A stretch of DNA of 58,397 bases. Origin: Sneathiellales bacterium. Lineage in GTDB: Bacteria; Pseudomonadota; Alphaproteobacteria; JANQFL01. Each line of letters opens with the position of its first letter. Within the stretch, counting starts at the first letter, position 1. Made by a program: the position numbers and the translations under genes. The notes beneath the pieces are model-generated. The model was not told the origin of the DNA and made no database searches. It saw only the letters and a list, made by a program, of their open reading frames with translations. The stretch is from NCBI GenBank assembly GCA_028277845.1, contig JANQFL010000014.1, positions 1 to 58,397 of the forward strand, given 5' to 3'. Below, piece after piece: positions 1 to 58,397 of this stretch.

Positions 1-443
1 CTCATGGTCTGCTGCAGCATGGCGATGTTCTGCCGGCCCATTTCCTCGAACGACTTGAACGGGTTCATGTCGCCGAAGGTTTCCTCCATATAGCGCCGCA
101 TCTGGTCCTGGTTGCGGGCGAACGCCTCCATGGACACTTCCAGATAGTCGGGCACAAGACCCTGCAGATTGTCGCCGTAGTAGCTGATCAGCTTGCGCAG
201 GAAACTGATGGGCAGCAGGTTCTGGCCCTTGCTTTCTTCCTCGAAGATGATTTGCGTCAGCACGGAACGGGTGATGTCCTCGCCCGTCTTGGCGTCGAAG
301 ACCACGAACTCGACGCCGTCCTTCACCATCTGGCACAGATGGTCGAGGGTGACGTAACTGGATGTCGCCGTATTGTAGAGCCGCCGGTTGGCGTACTTCT
401 TGATCGTGATCGGTTCGTTCTCGGTCTTGTCGTCTTCGGCCAC
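1..443 (-). CDS. phaR: Polyhydroxyalkanoate synthesis repressor PhaR (3' end outside window)
   Basis: This is the transcriptional regulator that senses polyhydroxybutyrate and represses phasin and its own expression. Reading the minus strand from a GTG at 443 gives VAEDDKTENEPITIKKYANR, then RLYNTATSSYVTL, the hallmark of the PHB/PHA DNA-binding domain. A PHB accumulation segment follows (FEEESKGQNLLP, LISYYGDNLQ). The gene runs off the left edge, so only about 147 N-terminal residues are visible, ending in the region rich in Met and Gln after the second domain. The GTG is preferred because GAGG lies six bases upstream and no ATG is in frame nearby. It is divergent from the phaC-like locus and close to phaA and phaB, the expected context. 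Identification is secure; the start codon is less so. Confidence 0.93.
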   Translation of the reverse strand, partial: MAEDDKTENEPITIKKYANRRLYNTATSSYVTLDHLCQMVKDGVEFVVFDAKTGEDITRSVLTQIIFEEESKGQNLLPISFLRKLISYYGDNLQGLVPDYLEVSMEAFARNQDQMRRYMEETFGDMNPFKSFEEMGRQNIAMLQQTM

Positions 444-524
444 GGAAACCTCATTGGAAACGGAACGCCGTCGGGGATGGCGGAAACGCAACGGTTCCGG
501 CAACGCCACAGGCCATTTCACCCA

Positions 525-567
525 TTATTGCTGCAGCGCGCAACCCCATTGTGCAGCGCGCCAATGA
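525..567. promoter_or_regulatory. Candidate PhaR operator: two TGCAGCGCGC repeats 20 bp apart
   Basis: The divergent region between phaR and the phaC-like locus holds TGCAGCGCGC at 532-541 and again at 552-561, a spacing of two helical turns. The first copy sits in TTGCTGCAGCGCGCAA, whose TTGC and GCAA ends are inverted. Characterised PhaR proteins bind TGC/GCA-rich sites, so autoregulation here is a reasonable inference. No binding evidence is available from sequence alone. Confidence 0.45.
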
Positions 568-638
568 TTGGCGGACCGGCGAATCCGGGCAATCGGCGCT
601 TGTTTGGCGATCGCCGGGGCTATGCCTATACTGGTGGA

Positions 639-1001
639 ATGAACGACAAAAACGAGCCCAACGAGGCGGAATCGGACAACGCGGCCGCGGCCGCCAGGCG
701 CTTTATCGATCTCTGGCAGGACCAGATCGGCGCCTTGGCGGACGACCAGTTTCTTTCGGAAGCCCTGGAAAGTATGCTGCGCTCGCTGTCCGGCAAGCGG
801 ATCGCAGGGCGCGACGGCGCGGAATCGAACAATGACGGCGACACAGACGGCAAAGACGCGGACGGCAACGGCAGAGGACGCGATCTGGCGCCAGGGGCCG
901 AGACCGCTGGCCCTGCACCTGGCCACGACATGGAGCTCGCTGATGAGCTCCGTCGCCGCATTGCCGAGTGCCAGAGCCGGATTGCTGCCCTGGAGTCCTG
1001 A
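639..1001 (+). CDS. Small acidic protein overlapping phaC, possible synthase partner
   Basis: This 120-residue reading frame starts at ATG 639 and overlaps the start of the phaC-like gene by 170 bases in another frame. The N-terminal half (ARRFIDLWQDQIGALADDQF, then LSEALESMLRSL) looks like an amphipathic helical region. The middle is a low-complexity Asp/Gly/Asn linker. The last 23 residues (ELADELRRRIAECQSRIAAL) form a short coiled coil. This layout recalls the small PhaE/PhaR subunits of class III and IV PHA synthases, which also end in a coiled coil, but no family signature is definite. Its place directly before and within a short PhaC-like gene supports a partner role by context. It could instead be an uncharacterised phasin-like protein. 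Confidence 0.6.
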   Translation: MNDKNEPNEAESDNAAAAARRFIDLWQDQIGALADDQFLSEALESMLRSLSGKRIAGRDGAESNNDGDTDGKDADGNGRGRDLAPGAETAGPAPGHDMELADELRRRIAECQSRIAALES

Positions 1002-2088
1002 CCTGACGTCCAAGGCCGTGGACCTGACGGCCGACCTGAATACCATCGATCCGGGGGCACTGGCGCAGGCCGTCTCGGCGGAAGCCCTGAACCGCTTGAC
1101 TGCCGTGCTCGGCGCCATCGACGTCTACCGCCGCCATCCCTACCGCCGCGACCTGGCCGACCCGCCCGTGCTGTGGTCGCAGGGCAGCACCCGGGTGCTG
1201 GATTTCGGCGGCGACAGCCCGGCCGCCCTGTTCGTGCCGTCGCTGGTCAACAGGGGATATGTACTGGACCTGTCCGAACAGCGCAGCCTCTGCCGCTGGC
1301 TGGCGCGCAACGGGGCGCGGCCGTTGCTGGTCGACTGGGGCGCGCCCGGCCCCGAGGAAACGGACTGGAGCCTGACCGACTATATTGCCGGCCGCCTGGA
1401 AGCCATCCTGGACGACGTGGCCGACCGGGCCGGCGGGCCGGTCGGGCTGGTGGGCTATTGCATGGGCGGGAACCTCGCCTTGGCGCTGGCGGCGCGGCGG
1501 CCCGAGAAAATCAACCGGCTCGCCCTGCTGGCCACGCCGTGGGATTTTCACGCCGGCAACGCGGCGCGGGCCCGCATGCTGGGCAATGCCAGCCGGACAT
1601 TGGAGCCGGTGATGCAGGCCATGGGCGAACTGCCGATCGATGTCCTGCAAACCTTTTTCCTGGCCCTCGACCCGGCCCTGACCGTGCGCAAGTTCCTGCG
1701 GTTTGCCCGGCTTGACCCGGAATCCGATCTGGCGCGGGACTTCGTGGCCCTGGAAGACTGGCTCAACGACGGGGTGCCGTTGACCGCGCCGGTGGCACGG
1801 GAATGTCTGGGCGAGTGGTATGGCGAAAACACGCCGGGCCGGGGCGAATGGCGCATCGCCGATGAACCGGTCAGGCCGCAATCCCTGACAGTCCCCACCC
1901 TGCTGGCCATTCCGTCGACCGACCGGATCGTGCCGCCCGAATCGGCCCGGGTCCTGGCCGATCTCATCCCCGAGGTCACCGTCCTGACCCCGCCGTCGGG
2001 CCATATCGGCATGGTCGTCAGCGCCCGCGCCGAGCGTGGACTGTGGCCGGAACTGCGTGATTGGCTGTGCACGAACGATAAAGTTTGA
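832..2088 (+). CDS. phaC: PhaC-like polyhydroxyalkanoate synthase / alpha-beta hydrolase
   Basis: Member of the PhaC family, which polymerises (R)-3-hydroxyacyl-CoA into polyester on granules. The 418 residues are much shorter than class I PhaC (about 590) and nearer to class III/IV. The lipase-like box is GYCMGG with the nucleophilic Cys in place of Ser. PLLVDWGAPGPEE precedes it, the second Asp lies near IPSTDRIVPPES, and the catalytic His is in PPSGHIGMV. The start at 832 keeps the N-terminal motif GPRPLALHLATTW that I recall from related alphaproteobacterial proteins; ATG 943 would lose it. The gene overlaps the small upstream ORF, which suggests translational coupling. It is followed by phaA and phaB. 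Polymerase activity is inferred from family; an ordinary hydrolase is possible. Confidence 0.82.
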   Translation: MTATQTAKTRTATAEDAIWRQGPRPLALHLATTWSSLMSSVAALPSARAGLLPWSPDLTSKAVDLTADLNTIDPGALAQAVSAEALNRLTAVLGAIDVYRRHPYRRDLADPPVLWSQGSTRVLDFGGDSPAALFVPSLVNRGYVLDLSEQRSLCRWLARNGARPLLVDWGAPGPEETDWSLTDYIAGRLEAILDDVADRAGGPVGLVGYCMGGNLALALAARRPEKINRLALLATPWDFHAGNAARARMLGNASRTLEPVMQAMGELPIDVLQTFFLALDPALTVRKFLRFARLDPESDLARDFVALEDWLNDGVPLTAPVARECLGEWYGENTPGRGEWRIADEPVRPQSLTVPTLLAIPSTDRIVPPESARVLADLIPEVTVLTPPSGHIGMVVSARAERGLWPELRDWLCTNDKV

Positions 2089-2217
2089 AAAAAACGCCCG
2101 CGCCGCCACGTAAATCCCGTATCGCCTGTTGTGTTCCCCGGCGATTCGATCAATAAACCGAAAGTTAGGGGTTCGCCCCTCTCCCGTTTCAAAACCAGGC
2201 GTCAAACAGGAGATTGA

Positions 2218-3396
<1,179 letters not shown>

Positions 3397-3468
3397 CCGG
3401 TTGGGCCGTCGCTGGTTTCTGATTGGGGGCGGCCCGATCACATTGTTGGGACTTGGGGGCCAAAAACT

Positions 3469-4191
3469 ATGTCACGCGTAGCAATCGTTACCGGAGGCAC
3501 GCGCGGTATCGGCGCGGCGATCTCCATCGCACTTAAGGAACAGGGACGTACGGTCGCCGCCAACTACGGCGGCAATGACGAAGCGGCCAACAAGTTCAAG
3601 GACGAAACCGGCATTGCCGTCTACAAGTGGGACGTCGGTGACTTTCAGGCCTGTCAGGACGGTATCGCCCGGGTCGAGGCCGACCTGGGGCCGGTGGACA
3701 TCGTCGTCAACAACGCCGGCGTCACCCGCGACGCCACCCTGCACCGCATGAAGCCGGAGCAATGGGACGATGTCATCCGCATCGACCTGACGTCGTGCTT
3801 CAACATGTGCCGCAATGTCATCGAGGGCATGCGCAGCCGGGGCTTCGGCCGCATCGTCAATATCTCCTCGATCAACGGCCAGAAAGGCCAGCTCGGCCAG
3901 ACCAACTACTCGGCCGCCAAGGCGGGCATGATCGGCTTCACCAAGGCGCTGGCCCAGGAAGGCGCGGCCAAGGGCATCACCGTCAACGCCGTGGCGCCGG
4001 GTTATATCGACACGGAAATGGTACAGGCGGTGCCGGAAGAAATCCGTAACAAGATCATCGCGACCATCCCGGTGGGACGGCTGGGCATGGCCGAGGAAAT
4101 CGCCGGCGCGGTCGCCTATCTTTCGGCGGACGAGGCCGGCTTCGTCACCGGATCGACCCTGACCATCAACGGCGGCCAATACATCGCCTAG
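3469..4191 (+). CDS. phaB: Acetoacetyl-CoA reductase
   Basis: NADPH-dependent short-chain dehydrogenase that makes (R)-3-hydroxybutyryl-CoA, the monomer for PhaC. The 240-residue protein opens with the nucleotide-binding motif VTGGTRGIG. NNAGVTRD follows, then the catalytic Ser of NISSINGQKGQLGQ and the YSAAK Tyr/Lys pair. GQLGQTNYSAAKAGM is typical of PhaB rather than FabG. GYIDTEMV and the TINGGQYIA end also fit. A strong terminator at 4236-4266 closes the phaAB unit. Confidence 0.96.
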   Translation: MSRVAIVTGGTRGIGAAISIALKEQGRTVAANYGGNDEAANKFKDETGIAVYKWDVGDFQACQDGIARVEADLGPVDIVVNNAGVTRDATLHRMKPEQWDDVIRIDLTSCFNMCRNVIEGMRSRGFGRIVNISSINGQKGQLGQTNYSAAKAGMIGFTKALAQEGAAKGITVNAVAPGYIDTEMVQAVPEEIRNKIIATIPVGRLGMAEEIAGAVAYLSADEAGFVTGSTLTINGGQYIA

Positions 4192-4235
4192 GCGTTCACG
4201 GCCGATATCAGGCTATACTGCGGTAACGCACAGAT

Positions 4236-4266
4236 GGCCCGCCCCTCCGGGCGGGCCTTTTCTTTT
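4236..4266 (+). terminator. Rho-independent terminator after phaB
   Basis: GGCCCGCC (4236-4243) pairs with GGCGGGCC (4250-4257), with an additional C-G pair closing the loop. TTTTCTTTT follows. It lies 45 bp after the phaB stop. Confidence 0.9.
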
Positions 4267-4295
4267 CGGATTCGCTTACTTTGGGAGATGACGGC

Positions 4296-4694
4296 ATGCC
4301 AACGGTCGAGATGGTGGAATACGAACAATCTGAGGGCCTGGTCCGCGAGGTCTACGACGACATCCTGGAGACCCGCAACATCACCTTCATTCCCAATTTC
4401 TGGAAGACGATCGCCAGTCACCCGCCGACATTGGCCCGCACCTGGAACAGCATCAAGGAGGTGATGGCGCCGGGCAAACTGGACGCGCTGACCAAGGAAC
4501 TGATCGCCATCGCCGTATCCGCCACCAACAATTGCGAGTACTGCATTTACTCCCACACCGCCGCCGCCCGCAAGCAGGGCATGGACGATGAAATGCTCGG
4601 TGAGCTGATGGCCGTGGTCGGCATGTTCAACGAAACCAACCGGCTGGCCAACGGCTATGACGTGGACGTCGACGACGTCTTCCGCCGCCACTGA
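4296..4694 (+). CDS. AhpD-like / carboxymuconolactone decarboxylase family protein
   Basis: A 132-residue all-helical protein with the redox motif CEYCIYSH, the CxxC...H centre of AhpD-type alkylhydroperoxidases. TKELIAIAVSATNNCEYCIY is the usual lead-in. Such proteins reduce peroxides through the Cys pair and typically form oligomers. ATG 4296 is chosen over the in-frame TTG at 4281 because GGGAGA lies eight bases upstream of the ATG. The gene follows the phaB terminator and precedes a hotdog thioesterase by 18 bp, probably in one transcript. The physiological substrate cannot be read from sequence. Confidence 0.85.
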   Translation: MPTVEMVEYEQSEGLVREVYDDILETRNITFIPNFWKTIASHPPTLARTWNSIKEVMAPGKLDALTKELIAIAVSATNNCEYCIYSHTAAARKQGMDDEMLGELMAVVGMFNETNRLANGYDVDVDDVFRRH

Positions 4695-4712
4695 TCGACC
4701 GGGACGCTGGAT

Positions 4713-5141
4713 ATGGCCGACATGACTTTGAGCGAGGCGCAAGATTTCCTCGCCGCCAACTTCGCCCCGTGGATCAACGAAATGGACCTGCGCTTCGAGG
4801 AGATCGCGGACGGACGCGTGCTCATGCGCATCCCCTTCAGCCCGCGCCTCAACCGGCTCGGCGACATCATGTGCGGCCAGGCCATGATGGCGGCGGCCGA
4901 CACCGCCATGGTGTTCGCCGCCATCAGCGCCATCGGCGGCTTCAGCGACATGGCGACCGTGTCGCAGAACACCAGTTTCTTCCGCGCCGCCGGCGGCGGC
5001 GACGTGATGTGTGATGTGCGCGTCGTCAAGAAAGGCCGCAGCCTGTTGTTCGGCGACGCCGTTTTATACGAGGACGGCAAACCGGACAAACCGATCGCCC
5101 AGGCCACCATGACCAATGCCCTCACCGCGCCGCGCACGTAG
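4713..5141 (+). CDS. PaaI-type hotdog thioesterase
   Basis: A 142-residue single hotdog domain of the PaaI acyl-CoA thioesterase type. Visible features are the HGG-loop equivalent RLGDIMCGQAMMAAADTAM, followed by MATVSQNTSFFRAA and the strand VRVVKKGRSLLFGDAVLYED. The usual HG before the helix is replaced by DIMCG, while the Asp of AAADTAM, which is catalytic in PaaI proteins, is kept. It probably hydrolyses an acyl- or aryl-CoA ester; the substrate is unknown. The 3' end overlaps the next gene by 26 bp. Confidence 0.85.
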   Translation: MADMTLSEAQDFLAANFAPWINEMDLRFEEIADGRVLMRIPFSPRLNRLGDIMCGQAMMAAADTAMVFAAISAIGGFSDMATVSQNTSFFRAAGGGDVMCDVRVVKKGRSLLFGDAVLYEDGKPDKPIAQATMTNALTAPRT

Positions 5142-5574
5142 ATCACACTCGGCCGCGGATCAGTTGGACCTGCCGGCCGATCCCGGCGCCTATGCGCTTG
5201 TCTTCGAACTATCCGCGCCTGTGCGCCTGGCCCTATCACGACTGGGCGACCCGACCCTGCCCGCAGGCTGTTATGCCTATGTCGGCAGCGCTTACGGCCC
5301 CGGCGGTTTGCGTGCCCGCGTCGGGCGTCACTTGCGGCGGGACAAGTCTAAACGGTGGCACGTCGACCATCTGACCACGGTATCGTCACCAGCCCTTGTT
5401 GCCCTTTTTCCCGGAGGTCACGAATGCGCGCTTGTCGACGCACTCTCGCGGTCCTGCGCGGTCCAATTTCCCCTGCCGGGTTTCGGGAGTTCGGATTGCC
5501 GGCGTTGTCCTTCTCACTTGGTCCGTGTTTCCGACCGGAAAACCTTGGAAAACGCGCTGAGTGCGATCATATGA
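5116..5574 (+). CDS. GIY-YIG nuclease-like protein (DUF123 type)
   Basis: A 152-residue protein of the DUF123 / GIY-YIG group. The motif PAGCYAYVGSAYGPGGLRAR gives the characteristic Tyr...YVGSA strand pair, and RVGRHLRRDKSKRWHVDHL supplies the conserved Arg/His/Trp segment. The C-terminal cysteines (SSDCRRCPSHLV) are typical of these proteins. Standalone DUF123 proteins are annotated as putative endonucleases; no specific substrate is established. The ATG overlaps the thioesterase end by 26 bp. The first 20 residues, rich in Arg and Ser, may be a translation artefact, so a later start is possible. Confidence 0.82.
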   Translation: MPSPRRARRSHSAADQLDLPADPGAYALVFELSAPVRLALSRLGDPTLPAGCYAYVGSAYGPGGLRARVGRHLRRDKSKRWHVDHLTTVSSPALVALFPGGHECALVDALSRSCAVQFPLPGFGSSDCRRCPSHLVRVSDRKTLENALSAII

Positions 5575-5615
5575 ACAGCTTGACCCAGACACGCCGATGC
5601 TGACACGGTATTTCC

Positions 5616-7493
5616 ATGGCTGAAGACGCTGAACCTTCGTCTCCCCTGATCGCCAAGCAAAACCGGCGGGTCGCCGTTCCCGGCCGGGGCACGGCCATCG
5701 TGCTGGCCCTGACGATCAGCGTCGGCGCCCTGGTGCTCGTCGCCGTACTTTCCGTTTTGGGCATTACGTTGCTGGTGGCCCAAAACAACACGCTGCAGTT
5801 GCTGGCGATCAACGGCCGGCTCTCCGTCGCTTCAATCGAACAGCGCATCGACGCTCTGTTGCGGCCGGCCGAGAACCAGTTGGCCTACATTGCCGACCGG
5901 ATGACGGCCCATCCCGGTCTCGAAGCGGATCTCACCCGCACCATCGACATCCTGACCGGCGCGCAATCCGCCACGCCGCAGATCGCGTCGGTCGCGTTCG
6001 TGAAGGCCGACGGCGAGATCACCGCCGTCGAACGGGACGAAGGCCTGATCTACCGCGATTTCCTCGCCCAGGACGAAATGATCCAGATGTTGCTGAAGGC
6101 GGCCAGGGCCAGCAAGGACCCGGCCTGGCGCCCCGTGATCTGGCGCTCGCCGTTCAACACGCCACTGCTGAACTATCATTACCCGGTGTATGGTCCTGGC
6201 GGGCTCGTCGGCGTCCTGGTCGCCTTGATTCCGGCTGAAGTGCTGTCGGACATGCTGGCGGCCAACGACGCCGCGCTGGCGTCGGCCGATCCGGACAGCG
6301 AGGACGTCGTTGCCAGCTCCTATATTCTGTCGGGGCAGTACACGGTGCTCGCGCACCCGGACATGAAACCGGAAAAACTGGGCCTGTCCGAAAGCAAGCC
6401 GCTGCCGGCGCTGGCCGAATTCCCGGACCCCATCATGCGCGGCATCTGGCGCGACCGGCGCGAGGAATCGCAGTTTTTCGACGATACCACCTCCAACCGG
6501 GGTCATATGACGCGGACGGACCGTGTGCGGTATCTGTTCGTCTACAACGAACTGCGGGGATACGGCGACGAACCGTGGACCGTCGGCATCTACATCCGCA
6601 TGCGGGACGCAGTCGCCGAAATGGTCAAACTGGCCGTCGCCGGCGCCGTCGGCCTGATCATTCTCGGCCTCGCCATCGCCACGACCATTTACATCGGCCG
6701 CAAGATCGCCCGGCCGGTGCAGCGCCTGGCGGTCGCCGCGGACCGGGTGCGCGACCTCAATCTTGCCGCCATTTCCGAACTGCCGGGCAGCCGCATCCGC
6801 GAACTGAACGACGCGGCAGCGGCCTTCAACGCCATGGTCAACGGCCTGCGCTGGTTCGAGACCTACGTGCCGCGTCCGCTGGTCCGCCGGCTGCTCGGGC
6901 ACGGCGCCGAAGCGACGGCGTCGGAGGAGCGCCAGGTCACGGTGATGTTCACCGACATCGCCGGTTTCACGCCGTTGTCCGAAGGCATGCCGGCCCAGGA
7001 GCTGGCGGCTTATCTCAATCACCATTTCTCCATCGTCACCGACTGCATCGACCAGCACGGCGGTACGGTCGACAAGTTCATGGGCGACGCCGTCATGGCG
7101 TTCTGGGGCGCACCCGACGAACAAACCGATCATGCCGACCGGGCCTGCCGGGCGGCGCTGGCCATTCGCGACGCCATCGTCGCCGACAACCCCGGTCTGG
7201 AGCGTCACGGCCAGCCGGTCATCCGCATGCGCGTCGGCATCCATACCGGCCCCGTGGTCGTCGGCAATATCGGCTCGCAGTCGCGTATCAACTACACCAT
7301 TGTCGGCGACACCGTGAATGTCGGCCAGCGCCTGGAAGCGCTGTGCAAGGAAATGGCCGGTCCGGACGACAGTTGCGCCATCCTGCTCAGCGGCGACACC
7401 CGCATGGCACTGGTCTCGGACCTCAGCCCGGATTATCTCGGCGAACGGGAGATCCGCGGCCGCGACGAACCGGTTTCCGTCTACAAGCTTTAG
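5616..7493 (+). CDS. Membrane-bound class III adenylate/guanylate cyclase
   Basis: Converts ATP (or GTP) to the cyclic nucleotide under control of an external signal. The 625-residue protein has a first membrane helix at about 25-52 (AIVLALTISVGALVLVAVLS). A large periplasmic sensor region follows, of Cache type to judge from FNTPLLNYHYPVYGPGGLVG. A second helix lies at about 335-360 (AVGLIILGLAIATTIYIG), then a HAMP segment (RKIARPVQRLAVAADRVRDL) and the catalytic domain from about 440. VMFTDIAGFTPLSE carries the first metal Asp, KFMGDAVMAFWGAPDE the second, and GDTVNVGQRLE the C-terminal signature. The stop codon TAG uses the first base of the mobile element at 7493. Before that insertion the gene would have ended in TAA two bases earlier in the same place. 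Confidence 0.92.
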   Translation: MAEDAEPSSPLIAKQNRRVAVPGRGTAIVLALTISVGALVLVAVLSVLGITLLVAQNNTLQLLAINGRLSVASIEQRIDALLRPAENQLAYIADRMTAHPGLEADLTRTIDILTGAQSATPQIASVAFVKADGEITAVERDEGLIYRDFLAQDEMIQMLLKAARASKDPAWRPVIWRSPFNTPLLNYHYPVYGPGGLVGVLVALIPAEVLSDMLAANDAALASADPDSEDVVASSYILSGQYTVLAHPDMKPEKLGLSESKPLPALAEFPDPIMRGIWRDRREESQFFDDTTSNRGHMTRTDRVRYLFVYNELRGYGDEPWTVGIYIRMRDAVAEMVKLAVAGAVGLIILGLAIATTIYIGRKIARPVQRLAVAADRVRDLNLAAISELPGSRIRELNDAAAAFNAMVNGLRWFETYVPRPLVRRLLGHGAEATASEERQVTVMFTDIAGFTPLSEGMPAQELAAYLNHHFSIVTDCIDQHGGTVDKFMGDAVMAFWGAPDEQTDHADRACRAALAIRDAIVADNPGLERHGQPVIRMRVGIHTGPVVVGNIGSQSRINYTIVGDTVNVGQRLEALCKEMAGPDDSCAILLSGDTRMALVSDLSPDYLGEREIRGRDEPVSVYKL

Positions 7494-7523
7494 AGCAGTT
7501 CCTCTTTAGATGGAAACATTCTG
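7491..7523 (+). repeat. Left terminal inverted repeat of mobile element copy A
   Basis: These 33 bases match the reverse complement of 7729-7761 at 27 positions. The outermost TA is the likely duplicated target. The TAG inside it is the stop codon of the cyclase gene. Confidence 0.85.
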
Positions 7524-7759
7524 ACGGAGCGTATTGGCGCCAAGGCCAAGGCTGGCGGCGACGGCCATACCGGGAGTATGGCCGAGACGGCAGCCGCCGG
7601 ATTTGGCGCCAATACGCCCGTCCCTCCGGGTTTCCGAGCGGCCGCCCCCCACGGCGTCAGACGGCTTGCGCGATGCCCGGCATCGCGCGGCCCCGTCTTC
7701 CTGGTGGATGACCAGGCCGCTCGAGAAACAGAATGGTTCCGTCTAAGGATGAAACGCTC
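7493..7759. mobile_element. 267-bp non-autonomous element (MITE), copy A
   Basis: A non-coding element bounded by GAGC...GCTC with 33-bp imperfect inverted repeats and a TA on each side. It contains three nested hairpin units: GCGTATTGGCGCCAA (7529-7543) against its complement at 7603-7617; CGGCCATAC (7562-7570) against 7576-7584; and GCGCGATGC (7668-7676) against 7680-7688. A second copy in opposite orientation begins at 58179. No transposase is present, so it would depend on one encoded elsewhere. The TA target and GAG terminus would suit IS630-type or IS5/IS427-type transposases. Removing the element plus one TA restores a clean junction between the two convergent genes. Confidence 0.85.
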
Positions 7760-7761
7760 TA
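7729..7761 (-). repeat. Right terminal inverted repeat of mobile element copy A
   Basis: Inverted partner of 7491-7523, with six mismatches over 33 bases. Its outer end supplies the TAG stop codon of the aldehyde dehydrogenase gene on the minus strand. Confidence 0.85.
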
Positions 7762-9183
7762 AGGCCGGTGCACCGTCTTGATTTCGAAAAAATCCTCGAG
7801 GCCGAACCGCCCACCTTCACGTCCGTTGCCCGATTGCTTGTAACCGCCAAACGGACTGCCATAGCGGTGCGGACCGCCATTGATGTGCACCATGCCCGCC
7901 CTTAACCGGGCCGCGACGCGTTCCGCCCGTTCTTCGTCGCTTGTCTGAACATAGGCCGCCAAGCCGTACGGGGTATCGTTGGCGATGGCAATGGCTTCGT
8001 CTTCCGTTTCGAACGGCATGATCGCCAGCACCGGGCCGAAGATTTCCTCGCGGGCGATGCGCATATCCGGAGCCACGTCGGCGAAGATGGTGGGCTTGAC
8101 GAAATAGCCGGTCTCATAGCCGTCCGGCTTGCCCGGGCCCCCGACCAGCAGGCGCGCGCCTTCGTCGACACCGGCCTCTATCAGGGCTTGAACCCGGTCG
8201 AACTGAATGTGGCTGACCAATGGGCCGATGTGGTCGCCCTCCCGGATCGGGTCTCCGACCGAGGCTTCCATCCCGGCCGCCTTGGCGATATCGAGGACTT
8301 TGTCGTAAACGGATCTCTGGACCAGCATCCGGGACGGTGCGTCACACGACTGGCCGGTATTGTTGAAGCATTCTGCGATACTTTCGCCAACCCGTGCTTC
8401 CAGATCGGCGTCTTCGAAGACGATGTTCGGCGATTTGCCGCCCAGCTCCAAGGTCACGCGTTTGACCGTATCGGCCGCATCCTTGCTGACGGCCGTCCCT
8501 GCCCGGGTCGATCCGGTAAACGACATCATGGCGACATCGGGATGACGTGACAACGCGGCGCCGGCCGTGGGGCCGTCTCCATTGACAAGATTGAACACTC
8601 CGGCCGGCAACCCGGCTTCGTCGATCATTTCGGCATACAACATCGCGCTGAGCGGTGTGAATTCGCTTGGCTTCAAGACACACGTGCATCCGGTCGCCAG
8701 CGCCGGCGCGACCTTCAGGACGATCTGATTGACCGGCCAGTTCCAAGGCGTGATCAATCCGCAGACGCCGATCGGCTCGCGCAGAACCACGTCGCCGTTG
8801 GTCAGCGTCTCGCGTACCGACAACTCCTTGAGCGCATCGACAAATCCCTGCAAATGCCCGACGCCAACATCGGCCTGCTGGTCGCGGCACATGGTCACCG
8901 GGGCGCCGAGCTCCATCGTGATGACATCAACCATCTCGTCATAGCGGCGTCTGTAAATGGCGAGCAGGGATTCCAGCAGTGCCAGGCGGTCCTCGACACT
9001 GGTGCGGCTAAAACTCTCGAAAGCCGCTGCCGCCGCCGCCACCGCCGCGTCGATATCCTCCCGGGATCCCATGGAGATGACGGCGACGGGTTCCTCAGTC
9101 GCCGGATTGATAACGTCGCGGTCGTTGGCCGCGCGCGGTGAACCCCACTTGCCGTCAATGTAGAACTGGCGTTTGTCGAGCAT
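7759..9183 (-). CDS. NAD(P)-dependent aldehyde dehydrogenase
   Basis: A 474-residue cytoplasmic aldehyde dehydrogenase oxidising an aldehyde to the acid. Cofactor and catalytic motifs are intact: ITPWNWPVNQI, FTGSTRAGTAV, the general-base Glu of TLELGGKSPNI, and the nucleophile Cys in NNTGQSCDAPSRM. EEIFGPVLAIMPF and SPFGGYKQSGNGRE complete the family pattern. It is the last gene of a minus-strand run with an MBL hydrolase, a polyamine-type ABC importer and an agmatinase-family enzyme. An amino- or guanidino-aldehyde substrate is therefore likely by context; this is inference. The stop codon lies inside the inserted mobile element. Confidence 0.92.
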   Translation of the reverse strand: MLDKRQFYIDGKWGSPRAANDRDVINPATEEPVAVISMGSREDIDAAVAAAAAAFESFSRTSVEDRLALLESLLAIYRRRYDEMVDVITMELGAPVTMCRDQQADVGVGHLQGFVDALKELSVRETLTNGDVVLREPIGVCGLITPWNWPVNQIVLKVAPALATGCTCVLKPSEFTPLSAMLYAEMIDEAGLPAGVFNLVNGDGPTAGAALSRHPDVAMMSFTGSTRAGTAVSKDAADTVKRVTLELGGKSPNIVFEDADLEARVGESIAECFNNTGQSCDAPSRMLVQRSVYDKVLDIAKAAGMEASVGDPIREGDHIGPLVSHIQFDRVQALIEAGVDEGARLLVGGPGKPDGYETGYFVKPTIFADVAPDMRIAREEIFGPVLAIMPFETEDEAIAIANDTPYGLAAYVQTSDEERAERVAARLRAGMVHINGGPHRYGSPFGGYKQSGNGREGGRFGLEDFFEIKTVHRP

Positions 9184-9198
9184 GATTCATCTGTCCCG

Positions 9199-9933
9199 TT
9201 AGAGAATATGTTGTTTTTCGTCGAGCCAGTTTCGGATCAGCTCCCGGTACCGGTCGCCGCCGAAGCTGGGAAAATGGCCGCCGTGCACGACACGAACCGG
9301 CAGAGCCAACAACCGTTTCATGCTGCGGACGTAATCGTCGATGTCGGAGTGGTAGGTGTCCTCGATCAACGGACCGTCATAGATGGTGTCGCCCGAAATA
9401 AAGACTTCGGACGCCTTTTCATACAGTCCGATGCCCCCGGGTGAATGACCGGGAAGATGCAGCACCTCGAACGCGCGGTCGCCCAGGTCGATGACGTCGC
9501 CGTCCTCGACGACGCGGGTCGCCGGTGCCGCTTTGACGGCATAGGTTGCCGACAAATAGGGCTCGGGTGGCAGCGCCGTGAAGATGTCGTCGGTGGCGTA
9601 GTCTTCCGCCAGTGTGTTGGCGCGGGTGGGGCCGGCGAGCAGGTCGGCTTCGTCCCGGTGCACGACCCGGTCGGAAAACTCGTGATGGTTACCGATGTGA
9701 TCGAAATGAGTGTGGCTGGTGACGGCGGTCAATGGCCGCTCGGTCACCAGGGGTATGTGATCACGCAGGCTGACGACACCCATGCCGCTGTCGACCAGCA
9801 TATCCCGGTCGCGGCCCCGCACATGCCAGATGTTGCAGCGGTAGAACGGCTTGATGTGGGGTTCGTCGATCAAGGTGATGTCGTCGCCCACGGTCTGTAT
9901 CCGGTACCACTCCTCGGCCTTCATTCGCTCCAT
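9199..9933 (-). CDS. Metallo-beta-lactamase-fold hydrolase
   Basis: A 244-residue MBL-fold protein. The zinc motif is SHTHFDHIGNHHEF (HxHxDH), with further ligands in LPGHSPGGIGLY, the Asp of ISGDTIYDGPL, and HGGHFPSFGG. Many proteins of this type are glyoxalase II-like thioesterases or lactonases. ATG 9933 sits four bases after the end of the ABC ATPase gene; an ATG at 9924 is an alternative. Position between the ATPase and the aldehyde dehydrogenase suggests it acts on an intermediate of the same pathway, perhaps a lactam, lactone or thioester. The reaction itself cannot be assigned. Confidence 0.87.
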   Translation of the reverse strand: MERMKAEEWYRIQTVGDDITLIDEPHIKPFYRCNIWHVRGRDRDMLVDSGMGVVSLRDHIPLVTERPLTAVTSHTHFDHIGNHHEFSDRVVHRDEADLLAGPTRANTLAEDYATDDIFTALPPEPYLSATYAVKAAPATRVVEDGDVIDLGDRAFEVLHLPGHSPGGIGLYEKASEVFISGDTIYDGPLIEDTYHSDIDDYVRSMKRLLALPVRVVHGGHFPSFGGDRYRELIRNWLDEKQHIL

Positions 9934-9937
9934 GGCA

Positions 9938-11017
9938 CTACGACTCCGGCAGCACGATGAGACTGGATTCGGAGACCTGCAGGTCGAGCGTATCACCGGG
10001 CTTGACCGGCCGGATCGGCGATATGTGCGCGACGAGCTGCTGCCGCGAGCCGGCGCGGTCGAGGAAGCAGCGGTAATGGGTGCCGAAGAAGGTCACCTCG
10101 TCGACCGTCGCCTGGCCGATGGATAGGCTGCCGTTTCGGCCCTCGTCGCGGAAATGCTCGGGGCGGATGCAGAGGTAAACATCGGCGCCCTGACGGATTT
10201 CCGGCAGCGCGATACGATCACGCGGGACGGTCACGCAGCCCCAATCGGCGGCCACGGAAACCGAGTCCGCGTCGATTTCAACGATCCGGACTGGCAACAG
10301 GTTGATCTCGCCCATGAATGACGCCGCGAACAGGCTGCGGGGCGACAAATAGACCCGTGACGGCGGGCCGTTGTCCTCAATCTTGCCGGCCTGCATAACG
10401 ACGATCTGGTCGGCGATGGCCATGGCTTCTTCCTGGTCATGGGTCACGTGCACGAAGGTGGTGCCGACCTTCTTCTGGATCGCCTTCAATTCGTCCTGCA
10501 TCTGGCGTCGGAGTTTGAGGTCCAACGCGCCGAGAGGCTCGTCCAGCAACAGCACGTCGGGGTCGACCGCCAGGGCACGGGCCAGGGCGACGCGTTGACG
10601 CTGCCCGCCCGACAGTTCGTGGGGCATCTTGCTCATGGCGTCTTCCAAACCCACCAGCGCCAGTAATTCCCGTGCCCGATCATGGCGCACTTGGCGGCCG
10701 GCGCCACGCATGCGCAGGCCGAAACCAACGTTTGCAGCGAGGTTCATGTGCGGGAACAGGGCGTAGTCCTGGAACATGGTGGTGGTCGGCCGTTTCGCCG
10801 GTGGTACATGGGTGACATCGGCGTCGCCGATCAAGACCCGTCCCTCGGTGGGCGTCAGAAACCCGCCCAGGATATTCAGCAGTGTGGTCTTGCCACAGCC
10901 GGACGGGCCCAATAGTACCGTGTAATCTCCGGCGGCAATATGCAGGTCGATACCGCCCAGCGCCGTGACTGTGCCGAACGTCTTGACGATGCCTTCGAAT
11001 GCGACGGTATCCGTCAT
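9938..11017 (-). CDS. potA: Spermidine/putrescine-type ABC transporter ATPase
   Basis: A 359-residue importer ATPase. It shows Walker A (GPSGCGKTT), Q-loop (FQDYALFPHM), signature LSGGQRQRVALARAL, Walker B (LLLDEPLGALD) and the switch His in VTHDQEEAMA. A C-terminal TOBE-like regulatory domain follows (IRPEHF, VDEVTFFGTHYRCFL). ATG 11017 overlaps the upstream permease stop in ATGA, indicating translational coupling. With two permeases and a binding protein it forms a complete PotABCD-like importer. Substrate is probably a polyamine or guanidino compound, given the adjacent agmatinase-family gene. Confidence 0.94.
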   Translation of the reverse strand: MTDTVAFEGIVKTFGTVTALGGIDLHIAAGDYTVLLGPSGCGKTTLLNILGGFLTPTEGRVLIGDADVTHVPPAKRPTTTMFQDYALFPHMNLAANVGFGLRMRGAGRQVRHDRARELLALVGLEDAMSKMPHELSGGQRQRVALARALAVDPDVLLLDEPLGALDLKLRRQMQDELKAIQKKVGTTFVHVTHDQEEAMAIADQIVVMQAGKIEDNGPPSRVYLSPRSLFAASFMGEINLLPVRIVEIDADSVSVAADWGCVTVPRDRIALPEIRQGADVYLCIRPEHFRDEGRNGSLSIGQATVDEVTFFGTHYRCFLDRAGSRQQLVAHISPIRPVKPGDTLDLQVSESSLIVLPES

Positions 11018-11799
11018 CGGCGAATGACCTTGCGAAACACGATAATCTCCATGAACAGAACCATCACGATGGATACCAGGAACACCAGGCTTCCGACCGC
11101 GTTGGTTTTGGGGTTGAGCCCCGAACGCAGCAGGCTCCAGATTTCCACCGGCAGGGTGTTGTCGAAACGGGACAGCAGGAACGCGATGATGAACTCGTCC
11201 CACGAAAACGTCACCGACAGGAAGAACGCGGCGATGATGCCGGGCATCAGCATGGGTGCCGTGACGTAGGCCATGACCTCCAGGTCGTTGGCGCCCAGGT
11301 CGCGGGCGGCCCGTTCGATATTGATCTGATGGTCGCCCATCAGGGAATAGAGGATGGCGAAACACAGCGGCGTGTTGATCACCACGTGGCCGACGCCCAC
11401 CGTCAGCAGCGAGCGCGACACGCCGGCCATGTTGAAGGTGATCAGCAGGCCCAGGCCGATGATGAGATAGCTGACCGTCAGGGGTGCGGTGATCAGCGCC
11501 CGCTGGAAACCGGTGCCCGGCAGCTTGTAGCGCGCCAGGGCGTAGGCGGCGATGAAGCCGAGCAGACAGGCGACGGCGGACGAGATTGACGCCACCAGCA
11601 AGGAATTCAACAACGCGTCGGTCAAACGCGAATCCGACAGCACGGCCTCGTACCAACGCAGGGACGGACCGTTCAGCGGCGGGATGGGAAAGCGGCCGCT
11701 CTGAAAGGAAAACAGGACCAGCACGATGACCGGCAGGTAGATGAAGGCATAAACCGCCGCCAAGTAACCCGACAGGCCCAGTGTCGTCAGCCGGCGCAT
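11014..11799 (-). CDS. potC: ABC transporter permease, PotC-like
   Basis: A 261-residue inner-membrane permease with about six helices. It begins LSGYLAAVYAFIYLPVIVLV and has the EAA loop that docks the ATPase at IERAARDLGANDLEVMAYVTA. FSWDEFIIAFLLS is characteristic of PotC-type polyamine permeases. It starts one base after the end of the PotB-like gene and overlaps the ATPase gene by four bases, so it lies in the middle of the importer operon. Confidence 0.93.
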   Translation of the reverse strand: MRRLTTLGLSGYLAAVYAFIYLPVIVLVLFSFQSGRFPIPPLNGPSLRWYEAVLSDSRLTDALLNSLLVASISSAVACLLGFIAAYALARYKLPGTGFQRALITAPLTVSYLIIGLGLLITFNMAGVSRSLLTVGVGHVVINTPLCFAILYSLMGDHQINIERAARDLGANDLEVMAYVTAPMLMPGIIAAFFLSVTFSWDEFIIAFLLSRFDNTLPVEIWSLLRSGLNPKTNAVGSLVFLVSIVMVLFMEIIVFRKVIRR

Positions 11800-11800
11800 A

Positions 11801-12658
11801 TCAGGCGCGCTCCAGGCGCAGCCAGCGGGCGCACAGAACGTAAGCCAGCGTCACCACGGCCATCAGCAGGATGGACAAGGCCGCCGCGGTCGGCAGGTCG
11901 GCCCGGCGGCCGATCTGCAGCATGATGACCTGCGGCAACAGCAGTTCGTTGTTGCCACCCAGGATCTGCGGGGTGATGTAGTCGCCGATGCACAGCACGA
12001 AGGTGAGGAACGCGCCGACCATGATGCCGGGCAGGGTCAGGGGCAGCAGCACATACCAGAAGACCTGCAAGCCGTTGGCGCCCAGGTCGGCGGCGGCGCG
12101 GCGGTAGTTGGGACCCAACTGCACCAGGTTGGCGTAGATGGTCAGGGTCAGCAGCATGACGAAAAAATGCACGAAGCCGATCACCGTCGCCGTGCGTGTG
12201 CTCGCCAGTTCCAACGGTTCGTCGATGATGCCGATGCCGAGAAGCGCCTGGTTGATGACGCCGTTGCGGGCCAGCACCAGCAGCCAGGCGTAGGAGCGCA
12301 CCACATAGGATGTCCAGAACGGCAGAATGGCGAGAATCAGCGCCAGCCGCTGCCAGCGTTGCGGCACACGTTCGGCGATGATCCAGGCCAGCGGATAGGC
12401 CAGGAGGATCGAGATCAGCGTCACCAGGACCGTGACCTCGAGGGAGTTCAGCATCGCCTTGAGAAGATGGGATTTCCCGAAGAAGGCGACGTAGTTGTCC
12501 AGCGACCAGGTCTGGACGATCTTGCCGCCGATCCGTTTCCACAGCGACATGACCGCCATGATCGCGAACGGCACGACAAAGAAGGCAACCGTCCACAGCA
12601 GTGTTGGGGCGATGAAGGACCAGCCCTTCACGGTCTCCCGCCGCGCCGCATCCATCAT
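11801..12658 (-). CDS. potB: ABC transporter permease, PotB-like
   Basis: A 285-residue permease. A first membrane helix is seen at about 14-38 (SFIAPTLLWTVAFFVVPFAI), and the conserved periplasmic-to-helix stretch PFWTSYVVRSYAWLLVLARN is typical of PotB/PotH proteins. The EAA loop is YRRAAADLGANGLQVFWYVL. ATG 12658 is preceded by AGGAAGGA; the next codon is also ATG, so the start may be 12655. An 83-bp gap separates it from the binding-protein gene, longer than the other junctions and carrying the repeated motif at 12711-12722. Confidence 0.93.
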   Translation of the reverse strand: MMDAARRETVKGWSFIAPTLLWTVAFFVVPFAIMAVMSLWKRIGGKIVQTWSLDNYVAFFGKSHLLKAMLNSLEVTVLVTLISILLAYPLAWIIAERVPQRWQRLALILAILPFWTSYVVRSYAWLLVLARNGVINQALLGIGIIDEPLELASTRTATVIGFVHFFVMLLTLTIYANLVQLGPNYRRAAADLGANGLQVFWYVLLPLTLPGIMVGAFLTFVLCIGDYITPQILGGNNELLLPQVIMLQIGRRADLPTAAALSILLMAVVTLAYVLCARWLRLERA

Positions 12659-12710
12659 GGACGGTTCCTTCCTGTCGTTGTCCGGAACAAGGCTACACGC
12701 ATTCCGGACG

Positions 12711-12722
12711 AAACGGTACGCA
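12711..12722. promoter_or_regulatory. AAACGGTACGCA motif upstream of permease gene
   Basis: The 12-base string AAACGGTACGCA occurs here, between the binding-protein and PotB-like genes, and again at 14848-14859 upstream of the first agmatinase-family gene. A related form occurs at 19360-19371. A shared operator is possible; the regulator is unknown. Confidence 0.35.
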
Positions 12723-12741
12723 CGTCAACGCATGGTCCCCG

Positions 12742-13827
12742 TTACTGCTGCAGGAACTCGGTCCAGACGTCCTGCATCTTGGCGTCCAGTTCCGTGCTCG
12801 GCGCCGGATACAGTTGCGCCCGGGCCAGGTAGGCTTTCTGCTCCGACCAGCGCAGCGCGGCCTTTTGCTTGTCGGTCAGGTGGCTGCCGGCCTTGGAGTT
12901 GGCGGGCATGGCCCAATAGCACGACGACGTGGCCAGGCGTGCCTGGCCTTCGGGGCTGAGGATGTATTGCACGAACTTCAGCGCCAGGTCCTTCTTCTTG
13001 GAATCGGCGAATACGCCGATGGACTGCGACCAGCGCACGCCGCCCTGCTCGGGAATGGTCCAGTCAAGCGCCGGGTTTTCCTCGGTCAACGCGGCGGTCA
13101 CCCACTCGCCGCCGCCGACCAGGATATCGACCTCGCCGGTGGCGATGGCCGTCTGGCTGGCGACCACGTCGCCGACCAGCTTGGACACCGATTTCATCTT
13201 GAACAGCTTGTCCTTGATGGCGCCCAGATCGCCGGCGTTCAGGCCCGCGGTCTTCTTGCCCAGGCCCATCTGCACCATACCCATCACCGGCAGGTAATAG
13301 TCATAGACCGCGATGCGGCCCTTGTACTTGTCGGACCAGATCACCGACATGTCGTTCATGTCGGCGGGATCGACCTTTTCCTTGTTGTAGGAAATGGTGT
13401 TGTAGCCGAACTTCTCGGAGATGGCGTAGACCTTGCCGTCGCGGGTGTGGTTCTCCGCCATCACCAGTTCGGGGAACAGGTCGCCGGTCGGCAGCTTGTC
13501 GGCAGGCAAAGGCGCCAGGATGCCGGCGTCGACGACCCGCGGCACGTCGATACCATCGACCACGAACACGTCCCAGTCGCCCGGTTGCGACTGTTCGATC
13601 AGCGACAGGGCCGTGCCGGTGCCTTCATAGTCCTTCAGGTTGATCTTCACGCCGTGCTTGTCCTCGAACGGTTTGATCAGGCCGGGGTCGGTGTGATCAC
13701 ACCAGACCAGCGCGTTCAATTCGTCGGCGGCGGACGCCATGGTGCTCATCAGTCCGCCGGCCAGCAGCGCGAGCGCCGATGCGCGCAGCCCGCGCTTCAC
13801 GATGTTGTTGGGTTTTCTGTCCTTCAT
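12742..13827 (-). CDS. potD: Periplasmic polyamine-type substrate-binding protein
   Basis: A 361-residue exported binding protein of the PotD/PotF family. A Sec signal peptide spans about 1-33 (RASALALLAGGLMSTMASAA). The mature part starts with LNALVWCDHTDPGLIKPFED, the family pattern, and contains DWDVFVVDGID, the hinge region FGYNTISYNK, and a typical C-terminal helix (AQLYPAPSTELDAKMQDVW). A strong GAGGAGGGAG ribosome binding site lies before ATG 13827. It is encoded between the agmatinase-family gene and the two permeases. Specificity could be putrescine, spermidine, agmatine or a guanidino acid; binding residues cannot be assigned by eye. Confidence 0.92.
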   Translation of the reverse strand: MKDRKPNNIVKRGLRASALALLAGGLMSTMASAADELNALVWCDHTDPGLIKPFEDKHGVKINLKDYEGTGTALSLIEQSQPGDWDVFVVDGIDVPRVVDAGILAPLPADKLPTGDLFPELVMAENHTRDGKVYAISEKFGYNTISYNKEKVDPADMNDMSVIWSDKYKGRIAVYDYYLPVMGMVQMGLGKKTAGLNAGDLGAIKDKLFKMKSVSKLVGDVVASQTAIATGEVDILVGGGEWVTAALTEENPALDWTIPEQGGVRWSQSIGVFADSKKKDLALKFVQYILSPEGQARLATSSCYWAMPANSKAGSHLTDKQKAALRWSEQKAYLARAQLYPAPSTELDAKMQDVWTEFLQQ

Positions 13828-13852
13828 GTCTCCCTCCTCTGTTGCTCGTTGA

Positions 13853-14806
13853 TCATTTCATGGTGCGTACGCCCGGCAGGACGCACAGCATTTCGTAAAG
13901 CAGGTTGGCCCCGACCAGCGCGGTGTTGCCGCTTGTGTCGTAGGGGGGCGAGACCTCGACCAGGTCGCCGCCGATGACGTTGAGTCCGGCGCAGCCGCGC
14001 ACGATTTCCAGGCCCTGCCAGATGGACAGGCCGCCGATTTCCACCGTGCCCGTTCCCGGCGCGAAGGCCGGGTCGAGGCCGTCGATGTCGAAACTGATGT
14101 AGACCGGGGCATCGCCGATCCGTGCACGGACTTCCTCCATCAGCGGCGCCAGGGACTGGTACCAGCAGGCCTCGGCGGGCACGACGCGGAATCCCTGTTG
14201 CCGCGACCAGTCGAACTCGTCGGGGCTGTAGCCCGTGCCGCGCAGGCCGATCTGAGTCACCTTGTCGGTGATCAGCAGGCCTTCCTCCACCGCACGGCGG
14301 AACGGCGTGCCGTGGGCGATGGGTTCGCCGAACATGTCGTCGTTGATGTCGGCGTGCGCATCGATGTGCACCAGGGCGACCGGGCCGTATTTCCTTCTCA
14401 GGGCGCGCAGGATCGGCAGCACGATGGTGTGGTCACCGCCCATGGTGAGGGGGACGCAATCCGCCTCCATGATGGCGTCGTAACGGCGCTCGATGATGGC
14501 GATGGACTTTTCCAGGTTGAACGTATTGATCGCCACATCGCCGATATCGGCGACCTGCAGGCTGTCGAACGGGGCGGCGCCGGTGGCCATGTTGTTGGGT
14601 CTGAGCATGCAGCTTTCGGCGCGGATCTGGCGCGGGCCATGGCGGGCGCCGGCCCGGTTGGAGGTGCCGATGTCGAACGGCACGCCGACGAAACAGGCAT
14701 CCAGACCCTCGGCCGATTCCTGCGACGGCAGACGCATCATGGTCGCGGGACCGCCAAAGCGCGGCATGGCGTTGCCGCCCAAGGGTTGGTTCAGTCCTTG
14801 CGTCAT
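13853..14806 (-). CDS. speB: Ureohydrolase, agmatinase family (copy 1)
   Basis: Manganese-dependent hydrolase that releases urea from a guanidino compound. All metal ligands of the arginase/agmatinase superfamily are present in the 317 residues: GGDHTIVLPIL, HIDAHADINDDM, and SFDIDGLDPAFAPGTGT. TSNRAGARHGPRQIR and GGDLVEVSPPYD are also typical. True agmatinase, guanidinobutyrase and guanidinopropionase share these motifs, so the substrate is not fixed by sequence reading. It is first in the run ureohydrolase, binding protein, permeases, ATPase, MBL hydrolase, aldehyde dehydrogenase. The upstream region carries a palindrome at 14840-14851. Compare the second copy at 17041. Confidence 0.93.
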   Translation of the reverse strand: MTQGLNQPLGGNAMPRFGGPATMMRLPSQESAEGLDACFVGVPFDIGTSNRAGARHGPRQIRAESCMLRPNNMATGAAPFDSLQVADIGDVAINTFNLEKSIAIIERRYDAIMEADCVPLTMGGDHTIVLPILRALRRKYGPVALVHIDAHADINDDMFGEPIAHGTPFRRAVEEGLLITDKVTQIGLRGTGYSPDEFDWSRQQGFRVVPAEACWYQSLAPLMEEVRARIGDAPVYISFDIDGLDPAFAPGTGTVEIGGLSIWQGLEIVRGCAGLNVIGGDLVEVSPPYDTSGNTALVGANLLYEMLCVLPGVRTMK

Positions 14807-14839
14807 CCGGTGCGTCCCCGTTCGCGGAAGCGTTACGAT

Positions 14840-14859
14840 GTTTGCGCAAACGGTACGCA
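14840..14859. promoter_or_regulatory. Palindrome GTTTGCGCAAAC and repeated motif upstream of ureohydrolase 1
   Basis: GTTTGCGCAAAC (14840-14851) is a perfect 12-bp palindrome lying 34 bases before the ureohydrolase start codon. It runs directly into the motif AAACGGTACGCA (14848-14859). Its placement suits an operator. Confidence 0.45.
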
Positions 14860-14896
14860 GGGATCAAAGTTTGAGAAAGTAGAAAGAACGAACAAT

Positions 14897-14922
14897 TACA
14901 TTGAAAAATATCAAACAATGTA
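14897..14922. repeat. Inverted repeat TACATTG-N12-CAATGTA
   Basis: Perfect 7-bp arms separated by 12 A+T-rich bases, between the LysR gene end and the ureohydrolase start. It could be a LysR binding site for the ureohydrolase promoter or a weak hairpin at the LysR gene end. No U-tract follows it on the minus strand. Confidence 0.4.
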
Positions 14923-14928
14923 TTCGGG

Positions 14929-15828
14929 CTACTTACCGTACGCCGTCTTCAGTTCCGCCAGGAACGTCTCGATCACCTGGGTCTTGCGGTAGCCCTTGCG
15001 GGTGACCAGTTCGAAGGGGCAGGTGAACGAGATTTTTCCCGGGTTGATCGCCCGCAACTGACCTTGTTGGACCCAGTGTGCGGCGTAATGATCCGGCAGA
15101 AAGCCGACATAACAGCCGCTGAGGATGAGCAACAGCTGGGGTTCGATCTGATAGACCGTCGCGGCGATGTTTTCGAAGCCGAACTGCCTCGAAAACCGTT
15201 CGCTCCAATACCCGCGCGAAACGATGGCCAGGTCCTTCAAGGCCTTGCGGCCGATGGTTTTTTTGCCCGCCTTTTCGAACCAGGGATGCCCGTGTGCGCA
15301 ATACAGGCTGTGGTCCTCGTCATAGAGCCAATCGTAATCCAGCCCGAATACCTTGTGGGGAAAACTGCCGATGGCGAAATGCAAGGCGCCGTCCAGGACC
15401 TGTTCCTGCAAATGCTGGGGCGTGCCTTGCTGTAACGTGAGCTGCACCGCGTTGTCCTGCCGCTGGAAGCGGGCGACGGCATTGTGGAACTGGCTCTGCG
15501 GGTCGGTGGCGATGGAATCGACCAGGCCGATTTTCAGTTCCCCCGACAAACCGCCTTTCAACTCGCCCACTTCCGATGAAAAATCATCGATCGAGCGCAG
15601 CAGGTTCTGTGCCGCCGCGTAGACGATCTCGCCTTTCTCGGTCAGACGGAACCCCGCCCGTCCGCGCTGGCAGAGCTTGACTCCGAGCCGCTGTTCCAGC
15701 GCCGTGATATGGTTGCTGATGGTGGATTGGCTGATGTTGAGTTCGGCTTGCGCGGCGCCGAACCCGGCGTGCCGCACCACCGAGTCGAACACCCGCAGCA
15801 ATCGTAGATCCGTTCCGGCCAGTTTCAT
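14929..15828 (-). CDS. LysR-family transcriptional regulator (copy 1)
   Basis: A 299-residue LysR regulator. The winged helix-turn-helix is at the N-terminus (FDSVVRHAGFGAAQAELNIS, then QSTISNHITALEQRLG). The linker (GFRLTEKGEIVYAAAQNLL) and a co-inducer domain follow. It is encoded on the same strand as, and just upstream of, the first ureohydrolase locus, with 122 bp between. It is therefore the likely activator of that locus. The effector is unknown, perhaps the guanidino or polyamine substrate. Confidence 0.92.
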   Translation of the reverse strand: MKLAGTDLRLLRVFDSVVRHAGFGAAQAELNISQSTISNHITALEQRLGVKLCQRGRAGFRLTEKGEIVYAAAQNLLRSIDDFSSEVGELKGGLSGELKIGLVDSIATDPQSQFHNAVARFQRQDNAVQLTLQQGTPQHLQEQVLDGALHFAIGSFPHKVFGLDYDWLYDEDHSLYCAHGHPWFEKAGKKTIGRKALKDLAIVSRGYWSERFSRQFGFENIAATVYQIEPQLLLILSGCYVGFLPDHYAAHWVQQGQLRAINPGKISFTCPFELVTRKGYRKTQVIETFLAELKTAYGK

Positions 15829-15908
15829 GACGGCGCCCCCGTAAGGCCTAAAGCCATAGCAGGATAAGCCGCCGCCTCACAAGCCGGGGGTAGGTGCCGC
15901 CGGACCCG

Positions 15909-16799
15909 TCAGATCGACGTTTCGGCGATTTCGGCGTAGAGCCAGTCGACGAAGGCGCGGGCAATGGGCGCCGAGCGGATTTCGTTGCGGCCGGCCACGT
16001 AGAACGAATTCGCCGCCGCCACCTGCAATTCGAACGGCATGATCAGGCGGCCGGTTTCCAGGGCCAAGCTGGCGGTGACCGTGTCGCCCAGCGCAACGCC
16101 GTTGCCGTGCACGGCCGCTTCGATGGCGAGGTAGGCGTCGGTCATATAGTGATGGCGGCCGCGGGCGAGGTGAATGGCGTCGGCCGCGGCCAGCCAGCTG
16201 TGCCATTCCTGGCCATCGTCGGCGTGCAGCAGCACGTGATCGCTCAAACCGGATACCGTGCGCGGCGGACGGCCGCCCCGCAGGGTCGGACTGCACACCG
16301 GAAACAGTTTCAGCGGTGACAGCAGGCTGACCCAGCAATCCGACCAGTTGCCGTCTCCGTACCGGATGCAGACGTCGACCTCCGGCGAATAGATCAGCGA
16401 TGCGTCGTTGGACGGCAGGCATTTCAAGCGAATGCCGGGGAACTGTTCGGAAAACTTGTCCAAACGGGGGATCAGCCAGAACGACAGGAGCGCCGGTACG
16501 CAACTGACCACCAGATAGCCTTCCGTGACCGGCCGGGTCAGCCGGGCCATGGCCTCCGCGATCATGTCGAAAGCGCCGGACACCGGCGGCAACAGGGCGG
16601 CGCCTTCCGGCGACAACCGCAGCCGGTTGCCGTCCCGAATGAACAGGCTAAGATTCAGCGTGGTTTCCAGGGATTTGATCTGGTGGCTGACGGCGCCGTG
16701 AGTGACGTTCAGTTCTTCCGCCGCCCTCGATACGGACAAATGCCGTGCCGCAGCCTCGAAGGCACGCAACGGATTGAGAGGAGGTAGGCGTTTGGACAT
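15909..16799 (-). CDS. LysR-family regulator, GcvA-like (copy 2)
   Basis: A 296-residue LysR protein of the GcvA-like type: LPPLNPLRAFEAAARHLSVS, then RAAEELNVTHGAVSHQIKSL, the latter being the characteristic recognition helix. The regulatory domain follows (EGYLVVSCVPALLSFWLIPR). It is divergent from the second ureohydrolase gene across 241 bp. That gap contains two GTGAAAAT-bearing sites, so it is the natural candidate regulator for the plus-strand locus and for itself. It has little resemblance to the neighbouring LysR protein outside the HTH. Confidence 0.93.
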   Translation of the reverse strand: MSKRLPPLNPLRAFEAAARHLSVSRAAEELNVTHGAVSHQIKSLETTLNLSLFIRDGNRLRLSPEGAALLPPVSGAFDMIAEAMARLTRPVTEGYLVVSCVPALLSFWLIPRLDKFSEQFPGIRLKCLPSNDASLIYSPEVDVCIRYGDGNWSDCWVSLLSPLKLFPVCSPTLRGGRPPRTVSGLSDHVLLHADDGQEWHSWLAAADAIHLARGRHHYMTDAYLAIEAAVHGNGVALGDTVTASLALETGRLIMPFELQVAAANSFYVAGRNEIRSAPIARAFVDWLYAEIAETSI

Positions 16800-16814
16800 G
16801 GAGTCGCAGAGCTA

Positions 16815-16831
16815 TGTGAAAATATTTCACA
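16815..16831. promoter_or_regulatory. Palindromic operator TGTGAAA-ATA-TTTCACA
   Basis: Perfect 7-bp arms separated by ATA, lying 16-32 bp upstream of the GcvA-like LysR start codon. The position suits autorepression. Confidence 0.55.
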
Positions 16832-16971
16832 CTATTGTTCAAAAAACTCTCGTTTGCAATGGCGCTGAGGGGCCAACACAATGCCCGAGACAAGGGCCGG
16901 ACTGGCTTGCCGATAGCCCAATGGCCTAGTGTGGTACGATGATTCGAATGGTTTGGCAGCGCGGCCAGAGC

Positions 16972-16990
16972 GTGAAAATTTCTAAATTTC
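16972..16990. promoter_or_regulatory. Second GTGAAAAT site upstream of ureohydrolase 2
   Basis: GTGAAAATTTCTAAATTTC shares GTGAAAAT with the palindrome at 16815-16831 and has a partial inverted repeat (GAAA..TTTC, AAATTT). It lies about 50 bp before the ureohydrolase ATG. It may be the activation site of the divergent LysR protein. Confidence 0.45.
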
Positions 16991-17040
16991 CGGTACACCC
17001 CCGCGGGTCGGATTGATGGTTTGGACGGAATAGGGTCGGC

Positions 17041-18102
17041 ATGGATCAGGATGAATTGAAGCGCCTGCGCGAAAAGTACGGTGATTTGCACGGCGGCGAA
17101 GTGTTCGATCCGGAATTCCGGGCCGTGGCCGACGGAAATTTCGACGATACCGGCACGCGTTTGGCGCCTTATTCCGGTATCCCGACGTTTCTTTCGGCGC
17201 CGCACCGGACTTATGTCCCAGCAGGCGATGGCGCCGAGCTGGACGGGTTGCAGGTCGCCATGATCGGCGTGCCCATGGACCTGGGCGTCACCAACCGGCC
17301 TGGCGCCCGGTTCGGGCCGCGGGCCTTGCGCACCATGGAGCGGATCGGCCCCTACAATCATTTCCTGCGCTGTTCCCCCATGGCAGACCTTGTTGTTGCC
17401 GACATCGGCGACGTGCCGTTCCGCAGCCGGTACAGCCTGGAGAAGAGCCACGAAGATATCGAAGCCTACTTCCGCAAGGTCGCGGCCAAAGGCGTCGCGA
17501 CCGTATCGGCGGGCGGCGATCACTCGGTGTCGCTGCCGATCCTCAAGGCCCTCGGTGCCGAGCGGCCGGTCGGCATGGTGCATATCGACGCCCATTGCGA
17601 CACCGGCGGCTCGTTCGATCAGACCAAGTTCCACCACGGCGGCCCGTTTCGCGAGGCCGTTCTGGAAGGCGTGCTGGATCCCAAGCGCACCGTGCAGATC
17701 GGGATCCGCGGCTCCGCCGAGTATCTATGGGAGTTTTCCATCGACAGCGGCATGACGGTGATACACGCCGAGGATGTCGATACGAAGGGTGTCCCGGCGG
17801 TGATCGAGAAGGCCCGAGAAGTGGTCGGCGACGGTCCCACTTACATTTCGTTCGATGTCGACGGCATCGACCCGGCCTTCGCCCCCGGCACCGGAACGCC
17901 TGAGGTGGGTGGCCTGACGACCCGGGAAGCGTTGGAAATCCTGCGTGGCCTGAAAGGCGTCAATGTGATCGGTGGCGATGTTGTCGAGGTGGCGCCGCAA
18001 TACGACACCACCACCAACACCATCCAGGCCGGGGCGCAAATGATGTTCGAAATCTTGAGTTTGATGGTCTACAGCCCGTCGGTCGGCGGGCGGACGGCCT
18101 GA
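17041..18102 (+). CDS. speB: Ureohydrolase, agmatinase family (copy 2)
   Basis: A 353-residue manganese ureohydrolase. Metal-ligand motifs are complete: AGGDHSVSLPILKAL, VHIDAHCDTGGSF, and SFDVDGIDPAFAPGTGT. It differs clearly from the first copy: about 36 residues longer, mainly at the N-terminus, and HCDTGG in place of HADIND. The substrates of the two enzymes therefore probably differ. It heads the plus-strand run of binding protein, ATPase, two permeases and an amidase. Guanidinobutyrase, guanidinopropionase or nickel-type guanidine hydrolase activity are all possible within this superfamily. Confidence 0.93.
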   Translation: MDQDELKRLREKYGDLHGGEVFDPEFRAVADGNFDDTGTRLAPYSGIPTFLSAPHRTYVPAGDGAELDGLQVAMIGVPMDLGVTNRPGARFGPRALRTMERIGPYNHFLRCSPMADLVVADIGDVPFRSRYSLEKSHEDIEAYFRKVAAKGVATVSAGGDHSVSLPILKALGAERPVGMVHIDAHCDTGGSFDQTKFHHGGPFREAVLEGVLDPKRTVQIGIRGSAEYLWEFSIDSGMTVIHAEDVDTKGVPAVIEKAREVVGDGPTYISFDVDGIDPAFAPGTGTPEVGGLTTREALEILRGLKGVNVIGGDVVEVAPQYDTTTNTIQAGAQMMFEILSLMVYSPSVGGRTA

Positions 18103-18115
18103 TGTTTTGAATAAC

Positions 18116-18138
18116 CCGCCGCCGTGTACCGGCGGCGG
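18116..18138 (+). repeat. Strong GC hairpin in the gap between ureohydrolase 2 and binding protein
   Basis: CCGCCGCCG (18116-18124) pairs with CGGCGGCGG (18130-18138) around TGTAC. No U-tract follows, so it is more likely an mRNA stability or processing hairpin than an intrinsic terminator. Confidence 0.55.
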
Positions 18139-18203
18139 ACCGTGCGTTGCCAACAAGCCGCCATGACAATTCGGCGGCGTGATACAGAGAAGGGAGGGAT
18201 GTT

Positions 18204-19304
18204 ATGTCCACCAAATCCAAAACACTGCATTTCAGCCGCCGGCGGTTCCTGAAGACCACCACGGCCGTGGCCGGTGCCGCTGTCCTTAGCGCGCCGTTCA
18301 TCAGCCGTTCCTACGCGGCGGAGCCGTTGAAGATCGGCACCTATGGCGGCTATTTCAAGGATTCGTTCGACAAGCACATTTATCCGGAGTTCACCAAGGC
18401 GACCGGCATCAACGTCGAGTCCGTGGCCGAGCCGACCGGTGAAGCCTGGCTGGTGCAGCTGCAGACCGCCGCCCGGGCGGGACAGGCTCCGGCCGATGTC
18501 TCCATGATGGCGCAGACGACCCGGCTCAAGGGCCAGAACACCAAGCTGTGGGCGCCGCTCAGCGAAGCCAAGATGCCCAACGTCAAGAACGTGCCCGACC
18601 ACTTCGTGCACCGCTATGCCGACGGTTCGATCAGCGGCGTCGGCGCTGTGTCGTGGTACATTACCCTGGTCAGCAACACCGAGAAATACGCCAAGGCGCC
18701 GACGTCGTGGAAGGAACTGTGGAATCCGGCCAACAAGGATAGCCTCGGCCTGCTGGCCCTGGTGTCCAATTCGTTCCTGCTGGAGATCACCGCCATGACC
18801 TGGTTCGGCGGCACCAATGCCATGGACACCGAGGAGGGCATCCTCAAGGTGATGAACAAGCTGGCCGAAGTGAAGCCCAACGTACGGCTGTGGTACCGCG
18901 ACGAGGGCCAGTTCCAGCAGGCGCTGGAAACCGGCGAAATCCCCATGGGCCAGTACTATCACGACGTTACCGGTCTGGCGGCGTCGGAAGGCAAGCCGGT
19001 GCGGTCCACCTTCCCGAAGGAAGGCGGCGTGCTGGACAGCGGTTCGTGGAGCGTGTCCAAGGCCTCCAAGCAAGTCGACAAGTGTGAGGTCTTCATCAAC
19101 TACATGTGCCAGCCCGAGATTCAGGCCAAGATGTCGCGCAAGGTCGGCACGGCGCCGGTGGTCAATCGTGACATCCTCGATCTGACCGACGCGGAATTCG
19201 CGGCCGTCGCCAGCGACATTCCGCCGATTCTGCCGCGCTACGACCTTTATGAAAGCAAGAGCGATTGGCTGAACCAGAAATGGTCTGAACTGATCGTCGG
19301 ATAA
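18204..19304 (+). CDS. Tat-exported ABC substrate-binding protein, PotD-like
   Basis: A 366-residue periplasmic binding protein. The signal is of Tat type: SRRRFLKTTTAVAGAAVLSA followed by a cleavage region at SRSYAAEP. The mature protein begins LKIGTYGGYFKDSFDKHIYP, typical of the spermidine/putrescine and related 2-aminoethylphosphonate-type binding family. It differs from the Sec-exported binding protein of the other locus. The gene follows ureohydrolase 2 by 101 bp. A strong intrinsic terminator lies 16 bp downstream, so the binding protein is probably made in excess over the ATPase and permeases. Confidence 0.9.
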   Translation: MSTKSKTLHFSRRRFLKTTTAVAGAAVLSAPFISRSYAAEPLKIGTYGGYFKDSFDKHIYPEFTKATGINVESVAEPTGEAWLVQLQTAARAGQAPADVSMMAQTTRLKGQNTKLWAPLSEAKMPNVKNVPDHFVHRYADGSISGVGAVSWYITLVSNTEKYAKAPTSWKELWNPANKDSLGLLALVSNSFLLEITAMTWFGGTNAMDTEEGILKVMNKLAEVKPNVRLWYRDEGQFQQALETGEIPMGQYYHDVTGLAASEGKPVRSTFPKEGGVLDSGSWSVSKASKQVDKCEVFINYMCQPEIQAKMSRKVGTAPVVNRDILDLTDAEFAAVASDIPPILPRYDLYESKSDWLNQKWSELIVG

Positions 19305-19320
19305 GCCTCCCTGTCGGACT

Positions 19321-19353
19321 CCGGGAGCGGGTTTCCGCTCCCGGCACTTTTTT
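19321..19353 (+). terminator. Intrinsic terminator or attenuator after the binding-protein gene
   Basis: CCGGGAGCGG (19321-19330) pairs perfectly with CCGCTCCCGG (19335-19344), loop GTTT, then CAC and a run of six T with a final G. It sits inside the transporter operon, before the ATPase gene. Confidence 0.85.
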
Positions 19354-19359
19354 GTACGC

Positions 19360-19371
19360 TTGCGTAAACGG
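19360..19371. promoter_or_regulatory. TTGCGTAAACGG motif before ATPase gene
   Basis: TTGCGTAAACGG matches TTGCGCAAACGG at 14842-14853 at 11 of 12 positions. It lies just after the terminator and 14 bp before the ATPase ATG. It may belong to an operator shared by the two loci; this is speculative. Confidence 0.3.
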
Positions 19372-19385
19372 ACGCGGAGGCGCGC

Positions 19386-20438
19386 ATGACCAGTGTGCGA
19401 ATCGAGAACCTCTCCAAAACCTTCGGCGAGGTCCGGGCCGTCGACGGCATCGACCTGGACATTCCCGACGGAAAGTTCGTCTGTCTGCTGGGTCCGTCGG
19501 GCTGCGGCAAGACGACGCTGCTCCGCCTGATCGCGGGATTGGAGGCCGAAAGCGGCGGTCGCATATTGGTGGACGGCCAGGACCAGGCCGGTATACCGGC
19601 GCACAAACGCGACTTCGGCATGGTCTTCCAGTCGCTCGCCTTGTTTCCGCATCTTTCGGTCGCCGAAAACATCGCCTATCCCCTGAAGATCCGCGGCACC
19701 GGCGCCGAGGAGCGGCGCAAGCGGGCCACCGAACTGCTGGACCTGGTGCAACTGCCCCATATCGAAGATCGGGCGATTTCCCAATTGTCGGGCGGCCAAC
19801 GCCAGCGCGTGGCCATCGCCCGCGGCCTGGCCATCGATCCCAAGCTGTTCCTGCTCGACGAACCCCTGTCGGCACTGGATGCCAAGCTGCGCGAGCACAT
19901 GCAGATCGAACTGCGCCAGTTGCAGCAGAAACTTCAGGTCACCACCATCGTCGTCACCCATGACCAGCGCGAGGCCATGACCATGGCCGATATCGTCATC
20001 GTCATGGACCGGGGCAAGGTGCAGCAGGCCGGCCCGCCCATCGACATCTACCGCCGGCCGGCCAATTCCTTCGTCGCCGACTTCATCGGCACCACCAATT
20101 TGATCCCCTGTACCGTCAAGGACGGTAGATCCATCGACGTCCTGGGCCACGAAGTGACACTGGGCGAGGAAGACGTCATCAACCCCGATGTCAACGGCTC
20201 GGCCATCCTTTCGGTGCGGCCGGAAGACGTGGCGGTGACGGAACGGGCCGGTGATCATACGGTGCCCGGCGAGGTGGCCTTCATCCGCGACCTGGGCGCC
20301 AACGTGGAAATTTCGGTCCGGGCGCGCGATCTGGAAATCCGCTCCGTGTGCACGCCGAAACGGCGGCCCGATGTGGCGGTCGGCCAGACGGTGGGGCTCG
20401 AGTTTCACACCGGCCGCTGCACCGTAATGGCGTCGTGA
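19386..20438 (+). CDS. ABC transporter ATPase, PotA-like (second locus)
   Basis: A 350-residue importer ATPase with Walker A GPSGCGKTT, Q-loop FQSLALFPHL, signature LSGGQRQRVAIARGL, Walker B FLLDEPLSALD, and switch VTHDQREAMTMAD. A C-terminal TOBE domain follows (ILSVRPEDVAV, VAFIRDLGANVEISV). The GGAGG site before ATG 19386 is strong. The stop codon overlaps the GTG start of the next permease in GTGA. The transporter is complete and distinct from the minus-strand one. Confidence 0.94.
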   Translation: MTSVRIENLSKTFGEVRAVDGIDLDIPDGKFVCLLGPSGCGKTTLLRLIAGLEAESGGRILVDGQDQAGIPAHKRDFGMVFQSLALFPHLSVAENIAYPLKIRGTGAEERRKRATELLDLVQLPHIEDRAISQLSGGQRQRVAIARGLAIDPKLFLLDEPLSALDAKLREHMQIELRQLQQKLQVTTIVVTHDQREAMTMADIVIVMDRGKVQQAGPPIDIYRRPANSFVADFIGTTNLIPCTVKDGRSIDVLGHEVTLGEEDVINPDVNGSAILSVRPEDVAVTERAGDHTVPGEVAFIRDLGANVEISVRARDLEIRSVCTPKRRPDVAVGQTVGLEFHTGRCTVMAS

Positions 20439-21289
20439 CCACACCCAGCCACAGACTGAGTGCCCGCCCGCTGGCCATCTATCCGGCAGCCATGCTGCTG
20501 GTGTTTTTCCTTATTCCCTTCGGCATCATGGTGGTGGTCAGTTTCTTCCACCGGGTCGAGGGCGCGTTTTTCGAGCCGGCGTTCGAGTTCGCCAACTACG
20601 CCCGCTTCCTGTCGCCGTTCTTCGGCAAGATCCTGGCCACATCCATCGGCCTGTCCGCCGCCGCCGCCGTGATCGGGGTCGTCGTGGCGTTTCCCTTCAC
20701 CTATTTCCTGACCACCATGCCGCGGCGTCAGCAGACCGTCATCCTGGTGTTTCTATTGTCGGTTTTGTCGCTGTCGGAAGTCATCATCGGCTTCGCTTGG
20801 TCGACCCTGTTGTCGCGTACGGCCGGAGTGAGCAACTTGCTGGTCTGGATTGGAATTTTGGATGGACCGCAGGCCTACACGCCCAGCCTGACCGCGCTCC
20901 TGCTCGGCCTGTGTTACCTCGGTTTTCCCTATGCGGTGCTGGTGATCTACCCCGCCCTGTCACGCCTCGATCCCGAGTTGCCGGAAGCGGCGCGCATGTC
21001 CGGCGCGTCGCCGGTTGCGGCGTTTTTCAACGTCATCATCCCGGTCATGCGCAACACCATCGTCGGGACGCTGATCCTTGTGTTCGTTTTCACCTTGGGC
21101 GCATACCTGCTACCCCAGGTGCTGGGCCGTCCACAGCATTGGACGTTGTCGGTGCACATCACCGATCAGGCCATCTTCCAGTCCAACCTGCCGTTCTCGG
21201 CGGCCATGGCGGTGTTTCTGCTGTTGGTTTCGTTGGCCCTGGTCGGCATCACCATGCTGCTCAGCCAACCGAAAGGGCAGCGCTCATGA
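20435..21289 (+). CDS. ABC transporter permease, PotB-like (second locus)
   Basis: A 284-residue inner-membrane permease. It starts at GTG 20435, overlapping the ATPase stop by four bases, and opens TTPSHRLSARPLAIYPAAML with the first helix LLVFFLIPFGIMVVVSFFHR. The EAA loop is PEAARMSGASPVAAFFNVII. GAYLLPQVLGRPQHWTLSVH near the C-terminus is typical of the PotB-type family. It overlaps the following permease start by four bases (ATGA). Confidence 0.93.
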   Translation: MTTPSHRLSARPLAIYPAAMLLVFFLIPFGIMVVVSFFHRVEGAFFEPAFEFANYARFLSPFFGKILATSIGLSAAAAVIGVVVAFPFTYFLTTMPRRQQTVILVFLLSVLSLSEVIIGFAWSTLLSRTAGVSNLLVWIGILDGPQAYTPSLTALLLGLCYLGFPYAVLVIYPALSRLDPELPEAARMSGASPVAAFFNVIIPVMRNTIVGTLILVFVFTLGAYLLPQVLGRPQHWTLSVHITDQAIFQSNLPFSAAMAVFLLLVSLALVGITMLLSQPKGQRS

Positions 21290-22086
21290 CGGCGTGGATC
21301 AAACGGCTGTTCGTCGCCGCGGTGCTGATATTCCTGGCCGCGCCCGTGGTGGTGGTCGCCGGTGTCTCCCTCAACGAACCGAAACGGCTGCTGTTTCCCC
21401 CCCAAGGCCTGTCGCTCAACTGGTACGTCGAACTCTTTCAACAGAAAGACTGGCTGAACGCGCTGAGCAACAGTGTCATCGTCGCCGTGTTCGCCAGCCT
21501 GCTGGCGGTATCGATCGCCCTGCCGCTGGCGCTCTACATCTGGGGCCGTACCGGCCTGTTCGCCCGTGCCCTGTTCGGCCTGGGCGTGGCGCCGTTCATG
21601 CTGCCGCCCGTCATCACCGCCCTGGGCTTTCTGGTGTTCTGGATCACCATCGGGCTCTACGGCCAGATGCTGGCCACCGTCGTTTCTCATGGTGTGTTCC
21701 TGGTCACCTTGCCGCTGGTGACCATTTCGCTCGGCCTGCAACTGGTCGACCGGCAATTGATCGAGGCCGCCGAGACCATGGGCGCCGACCGCCGCATGGT
21801 ATTCCGCACGGTCATCCTGCCGATGATCCGGCCCTACATGGTCTCCGGGTTTGCCTTCGCCTTCGTGCTCAGCCTGAACGAATACATCATCGCCTACATG
21901 GTGGCGGGATTCACCGTCGAAACCCTGCCGATCAAGATCTTCAATTCGCTCAGATACGGCTACACGCCGGTCATGGCGTCGGTGGCCATCCTGTTCGTGT
22001 TGATCGCCATGACGGTGTTCGGCCTGATCGCCCGGTTCGGCGATTTGCCGCGGCTGCTGGGCGCGTGGTCGCCGGACAGGGAGTAA
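21286..22086 (+). CDS. ABC transporter permease, PotC-like (second locus)
   Basis: A 266-residue permease with about six helices. It begins at ATG 21286 inside the preceding stop. VSLNEPKRLLFPPQGLSLNW is the characteristic periplasmic segment after helix 1. The EAA loop is IEAAETMGADRRMVFRTVIL, and LSLNEYIIAYMVAGF corresponds to the PotC signature. The nitrilase-family gene follows eight bases later. Confidence 0.93.
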   Translation: MTAWIKRLFVAAVLIFLAAPVVVVAGVSLNEPKRLLFPPQGLSLNWYVELFQQKDWLNALSNSVIVAVFASLLAVSIALPLALYIWGRTGLFARALFGLGVAPFMLPPVITALGFLVFWITIGLYGQMLATVVSHGVFLVTLPLVTISLGLQLVDRQLIEAAETMGADRRMVFRTVILPMIRPYMVSGFAFAFVLSLNEYIIAYMVAGFTVETLPIKIFNSLRYGYTPVMASVAILFVLIAMTVFGLIARFGDLPRLLGAWSPDRE

Positions 22087-22094
22087 GGATCGGT

Positions 22095-22883
22095 ATGCGC
22101 CTCGCATTACTGCAAATGAATTCGACGCCAGGCGATGTTGCCGATAACCTGCAACACATCGCCGATGCGGCCGAGCAGGCGGCGCATAGCAGCGCGGATT
22201 GCCTGATCGTGCCGGAGCTGGCCGTTCCCGGTTACGGTGCGGGCGACGATTTTGCCCGCCTGGCCGAGCCGGCCGACGGGCCGCAAGTCCGGCGGCTGCA
22301 ATCCATTGCCGCCCATACCGGTTTGACCGTGATCGCCGGATATGCCGAGGCAGCCGACGGTGTCGTCTACAATGCCGCGATGGCGATTACCGGCGACGGG
22401 CCGGTGGCCAACTACCGCAAGGCGCACCTTTACGGCGATTATGAGCGGGACCACTTCGCGCCCGGTAACGCCGCGCCGGTCTTGTTCGACGTGGGTGGCC
22501 TGAAAGCCGGTCTGTTGATCTGCTACGACGTGGAATTCCCGGAAACGGTACGCTATCTGGCGGCGCACGGCGCCGACCTGGTGCTCGTACCGACAGCCTT
22601 GCCGAGGGGCCGGTTCGGGTCGTTCATCGCGGCCAAGACCGTACCGGCGCGGGCATTCGAAAACCAGGTGTTCGTCGCCTACGCCAATCATGCCGGCCCG
22701 GACGGCCGTTTCGATTACGCCGGCCTGTCTTGCGTCATCGCCCCGGACGGAACGGAACTGGCGCGCGCCGACGCGGAATCGGGCACCTTGCTGCTTGCCG
22801 ACATCGATCGCAGTGCGTACGGCGAGGCTGAAGCTGCCAACCCCTACCTCGCCGACCGCAGAACCGACATTTTCACCGGCTGA
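22095..22883 (+). CDS. Carbon-nitrogen hydrolase (nitrilase superfamily amidase)
   Basis: A 262-residue amidase with the Glu-Lys-Cys triad: Glu in LIVPELAVPGYG, Lys in VANYRKAHLYGDYE, and Cys in GLLICYDVEFPETVR. ATG 22095 lies eight bases after the last permease gene, so it is the final gene of the second locus. Superfamily members nearest in outline hydrolyse small amides, including N-carbamoylputrescine, N-carbamoyl amino acids, or omega-amides. In this setting an N-carbamoyl or amide product of polyamine or guanidino compound breakdown is the likely substrate, by inference only. Confidence 0.9.
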   Translation: MRLALLQMNSTPGDVADNLQHIADAAEQAAHSSADCLIVPELAVPGYGAGDDFARLAEPADGPQVRRLQSIAAHTGLTVIAGYAEAADGVVYNAAMAITGDGPVANYRKAHLYGDYERDHFAPGNAAPVLFDVGGLKAGLLICYDVEFPETVRYLAAHGADLVLVPTALPRGRFGSFIAAKTVPARAFENQVFVAYANHAGPDGRFDYAGLSCVIAPDGTELARADAESGTLLLADIDRSAYGEAEAANPYLADRRTDIFTG

Positions 22884-22955
22884 CGTCCCCACCGGGGTCG
22901 GGATCGGGTATCTTCGTTCGTCTAACGTGTAGGTTTGACGATAGAGGTACGGGCT

Positions 22956-23345
22956 ATGCTGTATGCGCTTCTGATCTACGAGGCCGAGGACGTGTCGGAG
23001 AGCTATTCCGACGCCGACATGGAACAGGCTCTGGAAGGCCACCGGAACCTGCAAAACGATACCAAGGCCGATGGCGTGTTCGTCGAGGCAAACCAATTGA
23101 TGCCGGCCGGCTCGGCGACGTCGGTTCGGGTGCGCAACGGCGAGGTCAGCGTCATGGACGGGCCGTTCGCCGAGACCAAGGAACTGTTGCTCGGCCTGTA
23201 CGTGGTCGACTGCGGCACCCTCGATCAGGCCGTCGAATATGCCCGCCGCATTCCGCATGCGGAGACCGGCGGCATCGAAGTGCGGCCGGTGGCCTATTTC
23301 GAACGGTCCGGATCCGATCAACTGCAATGGCCGACCTCGGACTGA
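22956..23345 (+). CDS. YCII-related (DGPF) protein
   Basis: A 129-residue protein with MLYALLIYEAEDVSESYSDA at the start and VSVMDGPFAETKELLLGLYV, the DGPF motif that names this group. ATG 22956 is preferred over the in-frame TTG at 22935. It overlaps the sigma factor start by 19 bp. DGPF/YCII genes are the standard genomic partner, and often the target, of ECF42 sigma factors. Their biochemical role is unknown; the fold is dimeric and ferredoxin-like. Confidence 0.92.
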   Translation: MLYALLIYEAEDVSESYSDADMEQALEGHRNLQNDTKADGVFVEANQLMPAGSATSVRVRNGEVSVMDGPFAETKELLLGLYVVDCGTLDQAVEYARRIPHAETGGIEVRPVAYFERSGSDQLQWPTSD

Positions 23346-24562
23346 CGCTACGCGCGGCGCAGCCGCAAGCCCTGGCAACGCTGATTCGTGTCCTGGGTGA
23401 TCTTACCCTGGCCGAAGACGTCTTGCAGGAGGCCTGCGTGCGCGCCATCGGTAAGTGGCCGGAAATCGGAATTCCTGAAAACCCCGTGGCTTGGCTGGTG
23501 GCGACGGGCCGCAACCACGCCATCGACCTGTTCCGCCGCAGGGCGCTGGAAGAGCGCCACGCCGGTGCCATGGCCGTGCTCGACGAGGCCGATCAGGCGG
23601 CGTGGAATGAAATCGAAACCGGCGCCGATATTGTGCTGAAGGATGATCTGACCCGTCTCATATTCACTTGCTGCCACCCAGCGTTAAGTCCGGACGCGCA
23701 GGTCGCTCTGACCTTGAAAACGGTGGCGGGCCTTTCGGTCGAGGAAATCGCGCACGCCTTCCTGGCCGCGCCACGGACCATGGAACAACGTATCGTGCGC
23801 GCCAAACGCAAGATCCGCGATGCCGGTATCCCGTACGAGGTACCGGGGCCGGCGGAACTGCCCGAACGTCTGACATCCGTCCTGCAAGTGGCGTATCTGA
23901 TTTTCAACGAAGGCTACAAGGCGTCCCGTGGTGACGCGATCGTGCGCCATGAATTGGCGCAACAGGCGATCCGGCTGGCCCGCATTCTGTCCCGCCTGTT
24001 CCGTGCCGAGCCCGAGGTCACCGGCTTGCTGGCACTGATGCTGCTGCAGCATGCGCGCCGCGACGCCCGGGCCGACCGGGACGGGGCGCTGATCCCCCTC
24101 GATGAACAGGACCGCACGCGTTGGGACCGGGCATTGATCGCCGAAGGGCGGGCGTTGATCGAAAAAACGCTGCGGCGCAAGCGGCCGGGGCCCTATCAGA
24201 TCCAGGCCGCCATCGCCGCCGTACACGGCGTATCCCAGAGCCATGCGGAGACCGATTGGCGGGAAATTGCCGCGCTTTATGCCCTGCTGGAGAAGTATCA
24301 GCCGTCCCCGGTGGTGACGCTCAATCGGGCGGTTGCCGTCGCCCAGGTCGACGGGCCACGGGCGGCTCTCGAACTGCTCGATGTCATCGGCGACAGCCCG
24401 GACATGCAGCGCTACCGCTACTACCATGCCTCCCGGGCGGCGTTTCTGGCGGACCTCGGCGACCGGTCCGGCGCGCGGGCGGCCTACGAGCGCGCCTTGC
24501 TGCTGACGGAAAACCAGCCGGAGCGCGCCTTTCTCGAGAAAAAGATCTCCGAACAAAAATAG
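23327..24562 (+). CDS. ECF42-type RNA polymerase sigma factor with C-terminal helical extension
   Basis: A 411-residue extracytoplasmic-function sigma factor. Sigma region 2 spans about 1-80 (VLGDLTLAEDVLQEACVRAI, NPVAWLVATGRNHAIDLFRR). Region 4 lies at about 110-165 (LIFTCCHPALSPDAQVALTL, LSVEEIAHAFLAAPRTMEQR). A long TPR-like C-terminal part follows (IYDLLEKYQPSPVV-like region ALLEKYQPSPVVTLNRAVAV). This extension and the neighbouring DGPF gene define ECF42. Such factors lack a classical anti-sigma factor and are thought to be controlled through the extension. No anti-sigma gene is visible here. Confidence 0.93.
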   Translation: MADLGLTLRAAQPQALATLIRVLGDLTLAEDVLQEACVRAIGKWPEIGIPENPVAWLVATGRNHAIDLFRRRALEERHAGAMAVLDEADQAAWNEIETGADIVLKDDLTRLIFTCCHPALSPDAQVALTLKTVAGLSVEEIAHAFLAAPRTMEQRIVRAKRKIRDAGIPYEVPGPAELPERLTSVLQVAYLIFNEGYKASRGDAIVRHELAQQAIRLARILSRLFRAEPEVTGLLALMLLQHARRDARADRDGALIPLDEQDRTRWDRALIAEGRALIEKTLRRKRPGPYQIQAAIAAVHGVSQSHAETDWREIAALYALLEKYQPSPVVTLNRAVAVAQVDGPRAALELLDVIGDSPDMQRYRYYHASRAAFLADLGDRSGARAAYERALLLTENQPERAFLEKKISEQK

Positions 24563-24610
24563 TTGCCATGTGGTGTCGGGAACTCGGACGCGGGTTCGTC
24601 TAGGAGATGA

Positions 24611-24629
24611 CTGCCGCGCGAGGCGGCAG
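24611..24629 (+). repeat. Hairpin before SnoaL-like gene
   Basis: CTGCCGC (24611-24617) pairs with GCGGCAG (24623-24629). It lies 30 bp before the next ATG and has no U-tract. Confidence 0.45.
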
Positions 24630-24658
24630 GTGAAATCATCAATAGAGGGGATCATCCC

Positions 24659-25018
24659 ATGACGAAACAGACCGACATTGTCCGTGCGTACCTCAAGGCC
24701 TTCGACGACCGTGACATGGCGACGGCACGATCGCTGGTGCGGGACGACTTCAAGTTTGCAGGCGCCATCATGACCGCCAACAGCGCCGACGAGTTCTTCG
24801 CCATGGTCTCCAACATGCCTGCCGGCACCAAGATGGTGACCAAGCGTATGCTGGCGGACGGCAACCACGTCGTGCACGAATTCGATTTCGTGTTTTCCGC
24901 GCCGTCCGGCGTGTCGGTGCCCATGTGCGAGATCATCGATCTGGACGGCGAAAAGATCACCGCCATCAACCTTTACTTCGACACGGCCAAGTTTCCGCAG
25001 GCCGAAGCGGCCGAGTAA
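24659..25018 (+). CDS. SnoaL / NTF2-like protein
   Basis: A 119-residue single-domain protein with the SnoaL-like pattern: IVRAYLKAFDDRDMATARSL at the start, then DFKFAGAIMTANSADEFFAM and the final strand MCEIIDLDGEKITAINLYFD. The family includes cyclases, isomerases and binding proteins, so function is open. It lies 96 bp downstream of the ECF42 gene on the same strand and ends nine bases from the convergent nosX. SnoaL domains are fused to the related ECF41 sigma factors, so a functional link with the sigma factor is plausible. Confidence 0.85.
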   Translation: MTKQTDIVRAYLKAFDDRDMATARSLVRDDFKFAGAIMTANSADEFFAMVSNMPAGTKMVTKRMLADGNHVVHEFDFVFSAPSGVSVPMCEIIDLDGEKITAINLYFDTAKFPQAEAAE

Positions 25019-25027
25019 AATCTCTGG

Positions 25028-26023
25028 TCAGGTCATCGATGGGCGATGTAACCCGTCGATGACCGTACGGCCGTCGGTATCGACGGCCAGAACGGCCACG
25101 CCGGTCTGCTTGGCCACCCGTTCGATGGCGTCGGCTTCCATGGCGGAGAAACCAGTGGACAGGGCGTCGGCCTCGGTCGCCGTATCTGCGACCACGCTGA
25201 TCGACGACCAGCGGTCGGCGCTGGCGCCTGTCCCGGGATCGAACAGGTGATGGAACCGGCCCGACTGTTCGAACCGGGTACCGTGCCCGGCCGACGTGGC
25301 GATGGCCTTGTCCTTCAGCGTGACGCGTTGCAGACTGTTTTGGGTGTGTACGCCGACGGTCCACGGTGCATCGTTCGCCTTGTGACCCGTGCCGCGAATT
25401 TCACCCATATTGACCAGGACGTCGCCGAAACCGTGCGTTCGCAACAGTTCAGTAATCCGGTCCGTGATGTACCCTTGGGCGACGCCGTTCGACGTGACGG
25501 TCATGCCCGGTTTACCCAGGCCGATCCGCTCCGGTGTCACCGACAAGGCGCGGTAGTCGACCAGCGATTTGGCGCGCGCGATGTCTGATTGTGCAGGGCC
25601 TTCCGAATTCGCACCGGGCTTGGCGAAGTGTTGGCTGTACAGGGACCATAGCGGCTGCACCGTCGGATCGAAAGCGCCGTCCGTCAGGTTGGCGTAGAGG
25701 CCGGCGTCGGACAGGCAGCGCACCAAGTCGAGTGGCGGCAGGTCGAGCGACCCGTGTGTATTCAGCCGGCCGAGAGACGAGTCGGCGCGGTACAGGCTGA
25801 ACACGGCCTCCAGGCGCCGGACTTCCGCGACGGCGGCCGCGATGGCCTTCTCGGCGGCGGCACGGTCCGGGTGCGCCAGGTCGAGGCTGGCGGCGGCGCC
25901 CATGGCGATACCGCGCCAGCGTACGGGTTGGACGCGGGCCATGGCCCCCCCCGGGACAAGTGCCGTGCCGGCGGCCGCAGCGGATACGGCGATGAAGCGG
26001 CGGCGGGTGAGGGGCGTCGTCAT
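25028..26023 (-). CDS. nosX: NosX, ApbE-family FAD:protein FMN transferase
   Basis: A 331-residue periplasmic flavinyltransferase that attaches FMN to NosR. The Tat signal is TRRRFIAVSAAAAGTALVPG. ApbE motifs are GIAMGAAASLDLAHPD, NTHGSLDLPPLDLVRCLSDA, DRITELLRTHGFGDVLVNMG, and the C-terminal metal-site segment VVADTATEADALSTGFSAME. It is the last gene of the nos operon and overlaps nosL by four bases. The covalent FMN acceptor in NosR (SGAT) is present in this window, so the pair is complete. Confidence 0.93.
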   Translation of the reverse strand: MTTPLTRRRFIAVSAAAAGTALVPGGAMARVQPVRWRGIAMGAAASLDLAHPDRAAAEKAIAAAVAEVRRLEAVFSLYRADSSLGRLNTHGSLDLPPLDLVRCLSDAGLYANLTDGAFDPTVQPLWSLYSQHFAKPGANSEGPAQSDIARAKSLVDYRALSVTPERIGLGKPGMTVTSNGVAQGYITDRITELLRTHGFGDVLVNMGEIRGTGHKANDAPWTVGVHTQNSLQRVTLKDKAIATSAGHGTRFEQSGRFHHLFDPGTGASADRWSSISVVADTATEADALSTGFSAMEADAIERVAKQTGVAVLAVDTDGRTVIDGLHRPSMT

Positions 26024-26631
26024 TGCTTATGGTCCTTACCGTGTTGCATGGACATCGGTTTGTCGTGTGCCGGCGTGCTCATGGTGTGGCCCGGCATGTT
26101 GTGTTGCGGCATGGCCTCCTGCTCGTCGCCGGTGGTGCCGAGGATGGCATCGTGCGGGATGTCGGCGAAGGCATATGCTTGTCCACCGTGTTTCGTGGCG
26201 AAAGCCTCGGCGGCGTCCTTGCTGCCGAACGGGACGGCCTCGGGCGCACCCATGCCGCCCCGTTTGTCGCTGCCGATGACATACCAGGCATTGCGGGCCT
26301 CGATCCATGGACCGGCGTGTTCGGGGTGGTCCCATTCGACGGCCTTGGCCATGTCGGTCACGTAAATGGCGGCGATGTCCTTGGCTTCCTCGGGCAGCAA
26401 AGTGAAGGCGATGGTGTCGCGCACGGCGGTGAACCACAGCGGTTCCGATTTGCTCTGCAATATGATCTGGCCTTTCGGACCTTTGTGGTCGACCACCGTC
26501 ATCGAGCAGTAATAGCCCGTGGCTTCGCGGTCGATCGGTTCCGGCGGCGGCAAGACGGCGACCTGTTCCTCCTCGCAGCCCGCGAGGATCAAGGCGCTGA
26601 ATGCCGTCAGTATGACGAAGGCCTTGCGCAT
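26020..26631 (-). CDS. nosL: NosL copper-binding lipoprotein with Met/His-rich tail
   Basis: A 203-residue outer-membrane-type lipoprotein that delivers Cu(I) to the NosDFY complex for NosZ maturation. The lipobox is LILAGC (Cys about 19). GYYCSMTVVDHKGPKGQIIL holds the conserved Cys-x-Met copper ligands. Unusually, the protein ends in about 35 residues rich in Met and His (MPQHNMPGHTMSTPAHDKPM and beyond), resembling periplasmic copper-binding tails. It lies one base after nosY and overlaps nosX by four bases. Confidence 0.93.
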   Translation of the reverse strand: MRKAFVILTAFSALILAGCEEEQVAVLPPPEPIDREATGYYCSMTVVDHKGPKGQIILQSKSEPLWFTAVRDTIAFTLLPEEAKDIAAIYVTDMAKAVEWDHPEHAGPWIEARNAWYVIGSDKRGGMGAPEAVPFGSKDAAEAFATKHGGQAYAFADIPHDAILGTTGDEQEAMPQHNMPGHTMSTPAHDKPMSMQHGKDHKQ

Positions 26632-26632
26632 G

Positions 26633-27457
26633 TCAGACCTCCTTGCGCTGGAACAGGGCCAGCGCGATCCCCAGCGGCACGACGACCCAGCCGAGCTGAA
26701 TGGCGATCAGCAGGCTGGGCGGGAACTTGGCCTCGCCCATCATGCCGATGGTGCCGGACAGCAGCGCCACATTGTCGAAACCCGCCAGGTTGAACAACCG
26801 GTAGGCATCGGCCGGGTTGGCCAGCAGCAGGGCATGAAATGCCGTCTGCGAAATCTCGCCGCCGCTGGCCACCAGGATGCCCAGCAGGCCCATGTCGTAG
26901 ACCAGCACGAACAGCAGCCAGATGCCGATGGCGATGCCGGCAGCAGTGGCCCGTTCGCGGACCGTGGTGGAGACGATATACCCAAGTGCCAGGAAGGCAG
27001 CGCCCAGGGCCACCGACGAGCCGACCATGGCGGCGAAAGCCTGCAGCGCCGCCGCGTCGACCTCGCCACGATAGGCGGCGACAGCGCCTGCCGCGCCGTA
27101 ACCGACGACGGTGGCGAAGGCGAGGATGCCGACATGGCCGAGGAACTTGCCGGTCATCACCTGCCAACGGGACACCGGATAAGCCAGCAACAGCAGGAGC
27201 GTACCGCGTTCCGATTCGCCGACCACGGTGTCGAAGGACAGCATCAGGCCGATCAGCGGCAGCAGGAAGATGGTCAGGCTGGACAGGCTGACGATGGTGA
27301 TCAGCAATGGGCTGGCTGCCACTTGGCCGGTGGGTGCGCTGCCGACGAACGTCAGCGACAGGGCAAAGCCGGCGAGAACCAGCGTCAACGCGAGAATCCA
27401 GCGGTTGCGCAGGCCGTCGCGAATTTCCTGCCCGGCGATGGTGAACACGGTGTTCAT
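26633..27457 (-). CDS. nosY: NosY, ABC transporter permease
   Basis: A 274-residue membrane protein with about six helices, starting MNTVFTIAGQEIRDGLRNRW and containing GESERGTLLLLLAYPVSRWQ, the cytoplasmic coupling region typical of NosY/ABC-2 permeases. It forms the NosDFY complex with the ATPase NosF and periplasmic NosD, which handles copper or sulfur supply for the CuZ centre. It overlaps nosF by four bases (ATGA). Confidence 0.94.
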   Translation of the reverse strand: MNTVFTIAGQEIRDGLRNRWILALTLVLAGFALSLTFVGSAPTGQVAASPLLITIVSLSSLTIFLLPLIGLMLSFDTVVGESERGTLLLLLAYPVSRWQVMTGKFLGHVGILAFATVVGYGAAGAVAAYRGEVDAAALQAFAAMVGSSVALGAAFLALGYIVSTTVRERATAAGIAIGIWLLFVLVYDMGLLGILVASGGEISQTAFHALLLANPADAYRLFNLAGFDNVALLSGTIGMMGEAKFPPSLLIAIQLGWVVVPLGIALALFQRKEV

Positions 27458-28374
27458 GACGGTGCTCCTCCATCCCGGTAGTAGCCATAGAGCTGGTCGA
27501 GGGTGGGCAGCTCGATTTCCATGTCCTCGACATCGACACCCAGTTCCGAAACCCGGCGCACCAGGATCATCTTGTCCTGGGGCATGCAGGCGAATTCGAC
27601 GGTCTGGCCGTTCACCTGGGTCATGTCGACGCCGTCCAGGCGGGCAGCGATGTCGCCGGCCTGGCCTTCCCGGGTTTTCAGGCGCAAGCGCACGGGCAGG
27701 GATGCCCGGGTCCGCAGGTCGTCGAGCGAACCCGTCACCATCAACTTGCCCTGGTTGAGAATGGCGATGCGGTCGACACGGCTTTCCAGTTCCGACAGGG
27801 CGTGGGACGACAGCAGCACCGTCACGCCCGCGGATTTCAGGTCGGACACGATCTGGTAAAATCTGCGGCGCAGTGCCGGATCCAAACCGGTGGTCGGTTC
27901 GTCCAGCAGCATGACGCGCGGATCGCCGAGCAATGCCTGGGCCAGGCCGAGGCGCTGGCGCATGCCCTTGGAATACGTCTTGACCCGCCGCTTGGCGGCG
28001 TCGGCCAGACCGACTTTCTCCAACAAGGCAGGGTTGTCGTTGAGGTCGGTGCGTTTGAGCCGGGCGTAGAAGTTGAGCACTTCCAGGCCGGTCATGGCCT
28101 GCTGGAAGGCAACGGTTTCTGGCAGAAAGCCAAGCGCCCGTTTGGCCTCGGCGCCGTCATGGCCCACGGGATCGGCGCCGAGAATGCGTACGCTGCCGTC
28201 CGTCGGGCGAATCAGGCCGAGCAGCAGTTTCATCAGCGTCGTCTTGCCGGCACCATTGTGGCCGACCAGGGCGAGCACCTCGCCCGATTCGACCGACAGG
28301 TTGACACCGTCAAGAACGCGCAGCTTGCCGTAGTCCTTGCTGACGTCGGCATATTGAATTGCAGGAGCGTTCAT
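27454..28374 (-). CDS. nosF: NosF, ABC transporter ATPase
   Basis: A 306-residue ATPase: VKDYGKLR-like start (ADVSKDYGKLRVLDGVNLSV), Walker A GHNGAGKTT, signature YSKGMRQRLGLAQALL, Walker B VMLLDEPTTGLDPA, and switch LLSSHALSELESR. The C-terminal extension after residue 215 is typical of NosF. It overlaps both neighbours by four bases, showing tight coupling within the operon. Confidence 0.95.
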   Translation of the reverse strand: MNAPAIQYADVSKDYGKLRVLDGVNLSVESGEVLALVGHNGAGKTTLMKLLLGLIRPTDGSVRILGADPVGHDGAEAKRALGFLPETVAFQQAMTGLEVLNFYARLKRTDLNDNPALLEKVGLADAAKRRVKTYSKGMRQRLGLAQALLGDPRVMLLDEPTTGLDPALRRRFYQIVSDLKSAGVTVLLSSHALSELESRVDRIAILNQGKLMVTGSLDDLRTRASLPVRLRLKTREGQAGDIAARLDGVDMTQVNGQTVEFACMPQDKMILVRRVSELGVDVEDMEIELPTLDQLYGYYRDGGAPS

Positions 28375-29666
28375 TGAACCGTTCCTTCCCGTTCCGGCGC
28401 GGTCACGGCAGGCGGCTGCATCAAGGGGGCCGTATCGACCACACCGCCCGGACGCAATGCCGGAAACTGCGATTGTGCCCAGCGCATGACCTGCACGGCC
28501 GGGCTGTTGAGCAGCAACTTCGCCGTCGGATGGGCCCAGACGATCTTATCGATCATGTCGTTCGGACGGTAGGCCGTATCGGCGATCCCGTTGCCGTCCA
28601 TGTCGAAGGCCGTGTTGTCGCTCCAGTAATTGCCGCGTCCGTCCTCGCTCCAGTCGAGGTTGCGGGTGCCGACATATTTGACCTGGGTGCGATTGGCGAT
28701 AAACGCGTTGCCTGAAATGCCGTTGCGTTCCGAACCGGCAGTGAAGTGGATGCCGATGGGGCAGTTTTCGAACCGGTTGTCGCGGAATGTGTTCTTGTTG
28801 GAATTGTAGATAAAGACGCACTTGGTGCGGCCGCCGTCGACCAGGTTGCCGTCGATGATCGACCCGTTGGCGTAGTTCAGCAAAATGCCGTGGTCACGGT
28901 CGTTGCGCGACACGTTGCCCGTGACCGTGAGCTTCTTGGAATACATCAGCGCGTAGCCGACGTTGTTGTCTTCCGACACGTTGCCGCTGACGATGCTGTC
29001 GTTGGTATACATGTAGTGCACGGCGATGCGGGTGTTCTTGAAGCGGTTGTTACGAAAGATGTTCCGCTTCGAGGTGGTGGTGAAGATGCCGTCGCGACCA
29101 TGCAGGAACGTGTTGTCCTCGACGATGGAGCCCGGCGTATTCCACAGGCTGACACCGTTGCCGCGCTGGTTGACGTGGTGATGCGTGCGGCCGATCACCG
29201 TGTTGCCGCGCATCACCGCGTCCTTCGGCCCCCACAGATAGACGCCGAACAGGTTGCCTTCGATCGTATTGCCTTCGACCAGGGCGCGGTGGCCCTTTTT
29301 ATTGACGAAGACACCGGAATCCATGGTTTCCAGCTCCCCGCCCGAGCCGGTGATCTTAAGGCCGCGGATGATCACGTCCCCGGCGCCGACGGTGATGGTG
29401 GAGCCTTCGCCCGTGCCGCGTATCTCGGCCTTGCCCCGGCCGTCGAGGGTCAGGGGACGGTCGATGACGACACGGCCGTCGTGAGTTCCGGGAGACAACA
29501 AAAGAATATCGCCGGGTTGGGCGCGCGCGATAGCCACCCCCAACGCACCCGGACCCGGCGACACCGAGACCGTATCCGCCGCCCCCAATCCGGGCACGGC
29601 GACCGTGCCCGCCACGAGGGCGAGCACGGCAACCGTGTGAGACCGGACTGTCAAACGACGCGACAC
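28371..29666 (-). CDS. nosD: NosD, periplasmic copper-processing beta-helix protein
   Basis: A 431-residue exported protein made of right-handed beta-helix repeats (for example VNQRGNGVSLWNTPGSIVED, FLHGRDGIFTTTSKRNIFRN, YNSNKNTFRDNRFENCPIGI). NYWSDNTAFDMDGNGIADT near the C-terminus is a NosD signature. The start is placed at GTG 29666, preceded by a GGGGG-rich binding site and followed by a signal peptide (VLALVAGTVAVPGLGAADTV). A longer frame would begin inside nosZ. It lies 13 bp after nosZ. Confidence 0.94.
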   Translation of the reverse strand: MSRRLTVRSHTVAVLALVAGTVAVPGLGAADTVSVSPGPGALGVAIARAQPGDILLLSPGTHDGRVVIDRPLTLDGRGKAEIRGTGEGSTITVGAGDVIIRGLKITGSGGELETMDSGVFVNKKGHRALVEGNTIEGNLFGVYLWGPKDAVMRGNTVIGRTHHHVNQRGNGVSLWNTPGSIVEDNTFLHGRDGIFTTTSKRNIFRNNRFKNTRIAVHYMYTNDSIVSGNVSEDNNVGYALMYSKKLTVTGNVSRNDRDHGILLNYANGSIIDGNLVDGGRTKCVFIYNSNKNTFRDNRFENCPIGIHFTAGSERNGISGNAFIANRTQVKYVGTRNLDWSEDGRGNYWSDNTAFDMDGNGIADTAYRPNDMIDKIVWAHPTAKLLLNSPAVQVMRWAQSQFPALRPGGVVDTAPLMQPPAVTAPEREGTVQ

Positions 29667-29679
29667 GATGGCCCCCGTC

Positions 29680-31593
29680 CTAGGCCTTTTCGACCAGCAT
29701 GCGGCCGCGCATCTCCATGTGCAGCGCATGGCAGAACCACTGGCAATAGAACCAGTGCACACCCGGCAGATCGGCCTTGAAGGTGACCGAAGCCGTGGCC
29801 TGCGGCCCAACTTCCATGCAGACGCCGTAGTTGGCAATGGTCAGGCCGTGGGTCAGGTCGTCCAGGTCGTCCATGTTGGTGACGACGATGGTCACTTCGT
29901 CGCCCTGCTTGACCTTGAACTCCTCCATCGAGAAGTTCGGCGCGATCGACGTCATGTAGACACGCACCTTGTTGCCGTCGCGGATGACGTGGTTGGCATC
30001 TTCCGGATCGACGCCGTCCGCCTTGGCCATGGCCACGGCATCGGCGAAGATCGGGTCGTTGCGGTCCCAAACCTGATTCGGATTGACCACCGAGCGGTGG
30101 ACGATGATGCAGTCGTGCGGTTCGGCGAAGGTCGGGCCGTCGTGCACCACTTTCATCTTGTCGCCGCTGATGTCGATCAGCTGCTCGTTCTCGGGCTTCA
30201 GCGGGCCGACATTGATGTAGCGGTCCTTCGAGAACTTGTTGAGCGACACCAGCCACTTGCCGTCGGCGTCCTTGGTTTCACCCATGGACGTGTGGTTGTG
30301 GCCCGGCTGATACTGGACGTCGACCTTGTCGAGGATGGGGTCGACCTTCTCGCCGGCATAGGCGCGGATGGCCTTGTCCATGCTCCACTTGGCCACCTGG
30401 CTGTCCAGGAACAGGGTGGTGTAGCAGTTGCCCTTGTTGTCGAACGCGGTGTGCAACGGGCCGAGGCCCAGTTCCGGCTCGGCGACAATGGCGTCGCGCG
30501 GCTTGATCTTGTCGGCGAACACGTCCGGCAGCTTGCGCACGTCGATGACCGACACGGTCGGCGACAGCTTGCCGTTGATGACGATGTGCTTGCCGTCCGG
30601 GGCCGTGTTGACGCCGTGCGGGCTGTTGGGGATCGGAATGTACCGGGTGTACTTGGAGCCCTTGCGGCCGTCCAGCACCGGCACGTCGCCTTCGAAGGTC
30701 TTGTAATCGCCGGCCTTGACGCCGGCTTCGATGGCCTCGATGTCGAACACCACGGCCCAGTCGGTTTCCGATGAGGTCATACCGGCCAGATTGACGCCTT
30801 CTTCCGAGTTGTAGCAGCTCGAAACGGCATATTTGCCCTGGTAGTCGGCGTCGACATTGTCCAGGTTGCCGTCGACGATGACCTGCCAGGCCACCTTCAT
30901 GGTGTCGCCGTCAACGGCGCTGAAGATGGCGTGATACTTGGTCGGATCATCGAGATCGCGGCCGTCGTTCGGCATCGGCACCCGGTGTTCGCCGTTGGCG
31001 AAGACGTAACCCGTGCGCGGATATTTCTGCGGCCGCAGGCCGTGAATATCGGCGGCGTTGGGTATGGTGATCATCTTGTCGACCTTCATCACGTCGCAAC
31101 GGATGCGGGCGACGCGGGTGTTGGCCTTGTCGTTGATCCACAGATAACGGCCGTCATAGCTGCCGTCGGTGAACGACATGTGCGGGTGGTGGGCGTCGCC
31201 GTTGAGATGAATACCGCCTTTGTCCTTGAGGAACTCCTTCTCGTGGGGCAACTGGCCCTCGGTCATGATCTTCAGGCTTTCGTTGGTCTGACCCCAGCCG
31301 GTGGCCGAGCAGCGGTTGAACACCGGAATGCGCATCAGTTCGCGCATGGACGGCAGGCCGAGGATCCGCACTTCGCCCGACTGACCACTCGACCAGAAGC
31401 CGTAGTATTCGTCCAGCTCACCCGGCTCGACGACGGCGTTGCTGTTCGAAGCGGCCCGGACCTGTTCCGGCGTCAGCAATGCGGCGGCCCCGAGGCCGGC
31501 CGCGCCGAGCCCGGTCAATGTAGCCACTTTGGTGGTGCCGCCGATCAAATCCCGGCGGGACATCCCGGTGTTTTCTTTTTTCTCTTCAGACAT
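29680..31593 (-). CDS. nosZ: Nitrous-oxide reductase NosZ (Tat type)
   Basis: Terminal denitrification enzyme, reducing N2O to N2 in the periplasm. The 637-residue protein has a Tat signal ([20 protein letters not shown]), which marks clade I. The beta-propeller provides CuZ histidines in [54 protein letters not shown], and [12 protein letters not shown]. The C-terminal cupredoxin domain has the CuA site [19 protein letters not shown]. All expected ligand motifs are present, so it should be active. It is followed by nosDFYLX and preceded by nosR, 131 bp upstream. Confidence 0.98.
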
Positions 31594-31724
31594 CTCCAGT
31601 CTCCTAAGATTTATGTCTTCAACGTCTCGATCCGGTCCCGGGTTTCTCCCCTCCGGTCCGCGAACCGTCTTCTGTTATGCGCCGGTCTTGTATCTCCCCC
31701 CGGCGCATGGCGTGGTGCGGCCGC

Positions 31725-33959
31725 CTACGTTGCCGCTTCCTGTCCGGTCGCCCCGGCGCCTTTGCGCGCAGGCGGGGACATGGATTTCGATGCGATGGCC
31801 AGCCGCCGTTCGCGGCGCAGCCGTTTTTGAATCATCGGCGGGCACTTGTGCTCGTCGAAATACAAGGTCTGGCAGTGCAGGCACTGCAGGCATTCGTTCG
31901 GATTGATCTCGCCGTTGGGATGTATCGCCTGAACCATGCATTCCTTGGCGCAGCGGTGGCACGGTGAGCCGCATTCCTTGTGGCGCCGCAGCCAGCGGTT
32001 CATGCTCATGCGGCCGGGCACACCCAGGGCGCCGCCCAGCGGGCAGATATAGCGGCAGTAGAAGCGCTCGACGAACAGGCCGACCGCCAACAGGGCCACC
32101 GCGAACAGGACGTAAGGCCAGGTCCGGACGAACTTCAGGATGATCGCCGTCTTGAAGGGTTCGACTTCGGCCAATTGCTCGGCCAGTTCGAAGGAATAGA
32201 ACGACACGCCGAACAGGGCGAGGAACAGGATGTACTTCACCGGCCACAGCCGTTCGTGCAGGGCGAAAGGCACGTTGAACTGCGGGATGCGCGCCCACTT
32301 GGCGATCCGGTTCAGGAGCTCCTGAAGGGCGCCGAACGGGCACAGCCAGCCGCAATAGACACCCCGGCCCCAAAACAACAGCGACGCCGCGACCGAACCC
32401 CAGAGGATGAAGATCAACGGCTCCATCAAGAAGAAGTCCCACTTGAATCCGCTGATCAGAGACCCGGCAAAGGTCAGGACATTGACGATCGAAAGCTGCG
32501 CCTGGGCATAAAAACCGATCCAGACAACGGTAAACGTGAGGAACCCGAGCCGCACATAGTCGGTCAATTTGGGCCGCTTCACGAACCAGTCCTGGAAGAA
32601 GAAGATCGCCGTCAGGACGCCGAGTGACAAAACCAATACGGCAATGTCGGGGATCTTCTTGAGCCATATCCTCTGCCACAACGGCATGCCCTCTTCGGCC
32701 CGCGCCGGCGCTTGCGCGGTACCGGCAGCTTCACCGGACGTGGCGATCGGTGTGCGTTTCAGATACGGGTCGGGCACCGTGTAGTGCAGGTCGAAGGTGA
32801 TGAATTCCTTCTTAATCGGACCGACGTGACGCCCCGCCAGCAGCTGAATACGCCACGGCTTGGCCGGATCGAAACCGCTGTCGGCCGGGATGTAGAACAG
32901 GTCGACATCCTTGAATTTCGGACTGCCCTCGGCTTCGAACGCGCCAAGCCGCTTGTGGATGCGGTCACGGAAGCGGACGTTGATATCCCCCTGGATCAAC
33001 TGGAACCGGTCGAAGATGCCGCCACGTACGTAGCCCGAACCCTTGAAGGAATAGAGCCCGGTGCTGGCCAGCAGGATGGCCGATTCACCCGGTTTGATTT
33101 TCTTCAGCAGGTTGGCGTATTCGCCTTTGCCCAGCAAACTGCGGGCGATGGTCGGTACCGACGCCGAAGCGGCGAAAAGGTCGATGAACAGCTCATCGGG
33201 ATCGTTCGATTCGGCCCGGACGGCGGCTGTCTCCTTGCCGTCCTTGCGGAAAGCTTCCGTGACATCACCCACCGACAGTACAAGGTGCCGCACGGATCCG
33301 TCACCCAGCAAGGTCTGCCAATCGGTCATGACCGGCGGCTCGTCCTTGATTTCCACGATCTCGGTCGGTTTGGCGGCTTCCAGTGGCATGAGGCCGCCGA
33401 TGCCGCGGGCCCGCGCCACCTTGATGGCCGAACGGATGATGGTGTCGTCGATCACCATGACCGTGACCGTGGCGCCACTGACGATGTCGATTTCGTGCTC
33501 GTCGGTGCCCGCCTTGATCATGGAGAGAATATCGAGGCCGACATATTTGTCGTTGAAGGCGTCGATCTTGCTGACCGGAATGCCGATCAGCACGATGGGC
33601 TCCCAGTGCTTGACCATTTTGACGCCCGTGATGACGCCGCTGGTATCCATGCCGATGACCACGTGGATCGGCTTGCCGGAGTAACCCGTCGCGTTGACGA
33701 TGGAAGAATTCAGAAAGACGTACCCGGCCACCTCGTCGCCCGTGTAGGCGACGGCGGACGGCGGATCGCCCTCGACGGCGCCGAGCCGGTCTGCGCCCGG
33801 CACGATTTCATCGACGGTGAACTTGTCCTGGAAGGCGGACAGCTCGTAGGTCGCGGCGTTGCCCTGATGGCTGACGGTTGCCATCACCAAAACGACGGCA
33901 AGAGACATCAGCAGACGGCATGCGACAACTGTCCGGCCCAACATATACTTGGCCCGCAT
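31725..33959 (-). CDS. nosR: NosR, membrane flavo-iron-sulfur protein
   Basis: A 744-residue electron-donating and regulatory protein required for NosZ activity. Order: signal helix, periplasmic FMN-binding domain with the covalent attachment motif DIVSGATVTVMV, then membrane helices from about 420. Cytoplasmic Cys motifs follow (GVYCGWLCPFGALQEL, FYCRYICPLGGALG) and two [4Fe-4S] clusters (CGSPCHRCAKECMVQAI, CLQCLHCQTLYFDEHKC). ATG 33959 is preceded by GGAGAG ten bases upstream. A divergent 300-bp region upstream contains an FNR-like box at 34063-34076. It leads the operon nosRZDFYLX, and nosX should flavinylate it. Confidence 0.97.
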   Translation of the reverse strand: MRAKYMLGRTVVACRLLMSLAVVLVMATVSHQGNAATYELSAFQDKFTVDEIVPGADRLGAVEGDPPSAVAYTGDEVAGYVFLNSSIVNATGYSGKPIHVVIGMDTSGVITGVKMVKHWEPIVLIGIPVSKIDAFNDKYVGLDILSMIKAGTDEHEIDIVSGATVTVMVIDDTIIRSAIKVARARGIGGLMPLEAAKPTEIVEIKDEPPVMTDWQTLLGDGSVRHLVLSVGDVTEAFRKDGKETAAVRAESNDPDELFIDLFAASASVPTIARSLLGKGEYANLLKKIKPGESAILLASTGLYSFKGSGYVRGGIFDRFQLIQGDINVRFRDRIHKRLGAFEAEGSPKFKDVDLFYIPADSGFDPAKPWRIQLLAGRHVGPIKKEFITFDLHYTVPDPYLKRTPIATSGEAAGTAQAPARAEEGMPLWQRIWLKKIPDIAVLVLSLGVLTAIFFFQDWFVKRPKLTDYVRLGFLTFTVVWIGFYAQAQLSIVNVLTFAGSLISGFKWDFFLMEPLIFILWGSVAASLLFWGRGVYCGWLCPFGALQELLNRIAKWARIPQFNVPFALHERLWPVKYILFLALFGVSFYSFELAEQLAEVEPFKTAIILKFVRTWPYVLFAVALLAVGLFVERFYCRYICPLGGALGVPGRMSMNRWLRRHKECGSPCHRCAKECMVQAIHPNGEINPNECLQCLHCQTLYFDEHKCPPMIQKRLRRERRLAIASKSMSPPARKGAGATGQEAAT

Positions 33960-34062
33960 TATTCGTGACTCTCCAAAATCCCGGAATGGGCCCGGCCGCC
34001 GATACGCCGCGGAAATAGGCTTGCATTCGGGTCGAAACTAGCAGCGTTGCACCGCGGCAAAA

Positions 34063-34076
34063 CTGATCGAAATCAA
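34063..34076 (-). promoter_or_regulatory. FNR/NnrR-like box upstream of nosR
   Basis: Minus strand reads TTGATTTCGATCAG, one base from the TTGAT-N4-ATCAA consensus. Its centre is 110 bp before the nosR ATG. TAGTTT about 30 bp downstream on the minus strand could be the -10, which would fit a class II activator position. Confidence 0.65.
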
Positions 34077-34259
34077 GTTTGAAAAATAATTTCGGCCTAT
34101 TTCTAAGTATTTGAAATAACAACGCAAAATGCCTTCGAAATCACCCAAATATCCATAGAAAAATTGATGGTATTCGGGCCGCCATTGTCTTGTGTTTGAG
34201 GGTGGCAGGACTATTGTCCAAGACGGTTATGACAATCGGATGGGTACGCAGTCGTGTTG

Positions 34260-35201
34260 ATGCCGCATATACGTTACACGGGCGGGCTGATAGACCGCGA
34301 TGGCAACAGGCGGGCGGATGCTGAGTATGTGTCCGCGCTGCAGGCCGACGGGTTGTCCCGTGTTGTGCCCGTTTGGCGGGACAAGAACCTTATCGCGCCC
34401 GAAACGCCGGCGGGCGTGTTGTTGAACGGAGACGCAGGCGCCGGTGTGCTGGAACAGGCCGGCCAGGTCGTCTATCTGGGCAAGTTGGACGGCCAAGCCG
34501 TGTTTGGTGCCGATCTCTCGGACATGGACGAAGGAAAGGCACTGTCTCTCGCCGAATCGGGCGCATTCACCGACTTGCGCGCCGTCGGGCCGCTGCTCGA
34601 AACCCAGGACGCGATCACCATGGCCTACGCCCGCGGCATGCTGTACTGGCACCGCCAGCAACGGTTTTGCGGCGCGTGCGGCAGCCCGACAGAAAGCCGC
34701 CAGAGCGGACATGCAAGACGCTGTACGGGTGAGGCCTGTGGCCGTGAGTTTCACCCGCGCACCGATCCGGCCGTCATCATGCTGGTGGTGACAGCGGGGC
34801 GGAACGGTCGGCCACCACGGTGCCTGCTCGGCAACAACACCAAAATGCCCGCTGGTGTCTATTCTACGCTGGCGGGTTTCGTCGAACCGGGCGAGAGCTT
34901 GGAAGAAGCCGTTGTCCGCGAAGTGGAGGAAGAGGCCGGCGTCACCGTGTCCGATGTGGTTTACATGGGGTCGCAGCCCTGGCCGTTCCCGGCGTCTATT
35001 ATGCTCGGGTTCCGGGCGACAGCGGTGACCACGGATATACGGTTCGATCCCGAGGAACTGACCGACGCCCGCTGGTTCACGGCTGACGAGGTGCGGGATT
35101 TCGGCGAATGGGCCGATACCGACATTGCCTACCGCCGGCCGCGCAAGGATTCCATCGCCCGCTCGTTGCTGGATGCCTGGCTTGCCGATGTAGATGCATG
35201 A
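34260..35201 (+). CDS. nudC: NADH pyrophosphatase NudC
   Basis: Nudix hydrolase acting on NAD(H) and on NAD-capped RNA. The 313 residues contain an N-terminal domain, a zinc ribbon (FCGACGSPTE with RCTGEACGREFHPRTDP), the Nudix box GFVEPGESLEEAVVREVEEE, and the NudC-specific SQPWPFPASIMLGF. ATG 34260 is chosen; an in-frame GTG at 34254 is an alternative, and neither has a strong ribosome binding site. It is divergent from nosR. The 299-residue protein of unknown function follows 63 bp downstream. Confidence 0.94.
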   Translation: MPHIRYTGGLIDRDGNRRADAEYVSALQADGLSRVVPVWRDKNLIAPETPAGVLLNGDAGAGVLEQAGQVVYLGKLDGQAVFGADLSDMDEGKALSLAESGAFTDLRAVGPLLETQDAITMAYARGMLYWHRQQRFCGACGSPTESRQSGHARRCTGEACGREFHPRTDPAVIMLVVTAGRNGRPPRCLLGNNTKMPAGVYSTLAGFVEPGESLEEAVVREVEEEAGVTVSDVVYMGSQPWPFPASIMLGFRATAVTTDIRFDPEELTDARWFTADEVRDFGEWADTDIAYRRPRKDSIARSLLDAWLADVDA

Positions 35202-35264
35202 CCTTGATCAATAGGGATTTGGCGTTTCTCTGGCACACTGCCGGCGAACCACACCAATGAACCG

Positions 35265-36164
35265 ATGATGGCGCACCGAGACACACTTCCTGCCGTTCCG
35301 TCGATGGTGGCTCTGCTGGCCCTGGCCTACCGGATCTGCCGCGACGGCGAGGACCACTATGTGGCGCTTTCCGGAAAGATGGACTTGCTGCATAACCCGG
35401 CATCCGCCCGGGTCTTCACGCGATTGGCCACGTTGCAGGCCGATAGGGCGGGTGAACTGACATCGCTCGCCGATTCCCTGGGTCTTGATCTGGCGTCGGA
35501 GCCGTCGCCGGCGTGGGACCCCGAGGACGACGAAACCGTGTCCGCCTTGTCGGACACTGATTACCTGATGACACCCTACAAGGCTTTGCAACTGGCCGTA
35601 TTGCGCGAACAAGAATCCTTCCGGTTGTTTTCCGCACTGGCGGCCAACACAGGCAATGCGGACATTCAGGCCCGGGCCGAGTTGTTCGCCCACAGGGCGC
35701 TTGAGGCCCTGTCTCTGCTGCGCGCGGACCGCCGACTGGCCTACCGCTCGGAACCGGCATCCAAGCTGGCGGGTGAGGGGCTCAGTGACAGACCGGCTTC
35801 AGGCGCAAATGTCGAGGATACGGCCCGGCGGGTGGATTTGATGTTGGGGCAGGCCATCGCCGCCGCCAATGCGGCGTTGCAGTCGTCGATGTCAGACGTG
35901 GGATTGGCGGCGCTCAGCCGATTGCGGGACGACTATCCGGCCGATGCGGTGGATGCCGCGCTATCGGACGACCCGGTACAGGTGCTCAAGGGCCTGTTGC
36001 TGGAGTTCGAAACCGCGGTGGATCTGTTCCTCCGCATCGCCGAAACGGGAAAGACGGAATTGGTGGTTGAGGCCGCGCATGGCGCGGTCGAGCGCTATCT
36101 CGGTGGCCTGAGTGTCGTGCGGGACCAACTGGACTATCTGATCCACCGGCAATCACAACAGTAA
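35265..36164 (+). CDS. Helical protein of unknown function, possibly ferritin-like
   Basis: I do not recognise this 299-residue protein. It appears almost wholly alpha-helical. The first half has a four-helix arrangement (VALLALAYRICRDGEDHYVA; RLATLQADRAGELTSLADSL; AVLREQESFRLFSALAANTG; AELFAHRALEALSLLRADRR) with Glu and His spaced as in rubrerythrin-like proteins. The expected ExxH in the second helix is missing, so a metal site would be incomplete. The second half (LMLGQAIAAANAALQSSMSD to RYLGGLSVVRDQLDYLIHRQ) is another helical bundle. No signal peptide is seen. Between nudC and a BadI-like gene its role is open. Confidence 0.75.
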   Translation: MMAHRDTLPAVPSMVALLALAYRICRDGEDHYVALSGKMDLLHNPASARVFTRLATLQADRAGELTSLADSLGLDLASEPSPAWDPEDDETVSALSDTDYLMTPYKALQLAVLREQESFRLFSALAANTGNADIQARAELFAHRALEALSLLRADRRLAYRSEPASKLAGEGLSDRPASGANVEDTARRVDLMLGQAIAAANAALQSSMSDVGLAALSRLRDDYPADAVDAALSDDPVQVLKGLLLEFETAVDLFLRIAETGKTELVVEAAHGAVERYLGGLSVVRDQLDYLIHRQSQQ

Positions 36165-36192
36165 TCGAATGAAGCGGGAGTAGGACGCCGAC

Positions 36193-36984
36193 ATGGACTA
36201 TCGAGACATCCTCTATGAGGAAAAGGACAACGTCGCCACCATCACGATGAACCGGCCGAAGGTATACAATGCTTTCGGGCCGCGCATGTGCGTCGAACTG
36301 ATCGACGCCCTGCAGACGGCGGGTTGGAACAAGGAGATCGGCGCCATCGTCCTGACCGGCGCCGGCGATAAGGCGTTCTGCACCGGCGGCGACCAGTCCG
36401 ACCACGATGGCCAGTATGGCGACGGTTCCAACCGCGGCATGCTGGGCATGCCGATCGAGGACGTGCACACCCTGATGCGCGACGTGCCCAAGCCCGTCAT
36501 CGCCAAGGTGCGCGGTTACGCCATCGGCGGCGGTAATGTGCTGGCCACCATCTGTGATCTGACCATTGCCGCGGAAAGTGCCATTTTCGGCCAGGTCGGG
36601 CCGAAGATGGGCTCGGTTGACCCGGGCTTCGGCACCGCCTATCTCGCCCGCATCGTCGGCGAAAAGAAGGCGCGGGAGATCTGGTATCTGTGCCGGCGCT
36701 ACTCGGCCCAGGAAGCCATGGACATGGGCCTGGTCAATGCTGTCGTGCCCGACGACAAGCTGGACGAGGAAGTGTCCCAGTGGTGCGCCGAAATCGTCGA
36801 ACGCAGTCCGACGGCCATCGCCATCGCCAAGCGGTCCTTCAACGTGGACACGGAAAACATCCGCGCCATCGGCGGTCTCGGCTTCCAGACATTGAAGCTC
36901 TACTACGAAACAGAGGAAAGCAAGGAAGGCGTCGCCGCGTTCCAGGAAAAGCGCAAACCGGAGTTCCGCAAATACGCGAAGTGA
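36193..36984 (+). CDS. badI: BadI-like 2-ketocyclohexanecarboxyl-CoA hydrolase (crotonase family)
   Basis: Crotonase-superfamily enzyme of 263 residues. It matches what I recall of BadI, the ring-cleaving hydrolase of anaerobic benzoate and cyclohexanecarboxylate degradation: FCTGGDQSDHDGQYGDG, IRDVPKPVIA-like MRDVPKPVIAKVRGYAIGGG, IFGQVGPKMGSVDPGFGTAY, EIWYLCRRYSAQEAMDMGL, and a C-terminus KLYYETEESKEGVAAFQEKR. MenB (naphthoyl-CoA synthase) is the closest alternative, but the GGDQSxHDG loop and C-terminus favour BadI. No other bad genes are nearby. It converges on the malonyl-CoA synthetase gene with a 15-bp gap. Confidence 0.82.
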   Translation: MDYRDILYEEKDNVATITMNRPKVYNAFGPRMCVELIDALQTAGWNKEIGAIVLTGAGDKAFCTGGDQSDHDGQYGDGSNRGMLGMPIEDVHTLMRDVPKPVIAKVRGYAIGGGNVLATICDLTIAAESAIFGQVGPKMGSVDPGFGTAYLARIVGEKKAREIWYLCRRYSAQEAMDMGLVNAVVPDDKLDEEVSQWCAEIVERSPTAIAIAKRSFNVDTENIRAIGGLGFQTLKLYYETEESKEGVAAFQEKRKPEFRKYAK

Positions 36985-36999
36985 CGGTAGCGCGAAGGA

Positions 37000-38517
37000 T
37001 TACCCCGCGAACGCCTGTTCGTATTCCTTGCGCAACGCATTCTTCTGCACCTTGCCCATGGCGTTGCGGGGCAGGGCATCGACGAAGTAGACGCGTTTCG
37101 GATTCTTGAACTTGGCCAGCTGGGCGCCGGTGCTGGCGGTGATGGCCGTCTCGTCCACTTCGGTGCTGCCGTCGCGCACGACCACGGCGGTGACGGCCTC
37201 GCCGAAATCCGGGTGGGGCACGCCGATGACGGCCGATTCGAGCACGCCCGGCACTTCGTCGATGACCGCCTCGATCTCCTTGGGATAGACGTTGTAGCCG
37301 CCGGAGATGATCAGGTCCTTGGCCCGGCCGACGATGCTGACACGGCCGTCCTGCGCCATGGCCGCCAAATCGCCGGTGATGAACCAGCCGTCGTCGCGAA
37401 ATTCCGTCCTGGTCTTTTCCGGCATGCGCCAGTAGCCGCCGAATACGTTGGGACCGGTAATTTCGAGCACGCCGGTTTCGCCGTTCGCCATCATTGTGCC
37501 GTCATCGTCGGCGACCCTGACCTGCACGTCGGGCAGGGCGAAGCCGACCGTGCCGGCCAGGCGCTCACCGTCCAGCGGATTGGAGGTGATCATGCCGGTC
37601 TCGGTCATGCCGTAGCGTTCGAGGATGCGGTGACCCGTGCGTGCCGTGAAGGCATCGAAGGTGTCGGGCAGCAACGGCGCGGACCCGGCGATGAACAGGC
37701 GCATGTGGCTGCACTGTTCCGTGGTCAGGCGCGGATTGTCGAGCAGCCGGGTGTAGAACGTCGGCACGCCCATCAGTACCGTGGCCTTGGGCAGCAGGTC
37801 GATCACGGTGTCGGCATCGAATTTCGGCAAAAACCACATGGCCGACCCGTTCAGCAGGGCGCAGTGCAGGGCGATGAACAGGCCGTGCACGTGAAAGATC
37901 GGCAGGGCGTGAATCAGCACGTCGCCGTCGCGGAAGCCCCAAATACGGTGCAGCGTCTGGGCATTGGACGCCAGATTGCGGTGGCTGAGCATGGCGCCTT
38001 TGGACCGGCCGGTGGTGCCCGAGGTATAGAGGATGGCCGCCAGATCGTCGGCGTCGGCGGGCTCGATGGCCGGGTCCGGTTCGTAGCCCGCAACGGTGTC
38101 GGTCCAGGTTCCGCTACCGTCGTCATCCAAGGTCAGGACGTGTGCCACGCCGGCCTGCCCAGACACGTCACGAAGGGCCGGTTCGGCAACCGGGGTGCAG
38201 ATCAACAGGTGCGGCTCGGCGTCGCCCAGAAAATAGGACACTTCCGCCGCCATATAGCCCGTGTTGAGCGGCAGATAGACGGCGCCAACCCGTAGGCAGC
38301 CAAGATACAGCGCCACGGCGGCGATGGACTTGTCGACCTGGACAGCGACCCGGTCGCCCTTGGCCACACCCAATCCGCGCAAAGCCGCTGCCGCGCGGGC
38401 GGCGGCCGTGTCCAGTTCGCCGTAACTCATCCGGCCACCGTCGGTGGTCAGAAACACCGGGGCCTCGGGGTCGGCGGGGAACCGGGTCCGCAGCAATTCG
38501 TACAGATTGGCACTCAT
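37000..38517 (-). CDS. matB: Malonyl-CoA synthetase (AMP-forming)
   Basis: Acyl-CoA synthetase that activates malonate via an adenylate. The 505 residues have the P-loop AILYTSGTTGRSKGAMLSHR, the MatB-typical segment HALPIFHVHGLFIALHCALL, then LFIAGSAPLLPDTFDAF, RYGMTETGMITSNPL, GWFITGDLAAMAQDGRVSIV, and the C-terminal catalytic Lys in LPRNAMGKVQKNALRKEYE. A methylmalonyl- or other dicarboxyl-CoA synthetase role is a lesser alternative. No malonyl-CoA decarboxylase (MatA) is in the window. Confidence 0.9.
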   Translation of the reverse strand: MSANLYELLRTRFPADPEAPVFLTTDGGRMSYGELDTAAARAAAALRGLGVAKGDRVAVQVDKSIAAVALYLGCLRVGAVYLPLNTGYMAAEVSYFLGDAEPHLLICTPVAEPALRDVSGQAGVAHVLTLDDDGSGTWTDTVAGYEPDPAIEPADADDLAAILYTSGTTGRSKGAMLSHRNLASNAQTLHRIWGFRDGDVLIHALPIFHVHGLFIALHCALLNGSAMWFLPKFDADTVIDLLPKATVLMGVPTFYTRLLDNPRLTTEQCSHMRLFIAGSAPLLPDTFDAFTARTGHRILERYGMTETGMITSNPLDGERLAGTVGFALPDVQVRVADDDGTMMANGETGVLEITGPNVFGGYWRMPEKTRTEFRDDGWFITGDLAAMAQDGRVSIVGRAKDLIISGGYNVYPKEIEAVIDEVPGVLESAVIGVPHPDFGEAVTAVVVRDGSTEVDETAITASTGAQLAKFKNPKRVYFVDALPRNAMGKVQKNALRKEYEQAFAG

Positions 38518-38766
38518 GATCGTCGGGTCGTCGTTATCAACCGGCCTCTTTCAACACGTCTTCGGGCAGTCTTGCAACAAAATCATGGAACGATCCGCCC
38601 TGAACGGTGACGTATCCCTGCCTGGCAAAGCAACATCGACCACGGCCCGAGACAAATCGTCTCACCCCGCCGCAATTTCCCGATACCGGTGTTTTGGATA
38701 CCTTTTGGAGAGATATTTGCGATAATTGTGTGGTTTGCCGGTCAAAACCTGACATGGGGTCGAGCT
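38518..38766. other. Divergent gap matB/ppk2, with possible small ORF remnant
   Basis: The region should hold both promoters. On the minus strand, 38755-38537 can be read as 72 residues ending GGSFHDFVARLPEDVLKEAG, whose last part looks protein-like and ends 19 bp before matB. No family was recognised and no good ribosome binding site was found, so I do not call it a gene. Confidence 0.3.
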
Positions 38767-39690
38767 ATGGGCAAGCAAAACGCGAACGCGCAACTGAGCA
38801 AGCAGCGAAAAGCCATCCGCAACGCGACGGTGCGCAAGAAACCCGCGCCGCAAACGGTCGAGAGCGTGACCAAGCGGAAAAAGATCTCCAACGCCTATTA
38901 CGAACGCGAGCTGGCCAAGCTGCAGATCGAACTCGTCAAGCTGCAGGGCTGGGTGAAGCACAAGGGCCTCAAGGTCGTGGTGATTTTCGAGGGCCGCGAC
39001 GCCGCCGGCAAGGGTGGCGTCATCAAACGTATCACGGAACGCATGAACCCGCGCATCTGCCGTGTCGAAGCCCTGGGCACGCCGACCGAGCGGGAAAAAA
39101 CCCAGTGGTATTTTCAGCGCTATGCCCAGGTTTTGCCGGCGGCCGGTGAAATCGTTTTGTTCGACCGCTCGTGGTACAACCGGGCCGGCGTCGAACGCGT
39201 CATGGGTTTCTGCTCCGAGGAGCAATACCAGGAATTCCTCCGTTCCTGCCCGGAGTTCGAGCGCATGCTGGTGCGTGAAGACACCATCCTGATCAAGTAC
39301 TGGTTTTCGGTCAGCGACGAGGTCCAGGAGAGCCGCTTCCAGGCCCGGGTCGCCGATCCGGTCAAGCACTGGAAGCTGAGTCCGATGGATCTGGAATCGC
39401 GCGACCGCTGGGAAGATTATTCCCGCGCCAAGGACGAGATGTTCGCCTATACCGACATCAAACAGGCACCATGGTATGTGGTCGACGCCGACGTCAAGAA
39501 GCTGGCGCGCCTCAACTGCATCCGTCATTTCCTGTCGATGATCCCCTACGAGGACCTGACCCCGGAAGGCGTCGAGCTGAAACCGCGCAAGAAGGCCAAG
39601 GCCTACGTCCGTCCGCCGATCAGCGACCAGACCTTCGTCGAAGACCATTACGGCACCGAGTATCGGAACCAGCGCGGCAAGAAAAAGTAA
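38767..39690 (+). CDS. ppk2: Polyphosphate kinase 2
   Basis: Transfers phosphate between polyphosphate and nucleoside diphosphates. The 307 residues fit the single-domain PPK2 family: Walker A FEGRDAAGKGGVIKRITERM, lid and catalytic segment TPTEREKTQWYFQRY, Walker B VLFDRSWYNRAGVERVMGF, and ESRDRWEDYSRAKDEMF. ATG 38767 is chosen because the PPK2 part starts soon after; an upstream in-frame start at 38689 would add an unlikely hydrophobic leader. The N-terminus is basic (KQNANAQLSKQRKAIRNATV). It stands alone with its own promoter region. Confidence 0.94.
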   Translation: MGKQNANAQLSKQRKAIRNATVRKKPAPQTVESVTKRKKISNAYYERELAKLQIELVKLQGWVKHKGLKVVVIFEGRDAAGKGGVIKRITERMNPRICRVEALGTPTEREKTQWYFQRYAQVLPAAGEIVLFDRSWYNRAGVERVMGFCSEEQYQEFLRSCPEFERMLVREDTILIKYWFSVSDEVQESRFQARVADPVKHWKLSPMDLESRDRWEDYSRAKDEMFAYTDIKQAPWYVVDADVKKLARLNCIRHFLSMIPYEDLTPEGVELKPRKKAKAYVRPPISDQTFVEDHYGTEYRNQRGKKK

Positions 39691-39856
39691 CGCTCCGAAA
39701 CCCCGGTGACGCGCGGCGGTACCCAGGTATCGCGGCGGAAACCGCGCTGCCGACCCTTCTCAAGGGCGTGCTGCCGTTCATACGGCGCATGATGGCCGGC
39801 ACTATCATGCTGTGCCAGCCGCCCTTATGGGGCCGGCGATCCGGTGATCGGACGGC

Positions 39857-40477
39857 CTATGTCAGGCGCCGCCGCCTAAGCAAGGCCAATCCGAGCACAC
39901 CGGCAATGAACAGCGCCGCCGTGGCCGGTTCCGCGATGTGGGCGAACAGCACGGCGACCGTGCCCGTGTCGATGACATTCCGGGTGGCGAAGAAGTCGGT
40001 GAAGATTTGCCGGTTCGGCAGCCAGGCGATGGCTTCGAGCGGCGACACGAACTTCACGTCGGGGACGAGACTGCCGACGAAGGACAGGCCGTGCAAATCG
40101 GGAAAGTTGATGTCGAAGACCGGGTTGGCGAAGTTCACCGTCTGATCGAAGCCCGTGATGTCGTTGCAGGCAATGTCCAGGCAGCGGAAGCCCATGTGCT
40201 TCAGGTCTTTTTCGTCCCACAAACCGGCGGCCACATGGAAGGCCGTGATTGGCGGCTGCGGCTGGACGATGATGTCCTTCTGCACCGTGAAATTGTTGTT
40301 CGCGTCGATGACGAAGGTTTGCGTTACCGGAAACACGCAGACGGGGCCGGGGGGACAATCCAGGATTTTGATCGCGCCTTCGATGAAGTCCGCCTTCGCG
40401 GAATTGACGTGGCCGAGCACCCACAACGCGCACAGGACCAGCAGCGCGATGCGCGCGGCCGAAATCAACGGTCTCAT
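39857..40477 (-). CDS. PEP-CTERM sorting-domain protein (1)
   Basis: A 206-residue exported protein. A Sec signal is at the N-terminus (ARIALLVLCALWVLGHVNSA). The C-terminus is a PEP-CTERM-type tail: AEPATAALFIAGVLGLALLR followed by RRRLT, that is, a short EPA motif, one hydrophobic helix and a basic end. The middle, with Cys pairs (DCPPGPVC, RCLDIACND), resembles no family I know. Such proteins are processed by an exosortase and usually go to the surface or exopolysaccharide. No exosortase gene is in this window. The previous gene ends 166 bp away. Confidence 0.82.
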   Translation of the reverse strand: MRPLISAARIALLVLCALWVLGHVNSAKADFIEGAIKILDCPPGPVCVFPVTQTFVIDANNNFTVQKDIIVQPQPPITAFHVAAGLWDEKDLKHMGFRCLDIACNDITGFDQTVNFANPVFDINFPDLHGLSFVGSLVPDVKFVSPLEAIAWLPNRQIFTDFFATRNVIDTGTVAVLFAHIAEPATAALFIAGVLGLALLRRRRLT

Positions 40478-41023
40478 GGCGGGAAACCTCCCAACGCCTC
40501 GTCGCTTGGTTCTGTTTTCTGCGCGCCGGTGGGGACGTCCGAAAGGATGCCGGTCGTCGCGTTCGGCCGGTTTGCCGGCCTTGTGGCCCTCGGGAATCCA
40601 CTCTTACGCCGGGTGGTTTATTCCCACGACGAGGGCGCCCAGCAACGGGGCGCAATTCAATCCGACTGGTTGCCGAATACGATGCGAAAAACGTGCCAGT
40701 GAAAATGCCCCCGCATATTCAAGGCGTTCGTGCGCGGGCGGCGTTCGGCGGCCGGCAATGTGTAAACATATCCGACAACCGTCATAAGGAATTCGATCCT
40801 CGAACACAAAAACGGTAAGCAAAACAAATGGTTATCCTGTAGTATTTGTCGCCGGGAATACAGTCACCGGTGTCGTTGGATCGGCCGTGTCCGGCGGCCG
40901 TCTTGGGCCGGGCCGAATTGCGTATATATTTCAGGCGTATGGGCGGCGGACAGGCGATCACGGGGCTGTAAAGCGTGCCGACAGCGGCCAGGTTGCAAAT
41001 GGGAACAAGGACAGGGAACGAGC
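40478..41023. other. 546-bp gap without a convincing gene
   Basis: Contains the promoter region of the PEP-CTERM gene (minus) and of the glyoxalase-like gene (plus). TATATT near 40922-40930 could be part of a plus-strand promoter. Short open frames here show no protein-like pattern. A few GC-rich hairpins (for example around 40561-40590) are seen. Confidence 0.6.
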
Positions 41024-41404
41024 ATGATCGGGTACATCACACTGGGCACCAACGACATCGACCGGGCGCGGGCGTTTTACGACCCGTTGCTCGGCGAGCT
41101 CGGCGCCAGCCGCATCGTCGACGGCGGCCACATCACCATTTGGGGCACGGCGCCCAACCGGGCCATGATCGGCGTGATCAAGCCGTTCAACCGGGAACCG
41201 GCGACGGTGGGCAACGGCTCCATGGCGGCGATCCCGGTGGACAGCGTGGAGAAGGTCTCGGAGATGCACGCGCTCGCTTTGTCGCTGGGCGGCAGCGACG
41301 AGGGCGCGCCCGGCCCGCGCGGCACCCGCAAGACCGAGTTCGCCTACTGCCGCGACCCGGAAGGCCACAAGCTGGCCTTCTTCTGCATGGTCAAGCGGGA
41401 CTGA
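41024..41404 (+). CDS. Glyoxalase/VOC-family protein
   Basis: A 126-residue VOC-superfamily protein: ITLGTNDIDRARAFYDPLLG at the start, ITIWGTAPNRAMIGVIKPFN in the middle, and AYCRDPEGHKLAFFCMV at the end. This is the pattern of small lactoylglutathione-lyase-like proteins. Some classic metal ligands cannot be confirmed, so the function could be binding rather than catalysis. ATG 41024 is preceded by ACAGGGAACGAG. The DUF1330 and thioesterase genes follow closely, forming a small unit. Confidence 0.85.
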   Translation: MIGYITLGTNDIDRARAFYDPLLGELGASRIVDGGHITIWGTAPNRAMIGVIKPFNREPATVGNGSMAAIPVDSVEKVSEMHALALSLGGSDEGAPGPRGTRKTEFAYCRDPEGHKLAFFCMVKRD

Positions 41405-41441
41405 GTACGAAACGCCGCAACTATTCTTGCTGGGGAATCCG

Positions 41442-41729
41442 ATGAGCGCCTATCTGATCTACGACGTGGAGATCCACGACCGGGACCGTTACGCCGAATA
41501 CATGGAGAAGGTGAGGCCGATCGTGGAGAAGTACGGCGGCACCTACCTGGCGCGCGGCGGCGCCCACGAGGTGCTGGAGGGCGACTGGCATCCCACCCGC
41601 CTGGTGCTGTTCGAGTTCCCCGACATGGACGCCGCTCGGCGCCTGTTCGCCAGCGACGAATACGCGCCGCTCAAGGCGCTGCGGCAATCCTGCGCCACGG
41701 CGCACATGGCCATCGTCGAGGGCCTGTGA
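41442..41729 (+). CDS. DUF1330 family protein
   Basis: A 95-residue dimeric ferredoxin-like protein: MSAYLIYDVEIHDRDRYAEY, then VRPIVEKYGGTYLARGGAHE, VLEGDWHPTRLVLFEFPDMD and FASDEYAPLKALRQSCATAH. This is a full-length DUF1330 domain. The function is unknown. ATG 41442, with TGGGGAA upstream, is preferred over an in-frame TTG at 41427. It overlaps the next start in GTGA. Confidence 0.9.
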   Translation: MSAYLIYDVEIHDRDRYAEYMEKVRPIVEKYGGTYLARGGAHEVLEGDWHPTRLVLFEFPDMDAARRLFASDEYAPLKALRQSCATAHMAIVEGL

Positions 41730-42205
41730 GCATGAACAAGGGCACCGGCGCCGGCGGCCCGCCGGCCGCCCTGACGGCGGCGGAAACGGAACAGGCCATC
41801 GTCAGGAACCTGCCGCGCATCGACCATCACGGCGAGGTGGTGGAAGAGGTCGGCAACGACGCCATCCGCGTGCGCCTGCCGTTCCGGCCCGAGTTCATGG
41901 GCGACGAACCGTGGCAGGACGGTTCGGGCCGGGTGTTTTCCGGGCCCATGGTCATGGGCTTCGCCGACACGGCCATGTACGCCTGCGTCATGGCGGCCAT
42001 GGGTCTCGACGTCATCCCGGTGATGATCACCTACACCGTCAACTTCGTCCGCCCGGCCAAGGCGGCCGACCTGATCGCCGAGGCCCGCATCGTGCGCCGG
42101 GGCGGCCGCATGCACTATCTGGAATGCTGGCTCACCTCCGACGGCGACAGCGAACCCTGCGCCCATATCACGTCGACTTACCGGGTGGCGCGGCGCAAGG
42201 ACTGA
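41726..42205 (+). CDS. PaaI-type thioesterase (hotdog fold)
   Basis: A 159-residue hotdog protein: VVEEVGNDAIRVRLPFRPEF, the helix-lead VFSGPMVMGFADTAMYACVM with the conserved Asp, ITYTVNFVRPAKAADLIAEA, and RRGGRMHYLECWLTSDGD. The GTG start at 41726 overlaps the DUF1330 stop; ATG 41732 is an alternative. It probably hydrolyses an acyl-CoA, with substrate unknown. A truncated relative of its last 20 codons lies at 43195-43257. Confidence 0.87.
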   Translation: MSMNKGTGAGGPPAALTAAETEQAIVRNLPRIDHHGEVVEEVGNDAIRVRLPFRPEFMGDEPWQDGSGRVFSGPMVMGFADTAMYACVMAAMGLDVIPVMITYTVNFVRPAKAADLIAEARIVRRGGRMHYLECWLTSDGDSEPCAHITSTYRVARRKD

Positions 42206-42221
42206 CGGCCGCGTATAAAAT

Positions 42222-43112
42222 TCAATCGGTCTCGATCGGCAGGGTCTCGTCGGTCGCCCACTCGCTCATGGAATTGTCGTAGACGGCGATGTCCGTGTAA
42301 CCCAACTGGTGCAGCAGGAAGGCATCCAGCGTCGCCGCGATGCCGCCGCCGCAATAGGCGATGATGCGTTTGTCCGGATCGGCGCCGGCGGCGGCGAAGG
42401 CGCGCGCCACCGTCTCCGGCGAACGGAGTTCCTTGGTCTCGGGATCCACCTGGCCGCCGGCGGGCACGTTGACGCTGCCCGGCACCCGGCCGGGCCGGCC
42501 ATAGCGCGGGTCCTCGCCGGCATGCATCTCGGGCGAGAGGGCATTGATGGTGCAGGTGCCGGTGTCACCGATGGCGGCGAGGACATCGTCCTTATCCGCG
42601 AACAGTTCGGGCCGTGGATAGGCTGACAGGACCGCGGCGGAGTAGCTGCACGGCCCGGTCGAGACCGGCCGGCCGTCGGCTCCCCATTTGTCGTAGCCGC
42701 CGTCGAGCACGGCCGCGTTGTCGAAGCCCAGCCAGCGCAGCATCCACCAGAACCGGGTCGCCCAGATCGGGCTCTTGCGGCTGTACAGCACGACGCGGGT
42801 GTCATCGCCGATACCGTGCCGCCCGAACGCCGCCGCCGCGTCGTCGGGTGCCGGCAGGGTGAAGCGGTAGGGGCTGTCGGCGACCGAAAAGTCTCCCTGC
42901 AAGTCGAGAAAACCCGCGCCGGGGATATGCCCGGCGTCATAGTCGTCGCGACCGCTGACCACGCGGTAGGGCTGACCGGTTCCTTCAGCAGACGCCAGAT
43001 AGGTGGTGCAATCGAACACCCGCAGGTCCGGGTCGTCCAGGTGACCCTGCAGCCAGTCGCCCGTGACCAGGGCCTCGGGATGGTGAAATGCAGGCCCGCT
43101 CATGCCCGTCAT
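42222..43112 (-). CDS. sseA: 3-mercaptopyruvate sulfurtransferase
   Basis: A 296-residue two-rhodanese-domain enzyme that transfers sulfur from 3-mercaptopyruvate. The inactive first domain has SGRDDYDAGHIPGAGFLDLQ, and the second carries the catalytic Cys in RIIAYCGGGIAATLDAFLLH. CGGGIAA stands in for the usual CGSGVTA of SseA. FWWMLRWLGFDNAAVLDGGY and GRVPGSVNVPAGG match the family. It is convergent with the thioesterase gene, 16 bp apart. Confidence 0.92.
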   Translation of the reverse strand: MTGMSGPAFHHPEALVTGDWLQGHLDDPDLRVFDCTTYLASAEGTGQPYRVVSGRDDYDAGHIPGAGFLDLQGDFSVADSPYRFTLPAPDDAAAAFGRHGIGDDTRVVLYSRKSPIWATRFWWMLRWLGFDNAAVLDGGYDKWGADGRPVSTGPCSYSAAVLSAYPRPELFADKDDVLAAIGDTGTCTINALSPEMHAGEDPRYGRPGRVPGSVNVPAGGQVDPETKELRSPETVARAFAAAGADPDKRIIAYCGGGIAATLDAFLLHQLGYTDIAVYDNSMSEWATDETLPIETD

Positions 43113-43194
43113 CCTTTCGGTCTTTGTGTGATTGACGGTTCAGTGTGACGGATAGTCGCCATGTGCACAATTGCCGCGTCGATGATGAAACACC

Positions 43195-43257
43195 AGCGAC
43201 CGCGAACTGTGCGCCCACATCACCCCGACCTACCGGGAAGCGCGACGGAAGGACTAA
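43195..43257 (+). pseudogene. Remnant of a thioesterase gene 3' end
   Basis: Bases 43195-43257 read SDRELCAHITPTYREARRKD plus a TAA stop. This matches the tail of the thioesterase at 41726-42205 (SDGDSEPCAHITSTYRVARR, KD, stop). The DNA agrees at about 51 of 63 positions and several differences are silent. An in-frame TGA lies just upstream (43189-43191 region), and no longer frame exists. It is therefore a leftover of a paralogous or laterally acquired gene. It overlaps the end of the PEP-CTERM gene by four bases. Confidence 0.75.
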
Positions 43258-44066
43258 CGGGTGGCGGTCGCCACGCGCCGCATCATACCCAGCCCAGCCA
43301 GGCCGAACAGGAAGATGGCCAGCACGGACGGTTCGGGGATTTCCGCGATAAGAGTGCCGAAATCGAAATTGTCGAACGCCGTCGTTTCGCCGTGGGCATA
43401 GAACCCGCCGTACAACGTGGACGCACTGCCCAGGGCCGCATCGACGAAGGCATAGGCGAAGGTCAACTGGTTGGACATCAGCGCCGTGCCCGCCGCGCCG
43501 AAATCGTCGACCGTCACGACGGCGTTGAAGTTGACCGAATCCACGTTGGTCAGCGACAGCGTCATGCGGTACCAGTTGCCTTCGGTCATGGAGACGTCCG
43601 GCCCCGATATGGTCGGCGCCGATCCGGCCGAAAACGACTGTTTGCCGGTCGTCATCCCGTAGGTTTCGTACCAGGTGTGCGGCGGCGTGCCACGGTTGAA
43701 GATGCCGGTGGGCGCGGTGGTGAAGCCGAGGCGTAGATCCGGCCCGCTGCCCTGCAGGGCCATTTGGTAGAAAATGGACACGGTGTAGGTCTGGCCGGTG
43801 GCCATGGCGGCGCCGGTGTTGAACACCGCCGAGTCGGTGGAGAACCCCGACACGGACGCCGTCGATATCAATCCGCTGCCGCCGCCCACGCCGGTGCCGG
43901 GCGTGACGGTCAGGTTGGTGGCGTGGTCGCCGTTCAGGGTGAACTGACCGAGGTCGCCGGGCTCGAAGGTGACCAGGGCCTGTGCGTCCCGCGCGGCCGT
44001 GCCACATAACAAGGCCGCACCGATCAGGGCCGAAGCCAACCCCGATCTCATCAATCGATACTGCAT
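43254..44066 (-). CDS. PEP-CTERM sorting-domain protein (2)
   Basis: A 270-residue exported protein with a signal peptide (GLASALIGAALLCGTAARDA) and a classic PEP-CTERM tail, IPEPSVLAIFLFGLAGLGMM followed by RRVATATR. The mature part begins VTFEPGDLGQFTLNGDHATN and looks like an all-beta, carbohydrate-binding-type domain (YRMTLSLTNVDSVNFNAVVT, FDNFDFGTLIAE). It is probably surface-located after exosortase processing. It does not resemble the other PEP-CTERM protein at 39857 except at the tail. Confidence 0.87.
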   Translation of the reverse strand: MQYRLMRSGLASALIGAALLCGTAARDAQALVTFEPGDLGQFTLNGDHATNLTVTPGTGVGGGSGLISTASVSGFSTDSAVFNTGAAMATGQTYTVSIFYQMALQGSGPDLRLGFTTAPTGIFNRGTPPHTWYETYGMTTGKQSFSAGSAPTISGPDVSMTEGNWYRMTLSLTNVDSVNFNAVVTVDDFGAAGTALMSNQLTFAYAFVDAALGSASTLYGGFYAHGETTAFDNFDFGTLIAEIPEPSVLAIFLFGLAGLGMMRRVATATR

Positions 44067-44463
44067 GCGCTACTCGTGACTCTTGTGACGCCGGGCCTGT
44101 TGGCCGGTGAACGCCACATGGTCAGCGCTATAGACTTTCAGTGGTATTCACCGATTATCGTTAACGACTTTAACGAGCAATTATCATGCCATGGGCGGCA
44201 AGCGTAGCATTACCGCCGTATTTCGCGGGCGCCCAGACGGGGCCGCCTGATTATGTAAGATTTTCCGACGTGCCTGCACGGCCGTCCCAACGGCACGGCG
44301 GCGTCCAGGCGCGCGAAAGCCCGGGAAACGGGGAGTAAAGGTTAACGGCGTGCACCTGATGGGTGTAAAGAACACCGACTCAGGGATGCGGACCGGTTTT
44401 GGCCGGCGACGCGGCGCGCCCATCGTTGCGCGCCGATGCATTCGGCGGCGACGCCGACGGCAT
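44067..44463. other. 397-bp gap: promoter region of PEP-CTERM gene 2
   Basis: No gene is seen. An A+T-richer stretch at 44130-44190 contains the inverted repeat CGTTAA-CGACT-TTAACG (44160-44176), about 95 bp upstream of the PEP-CTERM start, which may be an operator. The remainder is GC-rich without a recognisable pattern. Confidence 0.55.
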
Positions 44464-45663
44464 TTACGGCTTTTTCGTTGCCACCCGTTTGGTCAGGAAC
44501 GCCGGGCAGGCTTTCGGCGAGTGTTTGACGGGGAACCGCTTCATGTGGATGCGCAGGTGGTCGCGGATGGTGTTGAGCATGAGGCGCAGCTCGTTATCGG
44601 TGGGATATTTTGCTCTCCAGAACTCGATCTCCTGCCACAGGGTGCGGGCCTCGGCGTAGCGGTAGCAGCCGCGGCCGCAGCGTTTCATGATCAGCTGTTT
44701 GCAATCGACGAAGTTGGAGAGATAACGGGCTTCGTCCGGACCGGCCCTCTCGAAGTGGACGATCACGCTGACAATATCATGATAGGTGACGCCGATGTGT
44801 TTGACGTCGAGCATGAGACGCAGGAAGTCCTTGCCCGGCGCGTAGGCGCGCTTGTTCCGGGTGCAGTTCAGGCTGTGCAGGAACTGTTTCAGGGTCAGGC
44901 CCGGACGGGATTCCCGATGCCTGCTTAACTCAATGTCCCACAATCCGCTGCCGATAAAGGAACAGGTCGCTGTTTCCTCCTTTTCCGAGAAGACCACCGC
45001 GGCAGGAGCGGTGGCCAGCACCGTACCCGACGCTGGCGGTGTGGACGCCGACGCGGTGGGAGGGGGCGGGGTCAGGCCGTAGGTCTCGTCGCGGATCCCG
45101 GCGTCGTGACGTTTCAGCAGGGCCGCGATGGCTTGCGCCGATCCCTTGTTGCCAAGGAGCTGATGCCACGACAGCAGCGTGTCGTCTCCTTCCAGTGTGT
45201 AGAAGAAAATCACGCTGAAGGCCGTTTTATCGCCAAGCTGGAATATCTGATCCAGTTCCAGTTGGAATTCGACGATGGAGCGCCCGCCCTCGTGACGCAG
45301 CCGGGGAATGCAGGCGCGGTCCGGGCAGCTTTCCTCCACCAGCCGGTTGGCGTGCAACGGCGATGTGGTCGCCACGCCGCTCATGTTCCACAAGCCGTTG
45401 CCGATGTTGATGATCTCGAAGCGGCTGATCGGTTTGGCACCCTCGTATGTCCACACCAGCCAGGGTTGACCGCCGCGGTGTTCGATGCGGATGGTCGAAC
45501 GGATGCCGTCTGCTGTCATGCGGCTCCGCACCACGTCCCGGTCCGCGTCGTAGGTCCAGGTTCCGTCGTCGCCGGCCGCCGGGGCCGCCTGCGCCGTCAG
45601 GACGAACAGGAGGGTGGTCAAGACAAATCGAGATGCTTGCTGAAACTTGGGTGCTACGCTCAC
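44464..45663 (-). CDS. Exported protein of unknown function, two cysteine-containing halves
   Basis: I do not recognise this 399-residue protein. GTG 45663 is taken as the start because a signal peptide follows directly (ASRFVLTTLLFVLTAQAAPA). The first half (WTYDADRDVVRSRMTADGIR to LLSWHQLLGNKGSAQAIAAL) is beta-rich and includes a Cys pair (ESCPDRACIPR). A Pro/Thr/Ala linker follows (PPPPTASASTPPASGTVLAT). The C-terminal half is helical with paired cysteines (LHSLNCTRNKRAYAPG; DCKQLIMKRCGRGCYRYAEA; KACPAF). A periplasmic, disulfide-bonded protein seems likely. The gene is divergent from the deaminase gene. Confidence 0.78.
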   Translation of the reverse strand: MSVAPKFQQASRFVLTTLLFVLTAQAAPAAGDDGTWTYDADRDVVRSRMTADGIRSTIRIEHRGGQPWLVWTYEGAKPISRFEIINIGNGLWNMSGVATTSPLHANRLVEESCPDRACIPRLRHEGGRSIVEFQLELDQIFQLGDKTAFSVIFFYTLEGDDTLLSWHQLLGNKGSAQAIAALLKRHDAGIRDETYGLTPPPPTASASTPPASGTVLATAPAAVVFSEKEETATCSFIGSGLWDIELSRHRESRPGLTLKQFLHSLNCTRNKRAYAPGKDFLRLMLDVKHIGVTYHDIVSVIVHFERAGPDEARYLSNFVDCKQLIMKRCGRGCYRYAEARTLWQEIEFWRAKYPTDNELRLMLNTIRDHLRIHMKRFPVKHSPKACPAFLTKRVATKKP

Positions 45664-45770
45664 GTGGTACGCTCGTTCAGTACGCTTGTTGGGTTCCGTG
45701 GCAATACTATAACATCGGTATTTTGGTCGGCCAGCCACACCGGACCGGTCAGCCGGCAAAGGAAACGGAC

Positions 45771-46778
45771 ATGGAAAATCTGGACGGATTTATCGAAGGC
45801 CTGCCGAAGGCGGAACTGCACGTGCACCTGGAAGGCACATTGGAGCCCGGCCTCAAGCTGAAACTGGCACGGCGGAACAATCTGGATCTGCCCTACGCGT
45901 CCGAAGACGAAATGCGGGCGGCCTACGCTTTCGACGACCTGCCGTCCTTCCTCAAGGTCTATTACGAGGGTATGAGCGTTCTGCTGGAGGAGCAGGACTT
46001 CCACGACCTGACCACCGCCTATCTGGAAAAGGCCCACGCCCAGAATGTGGTCTACGCCGAGATGTTTTTCGACCCGCAGGCCCATACCACGCGGGGCATT
46101 GCCTTCGATACGGTGATCAACGGCATCCGCCGCGCCCAGGTGGACGCCGAGGACCGGCTCGGCATCCAGACCCGGCTGATCATGTGCTTCCTGCGCGACA
46201 TGCCGGCCGAATCCGCCATGGAAACGCTGGAGCGGTCCCTGGACTACAAGGACTGGATCATCGGCGTGGGTTTGGACTCCGATGAAAAGGGCAACCCGCC
46301 GGTCAAGTTCAAGCAGGTGTTCGAGCGGGCCCGGGCGGAAGGCTACTTACTGACCATGCACTGCGACGTGGATCAGCAGGACTCGACCACCCACATCTGG
46401 CAGACGCTGAACGACATCGGCGTCGACCGGATCGATCACGGTGTCAACGCGCTGGAGGACAACGCGCTCTGCCGCGAGATCAAGGACCGCAAACTCGCCC
46501 TGACGGTCTGTCCCATTTCCAACGGTTATGTCACCGACAGCAGGAAGACGGCGGAAATCAAAACCATGCTGGACCTGGGCCTGCGGGTGACCGTGAACTC
46601 GGACGATCCGGCCTACTTCCCCGGCTACATAAACGAGAACCTGATCGCCACCCAACGGGAGGCGGGGCTGAGCAAAGCCCAACTCATCCAGCTCACCATC
46701 AACGCCTTCGAGGGCAGCTGGCTGTCGACCACAGAAAAGGACGCCTTCCTGCGGCGGCTCGATGCATATGTGGCGTGA
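45771..46778 (+). CDS. Adenosine/adenine deaminase-family protein with altered active-site motif
   Basis: A 335-residue metal-dependent deaminase. The HxH motif is AELHVHLEGTLEP, a third His is in LTMHCDVDQQDSTTHIW, another in VDRIDHGVNALED, and the metal Asp is in RVTVNSDDPAYFPGYINENL. In adenosine, adenine and AMP deaminases the third His begins H-A-G-E or H-C-G-E, with the Glu as proton donor. Here it is H-C-D-V, so the usual Glu is absent. The fold and metal site look intact, so the protein may act on another substrate or use a nearby Asp. Annotated relatives are commonly called adenosine deaminase. Confidence 0.85.
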   Translation: MENLDGFIEGLPKAELHVHLEGTLEPGLKLKLARRNNLDLPYASEDEMRAAYAFDDLPSFLKVYYEGMSVLLEEQDFHDLTTAYLEKAHAQNVVYAEMFFDPQAHTTRGIAFDTVINGIRRAQVDAEDRLGIQTRLIMCFLRDMPAESAMETLERSLDYKDWIIGVGLDSDEKGNPPVKFKQVFERARAEGYLLTMHCDVDQQDSTTHIWQTLNDIGVDRIDHGVNALEDNALCREIKDRKLALTVCPISNGYVTDSRKTAEIKTMLDLGLRVTVNSDDPAYFPGYINENLIATQREAGLSKAQLIQLTINAFEGSWLSTTEKDAFLRRLDAYVA

Positions 46779-46798
46779 GGGTAGTTCACCAAGCCGGA

Positions 46799-47062
46799 TC
46801 AGCGCCGATTGTCGTTCATTGCCTTTTCGTCTCTACGACGACGGAGATAAACACGCAGAATCCAGGCGGGCAGCGCAGGTAACAACAGCAAACTGAAGGC
46901 AAAAAGATTGAAGGGATTGATGGGGCTGTCCAGGTCCGTGTAACTTCCGATGGCGGCTTCAAAACTCGGAGTGACCGAGAAAAGTACGACCAACGCAAGC
47001 AGAAAGATCGCGGCTACCAACCCAAGCCAAACCCAGATGAATATCGTCAGCGCGCGAATCAT
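46799..47062 (-). CDS. Small two-helix membrane protein
   Basis: An 87-residue protein of unknown function. Two membrane helices are evident: IFIWVWLGLVAAIFLLALVV (about 7-30) and NLFAFSLLLLPALPAWILRV (about 52-73), followed by a basic tail RRRRDEKAMNDNRR. It converges on the deaminase gene. A second small membrane protein gene lies upstream on the same strand. The pair's composition is less GC-rich than the surroundings. Confidence 0.65.
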   Translation of the reverse strand: MIRALTIFIWVWLGLVAAIFLLALVVLFSVTPSFEAAIGSYTDLDSPINPFNLFAFSLLLLPALPAWILRVYLRRRRDEKAMNDNRR

Positions 47063-47137
47063 GCGTCTGCTCTGTTGTTATGTTCAACAGACCTCCCGAA
47101 AACCTGAATCGCGAAGAGTGTCATTAAGCTCTTGGCT

Positions 47138-47410
47138 CTATCGCCGGAAGTTTTTGAAGAAACGCGACCAATATTCGATGAAGATCAGATATTGCAGTGG
47201 TGCGACAAGGACGCACAAGACCGGAAACGTGATCCAGAGTGGGATGATGGGATCGATCGTGATGGGGATCAAAATGCCAAACAGAACGAACGCGCCAAAA
47301 TAACGAAAACCGTAAACGACCGGATTCTCAGTGACGTTTTTCGCCATGCGGTCGAACGGGCGTTGGTAAAGAGGAAGAACCTTTTCCAGGAACCAATAAA
47401 CCGCCCACAT
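47138..47410 (-). CDS. Small membrane protein of unknown function
   Basis: A 90-residue protein with two membrane helices (YFGAFVLFGILIPITIDPII and PLWITFPVLCVLVAPLQYLI) and a basic C-terminus (FFKNFRR). No family was recognised. It lies 75 bp upstream of the other small membrane protein gene and seven bases after an SDR remnant on the same strand. Confidence 0.65.
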   Translation of the reverse strand: MWAVYWFLEKVLPLYQRPFDRMAKNVTENPVVYGFRYFGAFVLFGILIPITIDPIIPLWITFPVLCVLVAPLQYLIFIEYWSRFFKNFRR

Positions 47411-47416
47411 GTCGTC

Positions 47417-47554
47417 TTACCCACCCCGCTGAAACCGCGACGCATTAGTGACCAACGCATCGGCCCCTTCCAGTCCTCGGCCCATTTCCAGCCCGATGCC
47501 GCCGCCACCGCCGGTAACGATGACCACGCGGCCGTATAAGTCGAAAAGGTTCAT
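47417..47554 (-). pseudogene. Truncated short-chain dehydrogenase (N-terminal remnant)
   Basis: The minus strand from ATG 47554 reads MNLFDLYGRVVIVTGGGGGI followed by GLEMGRGLEG, the Rossmann TGxxxGIG start of an SDR enzyme. After about 31 residues it loses similarity and stops at 47417 (45 residues in all, against about 250 for the family). It is a remnant. It keeps high-GC bases and sits at the edge of the A+T-rich island, suggesting that the rest was lost when the region was rearranged. Confidence 0.8.
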
Positions 47555-47741
47555 GATGGGACCATGTACTCCTGAGGTATGAACATGGAGGCCGTGAAAC
47601 TGATCGTTAGAGTAAATGGAGCATACGAAAAAAGGGGAGCTTCACAGTGTGCAACCTATAGAAGTTTCTAAGTCGGGACACACCTTATACGAGGTGATAC
47701 GTTAGTAGTTGTACAAGCTATACATTACGAGAAGGCTCCAA

Positions 47742-49055
47742 ATGGCAGAGACCATATTCTACGCTTGGCAGGATGATCTACCGAAAAATACGAACCGAAA
47801 CTTTATTCGCACGGCAATAGACAAAGCCATTGAGATCGTAAATTCAGAACTTGGCGTCATAGAAGCTTTGCGCAGCGATCAAGATACGCAAGGCGTGCCA
47901 GGCGATATCAATGTTGCTGAAGTCATCTTCAAGAAAATTGCGGAGTGCAGAATTTTCGTTGCTGACGTCACAACGGTATCGAGGAACGACAGAAGGGCGT
48001 TTCCAAATCCCAATGTTCTAATCGAATACGGAAGGGCATCAACAGGACCAGGAAGTGGCCATATAGTAACGGTATTTAACGAAGCCTTTGGATCATGGGA
48101 GGGTGACCGCCCATTTGATATGCGGCATCGACGAAAACCCGTTCTTTATAGTTTGTCAGAAAACCACAGCTCAGAGAAGCGTTCCAAAGCACTCGATAGT
48201 CTTGTCCGAGAGCTAGCTGATGTATTTGTGGTTCTCCTCAATTCATCCAAAACAGAGACGCACCTCCCTGACGCACAGGCATTTGATCCATTGCGTCAAT
48301 TCTATTTTGACACCCTGCCGTACGAACAAAAGACGGGTCGAATCATAGGAATATTCTGTGCCGCTATTCCACTAAGCGATGTGGTCACTATTGACGAACC
48401 ATGGGTGGACGAATCGTTGGTGCAACGCGTTCACTCTTTTGTCGCTCGAATGGGGGACTCGGAATTAGTGCTTCAAACTTTCCAAGGTGCAATCTCTGAA
48501 GGCCGATTTACTCATCAACCGATTCAGAGCGGTGCAATGGGACGATATGATCGACGATTTCAATCCTTTAGCCGTGAACGCGATAGGTTTGTTGAGGTTG
48601 TTTCGGCTGTATTCGTTAATCAGAACGGGCCGGTGGTTTCTGTGGCAAGGACGACTGAGCTCGCACCTATACCTATGCTCAACATACGATGGATCCTGGC
48701 GGAGGTTGCTAACATATTGAGTGTCGTCAACAAGGTTCGAATTGCTGCAAACACACCAACAGCGCAGTATGCGTTACACGTCGAGCTTCGTTACGACGAT
48801 CAGCAAACGATAGGTGAAACTCTGCCTGTGGTGGGTGGTGAATGGAGACTTTGCCCTTCGGACGACGAGATGGGACGCAGTGGTAAGTTCGTTACATCCG
48901 AACCCAAGATATTTGGCCCGTTTCTAGTAGACTCGTCTACACAGTTTTCAAAATTAATGTCAAAACTATTTGTTCAGATAGAGTCAAGCGTCGGTCGAGT
49001 TCCAAGCAAATTGATCAGCTTTGAAGACACCTTTTCAAACACAATCAGGAACTAA
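47742..49055 (+). CDS. TIR/deoxyribosyltransferase-like effector protein, possible defence gene
   Basis: A 437-residue protein. The N-terminal 130 residues resemble the TIR-like and nucleoside deoxyribosyltransferase-like fold: ETIFYAWQDDLPKNTNRNFI (strand and loop), SDQDTQGVPG, IFKKIAECRIFVADVTTVSR, and NPNVLIEYGRAS. In the last, Glu95 aligns with the catalytic Glu of the NVxxELG motif of bacterial TIR-like NAD hydrolases. This is from remembered patterns. The rest (about 170-437) is an unrecognised domain. ATG 47742, with GAAGG upstream, is chosen. The gene is strikingly A+T-rich beside its neighbours (47701-47760 has 24 G+C of 60), which suggests transfer. An NAD-degrading antiphage role is inference. 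Confidence 0.7.
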   Translation: MAETIFYAWQDDLPKNTNRNFIRTAIDKAIEIVNSELGVIEALRSDQDTQGVPGDINVAEVIFKKIAECRIFVADVTTVSRNDRRAFPNPNVLIEYGRASTGPGSGHIVTVFNEAFGSWEGDRPFDMRHRRKPVLYSLSENHSSEKRSKALDSLVRELADVFVVLLNSSKTETHLPDAQAFDPLRQFYFDTLPYEQKTGRIIGIFCAAIPLSDVVTIDEPWVDESLVQRVHSFVARMGDSELVLQTFQGAISEGRFTHQPIQSGAMGRYDRRFQSFSRERDRFVEVVSAVFVNQNGPVVSVARTTELAPIPMLNIRWILAEVANILSVVNKVRIAANTPTAQYALHVELRYDDQQTIGETLPVVGGEWRLCPSDDEMGRSGKFVTSEPKIFGPFLVDSSTQFSKLMSKLFVQIESSVGRVPSKLISFEDTFSNTIRN

Positions 49056-49152
49056 GTATCGTGCTATTCAATCATTTCCGTTTGTACCAGCACAACACAC
49101 GTCTTAATCCAAAACTGCTATAGCCACAGGGTTTAGAGATTGTGGAAGGCAA

Positions 49153-49680
49153 TCACCGAGAATTTCTTAGTACGGAATATCGGTGACGCAGACTTTGTGT
49201 CAGCGCTAACCGGATATCAATGAGCCGAACGATAAGATCAGAAACTTCCTCTAGTTGTTTCCGCGCCTTGGGATCTCCTTTTGGTCGCCTGCGCGCAATT
49301 TTATCGGTTATGCGTATGTAGTTTGAAAAATGACCGATTACACTAATCAGACTGTCTATCGCCCGATCTTGTTCCCATTCTAGTTGAAAACGTGCTGTTG
49401 CGACGTTGCAGTGGTGCCTAATCAATTCGTTGCCGGATAGGCTTTCCGTACATTCAGCCATGTAGTCCCGCAGAGCGTTTACCTCTTCAAGTGGCATCTT
49501 CAATATTTCGGATTGAGCGGCGGCAAGTAGGTTTTCGTTAAAGAAATCCTCTTGCAGAGTTCCGGCTTTCACTGTGTGTGAATTGAAGACCTGGAAAGTA
49601 ATAAATATGAATACCACTGAACTTATCCAGACTTCCGAAGTCCAGCCTGTCGACTCATTCTGTCCAGCAATATTTCTCAT
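49153..49680 (-). CDS. Membrane-anchored helical protein of the A+T-rich island
   Basis: A 175-residue protein of unknown family. One N-terminal membrane helix (about 18-35, VWISSVVFIFITFQVFNSHT) is followed by a mostly helical, charged domain (ENLLAAAQSEILKMPLEEVN; IDSLISVIGHFSNYIRITDK; RPKGDPKARKQLEEVSDLIV). The gene begins five bases after the stop of the AceE-like gene on the same strand and converges on the TIR-like gene, 97 bp apart. Composition matches the TIR-like gene, not the flanks. It could be an accessory to that protein or an independent cargo gene. Confidence 0.6.
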   Translation of the reverse strand: MRNIAGQNESTGWTSEVWISSVVFIFITFQVFNSHTVKAGTLQEDFFNENLLAAAQSEILKMPLEEVNALRDYMAECTESLSGNELIRHHCNVATARFQLEWEQDRAIDSLISVIGHFSNYIRITDKIARRRPKGDPKARKQLEEVSDLIVRLIDIRLALTQSLRHRYSVLRNSR

Positions 49681-49685
49681 TGCAA

Positions 49686-52079
49686 CTAATCCACATCCCT
49701 TCGAAACCGTGCCGCCGCCGCGACGATGCTGTCGGCATCGATTTGGTAGTGGCCGTACAGGTCCACCGTATCACCGCATTGGCCGAAGCTGTTGATGCCG
49801 AGCGGCGCCACGGCGTGGCCGCGCACGGCGCCGAGCCAGGCGAGGGCGGCCGGGTGGCCGTCGATCACCGTCACCAGGCGGGCGTCGGGGGCGAGGGGTT
49901 CCATGAGATCCTCGACGTGGGCCATGACGCCGTTGTCCGAGCCGGTGAGCCGTGCGTGTTCCAGGTCCTGCCAGGAGTTGTAGAGCCGGTCCGTTGACGT
50001 GACGGCGAGGAGGCCGATGTCGGGGTCGTGTTCGGCCAGGCGTTCGTAGGCAGCGAGGGCCTCGGGCGCCAGGGCGCCGCAGTAGGCCAAGGCCATCCGG
50101 GCGCCGGGCGCCGGTGGCCGCAGCCAGTAGCCGCCCTGGACGATGTGGTCCCGGGTCGTTTCGTCCAATTCGCGCTCGGGCTGGGCGATGGGGCGGGTGG
50201 AGAGGCGCAGGTAGACGGCGCCGCCGTCCTCGTCGTCCTGCATGTAGTCGAACGACCAGCGCATGACCTCGGCCAGTTCGTCGGCATAGGACGGTTCGAA
50301 CGAGATCAGGCCGGGCTGGCCCATGCCGATCATGGGCGTCGAGATGCTCTGGTGCGCGCCGCCCTCGGCGGCCAGCGTAATGCCCGATGGCGTGGCGACC
50401 ACCATGAAACGGCTGCCCTGGTAGCAGGCATAGTTGAGCGCATCCAGGCCGCGGGCGATGAACGGGTCATAGAGCGTGCCGATGGGTATGAGGCGCTGGC
50501 CGAACACGCTATGGGCCAGGCCGAAGGCGGACAGGGCGAGGAACAGGTTGTTTTCGGCGATGCCCAGTTCGATGTGCTGGCCGTCCGGCGAGCGGCGCCA
50601 CTTCTGCGCCGACGGCACCTGGCGCAGGCGGAATTCGTCCTCGGCCAACAGCCTCTGGAACAGGCCGCGCTGGTTGACGAAGCCGCCCAGGTTGGTGGAG
50701 ACGGTGACGTCGGGCGAGGTGGTGACGATACGGTCGGCCAGTTCGCCGCCGGCCCGCGCCAGGTCGTGCAGGATGCGGCCGAAGCTTTCCTGGGTGCTGG
50801 CCTTGTCGGCGTGGGGCAGGGCGAGCGAGGCGGGCACGGCGATCCTGTCGGCCTGCTTGCGCCGCGACTGGCCGTCGTTGAACGGCGCCGCGTCGAGGGC
50901 GGCGCGGACCCGCGCCGGATCGATGCGCAGCCCCGCGTCGGGGTTCCATTCGTCGCCCTCGGCGATCCCGTTGCTGGCCTGGAATGCGGCCATCTGCTGC
51001 GGGTTCATGAGGCCGGCGTGGTTGTCCTTGTGGCCGGCCAGCGGCAGGCCGAAGCCCTTGATGGTGTAGGCGATGAACACGGTCGGCTTGTCGTTGGGCA
51101 CCGAATTGAAGCCGTGCAGGATGGCCTCCATGCAGTGGCCGCCCAGGTTGGTGATCAGGTCGTGCAGGGCGTCGTCGTCATAGCCGTCGATCAGGCCGTG
51201 CAGGTCTGCATCGTCAGGCCGGTCGGCCTTGATCTGCGCCCGCCACGCCGCGCCGCCCTGGAAGGTCAATGCCGAAAACACGTCGTTGGGGCAGTCGTTG
51301 AACCATTTGCGCAGGCCCGCGCCGCCCGGAAGGGCGAAGGCGTCGTGCAGCTTGCGGCCGTATTTCAGCGTCACCACGTTCCAGCCCACGGCGCGGAAAA
51401 ACCGGCCGATCAGGCGAAAGAGCTGCTCGTTGATCATGCCGTCCAGGCTCTGGCGGTTGTAGTCGATCACCCACCACAGATTGCGGATGTCGTGGCGCCA
51501 GGTGTCCAAAAGCGCCTCGTAGATGTTGCCTTCGTCCAGTTCCGCATCGCCGACCAGGGCCACCATGCGGCCGGGTTGCTCGCCGTCCGGCAGCAGCTTC
51601 TTCAGGCGCAGATAGTCCTGTGTCAGGGCGGCGAAGTTGGTCACCGCCGCGCCCATGCCGACCGAGCCCGTCGAGAAGTCCACCAGATCGCCGTCCTTGG
51701 TGCGCGAGGGATAGGACTGTACGCCGCCGAAACCGCGGAAGTTCTCCAGCTTCTCCCGGCTCTGGTTGCCGAACAGGTACTGCAGCGCGTGGAACACCGG
51801 CCCGGCGTGGGGCTTGACCGCCACCTTGTCCTGGGGCCGCAGGATCCTGGTGTAGAGCGCTGTCATCAATGCCGTCATCGAGGCGCAACTGGCCTGATGC
51901 CCACCCACCTTGATGCCGTCCCGGCTCGGGCGGACATGGTTGGCGTTGTGGATGGTCCAGGTGGACAGCCACAACACCTTGCGCTCGATCTCACGCAGGA
52001 CTTCGAGTTCGTCCGGCGTGGCGGCGAGGGGGTCGGCGGATTGGGCGGCTCCACTGTGCACATTCATGACGGCATCCAT
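49686..52079 (-). CDS. AceE-like thiamine diphosphate enzyme (pyruvate dehydrogenase E1 / transketolase family)
   Basis: A 797-residue homodimer-type E1. The ThDP motif is GDAELDEGNIYEALLDTWRH with the Asn of VIDYNRQSLDG. Other marks are RPSRDGIKVGGHQASCASMT, HAGPVFHALQYLFGNQSREK, DLVDFSTGSVGMGAAV, and IELGIAENNLFLALSAFG. In outline it is like AceE but shorter (AceE about 887). The start is taken at ATG 52079; frames also open at 52136. Neither E2 nor E3 is nearby, so the acceptor is uncertain. Some alphaproteobacteria carry such a paralogue annotated as transketolase. It is divergent from a small biotin carrier gene. Confidence 0.87.
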   Translation of the reverse strand: MDAVMNVHSGAAQSADPLAATPDELEVLREIERKVLWLSTWTIHNANHVRPSRDGIKVGGHQASCASMTALMTALYTRILRPQDKVAVKPHAGPVFHALQYLFGNQSREKLENFRGFGGVQSYPSRTKDGDLVDFSTGSVGMGAAVTNFAALTQDYLRLKKLLPDGEQPGRMVALVGDAELDEGNIYEALLDTWRHDIRNLWWVIDYNRQSLDGMINEQLFRLIGRFFRAVGWNVVTLKYGRKLHDAFALPGGAGLRKWFNDCPNDVFSALTFQGGAAWRAQIKADRPDDADLHGLIDGYDDDALHDLITNLGGHCMEAILHGFNSVPNDKPTVFIAYTIKGFGLPLAGHKDNHAGLMNPQQMAAFQASNGIAEGDEWNPDAGLRIDPARVRAALDAAPFNDGQSRRKQADRIAVPASLALPHADKASTQESFGRILHDLARAGGELADRIVTTSPDVTVSTNLGGFVNQRGLFQRLLAEDEFRLRQVPSAQKWRRSPDGQHIELGIAENNLFLALSAFGLAHSVFGQRLIPIGTLYDPFIARGLDALNYACYQGSRFMVVATPSGITLAAEGGAHQSISTPMIGMGQPGLISFEPSYADELAEVMRWSFDYMQDDEDGGAVYLRLSTRPIAQPERELDETTRDHIVQGGYWLRPPAPGARMALAYCGALAPEALAAYERLAEHDPDIGLLAVTSTDRLYNSWQDLEHARLTGSDNGVMAHVEDLMEPLAPDARLVTVIDGHPAALAWLGAVRGHAVAPLGINSFGQCGDTVDLYGHYQIDADSIVAAAARFRRDVD

Positions 52080-52221
52080 TGGTCGGGCGACGGAAATCGG
52101 GGCGCCAGTATGCCGAAATCGCCGGTCCAACGCCATTGCTCCCTGTGCTTGGGATTGACGTGCGCGTCACCTTGCGCTTTCGTGGGCGGTCAATGTATCG
52201 AACAAGAGTAATGGAGGCAGC

Positions 52222-52443
52222 GTGGCCCGCGTACGCGTCAATTCGGAGATCGCCGGAACCGTTTGGAAAATCGAGAAGAATGCCGGCGATGCCGTCGAAG
52301 CCGACGATACCATCGTCATATTGGAAGCCATGAAGATGGAGATCCCGGTGCTGGCGCCGACGGCCGGGACCGTGGCCGAACTGCTGGTCGGCGAGGGCGA
52401 TGCCGTGGAGGAAGAGGGCCCCGTTGCTGTGATCGAGACGTGA
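52222..52443 (+). CDS. Standalone biotin/lipoyl attachment-domain protein
   Basis: A 73-residue protein that is a single attachment domain. EAMKMEIPVLAP carries the target Lys in the biotin-type AMKM motif, and AGTVAELLVGEGDAVEEEGP forms the second half. GTG 52222 follows a strong GGAGG site. It is the size of biotin carrier subunits of some acyl-CoA or urea carboxylases, but no carboxylase subunit is nearby. It faces the AceE-like gene across the promoter region and precedes two kynurenine-pathway genes. Confidence 0.9.
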   Translation: MARVRVNSEIAGTVWKIEKNAGDAVEADDTIVILEAMKMEIPVLAPTAGTVAELLVGEGDAVEEEGPVAVIET

Positions 52444-52513
52444 CCGGCCGCCGGTGATTGGGCTAAACTGTTTGGTATGCAAGCAATCAACGAGCAATAA
52501 AGGGGGGAAGCCG

Positions 52514-53035
52514 GTGAGCAAGTATCCGCCGCCGTTCAATCTGCAAGGCTTCATCAAGGACAACGAACACCTGCTGAAGCCGCCGGTGAACAACAAGGTG
52601 TTGTGGAAGGACACCGACTTCATCGCCTTCATCGTCGGCGGGCCCAACCGGCGCCACGACTATCACGACGACCCGTGCGAGGAGATGTTCTACCAGATCA
52701 AGGGCAACATTTTCCTCAAGACCATGGACGAGAACGGCCCGGGCGAAATCCACATCCGCGAGGGCGAGGTGTTCCTGCTGCCGCCCCACATGCGGCACTC
52801 GCCGCAACGGCCCGAGGAAGGCTCCATCGGCCTGGTGGTCGAGCGCCAGAGGCCCGACGGCAAGAAGGACGGCTTCGAGTGGTACTGTCCCAACTGCCAC
52901 CACCTGCTGCACCGGGTCGAGGTGCCGTTGACCGATATCGAGGCGGATCTGCCGCCGCTCTACGAGGCCTTCCACGACAGCACCGACCTGCGGACGTGTT
53001 CGGAGTGCGGCACGCTGCACCCCGGCAAGGGCTGA
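52514..53035 (+). CDS. nbaC: 3-hydroxyanthranilate 3,4-dioxygenase
   Basis: Fe(II) cupin enzyme opening 3-hydroxyanthranilate, a tryptophan catabolite, to 2-amino-3-carboxymuconate semialdehyde. The 173 residues show NRRHDYHDDPCEEMFYQIKG (His, Glu ligands and the substrate Arg pair), LLPPHMRHSPQRP (third ligand), and a C-terminal rubredoxin-like CPNCHHLLHRVE with CSECGTLHPGKG that binds a second iron. GTG 52514 has GGGGGGAAG before it. The next gene consumes its product. Upstream pathway genes (TDO, KMO, kynureninase) are not in the window. Confidence 0.96.
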   Translation: MSKYPPPFNLQGFIKDNEHLLKPPVNNKVLWKDTDFIAFIVGGPNRRHDYHDDPCEEMFYQIKGNIFLKTMDENGPGEIHIREGEVFLLPPHMRHSPQRPEEGSIGLVVERQRPDGKKDGFEWYCPNCHHLLHRVEVPLTDIEADLPPLYEAFHDSTDLRTCSECGTLHPGKG

Positions 53036-53074
53036 ACCGCCCGGCGGTCGCACCATTACAGTGAGTTCTCGTCC

Positions 53075-54070
53075 ATGACCGTCGTCGACATGCACACCCA
53101 CTTCTTCCCCGAGCACTGGCCCGACCTGGAGGACCGTTTCGGCACGCCCAACTGGCCATGGCTCCGGCATCTCGATCCGGGCAAGGCCATGGTCATGGTC
53201 GGCGACCGGGAATTCCGGCCGATCTACTCCGCGTGCTGGGACCCGGAAGTGCGGCTGGCGGAAATGGACCGGGACGGCATCGACATCCAGGTGATGTGCT
53301 CGACGCCCGTGCTGTTCGCCTACGACCGGCCGGTCGAGCACGCGGTGGAGTGTGCCCGCATCTTCAACAATGCGGCCCGGCGGCTGTGCGAACACGACAG
53401 CGGCCGGCTGCAGTCGCTCTGCCAGGTGCCGCTGCAGGACATCGACGCCGCTTGCCGCGAGCTGAGCCGCTGCATGCAGACCGGCCATCTGGGCGTTCAG
53501 ATCGGCAACCACGTGGGCGACAAGGACCTGGACGACGAGGGCCTGATCACCTTCCTGTCCCACTGCGCGGACGAAGGCGCGGCGGTGCTGGTGCATCCCT
53601 GGGACATGCTGGGCGGCAGCCGGGTGTCCAAATACATGATGGGCTGGACCGTCGGCATGCCGGCGGAAACGCAATTGTCCATCGTCGCGATGATCCTCGG
53701 TGGCGCCTTCGACCGGCTGCCGGAAAACCTGCGGCTCTGTTTCGCTCACGGCGGCGGCAGCTTCGCCTTCCTGCTCGGCCGGCTCGACAACGCCTGGCAC
53801 CGGCGCGACATCGTGCGCGGCAACTCGACCAAGCCACCCAGCGAATACTGCAACCGGTTCTACGTGGATTCGGCGGTGTTCGACGAGAAGGCGCTCGGCC
53901 TGCTGGTGGAGGTGATGGGGCCGGAACGGGTCATGCTGGGCTCGGACTACCCGTTTCCGCTGGGCGAGGAGCGCATCGGCAAGCTGGTGCGCGAAACCGA
54001 CCGGCTGACGCCCGACACCAAGGACCGCATTCTCGGCCTCAACGCGCGGACCTTCCTCGCCCTCGATTGA
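53075..54070 (+). CDS. nbaD: 2-amino-3-carboxymuconate-6-semialdehyde decarboxylase (ACMSD)
   Basis: Metal-dependent amidohydrolase-fold decarboxylase that acts on the dioxygenase product and diverts it from quinolinate. Of 331 residues: VVDMHTHFFPEHW gives the HxH ligands, YDRPVEHAVECARIFNNAA and RLQSLCQVPLQD follow, then VLVHPWDMLGG with the third His, CFAHGGGSFAFLLGRLDNAW with a fourth, and GSDYPFPLGE with the Asp ligand. The assignment is firm. It lies 39 bp after the dioxygenase gene. Confidence 0.95.
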   Translation: MTVVDMHTHFFPEHWPDLEDRFGTPNWPWLRHLDPGKAMVMVGDREFRPIYSACWDPEVRLAEMDRDGIDIQVMCSTPVLFAYDRPVEHAVECARIFNNAARRLCEHDSGRLQSLCQVPLQDIDAACRELSRCMQTGHLGVQIGNHVGDKDLDDEGLITFLSHCADEGAAVLVHPWDMLGGSRVSKYMMGWTVGMPAETQLSIVAMILGGAFDRLPENLRLCFAHGGGSFAFLLGRLDNAWHRRDIVRGNSTKPPSEYCNRFYVDSAVFDEKALGLLVEVMGPERVMLGSDYPFPLGEERIGKLVRETDRLTPDTKDRILGLNARTFLALD

Positions 54071-54171
54071 GGCCGCGCCGGGATTGGACGGACATTGCAC
54101 GGACGGGGGCAAACCCTGTATGTCTGTGCGCCCTGTGGCCAAACGGCCGGCAACGATCTATATCGCGCGTT

Positions 54172-55404
54172 ATGACATTTTCCCTGAGTAATCCCGAAAA
54201 AATCGGCCTGTCCTACGACCGTCTGTCCCGTATCCGCGCCTGGATGGAACAGAAGGTCGAAGACGAGGTCATACCCTGCGCCATGACCCTGGTGGCGCGC
54301 CACGGACAGGTGGCGTTCCTCGAATCCGCCGGCTGGCGCGACCCGGAAGCCGATGCGCCGGTCGCCGTAGACACCATCTTCCGCATTTACTCCATGACCA
54401 AGCCGGTGACGTCGGTGGCGGCCATGATGCTGTACGAGGAAGGGCGCTTTCAACTCGACGATCCGCTGGAGAAATACCTGCCGGAGTTTGCGGCCATGTC
54501 CGTCTGGGTGGACGGCGAGGGCGAAGCCATGGTCACCCGCCCGGCGGCGCGGTCCATCACCATCCACGATTTGATGACCCACACGTCCGGTCTCACCTAC
54601 GGCTTCCTGGAGGAAACGCCGGTCGACGCCCTCTACCGGGACAATGACATCGACTTCAACGCCAAGGCGACCGCGACATCGGAGACTCTGGAAAGCATGG
54701 TGCCCCGGCTGGCCACTATGCCGCTGATCGCCGATCCCGGCACCCGCTGGAACTACGGCGTCGGCACCGACGTGCTCGGGCGTCTGGTCGAGGTTCTCTC
54801 GGGCCAGACCCTGGATGCCTTCTTCGCCGAACGCATCTTCGCGCCGCTCGGCATGACGGACACCGGGTTTTCGGTGCCAACGGGGTCGGTCGGCCGCTTC
54901 GCGGCCCTTTACGGCGTCGGCGAGGAACGTGGCTACAAACGCCTCGACGGCACGGACGACAGCTATTTCGCCGGACCGGTGACGTTGTTTTCGGGCGGTG
55001 GCGGGTTGGTCTCGACCATCGGCGACTATTTCCGGTTCACCGAGTTCCTGCGCCAGAAAGGCGAATTGGATGGCCAACGCCTGCTCGGGCGCAAAACCGT
55101 CGAATTCATGACCGGCAATCACCTGCCGGGCGACATGGCGGCCATGGGCCAGCCGGTGTTTTCCGAAACCACCTACGAGGGCATCGGCTTCGGGCTCGGC
55201 TTTTCCGTTATGCTCGATCCCGCCCGTGCGCGCATCGTCGGCACGCCGGGCGAATACGCCTGGGGCGGCGCCGCCAGCACGGCCTTCTGGATCGACCCGG
55301 CCGAGGACATGTCCGTGATCTTCATGACCCAATTGCTGCCGTCCAGCGCCTATCCGCTGCGGCGGGAGCTTCGGGTCCTGAGCTATCAGGCGCTGATCGA
55401 CTGA
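54172..55404 (+). CDS. Beta-lactamase-family serine hydrolase (EstB-like)
   Basis: A 410-residue serine hydrolase of the class C beta-lactamase/esterase fold. The SxxK motif is RIYSMTKPVTSVAAMM with nucleophile Ser, the YxN-like tyrosine is in RWNYGVGTDVLGRLVEV, and the third motif is in YAWGGAASTAFWIDP near the C-terminus. DLMTHTSGLTYGF is a family pattern. No signal peptide is seen, so it is probably a cytoplasmic esterase rather than a lactamase. It lies 101 bp after the ACMSD gene; its substrate is unknown. The start is ATG 54172. Confidence 0.9.
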   Translation: MTFSLSNPEKIGLSYDRLSRIRAWMEQKVEDEVIPCAMTLVARHGQVAFLESAGWRDPEADAPVAVDTIFRIYSMTKPVTSVAAMMLYEEGRFQLDDPLEKYLPEFAAMSVWVDGEGEAMVTRPAARSITIHDLMTHTSGLTYGFLEETPVDALYRDNDIDFNAKATATSETLESMVPRLATMPLIADPGTRWNYGVGTDVLGRLVEVLSGQTLDAFFAERIFAPLGMTDTGFSVPTGSVGRFAALYGVGEERGYKRLDGTDDSYFAGPVTLFSGGGGLVSTIGDYFRFTEFLRQKGELDGQRLLGRKTVEFMTGNHLPGDMAAMGQPVFSETTYEGIGFGLGFSVMLDPARARIVGTPGEYAWGGAASTAFWIDPAEDMSVIFMTQLLPSSAYPLRRELRVLSYQALID

Positions 55405-55450
55405 TGCGGCTCCAAGTTATTGACATCGAAACGAACCGACGAGGACCGGT

Positions 55451-56869
55451 GTGAAAACAGAAGATTTCCGCAAACACGCCCACGCCATGGTCGACTGGAT
55501 GGCCGACTATCTGGACAACGTGGATCAGTATCCGGTGCGCTCGCAGGTGCGGCCCGGCGAGGTGGCCGGACAGTTGCCGGCCGCGGCGCCGGAGGCCGGC
55601 GAGGACATGGCGGACATTTTCGCCGATTTCCAGCGCATCGTCGTACCCGGGCTGACCCACTGGCAGCACCCGCGTTTCTTCGCCTATTTCCCGTCCAACT
55701 CAAGCCCGCCGTCGGTGCTCGCCGAAATGCTGATGTCGACCGTCGCGGTTAACTGCCTGATGTGGGAAACCTCTCCGGCGGGCACCGAGATGGAGGAGGT
55801 GGTCATCGACTGGCTGCGCCAATTGACCGGCGTGCCCGAGGGCTGGCGCGGGGTGATCCAGGACTCGGCCTCCTCCGCCACCTTCTGCGCCATCCTGACG
55901 GCGCGGGAGCAGGCCACCGGCTGGCGGGCGAACGAGCAGGGCCTGCCCATCTGTCCGACCTTGGCCGTTTATACCTCCGACCAAACCCACTCCTCCGTCG
56001 AGAAGGCCGTGACCATGTCCGGCATCGGCCGGGAGAATCTGCGCCTGATCCCGAGCGACGACAATTTCGCCATGCGCGTCGACGAACTGGAGCGCCGCAT
56101 CGCCGAAGACAAGGCCGCCGGCATCGTGCCCGCCTGTGTCGTCGCCTCGGTCGGCGCCACCGGGGTCGGCGGTGTCGACGATTTACGTGCGATCGGTGAA
56201 CTTTGCCAACGGGAGCAGATGTTTTTACATGTCGATGCCGCCTGGGCCGGTAGCGCCATGATCCTGCCCGAGCACAGGGACCTGATCGACGGCCTGGAAC
56301 TGGCCGACAGCTTTATCTTCAACCCGCACAAGTGGCTGTTCACCAACTTCGACTGTACCGCCCACTTCGTGCGCGAACCGGACCATCTGATTCGCACCCT
56401 GACGATCCTGCCGGAATATCTGAAAACCCGGGAAGGATCGGTGGTCTCGGAATTTCGCGACTGGGGCGTGCCGCTGGGCCGGCGTTTCCGGGCGCTGAAA
56501 CTGTGGTTCGTGATGCGCAGCTTCGGCGCCGAGGGCATGCGCGAGATCATCCGCAACCATATCGCCTGGACCAACGACCTGGCCGGCTGGATCGCGGCCG
56601 AGCCCGACTTCGAGATCACGTCCGAACCGGTTCTCGGCCTGCTCAGCTTCCGCTACGTGCCGGATGGCGTGACCGATGCGGATTCTTTGGACGACCTGAA
56701 CGACCGCTTGACCCTAGCGGTCAACGACGACGGGCGGCTTTACCTGACCAAGACCAAGTCCAAGGACCGCACGGTGATTCGCTGGACCATCGGCCAGACC
56801 CGCACGACCCGGGAGCACGTGCGGCAAAGCTGGGACATCACCAAGGACATCGCCCGGGGCTTGGCCTGA
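55451..56869 (+). CDS. PLP-dependent aromatic-L-amino-acid decarboxylase
   Basis: A 472-residue group II decarboxylase. PLP-binding Lys is in FIFNPHKWLFTNFDCTAHFV, the Asp/Ala pair in LHVDAAWAGSAMILPEHRD, and early marks are GLTHWQHPRFFAYFPSNSSP and MEEVVIDWLRQLTGVPEGWR. This pattern is that of tryptophan/tyrosine/DOPA decarboxylases rather than glutamate decarboxylase. GTG 55451 has GAGG upstream. The gene is close to tryptophan-catabolic genes, so an aromatic substrate such as tryptophan, kynurenine or 5-hydroxytryptophan is possible. Confidence 0.93.
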   Translation: MKTEDFRKHAHAMVDWMADYLDNVDQYPVRSQVRPGEVAGQLPAAAPEAGEDMADIFADFQRIVVPGLTHWQHPRFFAYFPSNSSPPSVLAEMLMSTVAVNCLMWETSPAGTEMEEVVIDWLRQLTGVPEGWRGVIQDSASSATFCAILTAREQATGWRANEQGLPICPTLAVYTSDQTHSSVEKAVTMSGIGRENLRLIPSDDNFAMRVDELERRIAEDKAAGIVPACVVASVGATGVGGVDDLRAIGELCQREQMFLHVDAAWAGSAMILPEHRDLIDGLELADSFIFNPHKWLFTNFDCTAHFVREPDHLIRTLTILPEYLKTREGSVVSEFRDWGVPLGRRFRALKLWFVMRSFGAEGMREIIRNHIAWTNDLAGWIAAEPDFEITSEPVLGLLSFRYVPDGVTDADSLDDLNDRLTLAVNDDGRLYLTKTKSKDRTVIRWTIGQTRTTREHVRQSWDITKDIARGLA

Positions 56870-56928
56870 CGGGTGCGCAGCGCTATGTTGCCGCCGAATT
56901 AGTGGATTTCCCGAGGATCGAGTAGGAC

Positions 56929-57918
56929 ATGAGCCAGCCGGTACGCATGGCGGTGGTGGGGGTCGGCCATTTCGGCCGGGTGCACGCCACCAAGGTGAGC
57001 CAGACCGAGGGCGCCGAACTGGTCGCCGTGGCCGATCTGGACGGAGACCGGGCCGCCGAGGTGGCGGGCGAGCTGGGCGTCGCCGCCGTGACCGACATGG
57101 CCGAGCTCTACGACCAGGTGGATGCCGTCTGCGTCGCCGCCGCGACCCGCGCCCACGCCGCCGTGGCCGGCAGCTTTCTCGAACGGGGCATCCACGTCCT
57201 GGTGGAAAAGCCGATCACGCCCGACGTGGCCAGCGCCCGTAAACTGATCGACACGGCGGCCAACGCCAACGCCATCCTGCAGGTCGGCCATCTGCAACGC
57301 TTCTTCGGCGTGACCGAGGCCCTGCGCAAGCGGGTCAGCCGGCCCCTGTTCGTCGAATGCACCCGCATCGCCCCGTTCAAGCCGCGCGGCACCGACGTCA
57401 ATGTCATTCTCGACCTGATGATCCACGACCTGGACCTGATCCTATCCTTCACCGAGGGATCGCTGCTCTCCGTCGATGCCGCCGGCGCGCCGGTGCTGTC
57501 GGATTCGGAAGACATCGCCAATGCCCGGCTCAAGTTCTCGGACGGTTGCGTCGCCAACATCACGTCGAGCCGCATCAGCCTGAAGACCGAGCGCAAGATG
57601 CGTATCTTCCAACCCGACTCCTACATCACCGTCGATTTCGAGACCCACACCATCCGTACCGTCTGGCGCGACGACAGCAAGCCCGGCCCGATCCCGGGCG
57701 CGCCGGGGGTGGGGTTCGAGGAGGAAACCTACCGGGAGACCGACGCGTTGGGACGGGAGATCGCCGCCTTCGTCAACGCCGTGGCCACCGGCGGCCGGCC
57801 CGAGGTCAGCGGCGAGGACGGCCTGCGCGCCCTGGAAGCGGCCCTCATGGTCACCGACAGCCTGCGCGCCCACGCCGAACTGATCCAGGACGGCGCCGTG
57901 CGTAAGGCGTCGGGTTAG
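56929..57918 (+). CDS. Gfo/Idh/MocA family oxidoreductase
   Basis: A 329-residue NAD(P)-dependent sugar oxidoreductase. The N-terminal Rossmann motif is MAVVGVGHFGRVHATK, the catalytic Lys lies in HVLVEKPITPDVASARK, and HLQRFFGVTEALRK and LDLMIHDLDLILSF follow with the conserved His/Asp. The family includes inositol, glucose-fructose and UDP-GlcNAc 3-dehydrogenases such as GnnA; this gene has that general look, but the substrate is not fixed. It lies 59 bp after the decarboxylase gene. Confidence 0.9.
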   Translation: MSQPVRMAVVGVGHFGRVHATKVSQTEGAELVAVADLDGDRAAEVAGELGVAAVTDMAELYDQVDAVCVAAATRAHAAVAGSFLERGIHVLVEKPITPDVASARKLIDTAANANAILQVGHLQRFFGVTEALRKRVSRPLFVECTRIAPFKPRGTDVNVILDLMIHDLDLILSFTEGSLLSVDAAGAPVLSDSEDIANARLKFSDGCVANITSSRISLKTERKMRIFQPDSYITVDFETHTIRTVWRDDSKPGPIPGAPGVGFEEETYRETDALGREIAAFVNAVATGGRPEVSGEDGLRALEAALMVTDSLRAHAELIQDGAVRKASG

Positions 57919-58178
57919 TTCGAGGACGGGTCAAACCGCCCGCGTCCGGCGGCCTCCGTAAACGACCGTCTCCGTCGAACAGGGCCTCCGCCTGATCGGC
58001 AATCGCACGCAACAACGGTTCTTCCGGACTGAACCGTTTTTCCCGCGGCATGGACGGCGGGTCTCCGGCCGGTTGGTATGGAACAATCGTTCCGTACCGC
58101 ACACCGCGCGGCAAGCCTTTGCATGGACGGACAAGAGAGTGGTGGACGCGAACCCGTTCGGGGGGCATAACTCGGCAC
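57919..58178. other. 260-bp gap without a confident gene
   Basis: The minus strand can be read for a stretch containing MPREKRFSPEEPLLRAIADQ and more, which looks slightly protein-like, but neither start nor family is convincing. It may be a remnant. The mobile element copy B begins at the end of this gap. Confidence 0.4.
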
Positions 58179-58397
58179 TAGAGCAGTTCCTCTTTAGATG
58201 GAAGCATTCTGTTTCTTGAGCGGCCTGCCCATCCACCAGGAAGACGGGGCCGCGCGATGCGGCGCATCGCGCAAGCCGTCTGACGCCGTGGGGGGCGGCC
58301 GCTCGGAAACCCGGAGGGACGGGCGTATTGGCGCCAAATCCGGCAGCTGCCGTCTCGGCCATACCGCCAGGTATGGCCTTCACCGCCAGCCTTGGCC
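58179..58397. mobile_element. Mobile element copy B (inverted relative to copy A; runs off the window)
   Basis: From TA at 58179 the sequence is the reverse complement of copy A (7491-7761), about nine in ten bases identical, truncated by the window end. The outer repeat at 58179-58211 differs from the left repeat of copy A by one base. The three hairpin units visible in copy A are present. Its distal repeat lies beyond 58397. Confidence 0.9.

What the first reader, a model, noticed from the sequence alone, without database searches (positions are those of the whole stretch)
639..1001. Small coiled-coil protein overlapping the phaC-like gene by 170 bp
The frame is open for 120 codons, ends in a clear coiled coil, and its start lies in the phaR-phaC gap. 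Short PHA synthases of classes III and IV require a small partner (PhaE or PhaR). An overlapping gene directly before a 418-residue PhaC-like enzyme could be an unrecognised equivalent. The amount of out-of-frame overlap is unusual.
Basis: partly seen in the sequence, partly recalled or inferred. Interest (0 to 1): 0.5.

Follow-up and report, generated by a model that had tools for sequence, protein, structure and literature searches.

The report
Hidden overlapping partner of plastic-making enzyme
A small, unannotated bacterial gene that shares its last part, in another reading frame, with the start of a bioplastic-making enzyme gene is real, old and widespread in Alphaproteobacteria, and it most likely encodes a helper subunit of that enzyme.

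Summary
A 120-codon ORF (639-1001, +) overlaps a 418-codon PHA-synthase-like gene (832-2088, +) by 170 bp in another frame, between divergent phaR and phaA-phaB. It is a real gene. In the 80 nearest named PhaC-like loci the ORF is present in 80 and overlaps phaC in 79, always in the same frame. In a class-wide sample at least 121 of 150 genomes with this PhaC carry it upstream, all in that frame. Four-fold synonymous sites of phaC change about half as often inside the overlap as outside (0.179 vs 0.324, p=4e-11); two controls show no such effect. The non-overlapping part evolves like a protein (88/53/231 changes by codon position). A TATANT box 11-15 nt before the start in 53 of 81 loci, none of these with an SD-like motif, suggests a leaderless mRNA. 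The protein (two N-terminal helices, disordered linker, coiled coil, often a basic tail) matched no known family. Best reading: an unrecognised PhaE/PhaR-like subunit of a divergent two-component PHA synthase that RefSeq calls 'alpha/beta fold hydrolase' in Azospirillum. Partner function is inferred. Homology to PhaE/PhaR is unproven: a motif typical of them is absent in 80 of 80 members.

The parts
604..632 (+). sigma-70-like promoter TTGGCG-N17-TATACT; the -10 box starts 12 nt before ATG 639, so transcription should start at or next to the start codon (leaderless mRNA, inferred)
   Evidence: only promoter-like site found in 400-2260, 0.2 expected; TATANT at -11 to -15 in 53 of 81 loci vs 0.125 expected by shuffling, SD-like motif in 0 of those 53
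639..1001 (+). small gene, 120 aa, 12.8 kDa, pI 4.4; proposed accessory subunit of the PHA synthase
   Evidence: found in 80 of 80 named PhaC-like loci
663..794 (+). N-terminal module: two helices (residues 9-34 and 37-52) with the family motif LArRflDLWqdQ..A.A.D
   Evidence: AlphaFold2; W-motif in 80 of 80; substitutions by codon position 88/53/231 in 17 pairs of relatives
795..923 (+). low-complexity, probably disordered linker (residues 53-95)
   Evidence: no helix, block pLDDT 45-68
924..995 (+). C-terminal coiled-coil helix (residues 96-119), wholly inside the overlap
   Evidence: AlphaFold2; profile score in relatives, real vs recoded, 42.8 vs 7.5 bits at the median
832..1001 (+). 170-bp overlap of the two reading frames (phaC frame = small frame +1)
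   Evidence: in relatives, four-fold-site differences 85/475 in the overlap vs 1036/3198 in the rest of phaC
832..2088 (+). phaC-like gene, 418 aa, divergent class III-like PHA synthase
   Evidence: TIGR01836 E=1.2e-46, 159 bits, below the 365 cut-off; seven best structural matches are PHA synthases, Z 28.0-31.6
895..906 (+). GPRP motif of PhaC (residues 22-25), conserved and inside the overlap, a sign that PhaC is translated through it
   Evidence: P23, P25 and H29 invariant in 8 sequences found through the small protein; in the 55 this is partly by construction, since rows were cut with a P.P..H pattern
1459..1461 (+). catalytic Cys210 (GYCMGG)
   Evidence: invariant in 8 and 55 (those loci were partly found by a GYCMGG pattern); role assigned from known PHA synthases
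1921..1923 (+). catalytic Asp364
   Evidence: invariant in 8 and 55
2002..2004 (+). catalytic His391 (GHIGM)
   Evidence: invariant in 8 and 55
3..446 (-). divergent phaR (PHA synthesis repressor), cut by the window end; start codon between 446 and 521
   Evidence: TIGR01848 E=8.8e-46, above cut-off; divergent phaR in 79 of 80 loci
2221..3396 (+). phaA, acetyl-CoA C-acetyltransferase
   Evidence: thiolase families; downstream in 60 of 80 loci
3469..4191 (+). phaB, acetoacetyl-CoA reductase
   Evidence: TIGR01829 E=2.9e-109, above cut-off; downstream in 51 of 80 loci

Best explanation
The ORF is a genuine, ancient overlapping gene whose protein is the accessory subunit of a divergent two-component PHA synthase. 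Shown: the gene is conserved and both frames are under selection; it sits before and inside phaC in a fixed frame; PhaC has the fold and triad of a PHA synthase. Inferred: the mRNA starts at the small gene's ATG (leaderless), so the small protein is made first, and PhaC is started from an internal site about 50-100 codons before the small gene ends, tying their synthesis together. The N-terminal two-helix module (retained in four genomes where the rest is lost) binds PhaC. The C-terminal coiled coil joins several small subunits, and with them the catalytic subunits, into the active oligomer that class III/IV synthases form with PhaE/PhaR. The basic tail, present in most relatives but not here, probably touches the granule surface, DNA or another granule protein.
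For: Presence in 80 and overlap with fixed frame in 79 of 80 named loci; co-located in at least 121 of 150 sampled genomes. The 30 best hits of the small-protein profile, built without using PhaC, all overlap this PhaC (8 of the 30 are the profile's own rows, 22 are new). Synonymous constraint only in the overlap. N-module substitution pattern. Leaderless promoter signature. phaR-small-phaC-phaA-phaB synteny. PhaC fold and triad. No PF09712 PhaE match in the own genome (the model rang in 54 of the 299 genomes, but in none of the 14 control genomes). Short PhaE/PhaR-like proteins of similar size and layout precede other PhaC genes in Alphaproteobacteria. C-terminal profile link, 77%, score 36.6 vs at most 16.3 for 60 shuffles and 18.6 for the reversed alignment. 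N-module kept as a short ORF in 4 genomes that lack the coiled coil.
Against: No expression, binding or activity data. The N-module has no significant link to PhaE/PhaR, the NLPS/TR motif is absent in 80 of 80, and coiled coils inflate profile scores: against 28 PhaE the true alignment scored 32.0 and the reversed one 32.1. Of 150 genomes with this PhaC, 11 show no small ORF and 7 a shortened one. The small frame is open by composition in 66% of recodings, so the fixed frame by itself proves little. R. rubrum PhaC1, which two primer-derived peptides place in this family, is reported as enzymatically active, as a significant contributor to PHA when overexpressed (PMC4026134), but as undetectably transcribed in three tested conditions (PMC9999600; passages read); whether the small ORF was included is not known to me. 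The window's genome also has a full class I PhaC, so this synthase need not be the main one.
Confidence: 0.66

Rival explanations
1. The small protein is a granule or nucleoid-anchoring factor (PhaM- or phasin-like): the N-module binds PhaC or granule, the basic tail binds DNA or granule, and it tunes granule number and segregation rather than catalysis.
For: C-terminal 20 residues have net charge of +4 or more in 59 of 80; one of 80 members matches the TIGR01837 granule-protein model, E=0.0012; found with pha genes.
Against: The window's own protein lacks the basic tail (4 K/R, 4 D/E); no phasin family match for the window protein; the tie to one PhaC subfamily, and to its very coding sequence, points to the enzyme.
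Confidence: 0.18
2. The small ORF is mainly a translational control element: its translation sets PhaC initiation, and the peptide is of little use in itself.
For: PhaC initiates inside the small ORF; an SD-like sequence precedes a possible PhaC start in only 23 of 78, which suits coupling.
Against: The N-module, outside the overlap, evolves as a protein (88/53/231 by codon position; amino acid changes 122/823 vs four-fold changes 134/408); a W motif is kept in 80 of 80.
Confidence: 0.08
3. A distant but true homologue of PhaE/PhaR that lost the NLPS/TR motif, i.e. a reduced PhaE (a question of origin; compatible with the best explanation).
For: hhalign 77% over coiled coil and tail of short PhaR-like proteins; some PhaE proteins start with a look-alike stretch (SDFEALARQYFGAW in L126).
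Against: The N-module profile finds neither PhaE nor short PhaR-like proteins at significance; the PhaE comparison is no better than with reversed PhaE.
Confidence: 0.3
4. Chance ORF in GC-rich DNA with no product.
For: The small frame stays open for 130 nt in 66% of synonymous recodings (63% at the median over the full stretches).
Against: Synonymous constraint in the overlap only, peptide conservation beyond recoding and protein-like change outside the overlap, promoter signature.
Confidence: 0.02

Closest known systems
Class III PHA synthase, PhaE subunit (PF09712, TIGR01834)
   Same: Gene next to a short PhaC; helical protein with a C-terminal coiled coil followed by a K/R/A-rich tail in many members
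   Different: 12.8 kDa here instead of 20-40 kDa (PMC6403647, passage); no match to the models; NLPT/SR motif absent; overlaps phaC, by about 200 bp at the median
Class IV PhaR and short PhaE/PhaR-like proteins of Alphaproteobacteria (L157-L164)
   Same: 115-140 aa, upstream of a PhaC, N-terminal helical part, coiled coil, basic P/K/R tail
   Different: These carry N[LMI]PS[RK]-type motifs in 8 of 8; only the C-terminus is linked by profile. Bacillus PhaR itself was not fetched or compared
PhaM and phasins (granule proteins; recalled)
   Same: Small helical protein in a pha operon; basic tail in most relatives
   Different: No phasin family match for the window protein; overlapping frame; tie to one PhaC subfamily
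Class III PhaC (TIGR01836)
   Same: The partner enzyme's best NCBIfam model, with C-D-H triad and alpha/beta-hydrolase fold
   Different: 159 bits vs cut-off 365; model position 66 aligns to residue 133, i.e. about 67 residues more before it, including the GPRP segment encoded in the overlap

Membership tests
PhaE (PF09712 / TIGR01834) | significant match to the family model | tested here: not met
   0 families for the window protein at E<=1 in Pfam and NCBIfam; not among the 25 most-matched families shown for the 80 members (69 and 44 families in all)
PhaE (PF09712 / TIGR01834) | N[LM]P[ST]R-type motif before the coiled coil (pattern drawn here from A5 and A8) | tested here: not met
   0 of 80 small proteins vs 24 of 28 PhaE
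PhaE (PF09712 / TIGR01834) | encoded next to a short PhaC | tested here: met
PhaE (PF09712 / TIGR01834) | needed for PhaC polymerising activity | not testable with these tools
   needs enzyme assay
Class IV PhaR / short PhaR-like | homology along the whole protein | tested here: inconclusive
   C-terminus 77%, N-module 0.7%, against the short alphaproteobacterial set
Class IV PhaR / short PhaR-like | N[LMI]PS[RK]-type motif | tested here: not met
   0 of 80 vs 8 of 8
PHA synthase (partner PhaC) | Cys-Asp-His triad | tested here: met
   C210, D364, H391 invariant in 8 sequences found through the small protein and in 55
PHA synthase (partner PhaC) | PHA synthase fold | tested here: met
   seven best PDB matches are PHA synthases, Z 28.0-31.6, 286-365 residues aligned; next row Z 26.4
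Class III PhaC (TIGR01836) | score above the curated cut-off | tested here: not met
   159.4 vs 365.3 bits
Same-strand overlapping gene pair | both frames under purifying selection | tested here: met
   synonymous constraint in the overlap; peptide conserved beyond recoding

The most novel reading that the evidence does not exclude
A fifth kind of PHA synthase: a class III-like PhaC with a GPRP N-terminal extension whose obligatory partner arose independently of PhaE/PhaR, partly by overprinting. The partner's coiled coil and PhaC's own N-terminal helix are read from the same DNA in two frames, from a leaderless message, in many Alphaproteobacteria including Azospirillum, Thalassospira, Magnetospirillum and, by inference, Rhodospirillum rubrum (PhaC1). 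Enzymes of this kind tested without it would have been tested incomplete.
Probability: 0.4. Interest if true: 0.78.

Novelty: new variant of a known kind. Interest (0 to 1): 0.66.

Why it matters
The gene is absent from the feature tables of the two Azospirillum plasmid records inspected, although the ORF is there, and its enzyme is named only 'alpha/beta fold hydrolase'. If it is the partner subunit, phaCAB operons of studied bioplastic producers may have been cloned, deleted and overexpressed without, or with a damaged, second gene: a phaC deletion that removes the phaC start also cuts the small gene's coiled coil. It is also a long same-strand overlap in bacteria that is old, widespread and directly testable (few long bacterial overlaps are fully established, says the abstract of PMC9927249 as listed), and a clean case for studying overprinting and leaderless translation of a subunit pair.

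Tried and rejected
Chance ORF: rejected by synonymous-site and peptide tests; the openness test is partly circular and a fixed-length version is only mildly in favour. Known family for the small protein: Pfam, NCBIfam and PDB sequence searches gave no match for the window protein and, for the 80 members, mostly generic coiled coils or scattered low-scoring families; the most frequent was DUF7310, a coiled-coil region, in 37 of 80, best E=0.00012. Foldseek with the AlphaFold2 model gave one match, E=8.6; its absence of matches is no proof of a new fold. PhaE homology: hhalign with 28 PhaE gave 25% (score 32.0), no better than the reversed PhaE alignment (26%, 32.1), though above 60 shuffles (at most 24.2); not used as evidence. 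An earlier, 8-row small alignment gave 8.7% against PhaE in an unrelated place. An N-module HMM against 808 ORFs gave best non-self E=0.043, a short PhaR-like protein; not significant. Solved structures for PhaE or short PhaR-like proteins: none found, only generic coiled coils and other unrelated chains at weak E-values. Finding R. rubrum itself by primer sequence: no match in the 5 and 17 genomes searched, so R. rubrum rests on two primer-derived peptides (VEDWLN, PLANIR; primers in PMC9999600, translated) and on locus tags PhaR Rru_A0276 and PhaC1 Rru_A0275 being consecutive; PMC11268599 gives Rru_A0278 as regulator of the cluster instead. Programmed frameshift fusion of the two frames was considered and not pursued: each frame has its own start and the small frame is under selection in the overlap. 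A complex prediction was not possible with the tools.

Full report
WHAT IS THERE. The window lies in an alphaproteobacterial assembly (contig C33 of G000; the other 57 genomes of the first relatives search were 'same class' only). From left to right it reads phaR (minus strand, cut by the window end; TIGR01848 above cut-off), the small ORF 639-1001 (+), a PhaC-like ORF 832-2088 (+), a thiolase 2221-3396 (+) and an acetoacetyl-CoA reductase 3469-4191 (+). The PhaC frame has no start codon before ATG 832, so the two genes share 170 bp in different frames. The PhaC frame is the small frame +1, so PhaC third positions are first positions of small codons.

THE PARTNER IS A PHA SYNTHASE. Its best NCBIfam model is class III PhaC (TIGR01836, E=1.2e-46) but below the curated cut-off (159 vs 365 bits). 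Cys210, Asp364 and His391 are invariant in 8 sequences that were found through the small protein and in a set of 55 (those loci were found with patterns that include GYCMGG, so the Cys there is partly by selection). The AlphaFold2 model (pLDDT 92.4) has seven PHA synthase entries as its best structural matches (Z 28.0-31.6), ahead of lysosomal and gastric lipases (26.4 and lower). The segment read from the overlap (residues 1-56) holds the conserved GPRP motif and a confident helix (26-48), so PhaC is very probably translated there.

THE SMALL ORF IS A CONSERVED GENE. Seven relatives from seven families each place it in front of, and inside, this PhaC. Two of the 80 (L055, L078) are the same genomes as rows of the small-protein profile used. 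The small ORF was found in 80 of 80; in 79 it overlaps phaC in the same frame. The exception, L064, keeps the N-terminal module but stops before the overlap. Overlap lengths, taking the likeliest PhaC start, are 143-308 bp, median 209, in 78 loci, the window included (L060 and L104 were not matched by my motif pattern and L064 was left out). phaR is divergent upstream in 79 of 80, thiolase downstream in 60 of 80, reductase in 51 of 80 (some contigs end early).

A CLASS-WIDE SAMPLE. Of 385 class genomes, 151 have this PhaC at E<=1e-90 and 134 match the small-protein profile at E<=0.001. Both tables were cut: 150 PhaC places and 150 small-protein matches (in 130 genomes) were listed. Of the 150 PhaC places, 121 have a listed small-ORF hit upstream on the same strand; all 121 have the same frame, and in 113 the matched regions themselves overlap. 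Eight of these genomes are rows of both profiles. The 30 best small-protein hits all overlap this PhaC; 8 of the 30 are the profile's own rows, 22 are new. Of the 29 PhaC places without a listed hit, I fetched 28 (the other starts at a contig edge). With the larger profile, 8 have a full overlapping ORF, 3 a shortened overlapping ORF without clear coiled coil (one at E=0.018), 4 only the N-module ending before the PhaC match (one of these is the L064 contig again), 11 nothing detectable, and 2 lie at contig edges (this sorting is mine from the printed frames).

BOTH FRAMES ARE UNDER SELECTION. In 17 disjoint pairs of relatives (74-97% identical), four-fold degenerate sites of phaC differ at 85/475 (0.179) in the overlap and 1036/3198 (0.324) after it; 15 of 17 pairs are lower (Fisher p=3.7e-11, Wilcoxon p=0.0003). 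The next stretch of phaC of about equal length shows 0.324 vs 0.325 (9 of 17 pairs lower) and the start of the thiolase gene 0.240 vs 0.229 (5 of 10 pairs), so this is no general 5'-end effect (a first version with a looser motif gave 0.187 vs 0.320, 14 of 17 pairs). Outside the overlap the N-module shows 88, 53 and 231 changes at codon positions 1, 2 and 3, with amino acid changes at 122/823 and four-fold changes at 134/408. The C-terminal peptide scores 42.8 bits at the median against 7.5 for synonymous recodings and beats all 60 recodings in 71 of 75 loci; the profile's own rows among these loci (window, L055, L078) were left out. Openness is the weakest of these signs: over the observed stretches recoding leaves the small frame open with median probability 0.63, 43.1 of 75 expected, but those stretches end at the observed stop, so 'all open' is partly by construction. 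At a fixed 130 nt from the GPRP motif, 75 of 78 are open against 66% under recoding, and 1 of 78 in the other alternative frame against 16%. The same figures show that base composition favours this frame.

EXPRESSION SIGNALS. The only promoter-like site of 400-2260 is TTGGCG-17-TATACT at 604-632, ending 6 nt before ATG 639. TATANT starts 11-15 nt before the small start codon in 53 of 81 loci (window included) against 0.125 expected; none of those 53 has an SD-like motif (7 of 81 overall). Start codons were chosen by a rule of mine (nearest ATG before the W motif, else GTG or TTG). The simplest reading is a leaderless message beginning with the small gene. PhaC then starts internally; an SD-like motif precedes a possible PhaC start in 23 of 78. 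These are sequence inferences, not mapped transcripts.

WHAT THE PROTEIN LOOKS LIKE. 120 aa, 12.8 kDa, pI 4.4; relatives 94-278 aa, median 144 (L064 left out). AlphaFold2 gives helices 9-34 and 37-52, an unstructured linker and a helix 96-119 (mean pLDDT 73.5, pTM 0.31). The N-terminal W motif is kept in 80 of 80. A basic C-terminal tail (net +4 or more in 20 residues) occurs in 59 of 80 but not in the window's copy. The window protein matches no Pfam, NCBIfam or PDB entry; the family scan gave generic coiled-coil and scattered weak matches. In Azospirillum brasilense MTCC4039 p4 and Azospirillum sp. TSH58 p04 the ORF is present (E=1e-24 and 3e-25) but no gene is listed between phaR and the synthase, which is called 'alpha/beta fold hydrolase' (PLSDB tables are incomplete).

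HOW IT MOST LIKELY WORKS. Class III and IV synthases are a short PhaC plus PhaE (20-40 kDa) or PhaR (22 kDa), and PhaE is necessary for polymerisation (PMC6403647, passages read). The window's PhaC is short, has the class III profile as best match, and is tied to one small helical protein. In other Alphaproteobacteria, 115-140 aa PhaE/PhaR-like proteins with a similar order of parts (N-terminal helical part, coiled coil, basic tail) precede a PhaC. I therefore propose that the small protein is the accessory subunit: N-module binds PhaC, coiled coil oligomerises. The four genomes that keep only the N-module suggest that this is the essential part.

IS IT A PHAE OR PHAR? It works like one, on my reading, but it is not shown to be one. 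Profile comparison links the coiled coil and tail to the short PhaR-like set (77%, score 36.6; best of 60 column shuffles 16.3, reversed 18.6), not the N-module (0.7%), and the comparison with 28 PhaE proteins is no better than with reversed PhaE. The motif N[LM]P[ST]R is in 24 of 28 PhaE and 8 of 8 short PhaR-like proteins but 0 of 80 here.

LITERATURE. In the listings of nine searches of the held open-access library I saw no paper on a gene overlapping phaC in these bacteria; most subscription papers are not held and only the top rows are listed. A. baldaniorum Sp245 (formerly A. brasilense) has a phbCAB operon on plasmid 4 (PMC10383645, passages), which fits this locus. R. rubrum phaC1 (Rru_A0275) is in a phaC1-phaA-phaB operon and, as I read the figures, only 14-18% identical to the other two synthases (PMC4026134, passages); its qPCR primers (PMC9999600, passage) translate to peptides VEDWLN and PLANIR that fit family motifs (EDWxN is invariant). 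Overexpressing any of the three synthases, PhaC1 by more than 50-fold, raised PHA only 1.25- to 1.8-fold, yet the abstract counts phaC1 as a significant contributor (PMC4026134). A missing partner could explain the modest gain, but so could many other things. PhaC1 is reported as more active than PhaC2 by an earlier study that I have not read, and its transcript was undetectable in the conditions of PMC9999600. If PhaC1 was assayed without the small protein, that argues against an absolute requirement.

VERDICT. The overlapping gene is real (about 0.97). Accessory subunit of the synthase is the best reading (0.66). It is a new variant of a known kind, two-component PHA synthases, with an unusual, conserved gene overlap.

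Noticed in passing
G000:C19:37785-39380 (-), locus L121: The same genome has a full class I PHA synthase (TIGR01838, 790 bits), so the window's enzyme is a second synthase.
   Followed up: no
L064:2798-2995 (same contig as L183); L185, L187, L202 (small ORF frames 1342-1579, 1195-1504, 1289-1502 on the phaC strand): Natural truncations: the N-terminal W-module survives as a short ORF that ends before the PhaC match, while the coiled coil is gone.
   Followed up: partly
L157:1440-1784, L158:1586-1942, L159:1687-2067, L160:1694-2071, L161-L164: Short PhaE/PhaR-like proteins with an N[LMI]PS[RK]-type motif upstream of other PhaC genes in Alphaproteobacteria; 4 of the 8 were reached by the PF09712 model, two of those below its cut-off.
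   Followed up: partly
L107 (CAJCJG010000299.1): A record titled Solirubrobacterales carries the small ORF-phaC overlap with divergent phaR and a thiolase downstream; probably a misbinned contig, or transfer.
   Followed up: no
L097, L101, L110, L111, L113-L115: In these seven Thalassospira loci the small protein is 255-278 aa with a long Met/Ala/Lys-rich middle, about twice the usual length, with the same kind of ends.
   Followed up: no
L126:1465-2529, L142:1129-2424: Two PhaE proteins begin with SDFEALARQYFGAWGD / GDFEAMARQFWNLWGD, strikingly like the small family's N-terminus, although the profile test is not significant.
   Followed up: partly
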